Shown: positions 1-64,000 of the stretch, piece after piece
Position numbering within the stretch: position 1 is the stretch's first letter
Layout: each line of letters starts with the position of its first letter
Assembly (NCBI GenBank): GCA_937900515.1
Contig: CALCCU010000166.1
Location: forward strand, 1-64,000
Length of the DNA stretch: 64,000 bases
From: an uncultured Gammaproteobacteria bacterium
GTDB lineage: Bacteria > Pseudomonadota > Gammaproteobacteria > Nitrosococcales > Methylophagaceae
Direction of reading: 5' to 3'
Notes under the pieces: model-generated
What the model was told of the DNA's origin: nothing
Seen by the model: only the letters and a program-made list of their open reading frames with translations
Databases searched by the model: none
Made by a program: the position numbers and the translations under genes

Positions 1-6
1 AAAAAA

Positions 7-29
7 TAACTAGGATTCAATCCTAGTTA
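7..29 (-). terminator. Perfect 11-bp inverted repeat with A6 on the left (T6 on the minus strand); likely leftward intrinsic terminator
   Basis: TAACTAGGATT-C-AATCCTAGTTA, followed on the minus strand by TTTTTT. Confidence 0.5.
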
Positions 30-183
30 ACACTATTAAGCCAAGTCAATCGTTTTTTATTTAACTTATATTACAGGGAGTTATGAATAAGTGATAAATA
101 GAAAAATCTTAAAACAAGGATTCCTTATAATATTGATATATAGGACGGCGTTCTGTGTATCATACTGTTAGAAGTATGAAAAT

Positions 184-648
184 ATGAGTGAAATTGAATT
201 CTTGAGTTTTAACCAAGTGAACCCAGAAAATTTCATGGGCATAGTCAATGAAGACTCTCTGAGAACACACTTAATTGATCACCCGTATTTTGATGCCAGC
301 AGTCTTCAAGCGTGGATGGAAGATAAGGTTAAAACGAATGACATAAAGGGTTGTCGTATTCGGGCAGTTTATATCGGTGGGGCACTAGCAGGTTGGTGTG
401 GAATTCAACCAGATGATAATGGTTTTGAATTAGCGATTGTTATCTCACCAAAATTCTGGGGTTTTGGCATATCAATATTTAAAACGCTCATGTGCTGGGC
501 TAAAGAACTAGGCCATAAAGAGGTGCTATTTCATCTGCTCGAAAGTAGACCTGAATACAAAGCACTAAATAGAATGTCCACTAAAGTGCATAAAACAGAA
601 TTAGCGGGTCGGTACTTTACAACCTACCATGTTTCAGTAGGTAAATAG
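184..648 (+). CDS. GNAT-like acetyltransferase / hypothetical protein, probable integron cassette gene
   Basis: 154-aa ORF; GNAT-like core (AGWCGIQPDDNGFELAIVISPKFWGFGI...); attC-like sequence begins 13 bp after the stop codon. Confidence 0.6.
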   Translation: MSEIEFLSFNQVNPENFMGIVNEDSLRTHLIDHPYFDASSLQAWMEDKVKTNDIKGCRIRAVYIGGALAGWCGIQPDDNGFELAIVISPKFWGFGISIFKTLMCWAKELGHKEVLFHLLESRPEYKALNRMSTKVHKTELAGRYFTTYHVSVGK

Positions 649-661
649 TGCCCACAAAAAC

Positions 662-725
662 TTCTAACAAAACGCTCAAGCGGGACAAAGCACTGCGGGC
701 TTTGCCCCTTAGCTTAGCGTTAGGA
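662..725. other. Putative integron attC recombination site
   Basis: TTCTAACAAAACGCTCAAGCGGGACAAAGCACTGCGGGCTTTGCCCCTTAGCTTAGCGTTAGGA: R''-like TTCTAAC and R'-like GTTAGGA are near complementary; ACGCT/AGCGT and GGGaCAAAGC/GCTTTGcCCC inner stems; typical CGCTCAAG box. Confidence 0.75.
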
Positions 726-835
726 CGGAACCCAATAGGGTCCGAGTCGATTGATTTACATCCATAAGGAAGGCCAAACACCGTAATATTTCAGTTTACT
801 TTTACTTTTCCATACTGCTAGTTTTGCCTAAAGGT

Positions 836-1219
836 TTATTCCACGGGTAGCTTAGCCTTATTCCACGCCACGATACCGCCATCCATATTGGAAGCATTAT
901 TAAAACCTGCTTGTTGTAGTATCTCGACCGCATCGCTCGACCTGCCGCCTACTGCACATTGCATAATCAGTTGTTTGCCTTCAAATGCCTTTAATTCATC
1001 CACTCGGCTTTCCAACTCATCAAGGGGAATATGTATCGCACCAGGGATACGTTGTTGGTTCCATTCTTTATCTGTTCTCACATCAATAATCACAGCAAAG
1101 CCATTGCTTTGAAGACCTGCCGACTCCATCGGTGAAACTTGTTTGATGTCGCTGTTATCGGATGGTGAACAGGCGATTAAGAAAAGACTTATTAGAAAAA
1201 TGGAGAATAGTTTATTCAT
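836..1219 (-). CDS. Rhodanese-like domain lipoprotein
   Basis: Signal peptide with LIAC lipobox; rhodanese fold with Cys loop (MQCAVGGRSSDAVEIL); start moved to MNKLFS. Confidence 0.85.
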   Translation of the reverse strand: MNKLFSIFLISLFLIACSPSDNSDIKQVSPMESAGLQSNGFAVIIDVRTDKEWNQQRIPGAIHIPLDELESRVDELKAFEGKQLIMQCAVGGRSSDAVEILQQAGFNNASNMDGGIVAWNKAKLPVE

Positions 1220-1283
1220 AACTTTAAATCCTAGTAACAATTCATTAAATGGAGGCGTGTTGCGATATAATGCATTGCATACT

Positions 1284-1871
1284 ATGAATAATCAAACCTC
1301 TCACAATATTATCACCAGTAGCTTTACTGCTGATTATGAAATAAAAAAGTCTCATTTTATCGGTGCGATTATGCCCTGCTCCACTGAGCGTGAAGCTTTA
1401 ATACATCTTCGAGCACTTGCCGCAGAACACGCGAATGCCAATCATTTGGCCTTTGCTTGGCGTATTCGTCAGGAAGATGGTTTTATCAATGAGCGTTGTC
1501 ATGATGCTGGAGAGCCATCAGGTACGGCAGGTAGACCAATATTAGCACCACTAGAAGGCGGCGCAATCATCAATGCAGTAGTTGGAGTTATTCGTTATTT
1601 TGGAGGCGTTAAACTAGGAACAGGTGGTCTCGCTAGAGCATATGGCACAGCAGCAAAGCTGGCTATTGATGGCGCTGATTTATCGCCATGGGTCGAGCAT
1701 ACTACGGTTGAGCTGTCACTGGAGTATTCACAATTACAATTACTGGAATACCATCTGAAAAAGATGAAAGGCGAGATTATTGATCAAGTCTTTACTGATC
1801 GTGTTCAAGTAACCGTTAACCTACCCGCTTCTCAGCAGCCACAGTTGATGCAATTATTTCAAGAATATTAA
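1284..1871 (+). CDS. yigZ: YigZ/IMPACT family protein
   Basis: KSHFIGAIMPC..., DAGEPSGTAGRPIL, RYFGGVKLGTGGLARAYG motifs; start at MNNQTSHN. Confidence 0.9.
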   Translation: MNNQTSHNIITSSFTADYEIKKSHFIGAIMPCSTEREALIHLRALAAEHANANHLAFAWRIRQEDGFINERCHDAGEPSGTAGRPILAPLEGGAIINAVVGVIRYFGGVKLGTGGLARAYGTAAKLAIDGADLSPWVEHTTVELSLEYSQLQLLEYHLKKMKGEIIDQVFTDRVQVTVNLPASQQPQLMQLFQEY

Positions 1872-1878
1872 GCTTGAG

Positions 1879-2142
1879 TTAGTCGAGCATGAATTCGACG
1901 CCAAAACCAGCTTTATCAATTCGAACTACTTTTGAGGGTAATACTGGAGCATCTTCAATCTCAAGTGTCTGAACTTCTATCATAGCTCCCATCTCAACAA
2001 TTGACGTATCATCCGTGATGACATACAAGCCGCTTTCAGAAAAATCTTGCATTTCCAAGGTATAAACTTGATCAGAATTAGTCAGCACTCTAAGCATTGC
2101 TGCATGATTGACTCTTTCGTGGCGACGATTTTCAATTGCCAT
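1879..2142 (-). CDS. PilZ domain protein (candidate c-di-GMP effector)
   Basis: RRHER and DFSESG match the RxxxR...DxSxxG PilZ signature. Confidence 0.85.
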   Translation of the reverse strand: MAIENRRHERVNHAAMLRVLTNSDQVYTLEMQDFSESGLYVITDDTSIVEMGAMIEVQTLEIEDAPVLPSKVVRIDKAGFGVEFMLD

Positions 2143-2242
2143 TATTTCACTCTCCTTCCGTTTAGAGTCGATAATACAATATTAAAAAACTTAAATCTAT
2201 AGGAATCATTAATTTAGGAAGTATTTCTAATCTAAATTACTA

Positions 2243-2968
2243 TTATAGAAAAGATAACTGGCTCGCGACTAAACCAATTAACCCACCAAATATGCCGCCC
2301 CATACCACCAGCCAGCCTAGGTGTTCACGAATCATTGTCTGAATGATGTCTTTCACCATTTCAGGTGTGAGTTCGTTCAAACGAGAGGTTACGACATGAG
2401 AAATTTGTTGCTGGATATCATCTGAAACAGGACCACTGCTAAGCTTAGAACGAACATTTTTTTGGAATGAGTCACTATGTGCAATGTCATTAATTGATGC
2501 TTTCATTTTAACAATGAAGGGTTCTTTGAGAGGCACTAACGCTTCTTCTCCACCAAACATCGCCAACATGCTACCAAATGAGGACTCAACAATCGTAGCC
2601 ACCAAACTGTCATACGCTGGACCGATATCCGTTTGTTCAATTACTTCACTAAAATCTAAATGATGTTGCTCATCATCTGCCACCATTTCAGTAAAGAAAC
2701 GATCTAGGTTTTCTTTACTGAAAAATTGCTCCATCACTAAAGCATTAATACCTTCTTTGAAGTCTTCAAATCGGGCACTAATGACACCTGAGCCATATAA
2801 GCCCGGTACTTTTTCAAATAACATGTGAATGGCAAGCCAGTTAGTCACACCACCAGCTAGTGCGAATAAACCCGTAGAAAGAATAGGGTCGCGAAGCGGT
2901 GCATCTACCACTAGCCCTGTTGCAACAAGGCCAGCAGCAATCACATTGGTAATTAAGCTTTTATTCAT
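2243..2968 (-). CDS. DUF445-family membrane protein
   Basis: GGVTNWLAIHMLFEKVPGLYGSGVIS motif; terminal hydrophobic segments. Confidence 0.75.
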   Translation of the reverse strand: MNKSLITNVIAAGLVATGLVVDAPLRDPILSTGLFALAGGVTNWLAIHMLFEKVPGLYGSGVISARFEDFKEGINALVMEQFFSKENLDRFFTEMVADDEQHHLDFSEVIEQTDIGPAYDSLVATIVESSFGSMLAMFGGEEALVPLKEPFIVKMKASINDIAHSDSFQKNVRSKLSSGPVSDDIQQQISHVVTSRLNELTPEMVKDIIQTMIREHLGWLVVWGGIFGGLIGLVASQLSFL

Positions 2969-3245
2969 CGACCCACTTGCTTAATGCTTCAATGATTTTA
3001 GTAGCTTGGTCTTTACTAGAAATATTGAATTTAGAACGTTGACTGTATTCACCATTGCGTTTTTGATAACGACGAATAGTATATTTATCAGGGCCAAAAT
3101 CACCTGTTTTTCGGTCAAGATCTTGATAACGGAACATTAATGTGGCCCATGCACCTTTTGTTAAAACAACCTTATCAAGTTCTTTAACGGTCATTTCATC
3201 GCCTTCCATGTATTCGACGGTTAATTCATCAACTGTTTCAGCCAT
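2961..3245 (-). CDS. Conserved hypothetical protein, possibly PC4/YdbC-like
   Basis: 94-aa ORF overlapping the DUF445 gene; similarity is a visual guess. Confidence 0.55.
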   Translation of the reverse strand: MAETVDELTVEYMEGDEMTVKELDKVVLTKGAWATLMFRYQDLDRKTGDFGPDKYTIRRYQKRNGEYSQRSKFNISSKDQATKIIEALSKWVDE

Positions 3246-3395
3246 TGTGTTTCCTTAATTGTAAGAGAGTAATAGTCATGAGGTTTTATTTTCAACTCAT
3301 GATCATTGGTGTACAAACGAATTTAGTACACCGATATAAGACTCGTGCATTTTAGGTAATCGTTATATCTATGTAAATAATCATTCACTATAGAA

Positions 3396-4688
3396 TTAAC
3401 TGAAAAACTTGCTTAGCACTTGTTTCAACATATAAGCATCTTTACTGCCTGCCAATTCACGAATTGAATGCATAGCAAAAGTAGGAACACCGATATCAAG
3501 AGTTTTCACACCTAATGATGTTGCTGTAATCGGGCCAATAGTACTGCCACAAGCCATATCAGACCTGACAACAAAGTCTTGTGCTGGCACACCTGAAGCC
3601 AAACACAGTTGGCGGAAATACGCACTGGTTTCACTATTGGTAGCGTAACGTTGGTTGGCATTGGTTTTAATAACAGGGCCTTTATTTAATATGGGGCCAT
3701 GTTCTGCATCGTGTTTATCTGCATAGTTGGGATGAATAGCATGCGCATTATCTGCTGAGATCATCATAGAATGTTGCAGCATACGGTAATGTGCTTCAAC
3801 ATCTGGCGTCAGCCTCATTAATACAGATTCAAGTAAAGAACCTTGAGCCCCTGAGGTGGATGCACTACCTACCTCCTCATGGTCACTACAGACTAATAAA
3901 CTTGCTGCAGCGACATCACCTTCAACTAAGGCAGTTAAACCAACGAAACAGCTCAAAAGATTGTCTAGGCGTGCACTACTAATAAAATCATCATTTAAGC
4001 CCGTTAGAGCCGCTTTTTGAGTATCGTAAAGACTAATCTCATAATCTAAAACTTTAGCAATATCCAACTCAGGTGATAATTGTTTGATTTGCTGTAACAA
4101 TAAATCACGAAAATCACTTTTATCACTCTCTTCAACTTGCATGACAATAGGTGGAAGATGATTTTGTAAATTAATCGTACGGTCTTTATTGGCTTCACGA
4201 TCAAGGTGGATAGCTAGACTAGGGATAATAGCAATAGGTTTATTAAAATCTACTAGCGTATTTTTGATATCACCATTTGAATCTAAGTAGCTAACACGAC
4301 CCGCCATAGACAGATCACGATCAAACCATGGGTTTAATAGAGCACCACCATACACCTCAACACCAAGTTGCCAGAGACTATGTTTCACCATTTCTGGTTG
4401 AGGCTTAACTTGCAAACAAGGACTATCCGTATGAGCCCCGACCATATTAAACCCAGTTTCAACAATAGGTGTTGTTGGCAAATTAAAAGCAACGATTGAA
4501 GAATCGTTACGGGTTACATAATAACGGCCAGCAGCTAATGTACCCCAGGAATCTTTTTCATTTAGACACTGAAAGTCATGTTGCTGTAAACACTCAATCA
4601 TCGTTTCTACGGCATGAAAGGGGGTCGGTGAGGAATCTAAAAAAGAAAGTAAGTTATTATTAAACTCTGTAGACGTTGGGTTAGTCAT
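3396..4688 (-). CDS. apeB: M18 family aminopeptidase
   Basis: [68 protein letters not shown]. Confidence 0.93.
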
Positions 4689-4803
4689 GTGACTCTTACT
4701 ATTTATAATAAAAATGCCATCATACCTAAATTTAAGCTGTTATCGTCTTATTTTATTATCTTTACGTTACAATTAAGTCCCCACATTCACGCTCTCATAA
4801 CTT

Positions 4804-5502
4804 ATGGCCAAAAAGAAAACGAGTCTTGCTAAAACACTAAAAAAAGCAATTATCTACAGTGGCTTATTTTTTGTTATGAGCACTGCCAGCATAGTACTAC
4901 TTGTCGGCTTACTGCCTCTCAACACATCTTCATTCATGCTGCAGCAGCATCTGGCTGACTTCAATGATGACAAAGGTTTTACCCCAATCAAACAGAACTG
5001 GGTTGATGAAGAGAATGTATCACCCTATCTATTCTCAGCAATTATCGCAGCAGAAGATCAGCTTTTCTTCCAACACCACGGCTTTGATTTCAATTCAATC
5101 TATTCTGCTATTAAGAATAGCGCTTCAGGAAAGAAGTTAAGAGGAGCAAGTACTATTAGCCAGCAAGTGGCAAAGAACCTATTTCTATCCTCTTCACGTA
5201 GCCTATGGCGAAAAGGTCTTGAGGCTTGGTTTACGTTGCTCATAGAGCTATTTTGGTCTAAGCAACGCATACTATTAGTTTATGTAAATATTGCTCAGTT
5301 CGGCGATCACCTTTTTGGTGTTCAAGCTGCAAGTAAGCATTATTATGGGATCCCAGCTAAATCAGTCTCATCTGAACAAGCTGCATTATTAGCCGCTAGC
5401 CTTCCTAACCCTATTCGCTTTAAAGTCAACAATCCAAGTCACTATATGCTGTCTAAGCAGCAGTGGATTTTAGAACAAATGAGAAACCTAAATTTTCTTT
5501 AA
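4804..5502 (+). CDS. mtgA: Monofunctional biosynthetic peptidoglycan transglycosylase
   Basis: GT51 motifs: AAEDQLFFQHHGFD, GASTISQQVAKNLFLSSSRS, EQAALLAASLPNP. Confidence 0.93.
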   Translation: MAKKKTSLAKTLKKAIIYSGLFFVMSTASIVLLVGLLPLNTSSFMLQQHLADFNDDKGFTPIKQNWVDEENVSPYLFSAIIAAEDQLFFQHHGFDFNSIYSAIKNSASGKKLRGASTISQQVAKNLFLSSSRSLWRKGLEAWFTLLIELFWSKQRILLVYVNIAQFGDHLFGVQAASKHYYGIPAKSVSSEQAALLAASLPNPIRFKVNNPSHYMLSKQQWILEQMRNLNFL

Positions 5503-5616
5503 TCATACGTATGTATAAGCTATTCTTTCTAGTGTAAAAACCAACTTATTGCATTGCTTCAACTAAGCCATGTATAAACATTAATAATATAGTTATGACA
5601 ATTTTAAGGAGCAATA

Positions 5617-6447
5617 ATGCAGGATATCATCGAAAACATAGATATTAGCCAATATCTACCCGCTGCGGTGTCATGGGCAAGTAACCTCTTGCTTGCGATC
5701 GTTATTTTACTTATAGGCTTATGGTTCGCAGGAAAAGTGAATAAAGCCATTGTTGCTCTGAGCAAAAGCAACAGTCATTTAGATGACACTCTCTTCCGCT
5801 TTTTAGGCAGTGTGGCACGTTATATTATCCTCGCTTTTGTCATCATTGCGGTATTAAACCGATTTGGTGTTGAAACCGCTTCAATTATTGCCTTATTAGG
5901 TGCTGCAGGCCTTGCTGTTGGTTTAGCTTTACAAGGTGCCATGTCTAATCTAGCTGCTGGCGTCATGCTATTAATTTTCCGACCTTATAAAGTAGGCGAC
6001 TTTATTGATGCTGCTGGCCGCTTTGGTAATGTCACAGAAATCGATCTTTTTACCACTATTTTGCAGACATTTGATAATCAACAAGTGATTATTCCAAACA
6101 GTCAAATTTGGGGTGATCAAATCATTAATCATTCTCATCACCCTGTTCGTGGTGTCGATATGCATTTTGGAATCGCCTATGATGAAAACATCGATGCAGC
6201 CAGAGCAGTGATTGAAGGCGTATTAGCCGAGCACCCGCATATTTTGAAAGATCCTGCACCGTTTGTTGAGGTAGAAACCTTAAACGATAGTTCGGTCGAC
6301 TTCTTAGTCCGCCCATTCTGTAATGGCGAGCATTACTTCGATATTTTGTATTCTTTGCCGGAACAAATCAAAAAAGCATTAGATGAACACAATATTGAAA
6401 TCCCATTCCCTCATCGCAAAATATTTGTTGTGAATGAGAATGCATAG
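5617..6447 (+). CDS. Small-conductance mechanosensitive channel (MscS family)
   Basis: TM3 region LLGAAGLAVGLALQGAMSNLAAGVMLLIFRPYKVGD. Confidence 0.93.
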   Translation: MQDIIENIDISQYLPAAVSWASNLLLAIVILLIGLWFAGKVNKAIVALSKSNSHLDDTLFRFLGSVARYIILAFVIIAVLNRFGVETASIIALLGAAGLAVGLALQGAMSNLAAGVMLLIFRPYKVGDFIDAAGRFGNVTEIDLFTTILQTFDNQQVIIPNSQIWGDQIINHSHHPVRGVDMHFGIAYDENIDAARAVIEGVLAEHPHILKDPAPFVEVETLNDSSVDFLVRPFCNGEHYFDILYSLPEQIKKALDEHNIEIPFPHRKIFVVNENA

Positions 6448-6478
6448 TACCAAACCAAACTAAATTCAGTATTTTATA

Positions 6479-6522
6479 AAAATCCCTTGTGACTCTGAGT
6501 CGTAAATTACAAGGGATTTTTT
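6479..6522. terminator. Rho-independent terminator downstream of the mscS-like gene
   Basis: AATCCCTTGT...ACAAGGGATT followed by TTTT. Confidence 0.8.
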
Positions 6523-6661
6523 ATTGCCTGATAATAAGTTACAGCTAAACAGTAATTACATACAGTCACACGTGCTAAAGCATCATGAACTCTAATAAAA
6601 TTATTTTAAATTAAGGGTTGCTTACTGCTACTCAGGTCTATATAGTACGCACCTTCTCTTG

Positions 6662-6737
6662 GGGTGGTTAGCTCAGTTGGGAGAGCATAGCCCTTACAAG
6701 GCGAGGGTCACTGGTTCGAGCCCAGTACTACCCACCA
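6662..6737 (+). tRNA. tRNA-Val (anticodon TAC)
   Basis: 76-nt cloverleaf: GGGTGGT/ACTACCC acceptor, GCTC/GAGC D stem, CTTACAA anticodon loop, ACTGG TTCGAGC CCAGT T arm, encoded CCA; one A.G mismatch in the anticodon stem. Confidence 0.93.
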
Positions 6738-7150
6738 AGAGAATATCCAACATCATAAAAAACCCTAGCAGGGCCTTTCAAACTTCGACATTATCTGTCG
6801 TTTCATAAAATACTTCATTAGATTAGATCCGAATAGTTCAATAAACAGATTTAAGCGTAATGTAATTTACCAACATAAAGTTCAAAGTTAGCTATGAAGA
6901 TTAAACATGGCAGAGTGCCACCGTTTTCACACTAACAAAACTTGTTCTGGAAGTAATCATATTAGCCTCTAGCAGCTGTTCCTCTGCTTAAATTAGCACA
7001 AGCTCCCCTACCCTCTATTATTACGTTATTAGCAACTGTATTTAGTGCAGAGTTAAACAATGAGTACCCTAAAGCAAGAAGAGTAGAAACTTACCTTTAT
7101 GGAGTTGATAGTCTAGAACCGTATGAAGCGACAACAAATTCCAAGCCCAC

Positions 7151-7191
7151 AAAAAAAAAGCCGTAATGAAATTAATCATTACGGCTTTTTT
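7151..7191. terminator. Bidirectional rho-independent terminator
   Basis: A-tract + GCCGTAATGA-AATTAA-TCATTACGGC + T-tract. Confidence 0.88.
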
Positions 7192-7213
7192 GTTTTCATA
7201 GGGTGACTTTAAC

Positions 7214-7777
7214 TTAAGCGATTCTATTTTTAGCTCTACGACGCAAGCCCATAAAGCCTAACAATGCTGGGGCAAACATAAAAGCTGCTGCTGGTACAGG
7301 AACAGCAGAAAGACCAGAATCATAGGCTCTGTAATTACTCAAGCCAGATCCTTTGCCACTTACACTTATATCAAATTCCTTGTTTGCAGCAACTAGGCTA
7401 GCAAAGTGGAAGAAGACTTCATACTGCCCCATGTGAATAGCTAAATAGTCATAAGCAGTATTGCTTTTTATTGTAGCTGAAGAACCACCGCCTAGACTGT
7501 CAATTTGAGAACTCAAGTTTAAAGTTGATAGTCCGAATGTAGATTTAACAACGTCTCCCACATTGGTTGGGTTTTGTGGGTTAAAAGAGTCACCGACAGC
7601 AATTTTATCAACGGTAGTCCCTAGTTTAGATTCATCATATGTGAATGTTAACGTTTTATTTTTTGAATTGGTAAACGTAAAAGGGTTAGAAAGAGATATT
7701 TCTACCATCGCCGCATTTACGATAGAGCTACTCATAGCTAGCACTAGGAATAGTGAACTAATCGCTAATTTTTTCAT
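7214..7777 (-). CDS. PEP-CTERM-like (VPXXXP-type) secreted surface protein
   Basis: Signal peptide MKKLAISSLFLVLAMSSSIVNA; C-terminal VPVPAAAFMFAPALLGFMGLRRRAKNRIA (short motif, TM, Arg cluster); RBS AAGGA before MKKLAIS. Confidence 0.8.
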   Translation of the reverse strand: MKKLAISSLFLVLAMSSSIVNAAMVEISLSNPFTFTNSKNKTLTFTYDESKLGTTVDKIAVGDSFNPQNPTNVGDVVKSTFGLSTLNLSSQIDSLGGGSSATIKSNTAYDYLAIHMGQYEVFFHFASLVAANKEFDISVSGKGSGLSNYRAYDSGLSAVPVPAAAFMFAPALLGFMGLRRRAKNRIA

Positions 7778-7801
7778 GACATTTTTCCTTGATTCTGAAA
7801 A

Positions 7802-7877
7802 ATGCAACTCAGCCATCTTAAAATTATTAAGACCCTAGAGCTTTCCGTTGCCTGGCTCACACCAAGTTTGGCTTTAA
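7802..7877 (-). ncRNA. Candidate cyclic-di-GMP-I (GEMM) type riboswitch in the leader of the PEP-CTERM-like gene
   Basis: Minus-strand RNA AAAGCCAAACUUGGUGUGAGCCAGGCAACGGAAAGCUCUAGGGUCUUAAUAAUUUUAAGAUGGCUGAGUUGC: stem CUUGGU-GUGA-GCCAGG capped by a GNRA loop, ACGnAAAGC core, GGGUCUUAA..UUAAGAUGGCUGAGUUGC second arm; ends ~25 nt before the start codon. Confidence 0.55.
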
Positions 7878-8038
7878 GTTTTAAGTTTAAAACTAGACAC
7901 GCAGGCCGAGTTTTCTTCTATAGAATAGTGTGAATACCAAAATAATGATAGCTTCATCACACATTTCGTGTAAATAATATGTTTTATCATTGCGAAATGC
8001 AATAGTTATTTCATATTTAATTTGTCACTATAAGCTTT

Positions 8039-8938
8039 CTAAATAATTGGCTTATAGGCATAAATTAATATCTTTAATCCTTTTTGTGTTACCAAATTTT
8101 GAAAAATCTTTGATGGCAGTAATTCTTTTATTAATTGACAATCACTACATTCATCATCAACAGTTTGCATTAGAAAGTCAGTCCCTAAATCAGGTGAGTT
8201 CAAACACAGCATCACTAAGCCATCAGGATTCATAAATTCAGGCAGTCGTCTAATAATCTTTTTATAATCACGCTCAATATCAACACTGCCCTTTTGAAAG
8301 GATGGTGGATCACAGATCAATAAGTCATAAGGGCCATTTTTGTTAATTCGGCCAAATGATTTGAAAATATTAAGAGAGTCAAACTTTACTTTACTTGTCT
8401 CGTGATCATTTAAGCGGTGATTATCGCGCCCCGTTGATAAGGATGCTCTACTCATATCTATATTGAACACACTTTTAGCATCACCAGCGATAGCGGCAAC
8501 TGAAAATGCACAAGTGTACGAAAACAAATTGAGAACTCTTCTACCTTTTGCATTCTGCTGTACCCACTGACGGCCATTTTTCATATCTAAAAAAAGCCCC
8601 GTATTTTGGGCTCGACCTAGTGTGATCTGATATTTAAGTCCGTTCTCAACAACAACGGTCTTAGCACAGTCTTCCCCAATAATTACTTCAATAGGTCCTT
8701 GCTGAAGATAACGATATTGAACTTGAATTGAGCGCGCCTCAGGTATTGAGGATGCTAGTTTACTTGCTAGTAAGCGTAACTCTGCTTCATTAACTTTTTT
8801 ATATAGGGTAATAAGTACAACTGGTGCCAGCCAATCAATAGCGACATGTTGAAAACCATCGTACAAATGACTTCTACCATGAAACAGTCTTTGAGCATCA
8901 TTATCTTCTGGGAGTTGAAAAGGAACTTGCGTTAACAT
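8039..8938 (-). CDS. Class I SAM-dependent methyltransferase, RlmI/RlmK-like (rRNA methyltransferase family)
   Basis: TGLFLDMKNGRQWV, VLNLFSYTCAFSVAA, DLLICDPPSFQKGS. Confidence 0.85.
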   Translation of the reverse strand: MLTQVPFQLPEDNDAQRLFHGRSHLYDGFQHVAIDWLAPVVLITLYKKVNEAELRLLASKLASSIPEARSIQVQYRYLQQGPIEVIIGEDCAKTVVVENGLKYQITLGRAQNTGLFLDMKNGRQWVQQNAKGRRVLNLFSYTCAFSVAAIAGDAKSVFNIDMSRASLSTGRDNHRLNDHETSKVKFDSLNIFKSFGRINKNGPYDLLICDPPSFQKGSVDIERDYKKIIRRLPEFMNPDGLVMLCLNSPDLGTDFLMQTVDDECSDCQLIKELLPSKIFQNLVTQKGLKILIYAYKPII

Positions 8939-8959
8939 TGCTTCACTAGCTGTAAAGGC

Positions 8960-9388
8960 TTAATCATCATCTGACTCTTGTTTCTTTTTCCTCACTCGGC
9001 GAGAAGCGCCACCATGCATACGACATCGGTCTGCTAAGGCTCCCATATCCCATCCTTCAGGTTGTCTAATCACAACATTATGTTTACAGCGTCGACCATT
9101 AGCCAATGGTGCTCCACATTCCGGACGGTAACGCTTCACTTTTTCCCAGCTTTCTAATACTTGGGTTGCCTTGCGAATCATTTTGGATTGTTTAGCGGTT
9201 AAATCTCTATCTGGAATGATTTCTTTGGTTTGATCTTCGACATTACGCCACCAATAACGCACAACGGGTACAGGTAAACCAAAACGTCGTGCTAAGTCAT
9301 CGGGCTTGCGGAATATGTCATGCTTTAACAAAAAAATCGCGGCCCGTTCTAATCGTGCCGTTAACTCTTTGCTTTCTTCAGGCCTCAT
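8960..9388 (-). CDS. Hypothetical protein with C-terminal CRMHGGAS motif
   Basis: ORF start MRPEESKE overlaps the ycgN-like 3' end; [14 protein letters not shown]...[17 protein letters not shown]. Confidence 0.65.
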
Positions 9389-9857
9389 CGGGTTCCTCTT
9401 TGCTGCCATCAGAAAGAGAAATAATGTCATTGATCAACATATCTGGGTCGCAGTCTGTTTTAGCAATATCGCGCACTGAAATACCTGCTTTCACCACACT
9501 GTCAGGGTCACCACTGATCAATGGGTGCCATTCAGGTAACGGTTCTCCTTCAGCTAATAAGCGATAAGCACAGGTTTCTGGTAACCAATCAAAGTATTGC
9601 GCATTATCAATGCTAAGCTGGATACAGTCAGGCATTAACGCTTGACGGTTTGAGTAGTCTTTACAGCGACATGTTTTAACATCTAATAAATCACAGGCTG
9701 CGCGAGTGTAGTAGATACGGCCATCTTCTTCATCTTCTAGTTTGTGTAAACAACAGCGTCCACAGCCATCGCATAAACTTTCCCACTCATCATGGGTCAT
9801 TTGACTTAAACGCTTTTGTTTCCAGAATTCACCAGATGTTTTATCCTGTTCACTCAT
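9378..9857 (-). CDS. ycgN: YcgN family cysteine cluster protein
   Basis: [32 protein letters not shown]; conserved Cys residues. Confidence 0.93.
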
Positions 9858-10332
9858 GGAACACTCTTTAGATTTATCAATACTACTCTCACCACTTGTC
9901 TCGCAGTATCATGACAAGTCGTTATTACTTGCAGGTGATACCGCTATTAATTTAGTTAAAGACTTGCACGATACCAGATCACGCGTTTTGAAAACACCGT
10001 TTAGTCTGCAACAGCTTGATGATTTACCATCAATCGACTTAGCCGTCATCAGTGATTTAGTTGAATCAATGTCAAAACCAGATGCAATTAAATGGTTAAG
10101 CATGCTTCGTAATAGCCATGCGCAACAACTTGTTGTTATCACGACAAAAGCTCATGAGTCTAATAATAACTGGCAATTAACAGATTTCTTATCATTAGGT
10201 ATGAAACAATCCTTTTCTGATTCAGACTTTGCTATATACGACTATAATATAAAAGATTACCGACCTAAACGAGATTGGTTAAACAGCCGCTTTTGGGCCA
10301 ACCCAGAGAATTATGACAAATACCGTTGGTAG
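9856..10332 (+). CDS. Conserved hypothetical protein (possibly DUF6231 family)
   Basis: 158-aa ORF divergent from the ycgN-like gene. Confidence 0.65.
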
Positions 10333-10415
10333 TTCTATCAAAGCTTTGTTAATTAAATTGAAATAATACAGGCGTACAATTGGTCGCACACAAATATATA
10401 GGCAAGATTTAAAAC

Positions 10416-12494
10416 ATGAACCCTCCAGAACTTACTAGTCCAGACTTATACCTTAATCGAGAACTTAGCCTGCTTGAATTCAACTGGCGAGTGTTGCAGC
10501 AAGCATTGGATACGGATGTTCCTTTATTAGAACGTTTAAATTATCTATGTATTTCATCTACTAACCTAGATGAGTTTTTTGAAGTACGTGTTGCGGGTTT
10601 AATTCAACAAATAGAAATTGGCGACCCATACTTAGAAGCCGATCAAATTTCAGCTCAAGAAGTGCTAAAGCTTATTTCAGTTCGTGCTCATGAATTAGTA
10701 GATGAACAGTACCGCGTACTTAATGATGTATTGCTTCCCGCGCTTGCTGAGGAGTCAATTGAGACATCACCTCGAGCTATGTGGTCACAGGAACAACGCG
10801 AATGGTTACGCAATTACTTCATTGAAGAAGTTGCTCCAGTTCTGAGTCCGATGGGTTTAGATTCAGCACATCCATTCCCTCGCCTACTTAATAAAAGTTT
10901 AAACTTTATTGTTTCACTAGTAGGTAAAGATGCATTCGGCCGAAACCGTAATTCAGCTATCTTACAAGCTCCCCGTGCGCTACCTCGAGTTATTGAACTT
11001 CCCCCAGAGTTACGTGAAGGACGTGAGCATTTATTTGTGTTCTTATCTTCAATCATTCACGCTTTTGCTGATGAGCTCTTCTATGGCATGAAAGTGAAAG
11101 GTTGTTATCAATTCCGCGTCACTAGAAATAGTGATTTAGCCATTGATACGGAAGAAACGAGTGACTTATTAGAAGCTATATCTGATGAGTTAACACACCG
11201 AAACTATGGTGATGAAGTTCGCTTAGAAATTGCTCATAACTGTCCTACTGAAATGGTCGATTTTCTTCGTAAGCAATGTGGCATGGACCAGGATAATGTA
11301 TACCTTGTCAACGGGCCAGTAAACGTAAGTCGTCTACAAGCCATTTATTCATTAGTAGAACGATCCAACTTGAAGTTCAAACCATTTACTCAAGGTCGAC
11401 CTTCAGGCACATCATCATCAAGCGATCTTTTCGCCACAATTAAAAAACAAGATGTACTGTTACATCATCCATACCAATCATTCAGCCCCGTTGTGGATTT
11501 AATTAAGCAAGCTGCTGCTGATTCGTCTGTATTAGCGATTAAACAAACCTTGTATCGCACAGGTTCAAAATCCCCTGTAGTTGATGCGCTGGTAGCAGCT
11601 GCACATGCAGGTAAAGAAGTAACTGTTGTCATAGAGTTACGAGCTCGATTTGATGAAGCCGAAAATGTTGCCTTAGCAGCACGCTTACAACAAGCAGCAG
11701 TACACGTGGTTTATGGCATTGTAGGATATAAAACACATGCCAAGATGTTACTTATTTTACGCCGTGAAAATAATAAGCTACGCCATTATATTCACTTAGG
11801 AACGGGTAACTATCACCGCAGTACTTCACGCATTTATACCGACTATGGATTACTTACTTCTGATAAACAAATTGGTGAAGATGTTAGTAATTTATTTGTG
11901 CAACTTACCAGTCTCGGTAAGATCCCTAAAATGCATAAATTACTGCATGCCCCATTCACCTTGCATGATGGTTTACTAAAACGTATTGAACGTGAGATTG
12001 ATAATGCTTCTGCGGGTAAGCCTGCACACATCATCGTAAAATGTAATTCATTAGTTGAACCAGAAATGATTCAAGCGTTTTATCGTGCGTCTATGGCTGG
12101 GGTAAAAGTTGATCTAATCATTCGTGGAATGTGCTGTTTGAAACCAGGTGTTAAAGGTCTCTCTGAAAACATTCAGGTTCGTAGCATCATCGGTCGTTTC
12201 TTAGAACATACCCGCGTGTTCTATTTTGAAAACAACGGTGAATCTGAAGTTTGGGCTGCCAGTGCAGATATGATGAAACGTAACCTACTTCGCCGTGTCG
12301 AAACAGCTTTCCCAATATTAAACAGTAAACTTCATCAACGAGTCATTGATGATCTCAATCTTTATCTAAGCGATAACACACAAGCATGGATTTTATCTGA
12401 GAATGGCCGATATGAGCGTGTTAGTCGCCCTGATGATCAAGAAGCCATCTCAGCACAATCGAATCTACTAGCACAAATGGAAAAAGCCTATTAA
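10416..12494 (+). CDS. ppk1: Polyphosphate kinase 1
   Basis: YLNRELSLLEFNWRVLQQA, SSTNLDEFFEVRVAGL, YRTGSKSPVVDALVAAA, GTGNYHRSTSRIYTDYGLLT. Confidence 0.97.
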   Translation: MNPPELTSPDLYLNRELSLLEFNWRVLQQALDTDVPLLERLNYLCISSTNLDEFFEVRVAGLIQQIEIGDPYLEADQISAQEVLKLISVRAHELVDEQYRVLNDVLLPALAEESIETSPRAMWSQEQREWLRNYFIEEVAPVLSPMGLDSAHPFPRLLNKSLNFIVSLVGKDAFGRNRNSAILQAPRALPRVIELPPELREGREHLFVFLSSIIHAFADELFYGMKVKGCYQFRVTRNSDLAIDTEETSDLLEAISDELTHRNYGDEVRLEIAHNCPTEMVDFLRKQCGMDQDNVYLVNGPVNVSRLQAIYSLVERSNLKFKPFTQGRPSGTSSSSDLFATIKKQDVLLHHPYQSFSPVVDLIKQAAADSSVLAIKQTLYRTGSKSPVVDALVAAAHAGKEVTVVIELRARFDEAENVALAARLQQAAVHVVYGIVGYKTHAKMLLILRRENNKLRHYIHLGTGNYHRSTSRIYTDYGLLTSDKQIGEDVSNLFVQLTSLGKIPKMHKLLHAPFTLHDGLLKRIEREIDNASAGKPAHIIVKCNSLVEPEMIQAFYRASMAGVKVDLIIRGMCCLKPGVKGLSENIQVRSIIGRFLEHTRVFYFENNGESEVWAASADMMKRNLLRRVETAFPILNSKLHQRVIDDLNLYLSDNTQAWILSENGRYERVSRPDDQEAISAQSNLLAQMEKAY

Positions 12495-13143
12495 TAGCCC
12501 AACTACACATCAGAGTAGACTCTGTCCGCTCTGCAACAGCACCAGTTCAGAGTTTTACCGTGACGACACGAAACACTATCACCAATGTGTTTCGTGTTCT
12601 GCTGTGTTTTTAGAGCCTGAACTACGGCCGAATCCTGAAGAAGAAAAATTACGATATCTCCATCATGAAAATGACGTTAATGATCTTGGCTACCAAAAAT
12701 TCTCATCACCCATAACTTCAGCTGTCTTACGCGATTTTACACCCAGTGATAAGGGTTTAGATTTTGGTGCTGGCACAGGACCAGTAATCGCTAAATTATT
12801 AACTGACAAGCAATTTAATATCAGCTTATATGATCCGTTCTTCCACCCAGAAGCAGAGCTACTTGAACAACGTTATGATTATATTGTCTGCTGTGAAGTC
12901 ATCGAACACTTCTATTCACCATCAAAAGAATTCGCTCTATTAAAGCGCCTATTAAAACCCGGCGGAAAACTTTACTGTATGACTGACCTCTACCATGAAG
13001 AAGTTAAGTTTAAATCTTGGTATTACAAAAATGATCCCACTCATGTTTTTTTCTACCACCTACAATCGCTCGAGCATATAAAAAATAAATTTGAATTTAG
13101 TAAATTAAGCATTGAAGGACGCCTTATCACTTATTCATGCTGA
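12490..13143 (+). CDS. Zinc-ribbon class I SAM-dependent methyltransferase, possibly ATT-initiated
   Basis: Frame open upstream of the listed GTG (12604) encodes CPLCNSTSSEFYRDDTKHYHQCVSCSAV zinc ribbon; then LDFGAGTGPVIAKLL and VCCEVIEHF...LKPGG. Confidence 0.7.
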   Translation: MNSPTTHQSRLCPLCNSTSSEFYRDDTKHYHQCVSCSAVFLEPELRPNPEEEKLRYLHHENDVNDLGYQKFSSPITSAVLRDFTPSDKGLDFGAGTGPVIAKLLTDKQFNISLYDPFFHPEAELLEQRYDYIVCCEVIEHFYSPSKEFALLKRLLKPGGKLYCMTDLYHEEVKFKSWYYKNDPTHVFFYHLQSLEHIKNKFEFSKLSIEGRLITYSC

Positions 13144-13215
13144 GTAAAGTATTGAGGCTTGTGGATATTCGATAAGCCGATTATAGCTATAGTGTAGTAC
13201 ACCTACTCGTACAAG

Positions 13216-13362
13216 CTAAGCCGGAACACCTTCTGGATACTGCCTTCTCCACTCATGGTAAGTTTGAATTAGCTCATATTTTTCTTCAGTCTCAGGAATA
13301 CAAATCTCTAATGCCCACCAATGCTCAAGAGACTCAATTTCAATATCCATATCAATAGTCAT
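13216..13362 (-). CDS. Candidate 48-aa small protein
   Basis: MTIDMDIEIESLEHWWALEICIPETEEKYELIQTYHEWRRQYPEGVPA; purine-rich AGGGA upstream of ATG; below the ORF track cutoff. Confidence 0.45.
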   Translation of the reverse strand: MTIDMDIEIESLEHWWALEICIPETEEKYELIQTYHEWRRQYPEGVPA

Positions 13363-13440
13363 AACTCAATCCCTGTTTATTATTAACAGAAAAGGATTAT
13401 AGAGTTTGTTTATGACAATGATATGTCAGCAGTGAAACTT

Positions 13441-15660
13441 TTAACTCTGACGGTTAATCATCCAACAGTAGTGAATTTTAGGGTTTCGTTCAAAATCTTT
13501 CGGTAAAGTCGCATGACTGATATCTTTAATAGCTAGCTTATTGAGCGCGCTAGAATCCATTTTAAAATCACGCCGATTCGTTGAAAAGATTAATGAACCT
13601 CCTTTAGTCAATAAATTAGCAGCCATTGAAATCAGGGAAACGTGATCACGCTGTATATCAAACACCCCTTCCATTCTGCTGGAGTTTGAGAAAGTGGGAG
13701 GATCTAAGAAAATAAGTCCATAGCGTTCTGGTTCTTGCTGAGCACTTTGTAACCATTCCAAACAGTTTGCTCTAACAAAACGATGCTTGTCTGCACTCAA
13801 ATCATTTAGGGCCATATTTTCTTGGGCCCAGTCAAGGTAGGTGTTTGACATATCAACTGTTGTAGTTGATTCTGCTCCACCCGCAGCGGCATACACTGTT
13901 CCAGATCCTGTATATGCAAATAGGTTTAAAAAGGCTTTTCCAGTAGCATGTTCCATAATCATTTGACGCGTAATGCGATGATCTAAAAACAAGCCTGTAT
14001 CAAGGTAATCTGTTAGATTTATCCAAAAACTTAATCCTGACTCACTGACTTTCAAACGTTGTTTCTGTGATGCCTGTGCTTCATATTGCTGGGTACCTCT
14101 CTGTTTTTTACGCAGTTTCAATGCAATATTCGCGGCAGGGATCTCGAGTACCCTCGGTATCACCATCATTACATCATTCAAACGCTGAACCGCTTTTTCA
14201 GGATCAATTGATTTTGGTGGAGCATATTCTTGAACATGCACATGGTCACCATACACATCTATCGCTACTGCATAGTCAGGTAAGTCGGCATCGTATAAAC
14301 GATAACATTCTGTTTTATTCTTTCTTGCCCATTTCCCGAGATGCTTCAAGTTTTTCTTCAAACGGTTAGAAAACATTTCGGCGTTTTCTGATAACTCAAT
14401 CGCTTCTTGAGGTTCATAGAAATCTTCTTCACCTGATTCATCAGCATCAATCGTTTCAACTGGCTGTTCATACTGTTGAGCGCGTTTCGATACAGGTCTT
14501 GGGGCTCGAAAACTTAGAATCTGACATGCAATAGGGCCGTTATCAATAGGCATCGTATCGAAGATGGTTAGTCCCGTAAATTTACCTAAACTTTCATTGT
14601 CCGTAATCATGGTGGTTCGCCATGCAGGATAAGATTCTGTCACGATATTACCTAAACTTTCATAGAGGTAATGTAACTCAGAAGCATCACCAATTCGCTC
14701 ACCATATGGCGGGTTACAAACAATAAGTCCACTCGTGGGCTGAGCTTTTGCTTGAGCAGGCCAGTCTAATAAATCACGTTGTTCAATACTAATACGGTCT
14801 GATAAACCTATTTCAGCAATATTAGCCTTTGCAGCGGCAACAGCCCGTTCATCAGCATCACCACCACTCATTTTCGGTAAACGAGCCAAGCCACTATGAC
14901 GTCGACGCTCGGCTTCAGCTTTTAGCGATTTCCAGATCTCTTTGTCATGCTGCTTCCAGTAAAGGAAACCAAAGTAATCTCGATGACTACCTGGAGCAAT
15001 ATCAGCAGCCATCATCGCAGCTTCGATAAGAATCGTACCTGAACCACACATTGGATCAATCAATCCCCAACCTTGTTTAGCTAGATGCGGCCATTCAGCC
15101 GTATATAAAATCGCTGAAGCCAAATGTTCTTTTAAGGGTGCAGCGGTATTCTCTACCCGATAGCCACGGCGATGAAGGCTTTCACCTGATAAATCAATAC
15201 TGACAATTGCTTGGTTATTCTTTACATAAACATTAATGCGTAAATCAGGCTGATGTAAATCCACTGAAGGACGTTCGCCAGTTTGTTCACGAAAACGATC
15301 TACGATACCGTCTTTTACACGTTGAGCGCCATATTGAGTATGGTGAATTTTAGAACGAAAGCTATTAAAGTCTACGGCAATCGTACTACCTTCCGCATCA
15401 ATATGGTCTTCCCACGGTAACTCAACAATTCCCTGATAAAGTTCATCCGTTGTTTTCGCTGAAAAATGAGCAATCGGCATTAATACTCGTATAGCAATAC
15501 GTGACCATAAACACACACGATAAGCATCAGCTAAATCACCAATAAAACGAATATTACCTTGTTCCTGTTTGGTTTCTTTAATGCCCATTTCAGCAAGTTC
15601 TTTTGCTAATAAAGGCAACATGCCACGTGCAGCGGTAACGGTAAATTTCTGTTTTGTCAT
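13441..15660 (-). CDS. rlmL: Bifunctional 23S rRNA (guanine) methyltransferase RlmKL
   Basis: N-terminal THUMP + GLIDPMCGSGTILIEAAM, VCNPPYGERIG, C-terminal TGLFLDHRITR, FLDPPTFSNSSRM. Confidence 0.95.
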   Translation of the reverse strand: MTKQKFTVTAARGMLPLLAKELAEMGIKETKQEQGNIRFIGDLADAYRVCLWSRIAIRVLMPIAHFSAKTTDELYQGIVELPWEDHIDAEGSTIAVDFNSFRSKIHHTQYGAQRVKDGIVDRFREQTGERPSVDLHQPDLRINVYVKNNQAIVSIDLSGESLHRRGYRVENTAAPLKEHLASAILYTAEWPHLAKQGWGLIDPMCGSGTILIEAAMMAADIAPGSHRDYFGFLYWKQHDKEIWKSLKAEAERRRHSGLARLPKMSGGDADERAVAAAKANIAEIGLSDRISIEQRDLLDWPAQAKAQPTSGLIVCNPPYGERIGDASELHYLYESLGNIVTESYPAWRTTMITDNESLGKFTGLTIFDTMPIDNGPIACQILSFRAPRPVSKRAQQYEQPVETIDADESGEEDFYEPQEAIELSENAEMFSNRLKKNLKHLGKWARKNKTECYRLYDADLPDYAVAIDVYGDHVHVQEYAPPKSIDPEKAVQRLNDVMMVIPRVLEIPAANIALKLRKKQRGTQQYEAQASQKQRLKVSESGLSFWINLTDYLDTGLFLDHRITRQMIMEHATGKAFLNLFAYTGSGTVYAAAGGAESTTTVDMSNTYLDWAQENMALNDLSADKHRFVRANCLEWLQSAQQEPERYGLIFLDPPTFSNSSRMEGVFDIQRDHVSLISMAANLLTKGGSLIFSTNRRDFKMDSSALNKLAIKDISHATLPKDFERNPKIHYCWMINRQS

Positions 15661-15719
15661 GAGGGTATTGGACTATCCTGATATAATTTCAGACTATTTT
15701 AATACAGGTAGAACATTCC

Positions 15720-16016
15720 ATGGCAGTTAATGATAAACAAAAGCGATATTTAAAAGGCTTAGCCCACCCTCTTAAACCAGTAGTTATGATTGGTAACAAG
15801 GGGCTAACGGACAATGTTCTAGCTGAAATTGATAAAGCTCTTGAGCAGCACGAATTGATTAAAGTGCGTGTATCTGGATTAGAAAAAGAAGACCGCGCCG
15901 CAATGGTGAATGAGATCACGCTAAAATCGAGTGCCAATTTGATTGTTATTATCGGTCATATTGCTGTTTTATACCGCCCAGCTAAAGAACCAACTATTCA
16001 GCTTCCTAAAAAGTAA
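15720..16016 (+). CDS. yhbY: Ribosome assembly RNA-binding protein YhbY
   Basis: KGLAHPLKPVVMIGNKGLTDNVLAEIDKALEQHELIKVRV. Confidence 0.95.
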   Translation: MAVNDKQKRYLKGLAHPLKPVVMIGNKGLTDNVLAEIDKALEQHELIKVRVSGLEKEDRAAMVNEITLKSSANLIVIIGHIAVLYRPAKEPTIQLPKK

Positions 16017-16035
16017 ATTATTAAGGAAATACGTC

Positions 16036-16647
16036 ATGATTGAAAAACCAGCCATAACAGAACAAAAAATAGAGAACGTCATTGCAGAGCGATGGAGTGG
16101 TCGGGCTTATGATCCTCTTACTGCTGTTAGCACTGAAGATGTTGCTTCACTCTGTGAAGCCGCACGTTGGGCTCCTTCTTGTTTTGGCGATCAACCATGG
16201 CGCTTCGTTGTTTGGAATAAATTTACCGATGAAAAAAGCTGGCAACAAGCTATCGACTGCCTTGCAGAAGGTAACCAAGCATGGGCGAAAAATGCGCCTG
16301 TATTAGTTTTAGCAGCCTCTGTAAATACTTTTACTCACAATGGTAGTGACAACCGCTGGGTCGGTTACGATACTGGTGCAGCAAGTATCAGCCTTTGCTT
16401 ACAGGCAACGTCACTCGGTTTGATGTCCCATCAAATGGGTGGGTTTGATAGCACTAAAATCAAACAATTAGCTAATGCACCTGAAGATATTACTTGCTGG
16501 GCGATGATCGCAATTGGTCACCCAGCTGATTTAGATAAGCTTAATGAAGAAGAATTAGAACGGGAACTAAAAGCACGTGAGCGCCGTCCTCTTTCTGAGC
16601 AGTTTTTTAGTAATCAGTGGCAACACCCCGTTAATTCTGGAGAATAG
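16036..16647 (+). CDS. Nitroreductase family protein
   Basis: RWSGRAYDP, EAARWAPSCFGDQPWRFVV, GLMSHQMGGFD. Confidence 0.9.
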   Translation: MIEKPAITEQKIENVIAERWSGRAYDPLTAVSTEDVASLCEAARWAPSCFGDQPWRFVVWNKFTDEKSWQQAIDCLAEGNQAWAKNAPVLVLAASVNTFTHNGSDNRWVGYDTGAASISLCLQATSLGLMSHQMGGFDSTKIKQLANAPEDITCWAMIAIGHPADLDKLNEEELERELKARERRPLSEQFFSNQWQHPVNSGE

Positions 16648-16649
16648 TT

Positions 16650-17120
16650 ATGAAAACGGCATTATTAATAACAGGCATGCTAATCAGCGCAACGACACTA
16701 GCAGCAGATCAAATCTACCTAGATCGATTAACTGAAACCAATATCTGCCATCACTGTAATTTAAGTGATGCACAGCTACAAAATAAAGATTTCACCGATG
16801 CCGATCTTAGTGAAGCACTGCTAACAGGTATTAACCTAAGCGGCACAAAATTAGTAGGCTCTTGGTTTACGCGTTCTCGAGTTCAAAATGCTAACTTTGA
16901 AAATGCCGATTTATCTATTTCTTTAATGGATTATGCTAATTTTACTGGTACAAATTTCAAAGGCGCTAAACTCGATGGTGCTAAACTTAATTTTTCTGAT
17001 TTAACCAATGCTGATCTCACTGGTGCGAGCACCAAAAACACTGTATTTCGTGGTGTTTTGTATTGTAATACAACTATGCCTGATGGCTCCGTGAACAATA
17101 GTGGTTGCCAAGAAAAATGA
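16650..17120 (+). CDS. Secreted pentapeptide repeat protein
   Basis: Signal peptide; A(D/N)LXX repeats (ADLSEALLTGINLSGTKL...ANFTGTNFKGAKLDGAKLNFSDLTNADLTGAS). Confidence 0.88.
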   Translation: MKTALLITGMLISATTLAADQIYLDRLTETNICHHCNLSDAQLQNKDFTDADLSEALLTGINLSGTKLVGSWFTRSRVQNANFENADLSISLMDYANFTGTNFKGAKLDGAKLNFSDLTNADLTGASTKNTVFRGVLYCNTTMPDGSVNNSGCQEK

Positions 17121-17386
17121 CCGACGAATCTAAACACAGTCAGCGTATTATCGTCACATCAACTAAAAGTGTCGGGTTATCGCTTATCCTCACTTTTTTA
17201 TTAGGTCCAATTGGGATGTTTTACAGCACCTTATGGGGCGGGTTGATTATGGCACTCGTTGCTGGTTTTGTTTGGCTAGTCACATTGGGAATGGGTTTAA
17301 TTTTAATCTGGCCTATTTGCATGATCTGGGGTGCTTTCGCTACAGCATCTTATAATAAAAAATTATTCCGCCAGTTAGAACAGTAA
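17117..17386 (+). CDS. Small membrane protein
   Basis: ATGA overlap with the preceding stop; hydrophobic segments; start MTDESKHSQ. Confidence 0.75.
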   Translation: MTDESKHSQRIIVTSTKSVGLSLILTFLLGPIGMFYSTLWGGLIMALVAGFVWLVTLGMGLILIWPICMIWGAFATASYNKKLFRQLEQ

Positions 17387-17438
17387 GCTCACTCCACAGC
17401 TTCATCAACTCTCATTAACACCTGATAAAAACGCTATT

Positions 17439-20400
17439 TTGAAACAACAAATACAACAGCTTGAACAATTACTTAAAGAAGCAATGTTAGCCGACCAGTT
17501 TCCACTACGTCGTCGCTTACAGAATCTACGTAGAAGTAAGGAGCTAAAGCAAGAACAGCTCAGCTCTGTTGAAAAGCAAATTACTAAGTCTGTCGAACTT
17601 AAGACCTTCAGACAAGCTAATCTGCCCAAACCAAGCTTTGAAAATGACTTACCTGTAATAGAGCGTCGTGAAGAGATTGCCAAGGCAATTTCAGAAAATC
17701 AGGTCATCGTACTAAGTGGTGAAACAGGCTCAGGTAAAACAACTCAGCTTCCTAAAATTTGCTTAGATCTTGGCCGTGGAGTTTCAGGTTTAATTGGTCA
17801 TACACAACCGCGCCGTATTGCTGCTCGCACAGTGGCAACACGTATTGCGGAAGAATTGAAATCGGAGCTGGGTGACTTAGTTGGTTATAAAGTTCGTTTT
17901 CACGATCAAGTTAAAGCCGATCGCAGTTATATCAAATTAATGACAGACGGTATTTTACTGGCTGAAACTCAAAATGATAAATTCCTCAATCAATATGACA
18001 CAATCATTATTGATGAAGCCCATGAACGCAGCCTTAATATCGACTTTTTGCTAGGTTACCTCAAACAGCTATTACCAAAACGTCCTGATTTAAAAGTTAT
18101 TATTACTTCAGCAACTATCGATACAGATCGATTTTCAAAACACTTTAATAATGCCAAAGTGATTGAAGTATCAGGCCGTACCTTCCCTGTTGAAGTCCGT
18201 TATCGACCTCCCGCAGGTGATGATGACGAGCAACGTGATTACGATATGGTTCGAGGTGTGGTGGAAGCCGTCGATGAGCTATGCAAAGAAGGTCAAGGTG
18301 ATGTATTAGTCTTTCTATCTGGTGAACGTGATATAAAAGATGTCTCAGAAGCTTTACGCCATCATCACCCTGCCAATACTGAAATATTACCGCTACTCGC
18401 ACGTCAGTCTGCCGTAGAACAAAACCGTGTATTTAAAACAGGATCACAAAAAAGGCGAATAGTACTTGCTACCAATGTGGCTGAAACATCATTGACGGTA
18501 CCCGGCATTAAATATGTCGTCGACCCTGGCTTTGCCCGTATTAGTCGTTATAGTGTTCGTAACAAAGTTCAACGGCTACCAATAGAGAAGATATCTCAAT
18601 CAAGTGCCAATCAGCGCTCAGGACGTTGTGGTCGTGTATCTGCAGGTATTGCTATTCGTCTATACGATGAAGATGATTATAAAAATAGACCAGATTTTAC
18701 TGATCCTGAAGTATTACGAACCAACTTAGCCTCCGTTATTCTACAGATGGCATCCTTGAAACTCGGTGATCCAAGCAAATTCCCATTTATTAACCCGCCA
18801 CCCGATAAAATGATAAATGACGGTTTCCGTCTCTTAGAAGAACTCGGCGCCGTTAATAAAAATAGAATGCTCACTGACGCTGGACGTCAACTTGCTAAGT
18901 TACCGATTGATCCGCGTATTGCACGTATGGTGCTTAGTGCTCAGCAGAGAAACTGTTTAACAGAAGTTCTGATTATAGCCAGTGCGCTCAGTATCCAAGA
19001 TCCACGTGAACGCCCAATGGATAAACAGCAAGCTGCTGATGAGGCTCATGCTAAATATAAAGATGAGCGTTCAGATTTTCTTGCCTTCTTGAAGCTATGG
19101 GCACTCTATCATGACAAGAAAAAACACCTAAGCCAGAATAAATTACGTAAATACTGCAAAGAAAATTTCTTATCATTTCTACGTCTACGTGAATGGCACG
19201 ATATTCATACACAATTACACGTTCAAATCACTCAAATGGGATTGAAGCCGAATAAAGTACCAGCCGAATATCAAGAACTACATCAGGCTTTACTATCTGG
19301 CTTATTGAGTAATATTGCAGTTAAAACAGATAAAACTGAGTACACAGGTACCCGAAACCTTAAGCTAAAAATTTTCCCGGGTTCAGCTCTACACAAAAAG
19401 GGTCCGAAATGGATCATGGCTGCAGAACTAGTTGAAACAGGACGGCTTTATTCACGGATTGTCGCCAAAATAGAACCAGAATGGATTGAACCTGTTGCTG
19501 GGGATTTAGTACGCAAACAATATTCTGATCCTCATTGGGAAAAGAAACCTGCCCAAGTCGTAGCGTTTGAACAAGTGTCTTTATATGGACTACCTATTGT
19601 CCCTAGACGTCGCGTGCACTTTGGCCCAATTGATCCCATTCTGTCACATGAGATATTTATCCGTGACGCACTAGTTCAAGGAGATTGGTTCTGCCGTGCG
19701 CCTTTCTTTAAACACAATATCGACCTAATACAAAGTATTGAACAACTTGAACAAAAATCACGCCGTCGTGATGTGTTAGTTGATGATGAAGTGCTATTCG
19801 AATTCTATAAAGCCCGTATTCCAGAACATATCATTAACGGTGCTGGCTTTGAAAAGTGGCGTAAAAAAGTCGAAAAAGAAACACCCAAATTATTATTCTT
19901 AGATCGTGATGATTTGATGAATCATCAGGCTGAACATGTCACAGACAATGCCTTCCCTGATCAAATGCTAGTCAACCTCGTTCCTCTCAAACTAGAGTAT
20001 CACTTCGAGCCAGGCAAACAGCATGATGGCATCACCCAATCTATTCCCTTATCCCTATTAAACCAAACTAATGCTGATCGTTATGAATGGTTAGTACCGG
20101 GATTACTACGTGATAAAGTCATTTTTCTAATTAAGAGCTTACCTAAATCTCAACGTCGCCATTTTATTCCAGTGCCTAACTTCGCTGATAAATGTCTCGC
20201 GAATATGTCTGCCGATATGGGTGCTTTATTACCAGTATTAAGTGAACAATTAAGAAAACTGACTGGTGTAGAAATAGCAATATCAGACTGGAACCTGAGT
20301 GAGCTTCCCACCTACCTTCAAATGAACTTTCGCTTATTAGATGAAGAAGGTCAGTTATTGGACGAAAGCCGTGACCTAGACTATTTAAAACAGCAATGGG

Positions 20401-21335
20401 CTACTGAAGCTGCTGCCAGTTTTAGGCAAATGCCAGATAGTGAGTTTGAACAAAAGGGTTTAACTTCATGGTCTTTCGAACAACTGCCTGAAAGTATCAC
20501 GCTACAACAAAATGGTTTAGAGATGACTGCCTATCCAGCCTTGGTTGATAAAGGTGATTCTGTTGACTTAACCCTGATGGATACACAAACCCAGGCCAGT
20601 GAATTTACAAAAAAAGGCTTACGTCGACTATTTATGTTGGCTCAAGCAGATTCCGTTAAGTACTTATATAAGCACTTGCCTGATATTCAAAGAATGTGTC
20701 TACATTATACTAATGTGCCCCCTGCGCCTTTTTCTGAAGACAGTGCAAATTCTAAGATAACACCTAGCGAGCAACTTAAAACAGATCTCATTGCTGTTGC
20801 ATTTGATCGCTGCTTCATATTTGATCAAGCTCCAATATTAAATAAAGCTGACTTCGAACAACGATTAGAAACTAAACGCAGTGAATTAATTTTGACAGCG
20901 ACTGAACTTGCAAAACAAGTAGCTAAACCATTGGCTGAATATCATGCCATAGCAAAACGTTTATCTGGAAAAATGCCAATTACGGCACTAAATGCAATCA
21001 AAGAAATTCGTGAACAACTCAACCACTTGCTCTATCAAGGTTTTGTTCATTCAACGCCTGATGAGGCTTTGAAGCGTCTACCTTTTTATTTCCAAGCTAT
21101 CGGCCATCGACTTGATAAAATTGGCTCAGATCCTATGAGAGATAAGCAGTGGATGCAAGAAGTCGCGCCTCACTGGCAGCGTTACCTATCTAATATAAAC
21201 AAAAATAATTCTGATGAATTTATTAAATATCGTTGGATGTTAGAAGAGTTTCGTATATCACTGTTTGCCCAAGGAATTAAAACAGCCTATCCAGTATCTG
21301 CCAAACGCTTAGTAAAGCAATGGGAACTTTGCTAA
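17439..21335 (+). CDS. hrpA: ATP-dependent RNA helicase HrpA
   Basis: GETGSGKTTQLPKICLDLGRG, DEAHERSLNIDFLLGYLK, ATNVAETSLTVPGIKYVVD, QRSGRCGRV; TTG start. Confidence 0.96.
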   Translation: MKQQIQQLEQLLKEAMLADQFPLRRRLQNLRRSKELKQEQLSSVEKQITKSVELKTFRQANLPKPSFENDLPVIERREEIAKAISENQVIVLSGETGSGKTTQLPKICLDLGRGVSGLIGHTQPRRIAARTVATRIAEELKSELGDLVGYKVRFHDQVKADRSYIKLMTDGILLAETQNDKFLNQYDTIIIDEAHERSLNIDFLLGYLKQLLPKRPDLKVIITSATIDTDRFSKHFNNAKVIEVSGRTFPVEVRYRPPAGDDDEQRDYDMVRGVVEAVDELCKEGQGDVLVFLSGERDIKDVSEALRHHHPANTEILPLLARQSAVEQNRVFKTGSQKRRIVLATNVAETSLTVPGIKYVVDPGFARISRYSVRNKVQRLPIEKISQSSANQRSGRCGRVSAGIAIRLYDEDDYKNRPDFTDPEVLRTNLASVILQMASLKLGDPSKFPFINPPPDKMINDGFRLLEELGAVNKNRMLTDAGRQLAKLPIDPRIARMVLSAQQRNCLTEVLIIASALSIQDPRERPMDKQQAADEAHAKYKDERSDFLAFLKLWALYHDKKKHLSQNKLRKYCKENFLSFLRLREWHDIHTQLHVQITQMGLKPNKVPAEYQELHQALLSGLLSNIAVKTDKTEYTGTRNLKLKIFPGSALHKKGPKWIMAAELVETGRLYSRIVAKIEPEWIEPVAGDLVRKQYSDPHWEKKPAQVVAFEQVSLYGLPIVPRRRVHFGPIDPILSHEIFIRDALVQGDWFCRAPFFKHNIDLIQSIEQLEQKSRRRDVLVDDEVLFEFYKARIPEHIINGAGFEKWRKKVEKETPKLLFLDRDDLMNHQAEHVTDNAFPDQMLVNLVPLKLEYHFEPGKQHDGITQSIPLSLLNQTNADRYEWLVPGLLRDKVIFLIKSLPKSQRRHFIPVPNFADKCLANMSADMGALLPVLSEQLRKLTGVEIAISDWNLSELPTYLQMNFRLLDEEGQLLDESRDLDYLKQQWATEAAASFRQMPDSEFEQKGLTSWSFEQLPESITLQQNGLEMTAYPALVDKGDSVDLTLMDTQTQASEFTKKGLRRLFMLAQADSVKYLYKHLPDIQRMCLHYTNVPPAPFSEDSANSKITPSEQLKTDLIAVAFDRCFIFDQAPILNKADFEQRLETKRSELILTATELAKQVAKPLAEYHAIAKRLSGKMPITALNAIKEIREQLNHLLYQGFVHSTPDEALKRLPFYFQAIGHRLDKIGSDPMRDKQWMQEVAPHWQRYLSNINKNNSDEFIKYRWMLEEFRISLFAQGIKTAYPVSAKRLVKQWELC

Positions 21336-21520
21336 CCTCCTTCCTCCCTCCAATTTTTAAAATGCTGGCATAGTAAATGCTTTTTGCTTTTCATGCGTCA
21401 TAAAGATGTCGCGTTATGACGCTTAACTTAAAATTTACATTGCTACGTTTCACTACATTTATTGACATTGCCTACTAGCTAACAGTGATTAGCTAAACGA
21501 TGTTGATTCAGGAGAACAAC

Positions 21521-22399
21521 ATGGAAGCTATAGTACACGACGATAACCTTTACAGCGCACCTGCGCAGGATCTTGCCTCACCATTTCCCCAGTTAAAAAC
21601 TCATTATGACGAGAAATATAAAGTCGGTTGGTTTTTAATGGATAGTGAGCCAAGGCCTTGTTTTACCCCAACGTTATTAAACAGTATTTCACATTATTTT
21701 GAATCCGTTAAAAGTGAAATGATCGAGACAAATAATCAAAAGTATGACTTTCTTGTACTAGACTCAAATATTGATGGTGTATTTAACCTAGGTGGTGATC
21801 TAAATTTATTTGCCTCCAAAATATTAGAAGGCAATCGTGAAGCCCTACTAAACTATGCTGTCAGCTGTATCGATGTCTTATACGCGAATATGACTCACCT
21901 TGATACAGAGTTAACGACCATTGCATTAGTCAAAGGAGATGCTCTTGGTGGTGGATTTGAGGCCGCACTCTCAAGCAATGTCCTTATTGCAGAGCGTGGT
22001 GTGAAAATGGGCTTACCCGAGGTTTTATTTAATTTATTCCCAGGAATGGGGGCTTTTTCATTGCTATCACGAAAGATCGGCACAGCTCTAGCAGAAGAAA
22101 TGATAATGTCAGGTAAGACCTACAGCTCTGATGAATTATTTAAACTAGGTGTTGTCGATATTCTTGCCGAGCAAGGTGAAGCTGAAATTGCTTTACTCTC
22201 ATATATAAAGTCACGTAACAGAAGTGCCAATAGCTACACTGCAATGCAAAAAGTGAAAGATCGTTGCAATACTATCAGTTATCAAGAGCTTATTGATATC
22301 ACCCATATATGGGTTGATGCGGCTCTAAAGTTAACAAAAAAAGACCTTCGAATGATCAATCGATTAGTGAAAAGACAAAGTCTAAATGCTAATGCCTAA
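21521..22399 (+). CDS. rpfF: DSF synthase RpfF-like crotonase
   Basis: GVFNLGGDLNLF, VKGDALGGGFEAALSSNVLIAERGVKMGLPEVLFNLFPGMGAFS keeps both catalytic-type Glu (FEAAL, LPEV); ITHIWVDAALKL; RBS AGGAG before MEAIVHDD. Confidence 0.88.
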   Translation: MEAIVHDDNLYSAPAQDLASPFPQLKTHYDEKYKVGWFLMDSEPRPCFTPTLLNSISHYFESVKSEMIETNNQKYDFLVLDSNIDGVFNLGGDLNLFASKILEGNREALLNYAVSCIDVLYANMTHLDTELTTIALVKGDALGGGFEAALSSNVLIAERGVKMGLPEVLFNLFPGMGAFSLLSRKIGTALAEEMIMSGKTYSSDELFKLGVVDILAEQGEAEIALLSYIKSRNRSANSYTAMQKVKDRCNTISYQELIDITHIWVDAALKLTKKDLRMINRLVKRQSLNANA

Positions 22400-22404
22400 G
22401 CTCG

Positions 22405-24951
22405 TTAATTATTAGGTTTAAGATCAAATTGACTACTCTGTAAGCTTTCCTCTATCGACTCTATAGTTGTGAGGAAAGCATGTTCAATTTGAGCACTTAA
22501 CTCCATGATGGAATTGCTATTCACATCATAGGGTTTTAATTGTTCGGCTTGTACACATAAATCAACTAATTTAGTTGCTCCAAGTTCAGCAGCTGAGCCC
22601 TTCAGTGCATGTACACTTTCACGAAAATTCAGATAATCATCTTTGGCAGCCGTTTGAATAATCGACACATGTTTCATACCATCTTGCTTGAAGCCCATAA
22701 CTAATTGCGATATAAATTTATCGCCGCCACCAAGCAGCGCTAATTCAGACAAAATATCGTTCTCAGCCCACTGACTACTCTTACCGTCATTACGGTTAAT
22801 CTCTTTTCGCTCATTTTTTTCTCTAGTCAGCGAGGAGGTCAATATAGAAATTTGTTCTAATAAGTTATTTGAGTCCAACGGTTTGGTTAAGAATATAGAA
22901 GCGCCAGCATCTAGGCAGTTTTGTTTTGCTTCAGGCGTTGCATCTGCAGTCAACATAATGACAGGAATAGTGCCTAAGTTCATGAACTGCATTGCTTGCA
23001 ATACTTCAATCCCAGTTAACTCAGGCAAATTCATATCTAAAATTAACAAATCAATTTTATCTAAATTATGTGTAAATGCATCCAGTGCTTTCTCGCCATC
23101 ATTTACGACAGTACATTTATAACCTGCGTTTTGTAATACACCTTCTAACACTTGCTGATTCACTCTATTATCTTCAGCAATAAGAATATTTAATGGAGAG
23201 GTAGCTTTGTTCTGAGAAAATTTAGCCAAGCTAACGACTTTATCACTCTCAAATTGTGCGGTTTCAGCAGCATGAATTGCATTAAAAAGTAATCGAGAAT
23301 CTTCTAAATCATATAACTCTGAGATATACAATTGGCTAAAGTTTGAACGAATGGTTTTTAATCCCTTTGAATGAATTAAAACTAATGCTAGATGCTCTAA
23401 ACTAGGCTCTGTTCGAATCATTTGAGCAAAATTTTCTGGGCCAATATCCTCTATACACGACTCTTCTACTAATAAGGTTTGATATTCATTACCATCTTCA
23501 ACGCCAGACATGAGTAAAGAAAATGCTCTTGCCGATGAGGAGGCCCAGTCATAAGATAGATTCCATATATCGAATGTTGGACTGATCTTTTTAACGGTTT
23601 CATTTTGTGTTAACAATAATATTTTTTTATTCGTCAAAGGCAAATTCTCAATAGACAAATTAGTAAATGGAACTTCAAACCAAAAGGTACTTCCCTGATT
23701 TTTTTTACTTTCTAGACCAATATCTCCGCCCAATAAGTGGACAAGTTCTTTCGAGATAGTTGTACCAAGTCCCGTACCAGCAACATCATTATTATTGGTC
23801 GTATTAGCTTGGGTGAAGTCATCGAAAATTATCTCGATTTCATCATAAGTTAAACCAATTCCCGAGTCCTGTATTTCAAAGCGAATTAGCGATTTATCAG
23901 TCTGTATTGTCTGATCTACAGGAAATATTGAGACTTTCACCCAGCCTTCATCAGTAAACTTTATGGCATTTCCGATTAAGTTTACCAAGATCTGACGCAA
24001 ATGTTGCGGATCACCTTGTAAAGAAAATGGTGTGGCAGGATCGATATAACATGAAACCGTTAGATTCTTTTCCTCTCCCATTGGGGCTTGTATCATAACA
24101 ATTGTGTTGACCAGCTGATACAAATCAAATTGTTCGTCAGCTATAACTATCTTCCCTGCTTCAATTTTGGATATATCCAGTACATTTTCGATCAAGCTAA
24201 GTAGCGATTTTGCCGAAGACTTCATGATATTTACGTATTCAGACTGCTGACGATTAAGCTCCGTCTTACTCAATAAATCAGCCATCCCCGTAACACCATT
24301 GAGTGGCGTACGTAACTCATGTGACATATTGGCTAGAAATCTACTCTTTGCTTCATTAGCTTCTTTAGCACTCGCAATTGCAGCGTGTAACTTCTTAATC
24401 AGGAATGAGGTATACAGAGGTACAATTAAAAGTACCAGAAGTAAGCTTACTGCAATCTCACTCCGCTCTATTCCTTGCCAATAGTCCGAAAATAGTAATG
24501 CAGAACTAAAACCGAGCAAGCCAACTGCCAATGAGAAATGTAGGTATCTCGTACCATAACGAAAGCCATTACCCAATATAACCCATAGGTAAAAAACAAA
24601 CATGAAGACACTTTCTTGACCAGCAAAATAAGTTAAAAAAGATAATGAAACAATATCTAACAGTATTCCGGCTATACGACGGAGAGGAGAAGAAACCGGA
24701 TTAATAATAATCGCTGTGACGATTAATATGGCACCTAAAAAGAATATGAATGCAACAAGGCTAGGACTAGAAAAAAACTTTTCTACCAATGTTTCATTTT
24801 TCTGCCAAGGTAAGCAGAAGTAAATAGCAATAGCAAAGGCAAGAGTAACCCTAATGTGAAGTGCTTGCTCAACCTCAGAATCTCTTACTTGGTCTAACCG
24901 CTGCTTTATTTTGGCAAAAAATGAAGCATTTTTATTCTGGGTTTCAGGCAT
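22405..24951 (-). CDS. rpfC: RpfC-like hybrid sensor histidine kinase (TM-HisKA-HATPase-REC-Hpt)
   Basis: N-terminal hydrophobic segments; NMSHELRTPLNG, GTGLGTTISKELV, LLILDMNLPELTG, HALKGSAAELGA Hpt. Confidence 0.87.
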   Translation of the reverse strand: MPETQNKNASFFAKIKQRLDQVRDSEVEQALHIRVTLAFAIAIYFCLPWQKNETLVEKFFSSPSLVAFIFFLGAILIVTAIIINPVSSPLRRIAGILLDIVSLSFLTYFAGQESVFMFVFYLWVILGNGFRYGTRYLHFSLAVGLLGFSSALLFSDYWQGIERSEIAVSLLLVLLIVPLYTSFLIKKLHAAIASAKEANEAKSRFLANMSHELRTPLNGVTGMADLLSKTELNRQQSEYVNIMKSSAKSLLSLIENVLDISKIEAGKIVIADEQFDLYQLVNTIVMIQAPMGEEKNLTVSCYIDPATPFSLQGDPQHLRQILVNLIGNAIKFTDEGWVKVSIFPVDQTIQTDKSLIRFEIQDSGIGLTYDEIEIIFDDFTQANTTNNNDVAGTGLGTTISKELVHLLGGDIGLESKKNQGSTFWFEVPFTNLSIENLPLTNKKILLLTQNETVKKISPTFDIWNLSYDWASSSARAFSLLMSGVEDGNEYQTLLVEESCIEDIGPENFAQMIRTEPSLEHLALVLIHSKGLKTIRSNFSQLYISELYDLEDSRLLFNAIHAAETAQFESDKVVSLAKFSQNKATSPLNILIAEDNRVNQQVLEGVLQNAGYKCTVVNDGEKALDAFTHNLDKIDLLILDMNLPELTGIEVLQAMQFMNLGTIPVIMLTADATPEAKQNCLDAGASIFLTKPLDSNNLLEQISILTSSLTREKNERKEINRNDGKSSQWAENDILSELALLGGGDKFISQLVMGFKQDGMKHVSIIQTAAKDDYLNFRESVHALKGSAAELGATKLVDLCVQAEQLKPYDVNSNSIMELSAQIEHAFLTTIESIEESLQSSQFDLKPNN

Positions 24952-24975
24952 CTCTTTTTTCTCAATATAACTATC

Positions 24976-26091
24976 CTAGTCGTCAGAATACTTACTTCTA
25001 ATTAAATTTACATCATCTAATCTGTTTAAAAAAGCTTCAACGCATAATGGGTCTAAGTGTGTGCCTGACTGTTCTTTTATATAAGCAACGGCATCTTCAT
25101 GAGACCATGCCCGTTTATAAGGCCTGACTGACACAAGCGCATCATAGACATCGGCAACCGCTACAACTCTAGCAATAAATGGAATTTGCTCACCTTTTAA
25201 ACCATTTGGGTAACCACTACCATCCACTCTTTCATGATGGTTAAGTGCTATTTCAGCACCTATTTTCATATATTTTGAACTACTTGAAGATAGAATTTCA
25301 TGACCTATCTTCGAATGGGTTGTAATAACTTCCCATTCATCTGCATCCAATTTACCATTCTTGAGCAACACAGAATCAGGAATACCGATTTTTCCAATAT
25401 CATGCATTGGTGCCGCATATTCCAAATCAATACACTCTTCCGGAGTCAATTTTCCTGTTTCTTCGGCAATAATTCGTGAATACTTAGCCATACGAATCAC
25501 ATGGTTCCCCGTCCCTTCATCACGGTATTCACCTGCTTTTGCAAGACATAGAAGCGCTTCTCTTTCCCGTTGAACTATTTGTTGCGTTGCTAATTCGACC
25601 TGTCTTGCTAACCAGTCAGCACGATCCTGAATGATGAGATGTTGTTCATGTAGTTTTAATAAATTTCTACACGTTGTTCTACACTCAATCTGATCCATTG
25701 GTCTGTTTAAAAATGCTGAGGCACCTGCTTCTAAAGCTTCATAACGAACCGCCTTCTCACTGTTAACGCTTACCATAATAATTGGCACATTTTCGTATTC
25801 AGGTTTAGAGCGAATTTCTGTTATCACTTCAATGCCATTCATATCAGGCATAAGGTAATCTGTGACAATTAAATCTGCGGAATGACTATCAAGCCAACTT
25901 AACGCTAAGGCTGGTTCAGAAAAAGCAATAACAGAGATATTTTCAGCAATTTGAATAATGATTTTTTCTAGAATAGATCTACCTGTGGATTGATCATCAA
26001 TAATCACAACATAGCGCTTATCTTTAATCACTCTCCTTCTCCTTGCCCGTTCATACGTATCCAAATTATCATTACTACTCACTAAAAACAT
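24976..26091 (-). CDS. rpfG: RpfG-like response regulator with HD-GYP c-di-GMP phosphodiesterase domain
   Basis: VVIIDDQSTGRSILEKI, DLIVTDYLMPDMNG; HDIGKIGIPDSVL, NHHERVDGSGYPNGLKGEQIP. Confidence 0.92.
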   Translation of the reverse strand: MFLVSSNDNLDTYERARRRRVIKDKRYVVIIDDQSTGRSILEKIIIQIAENISVIAFSEPALALSWLDSHSADLIVTDYLMPDMNGIEVITEIRSKPEYENVPIIMVSVNSEKAVRYEALEAGASAFLNRPMDQIECRTTCRNLLKLHEQHLIIQDRADWLARQVELATQQIVQREREALLCLAKAGEYRDEGTGNHVIRMAKYSRIIAEETGKLTPEECIDLEYAAPMHDIGKIGIPDSVLLKNGKLDADEWEVITTHSKIGHEILSSSSSKYMKIGAEIALNHHERVDGSGYPNGLKGEQIPFIARVVAVADVYDALVSVRPYKRAWSHEDAVAYIKEQSGTHLDPLCVEAFLNRLDDVNLIRSKYSDD

Positions 26092-26255
26092 CTTCCTTCT
26101 GAATTTCTGAAATTTACATCATGTTACTCAGAAACTCACTCGTCACAAATAGTAAACAGTCCTTAATCGTTCACTCACGCCAATATCATACCTAAATACT
26201 GTGAGATACATACATCATTGATAAGACAGTGTGATGTAAATCAAATATTCATTCT

Positions 26256-26290
26256 ATTCAGTTTTGGTTCATCTAGGTTTCGCTAATCTG
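26256..26290 (+). promoter_or_regulatory. Direct-repeat promoter motif, copy 1
   Basis: ATTCAGTTTTGGTTCATCTAGGTTTCGCTAATCTG; TTCA repeats 11 bp apart; 25 of 35 positions shared with copy 2. Confidence 0.5.
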
Positions 26291-26322
26291 TGCCTAACAG
26301 TCATCACAAAAGGAGCACTGTC

Positions 26323-26868
26323 ATGAATAAAACATTAATCGCAGTAGGTATAGCATCATTGTTAAGTTTATCTTCAATGAATAGTTTTGCAGGTAAGCAT
26401 CATCGACATAATAATAGTTTTGAAGATACAGCCCGTGTTGTCGATGTAGAACCACTTTATACAAACGTACGTGTCGCATCCCCCTACCGAGACTGCTATA
26501 AACAGCCCCATCATCGTGAAAGTAACTCACAAAACCAATCTTATACAGGCACTATTGCTGGCGGAATTATCGGTGGTGTAGTTGGCAATCAATTTGGCGG
26601 CGGCAGCGGTAAAAAAATTATGACGGCAGCTGGAGCATTATTAGGTGGTTCAGTAGGTCGTGATCTTACTTATCAGAATTCTTCTCATAGAAATACTTAT
26701 AGAGAACAGTGTCATGTTTCCAAACGTTACCACCAAGAAAAGCGTATTAATGGCTATCTCGTAACCTATAAGTACAAAGGGCAACGATACACAACAGAAA
26801 TGGATCAGCGACCAGGAAAGAGAATTCCAGTTCAAGTGTCAGTAAGACCATCACACTCTTACTATTAA
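26323..26868 (+). CDS. Glycine-zipper 2TM domain exported protein
   Basis: Signal peptide; GTIAGGIIGGVVGNQFGGGSGKKIMTAAGALLGGSVGRDL. Confidence 0.88.
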   Translation: MNKTLIAVGIASLLSLSSMNSFAGKHHRHNNSFEDTARVVDVEPLYTNVRVASPYRDCYKQPHHRESNSQNQSYTGTIAGGIIGGVVGNQFGGGSGKKIMTAAGALLGGSVGRDLTYQNSSHRNTYREQCHVSKRYHQEKRINGYLVTYKYKGQRYTTEMDQRPGKRIPVQVSVRPSHSYY

Positions 26869-26886
26869 ATAGCATGAAAGATTTAC

Positions 26887-26921
26887 ATTCAGTTTCTGTT
26901 CATCTTTGGATTGCTAGAGTG
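26887..26921 (+). promoter_or_regulatory. Direct-repeat promoter motif, copy 2
   Basis: ATTCAGTTTCTGTTCATCTTTGGATTGCTAGAGTG upstream of the c-type cytochrome gene. Confidence 0.5.
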
Positions 26922-26992
26922 TATTCGAACGGGCTAATTCCGCCTGACATCATTATTAATTAAAGTTAAAACCTTTAGTCTTAGGAGAGAAA

Positions 26993-27406
26993 ATGAAATT
27001 ACATAATAAATTAATCATGCTTGCTAGTGCCGCTACCTTGACATTTGGAGCATTCACACTACCTGCTTATGCAGATGAAGCGCCCTACACAGTAACTAAT
27101 GGCAATGAATTAGATGCTGATAGTTATAAAGGTTTTAAACTATATCGCAACTGGTGTGCTCGTTGTCATGGTACTTACGGTCAAGGTATGGTCGGTCCTA
27201 ACCTTGCTGACAGTTTGAATGTAATTTCTAAAGAAGAATTCTTTCAGACCGTAGAGAATGGAAAATCAGGCACAATCGGTAGCATGCCCGCTTGGAAAGC
27301 AAATGTAAAAGTAATGGAAGGACGTGAAAAATTATATTCCTACCTAAAAGCACGTGCAGACGGCGCAATCGGTGTTGAAAAGCCTAAAAAATCTAAAAAT
27401 AAATAA
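26993..27406 (+). CDS. c-type cytochrome (monoheme)
   Basis: Signal peptide; CARCHGTYGQGMVGPNL; SMPAWK Met ligand. Confidence 0.92.
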   Translation: MKLHNKLIMLASAATLTFGAFTLPAYADEAPYTVTNGNELDADSYKGFKLYRNWCARCHGTYGQGMVGPNLADSLNVISKEEFFQTVENGKSGTIGSMPAWKANVKVMEGREKLYSYLKARADGAIGVEKPKKSKNK

Positions 27407-27416
27407 GGTATAAGTT

Positions 27417-27449
27417 GCAAGCTCTTCACAGAATTAATGAAGAGCTTGC
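27417..27449. terminator. Strong 12-bp stem-loop downstream of the cytochrome gene
   Basis: GCAAGCTCTTCA-CAGAATTAA-TGAAGAGCTTGC; T-tract weak. Confidence 0.6.
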
Positions 27450-27502
27450 ACTCTTATTTGATACCATTAGAATATAAAATCCACGGAGACAAAGGTTAAA
27501 TT

Positions 27503-27796
27503 ATGCAGTTCATTCGGTATCTAACAATAAGCCTACTGCTTACATTACCTATTTTTAGCCAAGCCAACCACCTAGCCGATGACATTGAACCAGGGGATGG
27601 TGTCAATGAGATTCAACTCCCTCTAACAAAACAATCAGCAGCAGAACTAATCAGAGTAGAATCAAACGGTAAGATATTATCTGTTGATGAACAGATGCAC
27701 AAGGGTAAGAAAATATTCAAAATCAAAGTGATACATGACGGCGGTAAGATACAATACTATCGACTAGACCCAACTACTGCACACCCCCCTCATTAA
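27503..27796 (+). CDS. PepSY-domain-like small exported protein
   Basis: Signal peptide; AAELIRVESNGKILSVDEQMHKGKKIFKIKVIHDGGKIQYYRLDPTT. Confidence 0.75.
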   Translation: MQFIRYLTISLLLTLPIFSQANHLADDIEPGDGVNEIQLPLTKQSAAELIRVESNGKILSVDEQMHKGKKIFKIKVIHDGGKIQYYRLDPTTAHPPH

Positions 27797-27804
27797 GGGT
27801 AATC

Positions 27805-28485
27805 ATGCGAATTCTATTAATTGAAGATGAAGTTCACCTCCGCCAACAAATCAGCGAACAACTAAAGCAACAGAAGCTCACTGTAGACTCTGCTGCTGAT
27901 GGTGAAGAAGGTCTATATTATGGGCTTGAATATTCTTACGATGTGGCTATTATAGATTTAGGCCTACCGAAACTATCCGGAATCGAAATTATCGAGCAGC
28001 TGCGAGCCGCCAATAAAGACTTTCCGATCTTAATTCTAACTGCTCGCAGCCGCTGGCAAGATAAGGTAGAAGGATTAGAAGCTGGTGCTGATGATTATCT
28101 TGTGAAACCATTTCATTTTGAAGAGCTATCTGCTCGCATTAATGCTCTAGCAAGACGTGCGTCCGGCTGGTCAAATGCAGTGCTCAGCTGTACACCTATC
28201 AGCCTCAATCCAACTTCACAAGAGGTGTTGAATAATAAAGTGAATGTTGACTTAACGGCTTATGAATACCGCTTGCTTCACTATATGATGCTTCATGCTG
28301 GTGAAGTGCTATCAAAAACAGAATTAACCGATCATATTTACGAACAAGATCATGATCGTGATAGCAATGTAATTGAAGTTTTTATTAAACGGTTACGTAA
28401 TAAACTTGATCCTGAAAAATCACTTAATGTAATAGAAACTCTTAGAGGCCGGGGCTATCGATTTACATTGGAGCGTGACAATTAA
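27805..28485 (+). CDS. OmpR/PhoP-family response regulator
   Basis: MRILLIEDEVHLRQQI, DLGLPKLSG, GADDYLVKPFHFEEL, winged helix ending ETLRGRGYRF. Confidence 0.95.
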   Translation: MRILLIEDEVHLRQQISEQLKQQKLTVDSAADGEEGLYYGLEYSYDVAIIDLGLPKLSGIEIIEQLRAANKDFPILILTARSRWQDKVEGLEAGADDYLVKPFHFEELSARINALARRASGWSNAVLSCTPISLNPTSQEVLNNKVNVDLTAYEYRLLHYMMLHAGEVLSKTELTDHIYEQDHDRDSNVIEVFIKRLRNKLDPEKSLNVIETLRGRGYRFTLERDN

Positions 28486-29824
28486 TCGGCTTTCTCTCAG
28501 TGCTCGTCTGTTATTTGCCGTTAGTCTCGTATTAACTGCCTTTCTTGGTTTATCTGCATTTAGTCTTAATAATGCCTTCCAAGCTACTGCTGAAAGTGCC
28601 CAGCAAAAACGACTGATAAATTATGTCTATACTATTTTAAGTGCCGCTTCATTTGATGAGTCTGGTTTATCTCATGTGCCAGATCAATTAGCTGAGCCTG
28701 ATTTTTCAACACCTAATTCCGGACTATATGCACAAATAACTAGCGGCCGTAAGATCGTTTGGCAGTCGGAATCGTCATTAGGAATATTCATTGCACTTCC
28801 CGAACACCCCGGCGAGTCAAACCAATATTTTTCCAATGTAAAATTAAACGATAATGTTAGATTACTGAATCTTGCCTACGGTATTGTCTGGGAAAATGAA
28901 GCTGGTAAGAAATTTAACTACACGATTAATGTCAGTGAAGATTTAAGTGCTTTTGATCAACAAAATGCTGAGTTTGAACTGAGTTTATGGCGTTGGTTAG
29001 GTGGTACGGGCTTAATATTATTAATTGCTCAAACATTCATTCTTCGATGGGGGTTAAGACCTCTACATGATGTTGCGTTAGACTTACATGCTATAGAGAA
29101 TGGTGATCATAAACGTTTATCCAAACACTATCCTAAAGAACTCAATCAGCTAACACAAAATATCAATACCCTCCTCGACCATGAGCAATCACGCCGGGAA
29201 AGATATAAAAATTCATTGGCAGATCTTGCTCATAGTTTGAAAACACCACTTGCTGTTATTCGTGGTGAATTAGAGCAAACCTCTGAAACCACATCACTTC
29301 GTGAAACAACCTATGAGCAACTTAATCACGTATCTGAACTTGTAGATTACCAACTACAACGTGCAGCAACAGAAGGTCACAGTAGCTTTCAGTCACCCAT
29401 CTCATTAGGCGAGATTATTCATAAAATTTTAAAGTCACTTAATAAAGTTTATCAAGCTAAATCAATCGTAAGCCAGTGTGAAATTGAACATGACGTTTTC
29501 ATTCACGCTGATGAAGGAGATATGTACGAATTATTAGGTAATTTATTAGAAAATGCCTTTAAATATTGCAATAAAAAAGTAAACATTTTTATTACGTCTC
29601 AATACAAGCAAGTCAAGATTCAAATTGATGACGATGGTAAAGGCATCCCTAAAAAATCTAAATATAACATTATAAAAAGAGGGCAACGTATTGATACACA
29701 AGTAGAAGGTCATGGATTAGGCTTGGCTATTGTGAGCGATATTATAGATGCTTATGAAGGGACCATAGAATTCAAACGAAGCCCAATCGGTGGGGCACGT
29801 TTTACAATTCAATTACCACAATAG
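28475..29824 (+). CDS. PhoQ-like sensor histidine kinase
   Basis: ADLAHSLKTPLAVIRGE, ENAFKYC, GHGLGLAIVSDII. Confidence 0.93.
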   Translation: MTINRLSLSARLLFAVSLVLTAFLGLSAFSLNNAFQATAESAQQKRLINYVYTILSAASFDESGLSHVPDQLAEPDFSTPNSGLYAQITSGRKIVWQSESSLGIFIALPEHPGESNQYFSNVKLNDNVRLLNLAYGIVWENEAGKKFNYTINVSEDLSAFDQQNAEFELSLWRWLGGTGLILLIAQTFILRWGLRPLHDVALDLHAIENGDHKRLSKHYPKELNQLTQNINTLLDHEQSRRERYKNSLADLAHSLKTPLAVIRGELEQTSETTSLRETTYEQLNHVSELVDYQLQRAATEGHSSFQSPISLGEIIHKILKSLNKVYQAKSIVSQCEIEHDVFIHADEGDMYELLGNLLENAFKYCNKKVNIFITSQYKQVKIQIDDDGKGIPKKSKYNIIKRGQRIDTQVEGHGLGLAIVSDIIDAYEGTIEFKRSPIGGARFTIQLPQ

Positions 29825-29834
29825 TTGCTCGAGA

Positions 29835-30671
29835 TTACTTCAATAAGTTAAACGTTTTATATTGTTGAGAGTATGGGCATTTGAAACTCAATAAATAAGC
29901 CTGTAGCTGTAAATTTTCTTTATCTCCATCTTTACCATGCAAGCGATCACCTACGACAGGATGACCTAATAAAGCACTATGGATACGAATTTGGTGTTTT
30001 CGCCCAGTATCAATTGATACATCTAATAAACTTCGATCACTATCAGAATCGTAGTTCACTAATGAAAAATAGCTAACGGCATGGCGACCATCAATCTCGC
30101 TATTCACAACGACAGGGTTTTCAAGCGTCGCATTTTCATCGAAATGACCATGAACTAATATTTGATAGCGTTTATCTACTGTGCGTTGCTGAAATAATGC
30201 TGATAATGATGCTGCTGCATTCTTTTCATGAGCAATTATGATTAGGCCATTTGCAGCGCGATCTAAGCGGTGGACAACAAAGCTAACCCGCTGTGGAGTT
30301 AAGTGCTGTTCAGCCCAGCGAGTGATCGTGCAGTGGTCCCCCCATTTAGACCCTTGAGATAATAAACCATAGGGTTTATTCCAAATACTATAACGCCCTT
30401 CATCAAAGATTAATTGAGGTTCTTCTGGAGTCTTATCTAATACTGACTCGTCATAATAAATATGAATTATTTCGCCTTTATTCAGCCCTTTTTTTGCTCG
30501 ACGCAGTCGCTGTGTTTTTTTCCCCCTGCTTATCCATACAGCTCCCTTCTGCATGGTTTGTTTTATTCTTTGCTTAGACAAACCCGTTTCTTGAGCTAAT
30601 AAGTCGACAGCATTAAGGTCTTTTTGAAGCACGTCGATGTGTTTTTCAAATCGTTGTGTTATAACAGGCAT
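29835..30671 (-). CDS. RluA-family RNA pseudouridine synthase
   Basis: VHRLDRAANGLIIIAH, TGRKHQIRIHSALLGHPVVGDRLHG. Confidence 0.93.
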   Translation of the reverse strand: MPVITQRFEKHIDVLQKDLNAVDLLAQETGLSKQRIKQTMQKGAVWISRGKKTQRLRRAKKGLNKGEIIHIYYDESVLDKTPEEPQLIFDEGRYSIWNKPYGLLSQGSKWGDHCTITRWAEQHLTPQRVSFVVHRLDRAANGLIIIAHEKNAAASLSALFQQRTVDKRYQILVHGHFDENATLENPVVVNSEIDGRHAVSYFSLVNYDSDSDRSLLDVSIDTGRKHQIRIHSALLGHPVVGDRLHGKDGDKENLQLQAYLLSFKCPYSQQYKTFNLLK

Positions 30672-30730
30672 TATTAAAGTCTCAGGTTTTGCGTACAATT
30701 ATTATAAATTCCAGGATGAAGGCAGCTAAT

Positions 30731-31189
30731 ATGTTTACATATAATTTACGGCATAGTTATCTCTTACTTATATTACTTAGTATCACTCATATTTCCTATG
30801 CAGAAGTTTATAAATGGGTTGATAAAGATAAAATGACACACTACTCAGAGCAAGCGCCAAGAGGTCATGATTATGAAGTCATTAATGACCCACCTCCGCC
30901 TGCAATTGATCCTGCTGTAGCTCAAAAAGAAGCAGATTTATTCATTGAAAAGGTAGAAGGCACTTATGATGCGAAAGAAAATGAGCGTCAACAGGCAAAA
31001 AAAGTAAAAGAAAGGCAAGAACAAAAGAAAAAGTATTGTGAAACGATAAAGAACAATTTAATACAATACCAAAATAATCCGGGGCGACGCATGATGGATG
31101 AGAATGGGAATATTATTGCTCCCAATGAAGATCAGCGTCAGCAAAAAATAGCTGACCTCAAAAAAGAAATCGCAGAAAATTGTAAATAA
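30731..31189 (+). CDS. DUF4124 domain-containing protein
   Basis: Signal peptide + AEVYKWVDKDKMTHYSEQAP. Confidence 0.85.
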   Translation: MFTYNLRHSYLLLILLSITHISYAEVYKWVDKDKMTHYSEQAPRGHDYEVINDPPPPAIDPAVAQKEADLFIEKVEGTYDAKENERQQAKKVKERQEQKKKYCETIKNNLIQYQNNPGRRMMDENGNIIAPNEDQRQQKIADLKKEIAENCK

Positions 31190-31199
31190 GGAGACTCTT

Positions 31200-31535
31200 A
31201 TGCCTTTTTTAAATATTGTAACTAATACTAAAATTCCAGAGCAGACTCAGCTATTAAAACTTACAAGTCAGACTGTTGCAAGTGCCGCTGGTAAGCCAGA
31301 AAGCTATGTCATGGTGACCTGCCAATCAGATACAAAGATGCTTATGGGCGGAAGTGATGCCCCAGCAGCTTTCTTAGATTACCGAGCATTAGGGCTTCCA
31401 TCTGATAGATCAGAATTTTCTGATGCATTATGTTCACTAATTACTAACGAACTTGGCATCTCAGGTGATAGAATTTACATCAGTATGACTGATTCAGAAA
31501 GACAGAACTGGGGCTGGAATCACAGCACATTCTAA
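31200..31535 (+). CDS. Phenylpyruvate tautomerase/MIF-like protein
   Basis: MPFLNIVTNTKI...GKPESYVMV...MGGSDAPAAF...NWGWNHSTF. Confidence 0.9.
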   Translation: MPFLNIVTNTKIPEQTQLLKLTSQTVASAAGKPESYVMVTCQSDTKMLMGGSDAPAAFLDYRALGLPSDRSEFSDALCSLITNELGISGDRIYISMTDSERQNWGWNHSTF

Positions 31536-31591
31536 CGACTTCTTTTCAAACATAAATTACCAACATAACAACAACAGGTTACCTAACACAC

Positions 31592-33304
31592 ATGCGCGCG
31601 TCACAAATACTTATTGCCACATTGAAAGAAACACCAGCAGATGCTGAAGTTATTAGTCATCAGCTAATGCTACGAGCGGGACTAATTCGCCGCCTAGCTT
31701 CTGGCTTATATACTTGGCTACCAATGGGACTGAAAGTATTACGCAAGGTAGAAAATATTGTGCGTGAAGAAATGACTCGTGCTGGTGCACAAGAGTTATT
31801 AATGCCAACAGTTCAACCTGCTGAATTATGGGAAGAAAGTAAACGTTGGGAAAAATACGGCCCAGAACTATTACGTATCACTGATCGTCATAATAGAGAG
31901 TTTTGTTATGGCCCAACCCATGAAGAAGTCATCACAGACTTAGTCAGACAAGAAATTCGTAGTTATAAACAACTACCCATCACTTTTTATCAAATCCAAA
32001 CTAAATTCCGTGATGAAATTCGCCCCCGTTTTGGTGTAATGCGTTCACGTGAATTTTTGATGAAAGATGCCTACTCATTTCATCTTGATCACGAATCCTT
32101 GCAGAAAACCTATGATGACATGCATGCTGCATACAGCCGAATTTTCACACGAATAGGTCTTAACTTCCGCCCAGTTCAAGCAGACACTGGTAGTATTGGC
32201 GGTGAACAGTCACATGAATTTCATGTACTAGCAAATTCTGGTGAAGATGATATAGCCTTTAGCGATAGCAGTGAGTATGCAGCAAATGTTGAATTAGCAG
32301 AAGCCGTTGCGCCAACTGGTAACCGCCCATCTCCCTCAGCAGAAAAAACAATCGTAGAGACTCCTCAACAACATACTATTGAAGAAGTCAGCCAATTCTT
32401 ATCAGTATCAGCACAACAATGCGTTAAAACATTATTTGTTGAAGGTAGTGAAGAAGGTTCTGTTGTTGCTCTAGTATTACGTGGCGACCATGAACTCAAT
32501 GAAATTAAAGCAGAAAAACACCCTGCAGTTGCTAGTCCACTTACTCTAGCAACACCTGAACAAGTATTAACGCATAGCGGAGCAAATATAGGCTCTGTCG
32601 GCCCTGTTGGTTTAAACATTCCTGTTATTGTTGACCGTACAGCAGCTCACCTCGCAGACTTTGTCTGTGGCGCTAATGAGGATGATAAACATTTCACCGG
32701 CGTAAACTGGGGACGTGATTGTGATGAACCAGAGATCGCAGATTTAAGAAATGTTGTAGCTGGTGATGCAAGCCCTGATGGTCAAGGTACCCTAGATATC
32801 GCCCGCGGTATTGAAGTTGGCCATATATTCCAATTGGGTGATAATTATAGTAAAGCACTTAACGCCAATGTCCTAGCCGAAACAGGTAAATCACAAATTT
32901 TAACTATGGGTTGTTATGGTATTGGTGTATCACGTGTTGTTGCAGCTGCCATTGAACAAAACCATGATGACCGTGGCATCGTCTGGCCTTTAGCTATCGC
33001 ACCTTTCCAAGTGGTATTAGTACCGATGAACGCACATAAATCAGTTCGTGTACGTGAAGCTGCTGATGAAATCTATACTCAATTACTTGAGGCAGGCATT
33101 GATGTATTAATCGATGACCGAGGTCTACGTCCAGGCGTGAGTTTTGCTGATATGGAATTAATGGGTATTCCACACCGCCTTGTATTAGGTGAGCGAGGTC
33201 TCGATGCAGGAATGATCGAATACAAGTCCCGTGCTGGAGGTGAAGGTGACGAATTTGCTATTACGGATGTTGTCAGTGAAATAAGCAAGCGTTTATCTGC
33301 ATAA
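31592..33304 (+). CDS. proS: Proline-tRNA ligase
   Basis: [70 protein letters not shown]. Confidence 0.98.
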
Positions 33305-33327
33305 TTTAAGTTTAGGATTCAGGCAAG

Positions 33328-34854
33328 ATGACTGTAATTAAAAAGCAGGATTTTATTGATAGTATAGCTGATGCATTGCAGTTTATTGCCTGCTATCACC
33401 CTAAAGACTTTATCCAAGCAATGGCTAAAGCCTATGAAAAAGAAAGTTCACCTGCCGCCAAAGATGCTATTGCACAGATCTTAGTCAACTCAAGAATGTG
33501 TGCTGAAGATAAGCGGCCTATTTGCCAAGATACTGGAATTGTCAATGTTTTCATCAAAGTTGGTATGGATGTGCAATGGCAAACCGATCAAAGCATTGAT
33601 GATATGGTTAATGAAGGTGTGCGTCGTGCCTATCTACACCCAGATAATGTACTACGGGCTTCTGTTGTTGAAGATCCACTAGGTTCGCGTAGAAATACTA
33701 AAGACAATAGCCCTGCCGTTACTCATACCGAAATGATACTGGGTGATAAAGTTGAGGTTCATATCGCTGCCAAAGGTGGTGGCAGTGAAAACAAAGCTAA
33801 ATTTACTATTCTAAACCCAAGTGACAGCGTGGTTGATTGGGTTCTTGAAACTGTACCTAAAATGGGTGCGGGTTGGTGTCCTCCTGGTATTATCAGTCTT
33901 GGTGTTGGAGGAACAGCTGAAAAAGCAATGTTAATGGCTAAAGAGTCATTAATGGAATCTATTGATATTCAAGACTTACTGGAGCGTGGAGCACAAACGG
34001 CTGCTGAAAAACTACGCGTTGAACTTTATGAAAAGATCAATCAGCTTGGTATTGGAGCACAAGGCTTAGGCGGCTTAACAACAGTACTTGATGTCAAAAT
34101 CAGTGAATACCCTACTCATGCAGCCTCACTGCCTGTAGCAATGATCCCTAACTGTGCAGCAACACGCCACACACACTTTGTACTCAACGGTACTGGCCCC
34201 GCAGAGTTTGAGCCTCCAGCACTATCAGATTGGCCAGAAATCACATGGCAAGCAGCAGAAAATACACGCCATGTTGATTTAGACTCAATAACACAGGCTG
34301 ATATTGAACAATGGCAGCCTGGGGAAACATTACTCCTTTCAGGCCACTTACTAACGGGGCGTGATGCTGCTCATAAAAAAATAGCTGACTTATTCTCTCA
34401 AGGTCAGAGTCTTCCTGATGGTTTAGACTTCAATGGACGCTTTATTTATTATGTTGGCCCCGTCGATCCAGTCAATAATGAAGTTGTAGGCCCTGCCGGC
34501 CCAACAACTGCCACTCGGATGGATAAATTTACTGACATAATGTTAGATAAAACAGGCTTACTAGGCATGATAGGTAAGGCTGAGCGCGGCGAAATCGCCA
34601 TAAACTCCATCAAGCAGCATAAATCTGTATACTTGATCGCAGTAGGCGGTAGCGCTTACCTAGTCTCAAAAGCGATAAAATCATCTCGTATCGTGGCATT
34701 TGAGGAGCTTGGAATGGAAGCTGTACGTGAATTCTATATAGAAAATATGCCTGTGACTGTAGCAGTGGATAGTCAAGGTGAATCAGTGCACAAATCAGGT
34801 CCAAAAGAGTGGAAGCAAAAAATCGCCGATATTCCCGTCCACAAAAAAACATAA
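33328..34854 (+). CDS. Class I fumarate hydratase
   Basis: CQDTGIVNVFIKVG, AAKGGGSENKAKF, GLGGLTTVLDVKI, GPAGPTTATRMDKF. Confidence 0.95.
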   Translation: MTVIKKQDFIDSIADALQFIACYHPKDFIQAMAKAYEKESSPAAKDAIAQILVNSRMCAEDKRPICQDTGIVNVFIKVGMDVQWQTDQSIDDMVNEGVRRAYLHPDNVLRASVVEDPLGSRRNTKDNSPAVTHTEMILGDKVEVHIAAKGGGSENKAKFTILNPSDSVVDWVLETVPKMGAGWCPPGIISLGVGGTAEKAMLMAKESLMESIDIQDLLERGAQTAAEKLRVELYEKINQLGIGAQGLGGLTTVLDVKISEYPTHAASLPVAMIPNCAATRHTHFVLNGTGPAEFEPPALSDWPEITWQAAENTRHVDLDSITQADIEQWQPGETLLLSGHLLTGRDAAHKKIADLFSQGQSLPDGLDFNGRFIYYVGPVDPVNNEVVGPAGPTTATRMDKFTDIMLDKTGLLGMIGKAERGEIAINSIKQHKSVYLIAVGGSAYLVSKAIKSSRIVAFEELGMEAVREFYIENMPVTVAVDSQGESVHKSGPKEWKQKIADIPVHKKT

Positions 34855-34861
34855 TAATTCT

Positions 34862-35533
34862 ATGAAACAAGTACTATTCATCATAACAAGTATTTTGTTT
34901 TCGATGGCAAGTACTGCTGCGCCCATCGTCAAACAAACCAATAGTGATGGAAAGATAGAGTTTTCTAACACCTCATCGAGTCATAAAGCAAAAAAAACGG
35001 TCATTTATAAAACTAAGACGAATCAAGTTCCTACATTTACAGATACCAAGCCAACTAATATGGCTTATGAAGTGTTACGATTCGACTGTTTTGCCTGTAA
35101 CCCAGATTCAGCCATTGATTGGTATAAGGTCAAATTAAACCGAACTGCCTATGCCAGCACAGTAAAGCAAGTTGCCAAGAAAAACCGAGTAGACCCAGCT
35201 CTAGTTAGAGCATTAATACATGCTGAGTCTGCATTTAGAGCAAAAGTAAAATCAAATAAAGGTGCAATGGGCTTAATGCAATTAATGCCGGCTACAGCAA
35301 AAGAATTAGGTGTGCGTGATGCACTTGATCCGGAGCAGAATATACAAGGTGGCGTGAAATACTTAGCTCAGCTACTCCGCCAATTTAAAGGCAATATTCG
35401 TTTTGCTACAGCAGCCTATAATGCTGGACCTAATGCAGTTAAACGTTATAACGGTATTCCACCTTATAAAGAAACGGAGGTTTATGTCGAGCGAGTGATG
35501 ATTCTACATCAACGCTATAAACAGACAATATGA
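34862..35533 (+). CDS. Lytic transglycosylase (SLT domain) with DUF4124-like N-terminus
   Basis: ALIHAESAFRAKVKSNKGAMGLMQLMPATAKELGV; TAAYNAGPNAVKRYNGIPPYKET. Confidence 0.92.
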   Translation: MKQVLFIITSILFSMASTAAPIVKQTNSDGKIEFSNTSSSHKAKKTVIYKTKTNQVPTFTDTKPTNMAYEVLRFDCFACNPDSAIDWYKVKLNRTAYASTVKQVAKKNRVDPALVRALIHAESAFRAKVKSNKGAMGLMQLMPATAKELGVRDALDPEQNIQGGVKYLAQLLRQFKGNIRFATAAYNAGPNAVKRYNGIPPYKETEVYVERVMILHQRYKQTI

Positions 35534-35808
35534 GCATGAAACCATTAAAGAAATTTTTAGCTGAGAACGATAAGCTGATTCACATGACGATGCAGAAGGT
35601 CGAATCTCACGTTCAACGTCAGGTTGGTGACTGGTCACATAATACCGTACTGCTAGAAGGTTATGATGTGCCATTTAAATATAAAAGACAGAAAAAATAT
35701 CGGTCTCTAAAAGGTGCTCGTGTAGATTTAATTTATTACCCAAGTACTGAAGTCGTGGCCGGTATGAAATTTGAAGTAATGAATGTAGTAAAAATAGCTC
35801 AGTCCTAA
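35530..35808 (+). CDS. Conserved hypothetical protein
   Basis: 92-aa ORF, ATGA overlap with the SLT gene. Confidence 0.6.
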   Translation: MSMKPLKKFLAENDKLIHMTMQKVESHVQRQVGDWSHNTVLLEGYDVPFKYKRQKKYRSLKGARVDLIYYPSTEVVAGMKFEVMNVVKIAQS

Positions 35809-36276
35809 ATGAAATCAGATACCCTTTGTCCCTGTATTAGCGGGCTAGAATATAAAAACTGTTGTGCCCCACTACATAAAGGTGAAATAACAGCTCATAA
35901 TGCTGAACAACTCATGCGCTCACGCTATAGTGCCTTTGTCTTGGAAAATGTTGATTACCTTATCTCAACCTTGCATCCTGATAAACGTAAACCTGATGAT
36001 GAAATTGTATTAAAACAAACAATAACTGAAACAGATTGGCTTGGCTTACAGATCATTAAACATCGTTCACAACAAACTACTGCTAGTGTCGAGTTTATCG
36101 CTTTCTACCAAGAAGCTAAAATTGAACAGCTACATGAACAATCCAACTTCATCAAACTTGATAAGCAGTGGTTTTATGTCGATGGTAAATTCTTACCAGC
36201 AACTAAAGTAAGTCGTAATCAAGCTTGTTTTTGCGGCAGCGGCAATAAGTTCAAACACTGTCATGGCAGAAACTAA
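35809..36276 (+). CDS. ychJ: YchJ family protein with SEC-C motif
   Basis: CPCISGLEYKNCCAPLHKGE, MRSRYSAFVL, CFCGSGNKFKHCHGRN. Confidence 0.93.
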   Translation: MKSDTLCPCISGLEYKNCCAPLHKGEITAHNAEQLMRSRYSAFVLENVDYLISTLHPDKRKPDDEIVLKQTITETDWLGLQIIKHRSQQTTASVEFIAFYQEAKIEQLHEQSNFIKLDKQWFYVDGKFLPATKVSRNQACFCGSGNKFKHCHGRN

Positions 36277-37988
36277 TCACCTAGATAACGTTTACGTTTA
36301 GCCGCTTTAAGTTTTTGCAAGTCGACCATCACTAAACCATCAATACAATCTGAAAAGTCTGCATCAATATTGAAGTCGATGAAGTTAACACCATTAGCGT
36401 CACATAAATCAGAGTACTGCTTATAAAGTGTTGGTACACTCACATTCATATGCACTAATTGCTGACGTAATGCCTTAAAATCCGCATCGTAATTAACACC
36501 TGTAATCACGTCATTTACTTGCTGCTGAAGTTCATCACTTACATGAAAAGGCACTTTGGCAACGGCAAGCTTTAGAGGTTGTTTAAAGTAATGTTGATAA
36601 AAGCTTACAATGAGTGCTTTGGCGAACTCTGGGTAGCTATTACTTAAGCTCACAGGTCCAAATAAATAACGGATATTAGGGTAACTTTTTAAATACGCGC
36701 CAATTCCATACCAAAGATAATCTAGACTACGTTTACCCCAATATTTAGGGCTAACAAAACTGCGGCCTAACTCTATGCCTTGTTGAAAATGACTACTAAC
36801 CGCTTCAGAATCATAGTCAAATAACTCTTGGCTATAAATGCCTCGGCTATTATCTTTGGTCATTAAATTATTCACTTCAGCTAGACGGTATGAGCCTGCT
36901 ATTTCTAACTCTTTCTCATCCCATAAAACAAGATGGCGATAATCACGATCATAGCGATCAAGATCACACTTCTTACCTGTTCCTTCGCCCACCTGCCGAA
37001 ATGTAAACTCTCTTAATCGACCAATTTCATGCATCACAGCTGAGTCAGATTTATAGTCAAACAGATAAATTTTCATACCATCTTTTGTTTCACCTAATAG
37101 CTCGGCCTGCTGTAACTCTTTTTTGATTGCACGCCTTTCTTCAGGATGAACAATGGTTTGCTCAGTAACAAATAATGGTGATTTTCCTTTAGCAATTCGA
37201 TACAAGTGACTTCGTATCAATCTCGTTGTGGCTTTTTTGTTTAATGGCAATTGTGCTATTTGCTTATAAGGTATCGCCTGACCTACTTTCATTGAAATCG
37301 TTTTCGAGTTCTTATTGAATATTTCATGCGCCAGTAACATGCCTGCTAAAGGCTTATAAACCATTGAACTGCTATAAAATAAAGATGAATTTCTAGCGTT
37401 CACATAAACAGGCAATATGGGTGAATTAGACTTTTTAGCAAAGGTTAAAAAACCGTTCGTCCATTTGCCATCTCTGACACCATTAGGTCGAATTCGTGAT
37501 ACTTCACCCGCTGGGAAAACGATAACCGCCTCGTCATTATTTAAACACTCAATAATGTCTGAAACACTGCTCTTCTGAGTTGTTTTAGTTAGGTTATCAA
37601 CGGGGAGCAATAAACTATCGACAGCTTTAAAATTCATCAGCATATCATTAACGACAATCTTCACATCTCGCCTAATTTCCCCTACTAGCTTCAATAAAGA
37701 CAGGCCATCTAAAGCACCTAAAGGGTGATTAGCGACAATCACTACGCGCCCAGTAGCAGGAATATTCTTGCGGTCACGATGAGAAATAGAATAACTAAAA
37801 TTGAAATGTTCGAGTACTTGCTCGATAAAATCGAAACCTTCTAAATCTTGGTGAGTATCTAGAAATTGATTGATTTCATCTTCATGGCTGAGCCTTTTTA
37901 ATAAACCAAGGGTTGGTTTTTTTATCCAAGGGCTAGTGTGCTCAAATTTTGGGAATTTCTTTTGGAGGGCACTTTCAATATTAAGCAT
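36273..37988 (-). CDS. Two-domain acyltransferase (PlsC-like + OlsB/hemolysin-like GNAT), OlsF-like candidate
   Basis: VIVANHPLGALDGLSLLKLVG, VIVFPAGEVSR; then LREFTFRQVGEGTGKKCDLDRYDRDYRHLVLWD...ELGRSFVSPKYWG. Confidence 0.85.
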   Translation of the reverse strand: MLNIESALQKKFPKFEHTSPWIKKPTLGLLKRLSHEDEINQFLDTHQDLEGFDFIEQVLEHFNFSYSISHRDRKNIPATGRVVIVANHPLGALDGLSLLKLVGEIRRDVKIVVNDMLMNFKAVDSLLLPVDNLTKTTQKSSVSDIIECLNNDEAVIVFPAGEVSRIRPNGVRDGKWTNGFLTFAKKSNSPILPVYVNARNSSLFYSSSMVYKPLAGMLLAHEIFNKNSKTISMKVGQAIPYKQIAQLPLNKKATTRLIRSHLYRIAKGKSPLFVTEQTIVHPEERRAIKKELQQAELLGETKDGMKIYLFDYKSDSAVMHEIGRLREFTFRQVGEGTGKKCDLDRYDRDYRHLVLWDEKELEIAGSYRLAEVNNLMTKDNSRGIYSQELFDYDSEAVSSHFQQGIELGRSFVSPKYWGKRSLDYLWYGIGAYLKSYPNIRYLFGPVSLSNSYPEFAKALIVSFYQHYFKQPLKLAVAKVPFHVSDELQQQVNDVITGVNYDADFKALRQQLVHMNVSVPTLYKQYSDLCDANGVNFIDFNIDADFSDCIDGLVMVDLQKLKAAKRKRYLGD

Positions 37989-38079
37989 TTTAGATCTCTT
38001 CTTTCACGTATTTACGTAAGAATAAGAGATCGGTATTACATTATCGTAACAGTTAGGTTACTGTTTTATGACTCTATGC

Positions 38080-38595
38080 TTAGTGATCTTCTGCGTGAGA
38101 AAGGTAGAGTGTTACACCTATCAAAGCAATGCCGCCAGCTAAAGTTAATAGATCTAAGGGGGTGTGAAAATCCATCGTGATTGCATGTTCAAAAAAGTTC
38201 ACAATTAGAATCATCAAAATAACGCGACCTAAACGTGTTTTTAAGTCATCTAAACTACTAATAGCCAAAACATTCTCTGCTTCAGAAGCTTGTTCAGCCT
38301 GATCAATTTTACTGATAAAAAGTTCATATAAACCTAATGAAAATATCAGTAAAACGGTAGCTAAAAGATATCCATCAATTATTTCAACCACATGAGTGAT
38401 ATTTGCCGTTCGAAAATCAGCTCGCGCCTCGCCAGAAAGACTAGAGGAAGCGTAATCCCCTAGGTGAGATATCATGAAGTAAGTGTCAACTGAAGCCATA
38501 TAAAACACAGCAAAAGCAGCTAACAGACTGGCAATAACAGCTAATAAAACGACAAAGCGACTATTCCACAGCATCGTCTCAAACATTTTTTCCAT
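38080..38595 (-). CDS. UPF0114/YqhA family membrane protein
   Basis: WNSRFVVLLAVIASLLAAFAVFYMASVD; hydrophobic segments. Confidence 0.85.
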   Translation of the reverse strand: MEKMFETMLWNSRFVVLLAVIASLLAAFAVFYMASVDTYFMISHLGDYASSSLSGEARADFRTANITHVVEIIDGYLLATVLLIFSLGLYELFISKIDQAEQASEAENVLAISSLDDLKTRLGRVILMILIVNFFEHAITMDFHTPLDLLTLAGGIALIGVTLYLSHAEDH

Positions 38596-38627
38596 TATAA
38601 AGTCTCTGGGTTTACTATAAGTTAAGC

Positions 38628-39008
38628 TTATGCAGCTTGAACAGGTATAGCGTGACGTGTATTGATAATATTGTTTTCTTCATCAAGGTACACCAAAGTA
38701 GGTTTAAAGCTCGCTACGTCGGCTTGTTCCATTGCGGCATAAGCACAAATAATAATACGATCACCAGGTGATGCTTTATGAGCAGCAGCACCATTAACAG
38801 AAATAATCTTTGAGCCTGCTTCAGCACGAATTGCATATGTCGTGAACCGTTCGCCATTGGCTACATTATAAATTTGAATCTGTTCATATTCATGAATGCC
38901 AGCTGCTTCAAGCAAGTCACTGTCAATGGCACATGAGCCTTCATATTCCAACTCAGAATGAGTCACACAAGCACGGTGTAGTTTTGTTTTAAGTAATGTC
39001 AGTTGCAT
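38628..39008 (-). CDS. panD: Aspartate 1-decarboxylase
   Basis: [23 protein letters not shown] cleavage motif. Confidence 0.97.
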
Positions 39009-39061
39009 TTACGGCAAATTCAATAGTTGAGTAACTGCATATTATCGCTTTTTCGGCACAA

Positions 39062-39913
39062 TCAAGCAAGATTACAAGCTATATTATCAATCAAACGGGT
39101 GGAACCCAGTCGTGCTGCAACAAGAACTCTAAGTTGTTTATCGCCCTTTTCAGCTTTTTCTAAATCACCTGAGCGGCGAACATCAACATAATCAGGAATA
39201 AACTTAAGATCAGCTAGGCTTGCCATTGCTTGCTGTTCAATTTCTGAAAATGATAAATTCCCTTGCTCAAGTTGTGATTTTACTGTTAATAACATTTTGT
39301 GCAACTCAGCTGCTTTATCATATTCATCATCACTAAGATGTTGGTTTCGAGAACTCATTGCCAATCCGTTTCGTTCACGATAAGTCGGTGATCCAATAAT
39401 ATCGATTGGAAAATTCAGGTCGTGAACCATTTTTTTAATTAGCAATAATTGTTGATAATCTTTCTCACCAAATACAGCGAGATCGGCCTGAACCATATTG
39501 AAAAGCTTTATCACTACTGTAGCAACACCATCAAAATGACCAGGTCGATTTAGACCACACAATTTATCATCCATATTAGGCACGGTGACGTTGGTATGGT
39601 TTGTCATACCATTTGGGTACATAACATTCACCGTAGGCGTGAAAACAACATCGCAATCGACCGATGTGAGCTTTTGAATATCTTGCTCTATAGTACGCGG
39701 ATAGGCCGATAAATCTGTCGGGTCATCAAATTGAAGTGGATTTACAAACACACTAACAATTACATAGTCAGCTAATGCTTTAGCTCTATCAACTAATGAT
39801 AAATGACCTCGATGCAAATTACCCATTGTGGGTACAAATGCGATCGTTTTATTTTGTTGTCGCCATGCTTTTACTTGCGCACGTAATGCTGCAGTGCTCT
39901 CAATTCTTTGCAT
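39062..39913 (-). CDS. panC: Pantoate-beta-alanine ligase
   Basis: VPTMGNLHRGHLSLVDRAK, FGEKDYQQL, RNGLAMSSRN. Confidence 0.97.
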   Translation of the reverse strand: MQRIESTAALRAQVKAWRQQNKTIAFVPTMGNLHRGHLSLVDRAKALADYVIVSVFVNPLQFDDPTDLSAYPRTIEQDIQKLTSVDCDVVFTPTVNVMYPNGMTNHTNVTVPNMDDKLCGLNRPGHFDGVATVVIKLFNMVQADLAVFGEKDYQQLLLIKKMVHDLNFPIDIIGSPTYRERNGLAMSSRNQHLSDDEYDKAAELHKMLLTVKSQLEQGNLSFSEIEQQAMASLADLKFIPDYVDVRRSGDLEKAEKGDKQLRVLVAARLGSTRLIDNIACNLA

Positions 39914-40707
39914 TAAAACTGCTGCTCAATGGTAGGAAAGGATCCTGACTTAACCTCTTGAACATACTTGTTAATAGCAGCAGGTATCGCACCCGCATCA
40001 GCTAAAAAATCATGGCTAAATCTTGGGCGTTTTCCAATGGTCAGTCCAAGCATGTCATAAAGCACCAATACTTGGCCATCACAATCTGTTCCAGCACCAA
40101 TACCTATCACAGGAATAGTTAGTACTTGTGTAATTTTTTTAGCCAATGCAGCAGGGATACATTCTAAAACAACCATGTCAGCCCCAGCATTTTGCAGCGC
40201 CTTAGCATCATCAATTAGACGTTGAGCGGCATCATCATCCTTACCTTGCACTCGGTAACCACCCAAGCGATGTACTGATTGCGGCAATAGTCCTAAGTGT
40301 GCACATACAGGAATACCTCGTTCAGTTAATTGCTTAACGGTATCAGCAATCACAGCTCCACCTTCAAGTTTTACCATTTGAGCTCCCCCCTCAGCCATCA
40401 AGCGGGCGGCATTGGTAATTGCTTGATCATGATTGGAGTAACTCATAAAAGGCATATCCGCGATCACGAATACTGACTGACTTCCTCGCACAACATTACG
40501 TGTATGGTAAATAATTTCATCGACTGTGACTGGTAAAGTACTTTCTTGCCCTTGAACAACCATTCCTAATGAATCACCAACCAAAATAACATCCACACCA
40601 GCTTGTTCAAGCAAGTGTGCAAAACTAGCATCATAGGCTGTTAGCATCGCAATCTTATTCTGCTCTTGTTTCATTTTGCGAATATGCGTTAAGTTCAAGC
40701 GACTCAT
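39913..40707 (-). CDS. panB: 3-methyl-2-oxobutanoate hydroxymethyltransferase
   Basis: MLTAYDASFAHLLEQAGVDVILVGDSLGMVVQG; VIGIGAGTDCDGQVLVLYDMLG. Confidence 0.97.
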   Translation of the reverse strand: MSRLNLTHIRKMKQEQNKIAMLTAYDASFAHLLEQAGVDVILVGDSLGMVVQGQESTLPVTVDEIIYHTRNVVRGSQSVFVIADMPFMSYSNHDQAITNAARLMAEGGAQMVKLEGGAVIADTVKQLTERGIPVCAHLGLLPQSVHRLGGYRVQGKDDDAAQRLIDDAKALQNAGADMVVLECIPAALAKKITQVLTIPVIGIGAGTDCDGQVLVLYDMLGLTIGKRPRFSHDFLADAGAIPAAINKYVQEVKSGSFPTIEQQF

Positions 40708-41372
40708 TTCTTTTTCTCCGTTACAGGCAGAGGATTATAATACTGCCGCCCACTTTGCAATGTGGAAATTTGTGCTAATAAGTTTTGATAATCCGCTTCA
40801 CTATTAACTAAGTCAATTTGTTCAGCATTTACAATTAACAATGATGATTCATCATAATAATGGAAAAAATCAGCATAACTATCTGTCAGCCGTTTCAAAT
40901 AAGCATCTTCAATTCGTTGCTCATACCCAATTCCACGTTGGGTTACCCGAGTTTTTAATACCGATAATGGAGCCTGTAAATAAATCACTAAATCAGGCGC
41001 GCGGTGTTCCATGGTTAAATTGTCATAAACCATATTGTATAAAGCTAATTCATCATCATCTAAGGTTATCTGAGCAAACAAACGATCTTTTTCTACCATG
41101 AAATCAGCAACGACTAGATCTGTAAATAAGTCATCTTGTTGTAATTGTTTACTTTGCTTTACTCGCTGCATTAAAAAGCTGAGCTGAGTAGGAAGTGCAG
41201 ATTGTTTAGGGTAAAGGTAAAACTTTTCTAAGAAAGGGTTTTCTTCAGGTTGTTCGAAGACAGTCGTTCCAGAGAAACTTTCTGCTAAGCGCTTTGCTAA
41301 GTGCGTTTTACCAACACCAATAGGCCCTTCAACAACAATATAACGCTGAGGTAAGACTGTTTTTTCCATCAT
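40704..41372 (-). CDS. Deoxynucleoside kinase-like protein
   Basis: YIVVEGPIGVGKTHLAKRLAE; dNK-type core. Confidence 0.88.
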   Translation of the reverse strand: MMEKTVLPQRYIVVEGPIGVGKTHLAKRLAESFSGTTVFEQPEENPFLEKFYLYPKQSALPTQLSFLMQRVKQSKQLQQDDLFTDLVVADFMVEKDRLFAQITLDDDELALYNMVYDNLTMEHRAPDLVIYLQAPLSVLKTRVTQRGIGYEQRIEDAYLKRLTDSYADFFHYYDESSLLIVNAEQIDLVNSEADYQNLLAQISTLQSGRQYYNPLPVTEKKK

Positions 41373-41851
41373 TAATCTATCCGTTGTAATCCATCAAGAG
41401 GGCAATTTTTAAGTAACTCTTGCATTGCTCCTAATGTTGGAATAATTAGGTCTGGAGCTATTTCAGCTAAAGGATGCAAAACAAATGACCGTAATGCAAT
41501 ACCAGGATGAGGTACATTTAAACGCTCATCCTCTAAAGTGTTTCCACCATAAATCAGCAGATCAAGATCAATAGTGCGTTCGCCCCAATGGCGTTGACGA
41601 ACCCGCCCCTGCTGCTGCTCAATTTCTTGTAGTTGATCTAATAACTTATGGGCAAATAAGGTCGTGTCAATTTCTATTACAGCATTAATATAATCAGGCT
41701 GATCTTGAGGCCCCATAGGAGGACTAGAATATAATGATGATTTTGACACCACCGATACATCATCCAATAAATCAATTGCCTCTATCGCAGAATGAATTTG
41801 CGCCATAGGCTCTGCAAGGTTACTACCTAAACCAATAAATACACCTTTCAT
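41372..41851 (-). CDS. folK: 2-amino-4-hydroxy-6-hydroxymethyldihydropteridine diphosphokinase
   Basis: GLGSNLAEP, RHWGERTIDLDLLIYG, NVPHPGIALRSFVLHPL. Confidence 0.96.
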   Translation of the reverse strand: MKGVFIGLGSNLAEPMAQIHSAIEAIDLLDDVSVVSKSSLYSSPPMGPQDQPDYINAVIEIDTTLFAHKLLDQLQEIEQQQGRVRQRHWGERTIDLDLLIYGGNTLEDERLNVPHPGIALRSFVLHPLAEIAPDLIIPTLGAMQELLKNCPLDGLQRID

Positions 41852-43224
41852 TATTCACTCTTCGCTGCTGGTTTTGTTTTTTTACGGCGTCTTCGACGCG
41901 GTTTACGTTTTTGACCAGCTGGAGCAGCCAAACCATTCACTAATTGCTGCTGTTCAACTTCTGTAGCAAATTGGAACTGAGTCCACCACTCTGCTAACTC
42001 TGTAAGCTGCTCGCCAGACTCTGTCCGCAACAATAAGAAATCATACCCTGCTCTAAATTTTGGATGTGTCAATAAACGAAATGCACGTTTACCAGCACGT
42101 TGTTCTAGACGCGGCTGTAACATCCAAATATCGCTAGTGACTACTGTGAAGCGTTTAGGTACGGCGACGCGTTTCACTTGCTCTATAATCACATCTCTTG
42201 CTGCACGCTGTAAGGCTGGAAGAACAGGCATATTGCGTTCAATATTTTTCTGCCAACCTTGTCTCACCGGCTCCCATAGCAATGCTGCAAATAAAAATGC
42301 GGGTGTTATAGTTTTTCCTTCATCAATACGTTTATCAGTATTTTCTAAAGCTTTAATTAATAAAGTACGTGGGTAATTATCTTGCTCGGTGTGTAATAGC
42401 TTATCTGTTTGAGGGAACAGGTGTTCAAACACATGATAGTGACAGAGCAACTCATGAGTCACCGCGGCATTCCCCGTAAGGTATAACTTTAATGATTCAT
42501 CAAATAGTCGTGCTGGAGGTATATCAGATAACAGTCTAGCTAGGCTTGGAATAAGTCGCTCAGTTTCATCATCTAATACTAGACCTAATTTACCGACAAA
42601 GCGTAATGCTCGAAGCATCCGAACAGGATCTTCACGATACCGTGTTTCAACATCACCAATTAAGCGAATCTTACCTGCTCTTAAATCAGTAATACCATCG
42701 GTGTAATCGACGATAGAAAAATCGCGAATATTGTAATAAAGTGCATTGATAGTGAAGTCGCGTCGCCATGCATCTTGCTCTAATGTACCGTAGACATTAT
42801 CACGCATAATCTTGCCAGCATCATCAACATGGTGCTCCGCTTGCGGTGGCGCTCTGAATGTTGCTACCTCAATGATTTCTCGACCAAATCTTACATGAAC
42901 TAATTTGAATCGACGACCAATTAACTGACTCCGACGAAATACTTTATGCACTTCTTCTGGAGAGGCATTGGTAGCCACATCAAAATCTTTCGGTTCATGG
43001 CCTAATAATAAATCACGGACACAACCACCGACCAAATACGCATCAAAGCCTGCTTCAGTCAGACCATATAAGACTTTCAATGCTGCGGGACTAATCTGTT
43101 TGCGAGAAATACTGTGCTCAGCGCGAGGAATAATAGTCGCTTTTGGCCCTGCGCTTACTCCGTGGCCTCGAATTCTTGGTTTTTTTCTGGTCAATTTATC
43201 AATGATTTTATTTAATGAAAACAT
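41851..43224 (-). CDS. pcnB: Polynucleotide adenylyltransferase (poly(A) polymerase I)
   Basis: AYLVGGCVRDLLLGHEPKDFDVATNA; RRDFTINALYYNI; basic C-terminal tail. Confidence 0.94.
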   Translation of the reverse strand: MFSLNKIIDKLTRKKPRIRGHGVSAGPKATIIPRAEHSISRKQISPAALKVLYGLTEAGFDAYLVGGCVRDLLLGHEPKDFDVATNASPEEVHKVFRRSQLIGRRFKLVHVRFGREIIEVATFRAPPQAEHHVDDAGKIMRDNVYGTLEQDAWRRDFTINALYYNIRDFSIVDYTDGITDLRAGKIRLIGDVETRYREDPVRMLRALRFVGKLGLVLDDETERLIPSLARLLSDIPPARLFDESLKLYLTGNAAVTHELLCHYHVFEHLFPQTDKLLHTEQDNYPRTLLIKALENTDKRIDEGKTITPAFLFAALLWEPVRQGWQKNIERNMPVLPALQRAARDVIIEQVKRVAVPKRFTVVTSDIWMLQPRLEQRAGKRAFRLLTHPKFRAGYDFLLLRTESGEQLTELAEWWTQFQFATEVEQQQLVNGLAAPAGQKRKPRRRRRKKTKPAAKSE

Positions 43225-43329
43225 GGGCCACTATAATAGCACGCTTCTTATAAGGTTTTACTAAACGCCCCTGTCTCTATCTGAATTTTCTACAAGCATT
43301 TTCTAGCTCAGAAAAATAGACAGATAACC

Positions 43330-43665
43330 TTAGAACATGCCTAATTGTAGTTGAGCGGCTTCAGTCATCATATCTTTAGTCCATGTTGGTTCCCAAACTA
43401 ACTCAACATGTGCTTTATTCACACCATCCACTGTCATTACTTTCTCTTCAACTTCACCAGGGAATGTTTGAGCAACAGGACAACCAGGTGCAGTCAAAGT
43501 CATATCAATAGAAACATTACCTGAATTACTGATTTTGATATCGTAGATCAAACCTAACTCGTAGATATTAACAGGAATTTCAGGATCGTAGATTGTTTTA
43601 AGAATCTCGACTACATCTTCTTTTAACTCTTCAGGCGTCATTTTAAAATCTTCTAGACTCATCAC
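43330..43665 (-). CDS. sufT: SUF system-associated DUF59/MIP18-family protein
   Basis: EILKTIYDPEIPVNIYELGLIYDIKI...LTAPGCPVAQTFPGEVEEKV. Confidence 0.88.
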   Translation of the reverse strand: MMSLEDFKMTPEELKEDVVEILKTIYDPEIPVNIYELGLIYDIKISNSGNVSIDMTLTAPGCPVAQTFPGEVEEKVMTVDGVNKAHVELVWEPTWTKDMMTEAAQLQLGMF

Positions 43666-43673
43666 ATATCTCT

Positions 43674-44126
43674 CTATTCTGTTGTTACTGATACGTCATG
43701 GTCATTATCCATAGCCGTATGCATTGTATGCCAAGATAATGTGGCGCACTTAACTCGAGCAGGAAACTCTTTCACTCCCGATAATACTTCGAGCTTACCT
43801 AATGAACTGGCATCAAACTCTTCGCCCGTCATTTGATTATGTACTTGCTGATACAGGTACTCAGCTTCTTCAAGCGTTTTACCTTTTAAGGCTTCAGTCA
43901 TTAATGAAGCTGAGGCAACAGAAATAGCACAGCCACTGCCTTGAAAACTAAGATCTTCAATTACACCAGCATTTAACTTTACGTAAACAACCAGTGCATC
44001 ACCGCACAATGGATTGTTACCATGAGCCATATGATTAGCATTGCTCATTTCGTGAAAGTTACGCGGTTTTTTATTGTGATCCATGATCACTTGTTGATAG
44101 AGATCTCTTAAATCAGCTGAACTCAT
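43674..44126 (-). CDS. sufU: SufU-like Fe-S scaffold / sulfur transfer protein
   Basis: DLYQQVIMDHNKKPRNF, NPLCGDALVVYVKL, FQGSGCAISVASASLM, RVKCATLSWHTM. Confidence 0.92.
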   Translation of the reverse strand: MSSADLRDLYQQVIMDHNKKPRNFHEMSNANHMAHGNNPLCGDALVVYVKLNAGVIEDLSFQGSGCAISVASASLMTEALKGKTLEEAEYLYQQVHNQMTGEEFDASSLGKLEVLSGVKEFPARVKCATLSWHTMHTAMDNDHDVSVTTE

Positions 44127-45346
44127 GCAAATAGCTCCTGAACTTTCTTAATACCATCTACGAGGGCATCGACTTCTTCCATCGTATTATAAAATGCGAA
44201 TGATGCTCTCGCCGTTGCGGGAATACCAAAAAACTGCATCACAGGCTGAGCACAATGATGACCTGTTCGAATAGCAACACCCTGTTGATCAAAAATAGTA
44301 CCTACGTCATGAGGGTGAACACCATCAATCATAAACGACAATACACTGGCTTTGTTTTGAGCCGTACCAATAATCCGAACGCCTGCTAGATCGCTCACTT
44401 TCTCTGTAGCTGATACTAATAAGTCATGCTCATGTTGAGCAATCTTTTCAATACCAATATATTGCATATAATCAATCGCGGCACCTAGACCAATCGCACC
44501 TGAAATATTAGGCGTACCTGCTTCAAATTTGTAAGGTAATTCATTGTATTGAGTATGATCGAAACTCACAGATAAGATCATATCACCACCACCTTGCCAT
44601 GGCGGCATTTCTTCTAATAACGCTTGCTTGCCATACATGGCTCCGATACCTGTTGGTGCAAACATTTTATGGCCAGAGAAGACGTAAAAATCACAATCCA
44701 AATCCTGAACATCTACCATCATATGAGGCACAGCTTGAGCACCATCAACCAAGACAGGAATACCTTTAGCATGTGCTTTTTCAATCATTTCTTTAACTGG
44801 GTTAACGGTACCTAATGCATTTGATACATGACCAATTGCCATGATTTTAGTGCGTTCAGTTAATAAGTTTTCCAATCCTGATAGATCGAGCTCACCGACC
44901 TGAGTCATAGGAATGACTTTTAATCTCGCACCTGTCTGCTCACATAACATTTGCCAAGGCACAATATTGGCGTGATGCTCCATATGACTAATAAGGATTT
45001 CATCGCCTGCTGATAGCATAGGTCTAACAAAACTTTGAGCAATCAAGTTAACTGCTTCTGTCGCACCTCTAACAAATACAATTTCTTTATCCGATTTTGC
45101 ATTTACAAAGCCACGAACTTTTGATCTCGCTCCTTCATAGGCATCAGTAGCTCGCTGACTTAAGCGATGCACACCTCGGTGTACATTGGCATTATCGTTA
45201 CGATAATAATCAGATACAGCATCAATCACTTGTACAGGTTTCTGACTACTTGCAGCATTATCTAAGTAAACCAAAGGCTGTCCGTAGATTTCTTGATGCA
45301 AAATTGGGAAATCATTTCGAATAGCAGTTAAATCTAGCAGGCTCAT
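44123..45346 (-). CDS. sufS: Cysteine desulfurase SufS
   Basis: YLDNAASSQKPVQVIDA, VFSGHKMFAPTGIGAMYG, IRTGHHCAQPVM. Confidence 0.96.
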   Translation of the reverse strand: MSLLDLTAIRNDFPILHQEIYGQPLVYLDNAASSQKPVQVIDAVSDYYRNDNANVHRGVHRLSQRATDAYEGARSKVRGFVNAKSDKEIVFVRGATEAVNLIAQSFVRPMLSAGDEILISHMEHHANIVPWQMLCEQTGARLKVIPMTQVGELDLSGLENLLTERTKIMAIGHVSNALGTVNPVKEMIEKAHAKGIPVLVDGAQAVPHMMVDVQDLDCDFYVFSGHKMFAPTGIGAMYGKQALLEEMPPWQGGGDMILSVSFDHTQYNELPYKFEAGTPNISGAIGLGAAIDYMQYIGIEKIAQHEHDLLVSATEKVSDLAGVRIIGTAQNKASVLSFMIDGVHPHDVGTIFDQQGVAIRTGHHCAQPVMQFFGIPATARASFAFYNTMEEVDALVDGIKKVQELFA

Positions 45347-46665
45347 AATACTTTGCCACCTTTCGGTAAATGTTTTTCAACTTGAGCCGACAATGCTTCG
45401 CGAATAGTAGCTGAGGAAATACGTTCTAAAACATCTACTGCAAATGCATAGGTTAATAAACTTCGAGCCGTTACTTCATCTAGGCCTCGTGCACGCAGGA
45501 AGAATAAATTATCTTCATTAATCTGACCGACAGTACTACCGTGAGCACTCTTCACATCATCAGCATAGATTTCCATTTCTGGCTTAGTATCAATCTCACA
45601 ACCGCGTGATAATAATAAGTTATGGTTTTGCTGATTCGCATCTGTTTTCTGTGCATCTTTATGAACAATCACTTTGCCGTTAAATACAGCGTGGCTCTGT
45701 TCATCCAACACACCTTTATACAATTCTTCGCTCGTTGTATTAGGCACGGTATGGTCAATTCTCGTGTGGTGATCAACATGCTGCTCACCTGTAACAATAT
45801 ATAAACCGTCCATTGTCGTATGAGACTCTTGGCCAACTAACTTACTTTGAACATCCGTTCTTGCCAACTTAGCCCCTAAAGCAATTGAACTAGTGTTCCA
45901 TTGACTTCCTCTGCCTTGATTTGCAGACAATGTAGCTATATGAAACGCATTTGGTGATTCTTGCTGTAGTTTGTAGTGATTTAATTCAGCATCGCTTGAT
46001 AAAACGACTTCAGTAATCACATTAGTCAATGAAACAGCATCACTCAAACCTACATAATGTTCAATCAAGGTCGCTTTACAATTTTCTTCCATAACAACAA
46101 CATTACGTAAGTGTGTTGCTAAATGTTGAGTTGCGCCACTATTGATAACTAAGACTTCGATAGGCTTATCAATCTGAGCCTCGGCCTTTACTGCAATCAT
46201 ATAGCCATCATTCATCAATAGCATATTGAGTGCATTAAATCCTGCTTTTGCTAGCTCAACCTGCTGTCCAAGGTGAGGTTGTGCCTTTGCTAAACCTTGC
46301 TCAGATGATAGAGGGCAAATAAACAGCCCTTCTGGCAAATTAGTTAAGTTAGATAACTCAGCTGAAAAGATGCCATCAGCAATAACCAAGCGATAACTAT
46401 CACCTAATAAAGCTGCTTGCTCTACTTGTTCAGCAGTAATAGTCGATTCTGAGGCCTGATGGGTAAACTCTTGTTGAGATAGCTCCCATAGACTAGTGTA
46501 TTTCCAGTCTTCTTCTTTTTTCGATGGTAAACCTTGTTTGTTGAAAACAGCCAACGCTTTCAAACGTTGTGCCTTTAACCACTGAACATCATTGCCTAGT
46601 GTGGTATCAACACTGGCAAACGGTGTTGCCAATTCTGTTAATTGTTTCATACTAAGCCTCTTCAT
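45343..46665 (-). CDS. sufD: Fe-S cluster assembly protein SufD
   Basis: Position in suf operon; [35 protein letters not shown]. Confidence 0.95.
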
Positions 46666-47398
46666 TAACCCAGCTATAACCTGTTTTTTCTAACTCTTTA
46701 GCTAATTCTTTATCACCAGATTTAACAATTTGACCATTAGAAAGGACGTGTACAAAATCAGGAACGATATAGTCAAGAAGACGTTGATAGTGGGTAATCA
46801 TAACGATAGAACGATCAGCTGAACGTAAGGCGTTAACACCATCAGATACGGTTCTTAAAGCATCAATATCAAGCCCAGAATCTGTTTCATCAAGAATCGC
46901 TAGAGAAGGTTCCAATAATGCCATTTGTAAAATTTCATTACGTTTTTTCTCTCCACCAGAGAAGCCTTCATTTACACCGCGATGTAGAAACTGCTCATCC
47001 ATTTTTACTAACTCTAGCTTGCTACGCACTAGAGTTAAGAAATCGATTGCATCTAAATCATCTAAACCTTGATACTTACGAACAGCATTTAAAGCAGCTT
47101 TTAATAAGTAGATATTGCTAACACCTGGAATTTCAACAGGATATTGAAATGCTAAGAAAACACCTCGTTGAGCACGCTCTTCAGCAGCAAGTGCTAATAA
47201 GTCCTCATTTTTATAGAGCACTTCACCTTGAGTAATTTCATAGCCATCACGACCTGCTAGTACATTAGATAATGTACTTTTTCCAGCACCGTTTGGCCCC
47301 ATAATCGCGTGAACTTCACCTGCATTAATAGTCAGGTTTATACCTTTTAAGATTTCTTTGCCATCAACACTGGCATGAAGGTTTTTAATTTCTAACAT
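46652..47398 (-). CDS. sufC: Fe-S cluster assembly ATPase SufC
   Basis: [61 protein letters not shown]. Confidence 0.97.
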
Positions 47399-47434
47399 GT
47401 TTAATCTCTTTAATATAGATAGAGGGCGATTGGC

Positions 47435-48892
47435 TTAACCAACCGAGCCTTCAAGTGATAGTCCTAATAAATTCTGTGCTTCTACTGCGAATTCCATTGG
47501 TAATTGACGCATAACGTCTTTACAGAACCCGTTCACAATCATAGATACAGCATCTTCGACATCCATACCGCGTTGTTTACAGTAGAACAATTGATCTTCA
47601 CTAATTTTCGACGTCGATGCTTCATGTTCAACTTGAGCTGTAGGGTTTTTAACCTCGATGTACGGGAAGGTATGAGCACCACATTGATCGCCCATTAACA
47701 GGGAATCACATTCAGTATGATTACGTGCGTTTTCAGCGTTAGGGCCAATGCGTACTAGACCACGGTAGGAATTCTCTGAACGCCCAGCCGAAATACCTTT
47801 TGAAATAATAGTTGAACTCGTGTTTTTACCTAGATGAATCATCTTGGTTCCTGTATCAGCCTGCTGCAAATTATTCGTTACAGCCACTGAGTAAAACTCA
47901 CCAATAGAATTATCACCTTGTAAAATGACACTTGGATACTTCCACGTAACGGCTGAGCCAGTTTCAACTTGAGTCCACGATACTTTTGAGCTTTCACCTC
48001 GACACGCAGCACGCTTGGTGACAAAGTTAAAAATACCGCCCTTGCCATTCTCATCGCCTGGATACCAGTTTTGAACCGTTGAGTATTTAATCTCAGCACG
48101 ATCATGTGCAACTAACTCCACCACGGCAGCATGCAATTGATTGTCATCACGCATCGGAGCGGTACAGCCTTCTAGATAACTTACATAAGCATCGTCATCA
48201 GCAATAATCAATGTACGTTCGAACTGACCCGTGTTAGCAGCATTGATTCGAAAATACGTCGATAATTCCATTGGGCAACGCTTACCTTTCGGAATATAAA
48301 CAAATGACCCATCACTAAATAGAGCTGAATTTAATGCCGCGTAGAAGTTATCTTTATAAGAGACAACGCTACCTAGATACTTTTTAATTAGCTCTGGATG
48401 CTCATGCACTGCTTTTGAAAACGGCATAAACAAAATGCCCTCTTCTGCTAATTTGTCTTGAAATGTATTTGCTACAGACACGCTATCAAATACAGCATCA
48501 ACCGCTACACCCGCTAGTCGAGCACGTTCATCGAGTGGGACACCGAGTTTTTCATAGGTTTTTAATAACTCAGGATCGACTTCATCCAAGCTCTTAGGAC
48601 CATCCGTTTTCTTTTTAGGTGCTGAGTAATAACTAATAGCTTGATAATCAACCTCAGGATAATGGACATGAGCCCACTCAGGTGTTTCAAGTGTTAGCCA
48701 GTGACGATAGGCTTGTAAACGCCATTCTAATAAGAATTCTGGCTCGCCTTTTATACGTGAGATTTCACGAACCGTATCTTCAGTTAAGCCTGGTGGTAAG
48801 CTATCTACTTCAATATCGGTAACAAAACCGGCTTGATAGTCGCCAGCAAGCACATCATCAATTTGTTCTTTTTCAGCTTGTTGTTCAGCCAT
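47435..48892 (-). CDS. sufB: Fe-S cluster assembly protein SufB
   Basis: [58 protein letters not shown]; start at [10 protein letters not shown]. Confidence 0.97.
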
Positions 48893-49346
48893 GTAATTCA
48901 CTCTTATTTGATTTTGCTGATGGATAAAAATGTATTGGAGTTTCACCAGCACTATTCGGTACTAACATATCGGAGAGTTTTACTTCATCCAAAGCATGAA
49001 ATACCGCGTTGTTAATACGTGTCCAGTTTGTCTGGACCGTACAATGAGATTCTTGTTCACACTGACTTTCTTCACTTACACATTCAGTCAATGCGATAGG
49101 TCCTTCAAGCGCAGTGATAATTTCAGCAACTGAAATTTGTTTCGGGCTTCGGCTTAAATTATAGCCACCTTGAGCACCACGCTCAGAAGTGAGTAACCCG
49201 CTAGAAGATAATGCTTTCAATACCTTTCTTACTGTTGGCAGGGGCATATTTACAGCATCAGATAGCGTATGAGCACTATGCTTTTGAAATGTTTTTGAAG
49301 CTAAATAGCTCATCAAAACGATACCGTAATCGGTTAATTTTCCCAT
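48885..49346 (-). CDS. Rrf2-family SUF operon regulator
   Basis: [34 protein letters not shown], Cys cluster [15 protein letters not shown]. Confidence 0.92.
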
Positions 49347-49562
49347 GCGTAACATCGTACACTCTCCTAATATGAGACTATTATAGTATCATTTAAGATA
49401 ATAACCAAGCAATATACTAGGCTATTTTGAAGAATACTCTTGTCATATTTATGCGATAATCAGCCATTGTTGAACTTTATCGATATTTAGCTTACTAAAC
49501 ATTCAGCATCAGATATTGATGACTTTAGACATTTATCATTATTGACTTTATGAGTACATAAA

Positions 49563-50249
49563 ATGAAATTAAAATCACTTGCAATTCTTCCCTTTTTATT
49601 TGGAGCTCCAGTAATGGCTGATACTCACGCCGCAAAATTAGATACAGAAAAACAACAACTTAGCTATATTTTTGGTATTCAAGTTGGCCAAAATATGAAA
49701 GCTGAAGGTGTCGAACTAGATATGGAATCATTTTCTGCAGGTGTCGCAGATATGTTTGCAGGCAAACAACCTCAACTGGATCAAGCTACAGCTGAAAAAG
49801 TGATTGGTGAATTCCAGCAGAAAAAAGCCAAAGAAATGGCTGAAGAAATGAACAAGAAACAACAAGTAGCTCAAGCTTTCATGGCTGAAAACGCTAAAAA
49901 AGAAGGTGTTGTAACAACAGAAAGCGGTCTACAGTACGAAATTCTTAAAGAAGGTGACGGTGCACAACCTACTGCAGACGATAAAGTTATCGCACACTAC
50001 AAAGGTACTTTATTAGACGGTACGGTATTTGATAGTTCTTACGACCGTGGCGAACCAGCAACATTCCCAGTTAATGGCGTAATTCAAGGCTGGCAAGAAG
50101 TCCTTCCTATGATGAAAGAAGGCGGTAAATGGCATGTTGTGATTCCTGCTAACCTAGCATACGGCCCACGTGGTGCTGGTCAAGGCTCACCAATCGGTCC
50201 AAATGAAACATTAGAATTTGATATTGAATTAGTTGCTATTACTAAGTAA
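49563..50249 (+). CDS. FKBP-type peptidyl-prolyl isomerase (Mip/FklB-like)
   Basis: Signal peptide, QLSYIFGIQVGQNMKAEGVELD; VIAHYKGTLLDGTVFDSSYDRGEPATFPVNGVIQGWQE. Confidence 0.95.
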   Translation: MKLKSLAILPFLFGAPVMADTHAAKLDTEKQQLSYIFGIQVGQNMKAEGVELDMESFSAGVADMFAGKQPQLDQATAEKVIGEFQQKKAKEMAEEMNKKQQVAQAFMAENAKKEGVVTTESGLQYEILKEGDGAQPTADDKVIAHYKGTLLDGTVFDSSYDRGEPATFPVNGVIQGWQEVLPMMKEGGKWHVVIPANLAYGPRGAGQGSPIGPNETLEFDIELVAITK

Positions 50250-50270
50250 TTTAATTCTCAGTTCATAAAA

Positions 50271-50308
50271 AGCCCCAAGTGATGGTATCACTTGGGGCTT
50301 TTTTTTAC
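50271..50308. terminator. Rho-independent terminator
   Basis: AGCCCCAAGTGAT-GGT-ATCACTTGGGGCT + T8. Confidence 0.93.
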
Positions 50309-50415
50309 GTGGCTGATAGCTTAAAACCAAAAAACTACCAAAGATAATCTAGCGTGTTTAGATCTAGCATTACTTTCAATGTGACTTAATACAGCTTAAT
50401 TTTAGGACTTGCTAA

Positions 50416-50967
50416 TTATTGAGTTAATAAAAAATGTAAGTGCTGCCAATCAAAGTATGGCCCTGGATCGGTTTTTCGACCCGGAGCTATATCTTGATGA
50501 CCAATTATTCTATCTAGGGTGAGATTTGGGTAGCAATGACAAAGCGCCTTTATTAAATCAACTAATGCCTGGTACTGACTTGACTCGAAGTTTTGTTCAT
50601 CACAACCTTCTAATTCGATACCAACTGTAAAGTCATTACATCGTTCAAGACCATCCCAACACGATACGCCAGCATGCCAAGCACGTTTATGAAAGGGTAC
50701 GTATTGAATCAGTTGTCCATCCCGTCTTATCAGTACATGAGCAGATACGCGCACATCTGCAATCGCTTCAAAATAAGGGTGTGCTTTCGGATCCAGCTTA
50801 TTTAAAAACAAATCATCAATCCACCCACCTCCAAATTCACCAGGCGGTAAACTAATGTTATGAATCACAATTCCAGTTATATCAGTACTATCAGGCCGCT
50901 CATCATGATTAGGGGAGCAATGATATTCTGCACCGACTACTAAGCCTACTTGTGTATCAATATTCAA
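50416..50967 (-). CDS. ampD: 1,6-anhydro-N-acetylmuramyl-L-alanine amidase AmpD
   Basis: IVIHNISLPPGEFGG, SAHVLIRRDG, RAWHAGVSCWDG, GHQDIAPGRKTDPGPYFDW. Confidence 0.96.
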   Translation of the reverse strand: MNIDTQVGLVVGAEYHCSPNHDERPDSTDITGIVIHNISLPPGEFGGGWIDDLFLNKLDPKAHPYFEAIADVRVSAHVLIRRDGQLIQYVPFHKRAWHAGVSCWDGLERCNDFTVGIELEGCDEQNFESSQYQALVDLIKALCHCYPNLTLDRIIGHQDIAPGRKTDPGPYFDWQHLHFLLTQ

Positions 50968-50969
50968 AC

Positions 50970-51374
50970 CTAATCCCTATCTCTAACACCATACAAAACC
51001 ATACCTGTAACACTTACTACACCAACTAACTTGCCGTTATCTATAACTGGAGCACGTGATAAGTCCAATTGCTCTAATAAGCGAGCACAGTAGCGAATAT
51101 CCATTGATGCATCGATGGTAATGGCGGGTTTTGTCATAATTTCATATACATTGACACGATCAGGTGACCTATCTCGAGCTAATACATGATGTGCAATATC
51201 TGACATTCTAACGACGCCATATTCATCATTGTCATGCCGCTTATCAACTATCATCATTTTATTTTCTAAGTTTTTCATTTGGATCAATGCGTTAGATATG
51301 GTTGTCATACCATCGATGATATCAATTCCCGCACGCATTACATCACGCACACGTACTAGTTCTTTTGGCTTCAT
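50970..51374 (-). CDS. CBS-domain pair protein
   Basis: Two CBS-like repeats (VRDVMRAGID..., VYEIMTKPAITIDASMDIRYCARLLEQLDLSRAPVIDNGKLVGVVSVTGM). Confidence 0.88.
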   Translation of the reverse strand: MKPKELVRVRDVMRAGIDIIDGMTTISNALIQMKNLENKMMIVDKRHDNDEYGVVRMSDIAHHVLARDRSPDRVNVYEIMTKPAITIDASMDIRYCARLLEQLDLSRAPVIDNGKLVGVVSVTGMVLYGVRDRD

Positions 51375-51725
51375 TTAGATTTCATCCTCTACAATAGTTT
51401 GTAATGTTTGTATTTGATGTGACACACCAACGGCATCCTCAACATCAATTTGAATAGCTATTCCTGACCCAGGTTTATTATCAAACTGACCCGCTTCTTC
51501 AATAGTTTCTAATATCTGTCTGCTCATGTGCTCTTCGACTAAAAACAAAATTACATCACGTTGGGTTTCTAGATTTAGCCCAAAGAAGGTTTTGCTCTGT
51601 TCCACCCCTTCTCCGCGGGCATTATTGATAATAGTTGAACCAGTCGCCCCTGCATCGCGAGCAGCTTTCATAACTTGGTCAGATTTACTATCTTCGACAA
51701 AACATATAATCAACTTAAAATGCAT
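51375..51725 (-). CDS. PII-like regulatory protein
   Basis: MHFKLIICFVEDSKSDQVMKAARDAGATGSTIINNARGEG...FLVEEHMSRQILETIEEAG. Confidence 0.82.
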   Translation of the reverse strand: MHFKLIICFVEDSKSDQVMKAARDAGATGSTIINNARGEGVEQSKTFFGLNLETQRDVILFLVEEHMSRQILETIEEAGQFDNKPGSGIAIQIDVEDAVGVSHQIQTLQTIVEDEI

Positions 51726-51727
51726 TA

Positions 51728-52519
51728 TTAGCGATCCTCACTCTTAATTTGTTTTTTTAGCACACGCCATTCAGATAATTGTGCATAGGCCATTACACTC
51801 ATAATTGGGAATAAACTAGCAAAAGCGATCAAGCCAAACCCATCTAAAAGTGGACTACGGCCAGGTACGGTTGAAGCAAGGCCTAAACCTAAAGCAGCGA
51901 CTAAAGGTACGGTAACAGTCGATGTCGTTACGCCGCCTGAGTCATACGCTAATGCAATAATCATTTTCGGAGCATAAAAAGTCTGAATAATCACTACGAC
52001 ATAACCCACCATAATGTAATATTGTAACGGTGTGCCTGTAATAATTCGAAATGTCCCTAATGCAATACCGGCGGCGACACCTAATGCAACGGCAATTCGT
52101 AATCCCCACACAGAAATAGCACCACCCGATACCTCTTCAGCTTTAATAGCCACGGCTAATAAAGAGGGTTCGGCAATAGTAGTTGAAAACCCAATTGCAG
52201 CAGCAAATATATATACCCACATATAATCTTGCCAATGAATAATAGTGGGAACCGATGCCATACCGTTATAAATAAATGCGGGATCAGTCAGCTGTGCCGC
52301 CATGAGTTTCCCAAGAGGGAAAAGCGCTTGTTCTAGGCCTTGTAAAAATAGTGTTAGACCAACTAAGACATAAAAGAAACCTATAAGCACCTTTTTAAGG
52401 TTCGTAATGGCCTTTCGTATAACCAATAACTGAAAGCCAAAAATAATAACGGCAATAGGTACGACATCTTTTAATGTGGATATAAAGTCACTGGCTAATA
52501 CTGTTAGAAATTCCATCAA
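51728..52519 (-). CDS. DUF1538 membrane protein (UmpAB-like antiporter subunit)
   Basis: [63 protein letters not shown]. Confidence 0.85.
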
Positions 52520-53250
52520 AACATCATTCCATAAGCCATTACAAAAATCATAGGCGTTAAGGATGCGAAGGCAATCAGGCCAAAACCATCTGTCATCGGG
52601 TTTCGCCCCTTAATACTTGAAGCTAGGCCAACACCGAGAGCAGTAACTAGAGGAACAGTAATTGTTGAAGTTGTCACGCCACCAGAATCATAGGCTATTC
52701 CAATAATCTCCTTAGGAGCAATAGTGGTCATTAATACAACGCCCATATAGCCGGCGATGATTAGGTAATGTATAGGCCAACCTTTTAATATGCGTAATAC
52801 ACCCAGTACGATTGCAAATCCTACCGAGATAGCAACGGTATAACGTAGGCCTGCTGCATAACGGCTCATTGCCATCTCAGTCTCTTCTATCACGCCTCCA
52901 ACGGCAGCCACACTTGCAGCTTCTTGAGCAACCGCTATAAGCGCGGGTTCGGCTACTGTAGTGCCAAACCCTAATGAGAAAGCAAATAATAGCAGCCAGA
53001 AAACACTACCTTTACGTGCAAAAGCATAGGCCATGCTCTCACCAATTGGAAACAGCCCCATTTCAAGGCCGCGGATGAAGAAGGTCAGCCCTAGCATCAC
53101 AAGCAAGACTCCGCCGAGTATCTCCCCAACATTTGGAATAGGCTGTTGTAATACTATGAGTTGAAAGAAAGCGATGACAGCAATGATCGACGCAAGATCT
53201 CGCGCACTACTTAAGAAGTAGCGTAAAAAGATAGAAAATTGCGCTTTCAC
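52516..53250 (-). CDS. DUF1538 membrane protein (UmpAB-like antiporter subunit)
   Basis: [63 protein letters not shown]. Confidence 0.85.
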
Positions 53251-53295
53251 CAGTTACCCTTATTACTTTAAATATTGTTTAAGATTTTCGAGACT

Positions 53296-54138
53296 ATGAA
53301 ATATAAAAATACAGTACCTAAAGACCTTATTACTTATCAGGTCAAATTAGCACTACAAGAGGACATTGGTCAACAAGATTTAACGGCGGATTTAATTCCC
53401 GCAGATACACAGGCAACAGCAACTATTATAACTCGAGAAAAAGCGACGTTATGTGGGCAAGCATGGTGTAACGAAGTATTTAAGCAACTAGATGAAACCA
53501 TTCGTATCGAATGGCATTTTACAGATGGTGATAGCCTGCAAGAGAATGACATACTTTGTACACTTCATGGTTCAGCTAGAACGCTTTTAACAGGTGAACG
53601 AACAGCCATGAATTTTATTCAAACCCTATCGGCAACAGCCACATTAGTAAAGCAATATACCGATCGCGTTGCGGGGTTAACGGTTGATATTCTAGATACT
53701 AGAAAAACGATTCCAATGCTGCGATTTGCACAAAAATATGCCGTGTTATGTGGTGGTGGTGTCAATCACCGGTTTGGTTTATATGATGGAGTATTAATAA
53801 AAGAAAATCATATTAACGCTGCTGGCTCTATTACGAATGCGGTTCAACAAGCACGAGATTTACATACACACATAGCGATTGAAGTCGAAGTTGAAAATTT
53901 TGATGAGCTAGAACAGGCTCTGAATGCGGGAGCGGATATCATCTTATTAGATAATTTTGATATTCCTGATTTACAAAAGGCAATAGCAATCAACCAAGGC
54001 AAAGCAAAGCTTGAAGCTTCCGGCGGTATAACCATTGAAAACCTAAGAGCAATTGCAGAAACTGGGGTTGACCGTATATCGATTGGCGCATTAACCAAAG
54101 ATATTAAAGCTGTGGACTTATCAATGCGTTTTATTTAG
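53296..54138 (+). CDS. nadC: Nicotinate-nucleotide diphosphorylase (carboxylating)
   Basis: LQEDIGQQDLTADLIP, DTRKTIPMLRFAQKYAVLCGGGVNHRFGLYDGVLIKENHI. Confidence 0.97.
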   Translation: MKYKNTVPKDLITYQVKLALQEDIGQQDLTADLIPADTQATATIITREKATLCGQAWCNEVFKQLDETIRIEWHFTDGDSLQENDILCTLHGSARTLLTGERTAMNFIQTLSATATLVKQYTDRVAGLTVDILDTRKTIPMLRFAQKYAVLCGGGVNHRFGLYDGVLIKENHINAAGSITNAVQQARDLHTHIAIEVEVENFDELEQALNAGADIILLDNFDIPDLQKAIAINQGKAKLEASGGITIENLRAIAETGVDRISIGALTKDIKAVDLSMRFI

Positions 54139-54146
54139 ACATAAAA

Positions 54147-54180
54147 AAAACCGTGATACCTAAATAGCATCACGGTTTTC
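54147..54180. terminator. Bidirectional rho-independent terminator between nadC and the PepSY gene
   Basis: AAAACCGTGAT...ATCACGGTTTT flanked by A/T tracts. Confidence 0.88.
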
Positions 54181-54204
54181 TTTAATCTTTAGCTAAGAGT
54201 AAGT

Positions 54205-54714
54205 TTACTCTAAACCAATCTGCCAAATTTCACGATTCGCTTCAACGATTTCACCTGAAGTAGCATCCACTTCAACTTTCATTTCTTGACCAGCAATTGT
54301 TGTATCAATGTCGAACTCGTATGAAGCTGCACCATTAGGTTCAATTTCATATTCAACTTCAGTTACTTCGCCAGGGTAAATTGCCAAAGCTATTTTACGA
54401 GCATCAGCCTCACTGATTTTCGCCTTAGCTTTAAATAATGGATGTTTCACACTATCAACTTCACGTTCAACTTCAGAAACCAAGCCTCGGTGAGCATTGC
54501 ATTCTACATCCCAATCAGAACCATCAGTACCACGAATATCGAACTCATACATATGAGCACCCTCTTCGTTTTTGAATTCAACTTTTACTACTTCACCTGG
54601 ACGTTCTTCAAGTGCCGCTGTCATACATTTTTCAAATTGGTGTGGATTATCAGCAGCCAATACACTATTTGACATAGCCAGTAATAAGCCTGAAACAATC
54701 ATTGTTTTTTTCAT
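54205..54714 (-). CDS. Periplasmic PepSY-domain protein
   Basis: Signal peptide; [39 protein letters not shown]...[12 protein letters not shown]. Confidence 0.87.
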
Positions 54715-54787
54715 TTTTTATAAAACTCCATAGGTACAAAAATTAGTGCTATTTAAATAATACCGCCTTTGTAGGCGTTAAAACAAA

Positions 54788-54828
54788 ATGACCCAAATCA
54801 CTGCTTATCACAATGATCTGGGTCAAAT
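54788..54828 (-). terminator. Imperfect stem-loop terminator downstream of the TonB receptor gene
   Basis: TGACCCA-AATCA/TGATC-TGGGTCA with T-rich tail on the minus strand. Confidence 0.65.
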
Positions 54829-54849
54829 ATTAGGTTTTTGTTGCTATAT

Positions 54850-57210
54850 CTACATTGATAGTTTGAAACCAATCCAGCCAGCTCTTGGTGCTCCTGCACC
54901 TACAAAACGAGGATCTTGGAAGTTAAAACCAGGTGCTTCATCAGGTTCACCGTAAAGACCAAATGTTTCATACTCACTATCAAACAAGTTATCCACTTTA
55001 GCAAACACTTGGAAGTTCTTATTGACTTTATAACGCGCATGCATGTTCACAACTTGGTATGAATCAACTTTTTTATCAACATTTGCTTCATCACCACGAT
55101 AGAACTGACTTGAATGATAAGAAGCCGTCATACCAACTGTTAATTGTTTATTAAGGTGATAGTCAGCACCAATCTTAATATTATGTGCTGGAATGCCTGG
55201 AAGGCGATCACCTTTTTCAACAGTGAATGCTTCTACGTTACCATCCACCGCACGGGCATATTGAAACTCATCTTCAAATGTTGCTCGCACATATGAGTAA
55301 TTTGCAAACCAATCAAATTTATCTGCTTCACCAAACACACCAAATTCAAGTCCTGCCCGTGCAGTTTTATCAATATTGTCAAAGATACCGACATTTAAAC
55401 GAGGATCTGATGGGTCGTCTTCTGTTGATGGGAAGAAAAACAAGTCATCCTTCAGTTCAGTATAGAAAATATTTGCATTCCAATTAATCGTGCCTTCTTT
55501 ACCACGCAAACCGGCCTCAATGGTCCTTGCTACAACATCATCTAAAGGAGGATCTGCCAAAAATGAATTAGGTAAAGAACAAGGCACGTCTCTTTCTGAA
55601 CATGTTAGCTCTGAAGGTGTAGGTGCACGATTAGATTCACTATAACTACCGTATGCAGAGACTGAGTCATCAATTGCGTATGTTAAGCCTAGCGATGGAT
55701 TAAAACGGGTAAACACGTGAGTTTCACCCGTTTCATTTAAATTTTGATCACCACCTTTACTCGAGCCTGAAATATCAATTTCAATTCGGTTATAACGTCC
55801 TGCTAATGTCAACGCCATTTTTTCAGTTAACGAAATGGTATCGGTAAAGAATAAGCTATACGTTTCTGTATCAATCTTACCGTCTACAACTGTTTCATCA
55901 ATAATGAAACCAGTGCCACTTGTACCACGGCTATCGGTAAATTGAGCCACTTCTGATTGAGATGTGTAATCAACATCTGAACGGTCATAAGATGCGCCAA
56001 CAATCAATTGATTTTCTTTACCAAACAAATCATCTAGGAAGGTAAATTGAAGGCCTAAACCAAAGCTGTCTTGCTCTGTTTCACTCGTATTATTAAGAGC
56101 GACATCATCGCCATCTGCAAAACCAAGTGCAGCAGCATTGTTAGTTAAGATCTCATCATCGCCATCAAACACGCCATCTACGCCGTCATTATCTTCACCT
56201 AAATCATTACCAATTACAGAAAGCTCTGAACCGTCGCCATTAAATGTAGAACGGTCACTTGAACGATAATAGGTATTGGCTGATAACATTGTCATATCAT
56301 TCAACCAATGTGATCCGTTTAACGCGATCATTCTTAATTCATTTTGTGTATTATCTGGATGGGTAAACACCGCTTCTCTGTCAATATCGACTAATTCAGT
56401 AGGTGACGCACCATTACCATTAAGATCGCTGTCGATTGCCATCAAACTTAAATCTAAACTACTCGTTTCATTTTGATAACTTAGGTTAGAAAAGAACTGT
56501 TCAACACGAGAAGGTGAATGGTCTCTCCAACCATCTTCCTTAGTGACTGAACCTGTTACGAAGTAACCAAGTGTTCCGTCATTGCCACCGCTAGATATCG
56601 TTCCTGAATCACGACCAAATGAACCTGTATAAGCTTCTAACTCATGGCCTTGAAAATTAAAGCCAGTTTTAGTTTGAATTGATAAAGCACCACCCAGAGT
56701 GTTCAAACCATATACAGGGTTTGAACCAGGGATCAAGTTCATACTTGCAATAGCAGATTCAGGAATTAACTCGAAATTTACTGCATCACCAAACGGTTCA
56801 TTCACACGTACTCCGTCCATATATACAGATAAACCTTGTGCATTACCGACTAGTGGTGAGGCAGTGAAACCGCGATATTTTAGATCAGGTTGAAATGGGT
56901 TATTTTGAGCTTGGTTAAGACTTACACTACCTAGAGTCTTATTCATAAACTCGGAAATATCTAGACCTTGAAGGTTTTCAATGTCTTCAGCCGTTGCGCT
57001 TTGAACATTAGCGGCTACCATATCTGCTGGTAAACCAACACCGTGAAGAGGTGTTGTTCCAATTACTTCGATATCAGTCAATTCAACACTGTCTTCAGCA
57101 GCAACAGCGGCGCCGCTTGTAATCATTGCTGTTGCCAGCATTAATGACAAGGCTTTGCGTTTATGTGGCATATACATTACTTGCATTACTCTCTCGTTGT
57201 TATTATTCAA
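54850..57210 (-). CDS. TonB-dependent receptor
   Basis: Signal peptide, plug domain (DLKYRGFTASPLVGNAQGLSVYMDGVRVNEPFGDAVNFELIPESAIASMNLIPGSNPVYGLNTLGGALSIQTK), C-terminal beta-barrel strand ending in aromatic-type motif. Confidence 0.94.
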   Translation of the reverse strand: MNNNNERVMQVMYMPHKRKALSLMLATAMITSGAAVAAEDSVELTDIEVIGTTPLHGVGLPADMVAANVQSATAEDIENLQGLDISEFMNKTLGSVSLNQAQNNPFQPDLKYRGFTASPLVGNAQGLSVYMDGVRVNEPFGDAVNFELIPESAIASMNLIPGSNPVYGLNTLGGALSIQTKTGFNFQGHELEAYTGSFGRDSGTISSGGNDGTLGYFVTGSVTKEDGWRDHSPSRVEQFFSNLSYQNETSSLDLSLMAIDSDLNGNGASPTELVDIDREAVFTHPDNTQNELRMIALNGSHWLNDMTMLSANTYYRSSDRSTFNGDGSELSVIGNDLGEDNDGVDGVFDGDDEILTNNAAALGFADGDDVALNNTSETEQDSFGLGLQFTFLDDLFGKENQLIVGASYDRSDVDYTSQSEVAQFTDSRGTSGTGFIIDETVVDGKIDTETYSLFFTDTISLTEKMALTLAGRYNRIEIDISGSSKGGDQNLNETGETHVFTRFNPSLGLTYAIDDSVSAYGSYSESNRAPTPSELTCSERDVPCSLPNSFLADPPLDDVVARTIEAGLRGKEGTINWNANIFYTELKDDLFFFPSTEDDPSDPRLNVGIFDNIDKTARAGLEFGVFGEADKFDWFANYSYVRATFEDEFQYARAVDGNVEAFTVEKGDRLPGIPAHNIKIGADYHLNKQLTVGMTASYHSSQFYRGDEANVDKKVDSYQVVNMHARYKVNKNFQVFAKVDNLFDSEYETFGLYGEPDEAPGFNFQDPRFVGAGAPRAGWIGFKLSM

Positions 57211-57337
57211 GCTAGATTTATAGCAATTCTAATGCCACTAAGAAGAGCTTCGACATATCAAAGAGTTAAACGGGAAAATTTCCTAAACAGAGTTGACTGT
57301 GTTTGTATTTAACCAGCACTTTGGTTGTTATGAACCA

Positions 57338-58717
57338 TCAAAACCAGTTTAATTGTTCATGTAAATTCACTACATGACCAATAATCACTAAAGTTGGTGC
57401 TACAGGTTTTTCCTGTTCAGATACTTCTGGCAGTTTAGATATTGTACTCACCCACACTTTTTGATGTGCTGTTGTACCTTGTTGAACCAATGCTGCAGGT
57501 GTATTAGGATCCATTCCGTGCTTTTGCAATTGTTCACTTAAACTAGCAAGACCTGCAAGCCCCATATAAACGACAACGGTTTGCCGAGTTTGAACCAATG
57601 CAGACCAATTAAGATCTAGTTCGCCTTCTTTCAGCTGACCGGTTACAAAAATACAACTTTGTGAGTAATCCCGATGTGTTAAGGGAATACCTGCGTACGT
57701 TGAACAACCTGAAGCAGCTGTAATACCTGGAACCACCTGAAAAGGAATACTTTCAGCTGCTAAGCTTTCAATTTCTTCTCCGCCACGTCCAAATATAAAC
57801 GGATCACCACCTTTCAGTCTTAATACACGCTTTCCTTGTTTAGCATGGGTTACCAATAATTGGTTGATTTCTTCTTGCCTCACAGCATGCCATGCGCGTT
57901 GCTTACCCACGTATACTTGTTCAGCTTCACGACGAACTAATTCCAGTATTTCTTTACTTACCAAGCGATCATAAAAAACGATATCTGCTTGTTGCATCAA
58001 TCGCAATGCTTTGAATGTTAATAACTCAGGGTCGCCTGGACCTGCACCGACAAGATACACCTCACCTTGCTGTAACTCATGGGTATCAGTCTGCTCAAGT
58101 AATACATTCAGTGCCGCTTCTGCCTGCTCATCTCTACCTGCTAATACATGATCAGCGACCTTACCTTGTAATAGGTCAGACCAAAATCGACGACGCAAAC
58201 CTAATGTTGGTAGTTTCGCTTTAACAGTATCTCTATAGCGCCCCACTAGACGAGCTAAGTTTCCATATGTTGGAGGAATCAATGTTTCAAGGCGAGCTCG
58301 AAGCTGTCGTGCCAAGATAGGTGATTTACCTCCACTTGAAATAGCAACAACAATGGGTGAGCGGTCTAAAATTGAAGGAAGAATAAAGTCACATAACTCA
58401 GTATTATCAGCGACATTAACCAAGGTATTCTTTAATTTAGCTTGTTCATAAACCGTACTATTTACACTTTCATCATCCGTCGCAGCAATAACTAAGAAAT
58501 GGTCAGCCAGGTGTTCTTCATGGTAATCGCTATTAATCCAAACTAATTTATTGTCATCAACAAGTGCTTGGCTAGCTAACGATAAAGATGGAGAAACAAT
58601 TGTTACTGTCGCGTGTGATTTTAGGAGTAGGTTAGCTTTACGTGCCGCTACATCACCACCACCGACAACTAAACAAGATCTATCTTTTAAGTTAATAAAT
58701 AACGGTAAATAATCCAT
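57338..58717 (-). CDS. cysG: Siroheme synthase (uroporphyrinogen-III methyltransferase / precorrin-2 dehydrogenase / ferrochelatase)
   Basis: LVVGGGDVAARKANLLL; VGAGPGDPELLTFKALRLMQQADIVFYDRLV; RLKGGDPFIFGRGGEE. Confidence 0.97.
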   Translation of the reverse strand: MDYLPLFINLKDRSCLVVGGGDVAARKANLLLKSHATVTIVSPSLSLASQALVDDNKLVWINSDYHEEHLADHFLVIAATDDESVNSTVYEQAKLKNTLVNVADNTELCDFILPSILDRSPIVVAISSGGKSPILARQLRARLETLIPPTYGNLARLVGRYRDTVKAKLPTLGLRRRFWSDLLQGKVADHVLAGRDEQAEAALNVLLEQTDTHELQQGEVYLVGAGPGDPELLTFKALRLMQQADIVFYDRLVSKEILELVRREAEQVYVGKQRAWHAVRQEEINQLLVTHAKQGKRVLRLKGGDPFIFGRGGEEIESLAAESIPFQVVPGITAASGCSTYAGIPLTHRDYSQSCIFVTGQLKEGELDLNWSALVQTRQTVVVYMGLAGLASLSEQLQKHGMDPNTPAALVQQGTTAHQKVWVSTISKLPEVSEQEKPVAPTLVIIGHVVNLHEQLNWF

Positions 58718-58726
58718 CGATTTTCT

Positions 58727-59500
58727 TTATTTTAAAGGTATAACAAGGCTCTGTAATACGAAGCCATCTTCTAAGTTTTGAACTAATGCAACTATTCTTG
58801 TTTGCTCCAAACTCCAGTCTTTATCGAGTTTAATCTCTGTGACGAGCTCACTAGCCCCAGACTCATTTAATGCTAAAGGGCCAATCCAATCACGCACTAA
58901 ATGCTGATGATTAAAGGTTTTACCAGCATTATCACCACCATTGACTTTATTCACAAGGTTATCTTCAACCACAGCCAAATACAATTTGGAATACTGTTTG
59001 TTTTCATCACCTTCAATGGTAATGTTAGTTTTAACGCTTAATTGTTCTTGTTCTTGTTCCACTGTCACAGAGATGTCTGCTTCGGGTTTAAAACCATTAA
59101 CAGCTTTAATCACTTCTTTCGCATGTTTTCTCCAGTTATGAACCACTTCACCACTGATAACAAACTCAGGTGTATAGACTGTTTTGTATAAATTTAACCG
59201 AGCAAGTTGACGTTGACGCTCTGAAAATTTCGCTTTAGCGTATTTATCAATCCAACCTTTTTTATCATTCAGATAATCAATATGAAAACCTAACACAATA
59301 AGATTTCCATCTGCTATATTTTGATGAGCTGTCGTTTCAACCCATTTGTCTGCCGCAGGGCATAAGCCGCAGCCTTCAGAAGTAAATAACTCTAAAACAG
59401 CTACTTGTCGGTCACCACTTTCTGCTTGCCACTGTTGAGAGAAAGCGAGTGCAGGCATCAACAATAATACTAAATAGATAAAGCGCTTTGATTTCAACAT
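58727..59500 (-). CDS. DUF1223 domain secreted protein
   Basis: VAVLELFTSEGCGLCPAADKWV, YTPEFVISG. Confidence 0.87.
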   Translation of the reverse strand: MLKSKRFIYLVLLLMPALAFSQQWQAESGDRQVAVLELFTSEGCGLCPAADKWVETTAHQNIADGNLIVLGFHIDYLNDKKGWIDKYAKAKFSERQRQLARLNLYKTVYTPEFVISGEVVHNWRKHAKEVIKAVNGFKPEADISVTVEQEQEQLSVKTNITIEGDENKQYSKLYLAVVEDNLVNKVNGGDNAGKTFNHQHLVRDWIGPLALNESGASELVTEIKLDKDWSLEQTRIVALVQNLEDGFVLQSLVIPLK

Positions 59501-59517
59501 ATTCGGGTACCTTTAGT

Positions 59518-60612
59518 TCACTGTGTTTCACTAAGTGTGATTGACTGTTTATCAGTATAGTTCCGCTGCTGAGCATCTGTAATTATAGCTAACTCTCTCA
59601 GCACTGCAGTAGCATAACTTCCTGCAGGTAAAAAGAATGATACTTCTAACTGGTCCTCACTTAGAAACTGCCATTTCAACTCAGCTGGATATAAACGTAA
59701 TGATCGTCGGTCTTGACTTAAGCCCTGCTTTTCTAAGCCAGCTTTCCAATCAGTCCAAGCTACTAATGTATCTTGTTCTAAAGCCAAACTCTCCGCCGAT
59801 GAAGGCAAGGTGCCTCGCCCCCACATTGGACCAGTTGGGTGTATATCCATTGTTTCAATACGATGCAATAAGTGCTCATCAATGCTTTCACTTGTAAATG
59901 AACTGGCCTTGGTCCCAGACAACAACATAATGTCACCTAACAAAGCCTGATTCCAATTTTTCTGTTCTACTCGTGCCGACAAGACTAAATTAAACAACCA
60001 TGAACGAGCAGCTGAAAGGTAGATACTTTTTTGATTACGTTTTCTGGGAGCTTTACCTGTAGAGAACCAATAATCTGCACGCTGTAAATTACCGCCATTA
60101 TGGCCAAAGCGTTGTTCAGCAAAATAATTGGGCACACCCTCTTTCTGAATTCGTTCCAGCGCATGTTGCCAATCAGTTTTATCACCGACAATATTCGTTA
60201 AACAAAGCGTGAAATAATTACCTGAAAGAACGCCTCTCTTTAACTTTTTACCATGCCGTGTTTTTTCGATAATGTGAATAGTGTCAGATTCGAACTCTTG
60301 CCAATTAGGTTCTTGATGACCTTCCATGTTGATGCTAAACCATTGTGTAGTCACTGCGTGGCGATCTTTTAATCCCGCATAACCCACTGCAACTTGTGGA
60401 ACACCAGCGAATTTAGCTAATTCTCCGGCTAACCAGTCAGTGTTTACACCCTTCTTTTGTATTTTTAGCCATACATGGCCCCCAGAACCATCCGCTGAAA
60501 AAGGGAGTTTTTCGTTAACCTGAAAATATTCTTCCTGTGCTCGAATATCAGCAGAACAATTTAAACTCGACTCATTAACTCGAGCAAGGCGTTCAAAATC
60601 ATAATGTTTCAA
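59518..60612 (-). CDS. truD: tRNA pseudouridine(13) synthase TruD
   Basis: VGYAGLKDRHAVTTQWFSI, VPNYFAEQRFGHNGGNL. Confidence 0.96.
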   Translation of the reverse strand: MKHYDFERLARVNESSLNCSADIRAQEEYFQVNEKLPFSADGSGGHVWLKIQKKGVNTDWLAGELAKFAGVPQVAVGYAGLKDRHAVTTQWFSINMEGHQEPNWQEFESDTIHIIEKTRHGKKLKRGVLSGNYFTLCLTNIVGDKTDWQHALERIQKEGVPNYFAEQRFGHNGGNLQRADYWFSTGKAPRKRNQKSIYLSAARSWLFNLVLSARVEQKNWNQALLGDIMLLSGTKASSFTSESIDEHLLHRIETMDIHPTGPMWGRGTLPSSAESLALEQDTLVAWTDWKAGLEKQGLSQDRRSLRLYPAELKWQFLSEDQLEVSFFLPAGSYATAVLRELAIITDAQQRNYTDKQSITLSETQ

Positions 60613-60613
60613 G

Positions 60614-61090
60614 TTAGTTTTTCTTTACTAATAAAACAACAGCATAGGCTGCAATGCCCTCTTTACGACCAGCAAAACCTAGCTTTTCAGTCGTTGTTGC
60701 TTTCACATTAACAGCATCTGCATTGATGGCGAGATCATCTGCTAATAAATCTTTCATCAAGGGAATATAAGGTGCTAATTTGGGTGCTTGGGCAACTACT
60801 GTTGAATCTATATTATTGATTGCCCAGCCATGTTGGTCTAAGTCCAGTACAACACGCCTTAATAATTCACGGCTATCTATACCTTTAAACTCATCGTCAG
60901 TATCGGGAAAGTGATGACCGATATCCCACAAGCCAGCCGCGCCCAATAATGCATCACAAATAGCATGAATTAACACATCACCATCTGAATGTGCTTCTAG
61001 GCCTTGATGGTAAGGAACGTTAACACCGCCAATAACAAGTGGTGCCTCAGAACCGAACTTATGAACATCATAGCCATGACCTATTCTCAT
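60614..61090 (-). CDS. ispF: 2-C-methyl-D-erythritol 2,4-cyclodiphosphate synthase
   Basis: [52 protein letters not shown]. Confidence 0.97.
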
Positions 61091-61797
61091 TAAATGTTTC
61101 CACCTTGTTGCTTTAAAAATAAACTAGCCAAAGCTAAGTCCTGTGGCACTGTGATTTTAATGTTATCAGCATGTCCCTCAACCATTACCGGTTGGAGTCC
61201 TGTTAATTCGATTGCACTTGCTTCATCAGTCACGGCTAAACCATTTGACTTCGATTGTTGAAGTGCTTCCTTTAGTATCTGTAGTCGAAACATTTGTGGT
61301 GTAGAAGCTCGCCATAAACCTTTCCGTTCAACAGTTTCAACAATACCATTTTGAGTGTCAGCTCGTTTGACGGTATCGCTGACAGGCACGCCTAAGATCC
61401 CACCAACTTTATGCTCAGATAATTCTTGCAACATGGTCGTAATGTCTTGATTGCGAAGACAAGGGCGAGCAGCATCATGAACGAGTACCCAATCATTCCC
61501 ATCAGCTATATCACTTAATGCTATCAGTGCATTCAAAACAGAATCTGCACGTTCGGCACCACCTGTAACAACATGAATTTCAGCATTTTCTGGAAGCGAA
61601 ACCTCATGCCACCAAGGGTCGTTTTCTGCAATTGAAACAACAATTGCTTTGATGTCAGGATGGGATGCTAAACGCTGTAAAGTATGTTCAATGACAGTCA
61701 TGCCATCTAAATCTAAATATTGTTTAGGCCTATCAGCACGCATACGTGAACCAATGCCTGCTGCAGGCACAACAGCCCATGCAGTTTGCTTACTCAT
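61090..61797 (-). CDS. ispD: 2-C-methyl-D-erythritol 4-phosphate cytidylyltransferase
   Basis: [33 protein letters not shown]; start at MSKQTAWAV. Confidence 0.96.
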
Positions 61798-62074
61798 GCT
61801 TAGTATCGTCAATAATTTGGAAAAATGTTTCACCAGGTTTGATCAAACCTAGTTCGGTACGAGCACGTTCTTCAAGAGCATCTAAACCACTTTTCAGATC
61901 ATGAACTTCAGCTGCTAATACCTTATTACGCTCTGACAGCTGCTCATTCTCTTGCTTTTGAACTTCAACAGCTCGGTGTAAATAAAGCACTGAAGGCAAG
62001 CCATCATGACTAAACCAGAGTCGATATTGCAATAAAAGCAATATTACAACGAGTATAGTCATGACGGCCTTCAT
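61790..62074 (-). CDS. ftsB: Cell division protein FtsB
   Basis: TM + coiled coil + ALEERARTELGLIKPGETFFQI; eno-ftsB-ispD synteny. Confidence 0.94.
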   Translation of the reverse strand: MKAVMTILVVILLLLQYRLWFSHDGLPSVLYLHRAVEVQKQENEQLSERNKVLAAEVHDLKSGLDALEERARTELGLIKPGETFFQIIDDTKHE

Positions 62075-62079
62075 AGGGA

Positions 62080-63390
<1,311 letters not shown>

Positions 63391-63425
63391 TTAGGTATAA
63401 CTTTAAATTTATAAGTCTGTTTCGA

Positions 63426-64000
63426 CTACTTCAATAAAGAGTCTTCGATAAAATCTTGTCCTTTGACAGTGCTATCAATGGCTTGCAGTGTCACTAATAG
63501 CTCTTCCATTCTATCTAAAGGCCATGAATTAGCACCGTCACTTAATGCTTTTTCAGGTTCAGGATGTGTCTCCATAAACACACCAGCCACACCAACAGCC
63601 GCCGCTGCACGAGCTAATACAGGAACAAATTCACGCTGACCTCCAGAAGAGGTGCCCATACCGCCAGGTTGTTGTACTGAATGCGTTGCATCAAAGACTA
63701 CAGGACAGTCCATCGCACGCATCTGCGGTAATCCACGCATATCTGAAATCAAGGTGTTGTAACCGAATGATGTACCACGGTCACACAACATGATTTGATC
63801 GTTACCCGTTGATTTTGCTTTTTCAGCAACATGAGCCATATCCCAAGGTGCTAAGAACTGACCTTTTTTAATATTCACAGGCAGGCCTTGGCTACACACA
63901 TCAACAATAAAACTAGTTTGACGACATAAGAAAGCTGGCGTTTGTAAAACATCAACAACACTTGCTACTTCAGCTAAAGGAGAATACTCATGTACATCAG
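63426..64000 (-). CDS. kdsA: 3-deoxy-8-phosphooctulonate synthase, N-terminus cut off by window edge
   Basis: [54 protein letters not shown]; frame continues open to 64000 ([34 protein letters not shown]). Confidence 0.95.

Follow-up and report, generated by a model that had tools for sequence, protein, structure and literature searches.

The locus and its features

The window, i.e. the whole stretch of 64,000 nucleotides analysed here, contains on its minus strand a short gene with a c-di-GMP-I (GEMM) aptamer in its leader (Table 1). A search of the whole window against 4227 Rfam families (cmscan) matched RF01051 at 7882–7800 of the minus strand with 38.6 bits (gathering score 35; E-value 5e-4, computed for 64 kb and the full set of families). 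Apart from this match, a tRNA was the sole hit in the window. Both arms of the aptamer, the GUGA loop of the GNRA type, the ACGGAAAGC core and the Shine-Dalgarno sequence AAGGA are located on the minus strand where the original prediction had placed them. AAGGA indeed lies between the aptamer and the start codon, but the gap is 22 nt (7800 to the ATG at 7777) and not about 25 nt. As had been proposed, the layout of this leader suits translational control.

An ATG further upstream (7816) would open a frame of 200 aa. It was rejected as the start: it lies inside P3, and the orthologues start at MKK or MNK. From the promoter-like site, transcription would begin about 55 nt 5' of the aptamer; five such sites were found, with 3.1 expected in shuffles.

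Table 1. Features of the riboswitch locus, in window coordinates.
Feature	Position	Strand	Basis and remarks
Promoter-like site TTTACA, 18 nt, TATCAT	7945–7974	minus	Weak; consensus match only, 10/12
c-di-GMP-I aptamer (P1b pairs 21:46 and 22:45, P2 with GUGA loop, P3)	7800–7882	minus	RF01051 match, genus alignment and genus model
C92, ligand-pairing base and first base of the Shine-Dalgarno hairpin	7804	minus	RF01051 alignment; role from PMC3764141
8-bp hairpin CAUUUUUC / GAAAAAUG, covering part of the Shine-Dalgarno sequence and the spacer	7780–7804 (arms 7804–7797 and 7787–7780)	minus	Folding prediction, swapped-locus tests, orthologues
Shine-Dalgarno sequence AAGGA	7786–7790	minus	Read from the sequence
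Gene for a 187-aa protein (signal peptide, predicted beta-rich domain, C-terminal VPVPAAAFMFAPALLGFMGLRRR sorting tail)	7214–7777	minus	Sequence and profile searches, structure prediction
Intrinsic-terminator-like hairpin 3' of the gene, A-rich and T-rich sides	7154–7191		T-run on the minus strand too

Structure of the aptamer

Judged by its sequence, this leader is a true riboswitch of the known c-di-GMP-I class, of which it is a further member, and is predicted to bind c-di-GMP; the Infernal comparison with RF01051 that the original prediction had called for bears out this assignment. The minimum-energy folding of the aptamer is unremarkable (z = -1.0). Thus, the covariance-model score and the homologues carry the case for the aptamer.

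The window RNA shares with the class the fold, the site in the 5' leader, the bases G20, A47 and C92, and the GNRA loop with its receptor pairs (C59-U60/A78-G79). The loop in P2 and the receptor pairs C-G and U-A in P3, with which it would dock, can be read in the sequence. It differs from the class in having C21-G46 for G21-C46, in the loss of G42, in an extra G in P3 and in the absence of a detectable P1. G42 is replaced and accompanied by one extra base (C-A before A43). This position is highly conserved; it is not a ligand contact and is not required by the Rfam cut-off. The RF01051 score of the window copy is among the lowest in the genus, and its affinity may be reduced as a result of the loss of G42, the extra base and the extra G. 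All 20 pairs of a model built for the genus are standard in the window copy, which reaches 74 bits with this model (the copy was itself part of the training set).

The lack of a strong outer P1 had been taken as a departure from the consensus. This is incorrect, since the RF01051 consensus leaves the P1 positions unpaired; a weak P1 is therefore no defect. In a swapped-locus test of 65 genus leaders, native P1 arms gave no pairing signal over swapped ones (p = 0.94), so that a P1 stem found no support there.

The paired positions covary across the homologous leaders. When the class-I structure is imposed on 69 aptamers of the genus, 97% of the cells pair and 15 of the 20 pairs vary on both sides. 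None of 500 shuffles reached the observed covariation, and pairing falls to 43–49% if the partner is shifted by one column. For 63 other aptamers of the family, in an alignment fitted to the model, the corresponding values are 99%, 13 of 20 pairs and 0 of 500 shuffles. The internal loop of the genus aptamers covaries as well: A25 occurs with G42 in 28 of 34 cases and a base other than A25 with a base other than G42 in 33 of 35. Most genus members without A25 have lost G42, as has the window copy.

Ligand-contacting positions and the swapped 21:46 pair

The published ligand contacts of c-di-GMP-I aptamers are G20, A47 and C92 (PMC3764141, also the source of the numbering and of the role given to C92). 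According to the RF01051 alignment, all three are canonical in the window aptamer. Positions 21 and 46 are absent from the list of highly conserved bases, which does include G42 (PMC3764141); a simulation study found both positions to be energetically important (PMC9049102). In the Rfam consensus core 'ACGC', C46 pairs with G21. The window has C21-G46 instead, with pairing retained, and this pair and C22-G45 lie below the binding pocket. The difference between the ACGGAAAGC core and the consensus ACGCAAAGC is thus one half of a compensated swap.

The swapped pair is the norm in the family. It is present in 67 of 69 genus aptamers (G-C in the other two) and in all 63 distinct aptamers from sister genera. 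A class-wide sample of other Gammaproteobacteria yielded G21-C46 in 36 of 48 aptamers, none of them before a gene with a VPxPA tail, and C21-G46 in 12 of 48, one of them before such a gene. Neither of the two genus aptamers with the canonical G21-C46 (L008 and L016) stands before a tail gene; both precede a secreted zinc-metalloprotease-like protein. Their loop is GUAA rather than GUGA, and their receptor pairs are of the CC:GG type rather than CU:AG. Outside the family, a high-GC gammaproteobacterium (L244, genome G194) also has a C21-G46 aptamer close to a VPLPA tail, possibly as an independent case or by transfer.

The downstream protein and the exosortase

The C-terminus of the encoded protein has a VPVPAA...FAPALLGFMGLRRR tail with the layout VPxPA, hydrophobic helix, RRR. 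The genome encodes XrtD, the VPLPA-CTERM exosortase (TIGR04152; 565 bits, cut-off 400). The earlier description of the protein as PEP-CTERM-like holds. Compared with the VPLPA-CTERM/XrtD system (TIGR03370/TIGR04152), the exosortase and the tail layout agree, whereas the tail stays below the curated cut-off of TIGR03370 (13.2 versus 25.35 bits). 'VPLPA-CTERM-like' is thus the correct wording. The tail also remains below the cut-off of TIGR02595 (PEP-CTERM; 9.7 versus 16 bits). It scores 60.8 bits with a genus tail profile that includes this very tail.

The AlphaFold2 model of the cargo has a mean pLDDT of 67, with one of five models above 40. A Foldseek search with this model against the PDB gave nothing significant (best E-value 0.024, TM about 0.1). 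Consequently, no function is claimed for the cargo.

Relatives of XrtD with 65–75% identity are present in genomes and MAGs of Methylophaga and Cycloclasticus, which assigns the window to a gammaproteobacterium of Methylophagaceae type. Within the genus, the riboswitch was found in 11 of 12 genomes with XrtD and in 7 of 17 without it, several of the latter being incomplete. The near-complete genome G019 has no XrtD; its tail genes look decayed (short frames, stops) and two aptamers remain. The genome of the window has at least 59 GGDEF matches, which indicates that c-di-GMP can be made. The window itself encodes, at 24976–26091 of the minus strand, a candidate c-di-GMP phosphodiesterase, namely a response regulator containing an HD domain and HD-GYP-like residues.

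Distribution of the riboswitch

Three RF01051 matches were found in the genome, each before a protein ending in VPVPAA..FAPALLGF..LRR. Across the genus there are at least 73 aptamers in 18 of 29 genomes, and 66 of these 73 precede genes with VPxPA tails, usually 14–50 nt before the start. In sister genera 58 of 63 aptamers stand before tails of the strict pattern; with at least two more before a variant or contig-cut tail, the number rises to at least 60 of 63. The genome counts are lower bounds, as the searches score only the best first-look candidates. Counted in reverse, ten sampled genomes contain 106 tail genes, of which 51 carry an aptamer. Rechecking 40 of the remaining tail genes for missed aptamers gave a single case, a decayed copy from the genome to which the window belongs. 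After removal of signal peptide and tail, the 123 riboswitch-linked proteins fall into 38 sequence clusters; the features they have in common are therefore the leader and the tail. The Methylophagaceae thus show a family-wide pattern in which the riboswitch precedes about half of the exosortase-type tail genes sampled, whatever the cargo domain.

Four RF01051 aptamers have no downstream gene (L006:1501-1587, L015:1501-1588, L025:1501-1588 and L072, minus strand). In L006 and L015 the aptamer follows a DUF808/YedI-like gene, with a terminator-like hairpin within about 10 nt and a convergent ahpF-like gene opposite. A 3'-UTR element or a free c-di-GMP-binding RNA is conceivable here. A further aptamer (L026, G002:C17) lies before an ORF of about 53 aa that resembles a small membrane protein.

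The Shine-Dalgarno hairpin and proposed switching

C92 is predicted to be the first base of a hairpin that reaches into the ribosome-binding site. In the window this hairpin is A-U rich (-4.8 kcal/mol, z = -1.5) and pairs two of the five Shine-Dalgarno bases. It is predicted in all five orthologous leaders (the window gene and those of G007, G013, G015 and G026), which have kept the aptamer too. In all 65 leaders of the genus taken together, pairing of the C92 arm is stronger with the Shine-Dalgarno and start region of the same locus than with the regions of the other loci (p = 2e-4; p = 0.001 when only unique arms are counted). Chimeric leaders of the genus reached the native C92 pairing in 0 of 200 sets and the native Shine-Dalgarno pairing in 19 of 200, so that occlusion of the Shine-Dalgarno sequence is weakly above the chimeras. 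Related leaders share ancestry and the p-values are therefore indicative only. For leaders of the sister genera, 40 of 200 chimera sets attain the native value, so that the C92 hairpin does not exceed chance there. Hence, the C92-anchored hairpin was rejected as a general mechanism; it is supported in the window's genus and not in the sister genera.

The model that we find best supported for the window gene is translational activation, proposed here to work through competition for C92. In the ligand-free state, C92 and the seven bases that follow would pair with GAAAAAUG and mask the 3' end of the Shine-Dalgarno sequence and the spacer. Once c-di-GMP is bound, C92 would pair with the ligand and the hairpin would lose its first pair and the start of its stacking. 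Loss of the hairpin would open the ribosome site and switch translation on at high c-di-GMP. After export, XrtD would presumably process and anchor the translated protein, which may join a surface or matrix coat.

Alternative interpretations

The original prediction suggested that the RNA may be a variant class, and a ligand specificity altered towards cGAMP or another cyclic dinucleotide could be suspected from a core that is unlike the consensus and from an RF01051 score just 3.6 bits above the gathering cut-off. cGAMP-sensing GEMM variants have A at position 20. The window aptamer and all 69 genus aptamers have G20. With A47 and C92 canonical as well, and with the change at position 46 compensated at position 21 and the norm in the lineage, the RNA is very unlikely to be an altered-ligand variant. 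Furthermore, the altered-ligand family RF03167 (c-di-GMP-I-GGC) scores 33.8 bits in the window, far under its cut-off of 59, and GGDEF proteins are plentiful in the genome. A new variant class was rejected on these grounds and an altered ligand is highly improbable. That the aptamer is degenerate and has lost its function in this gene is likewise very doubtful. The low score within the genus, the missing G42, the extra base before A43 and the extra G in P3 would fit such a loss, and the same genome holds the clearly decayed fourth copy before another tail gene (L140/L117, G000:C222:1112-1189), in which several pairs are broken and which reaches 35 bits under the genus model. Against it stand the intact ligand contacts and the fully standard pairing of the window copy, including its score with the genus model that was trained on it.

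The riboswitch could also act as a translational off switch or as an mRNA-stability element, the ligand-bound state lowering the output of the surface protein. A weak P1 and an A-U-rich hairpin are compatible with either direction, and the chimera test gives no support for masking of the Shine-Dalgarno sequence in sister genera. Additionally, Ribo5 of Methylophaga nitratireducenticrescens GP59, which is linked to a PEP-CTERM gene, is higher in planktonic than in biofilm cells (PMC12530212). On the other hand, C92 is predicted to be locked in the hairpin in the window gene and its four orthologues, so that binding is predicted to open the ribosome site. Surface and matrix proteins are also usually induced by c-di-GMP, which speaks against lowered output. 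We therefore regard an off switch or stability element as unlikely; most likely, high c-di-GMP acts through the c-di-GMP-I riboswitch to switch on the translation of a surface protein sorted by an exosortase.

Relation to known systems and implications

The pairing of riboswitch and VPLPA/PEP-CTERM gene is already known from one Methylophaga strain. A 2025 study of GP59 lists seven c-di-GMP riboswitches in this strain, four of them (riboswitches 4–7) by VPLPA/PEP-CTERM genes, and three of these four show higher transcript levels in biofilm (PMC12530212). One of the genomes analysed, G038, probably belongs to this strain, since the coordinates nearly match. Family, riboswitch class and position before the tail gene are the same as in the window. 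The passages on the four place them in one strain, near exopolysaccharide genes, and do not mention a family-wide pattern, the 21:46 swap or a leader mechanism (PMC12530212). No further paper on exosortase substrates and c-di-GMP riboswitches as a regulon was found, in a search that reached a minority of subscription journals.

In Vibrio cholerae, the class-I aptamer Vc1 also precedes the gene of a secreted attachment protein and responds positively, as c-di-GMP raises gbpA expression by a mechanism that was left open (PMC4744006). The Vc1 leader is longer than 200 nt and has no apparent anti-Shine-Dalgarno sequence (PMC4744006), whereas the start codon in the window is 22 nt away and a C92-anchored hairpin is predicted. 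In Aquincola, floc formation involves the PEP-CTERM protein PepA (PMC9850573), in keeping with a matrix role.

The control signals of exosortase/PEP-CTERM surface proteins are poorly known, and the pattern at the level of the regulon, which is unusually coherent, is more interesting than the single element. A broader reading is possible and is put forward tentatively: in the Methylophagaceae one c-di-GMP-I aptamer lineage with the swapped 21:46 pair may serve as a transferable leader module, the regulon being set by the sorting tail and not by the cargo. In one branch C92 would also start the Shine-Dalgarno hairpin, so that ligand binding would be in direct competition with ribosome access, with no P1 stem involved. 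There is a ready collection of over 120 natural aptamer-leader pairs in which the action of c-di-GMP-I riboswitches on translation can be studied. Through one RNA class, c-di-GMP, a biofilm signal, is linked to roughly half of the XrtD-type tail genes identified in the sampled genomes, across 38 cargo clusters, and this gives a testable prediction for a set of uncharacterised surface proteins.
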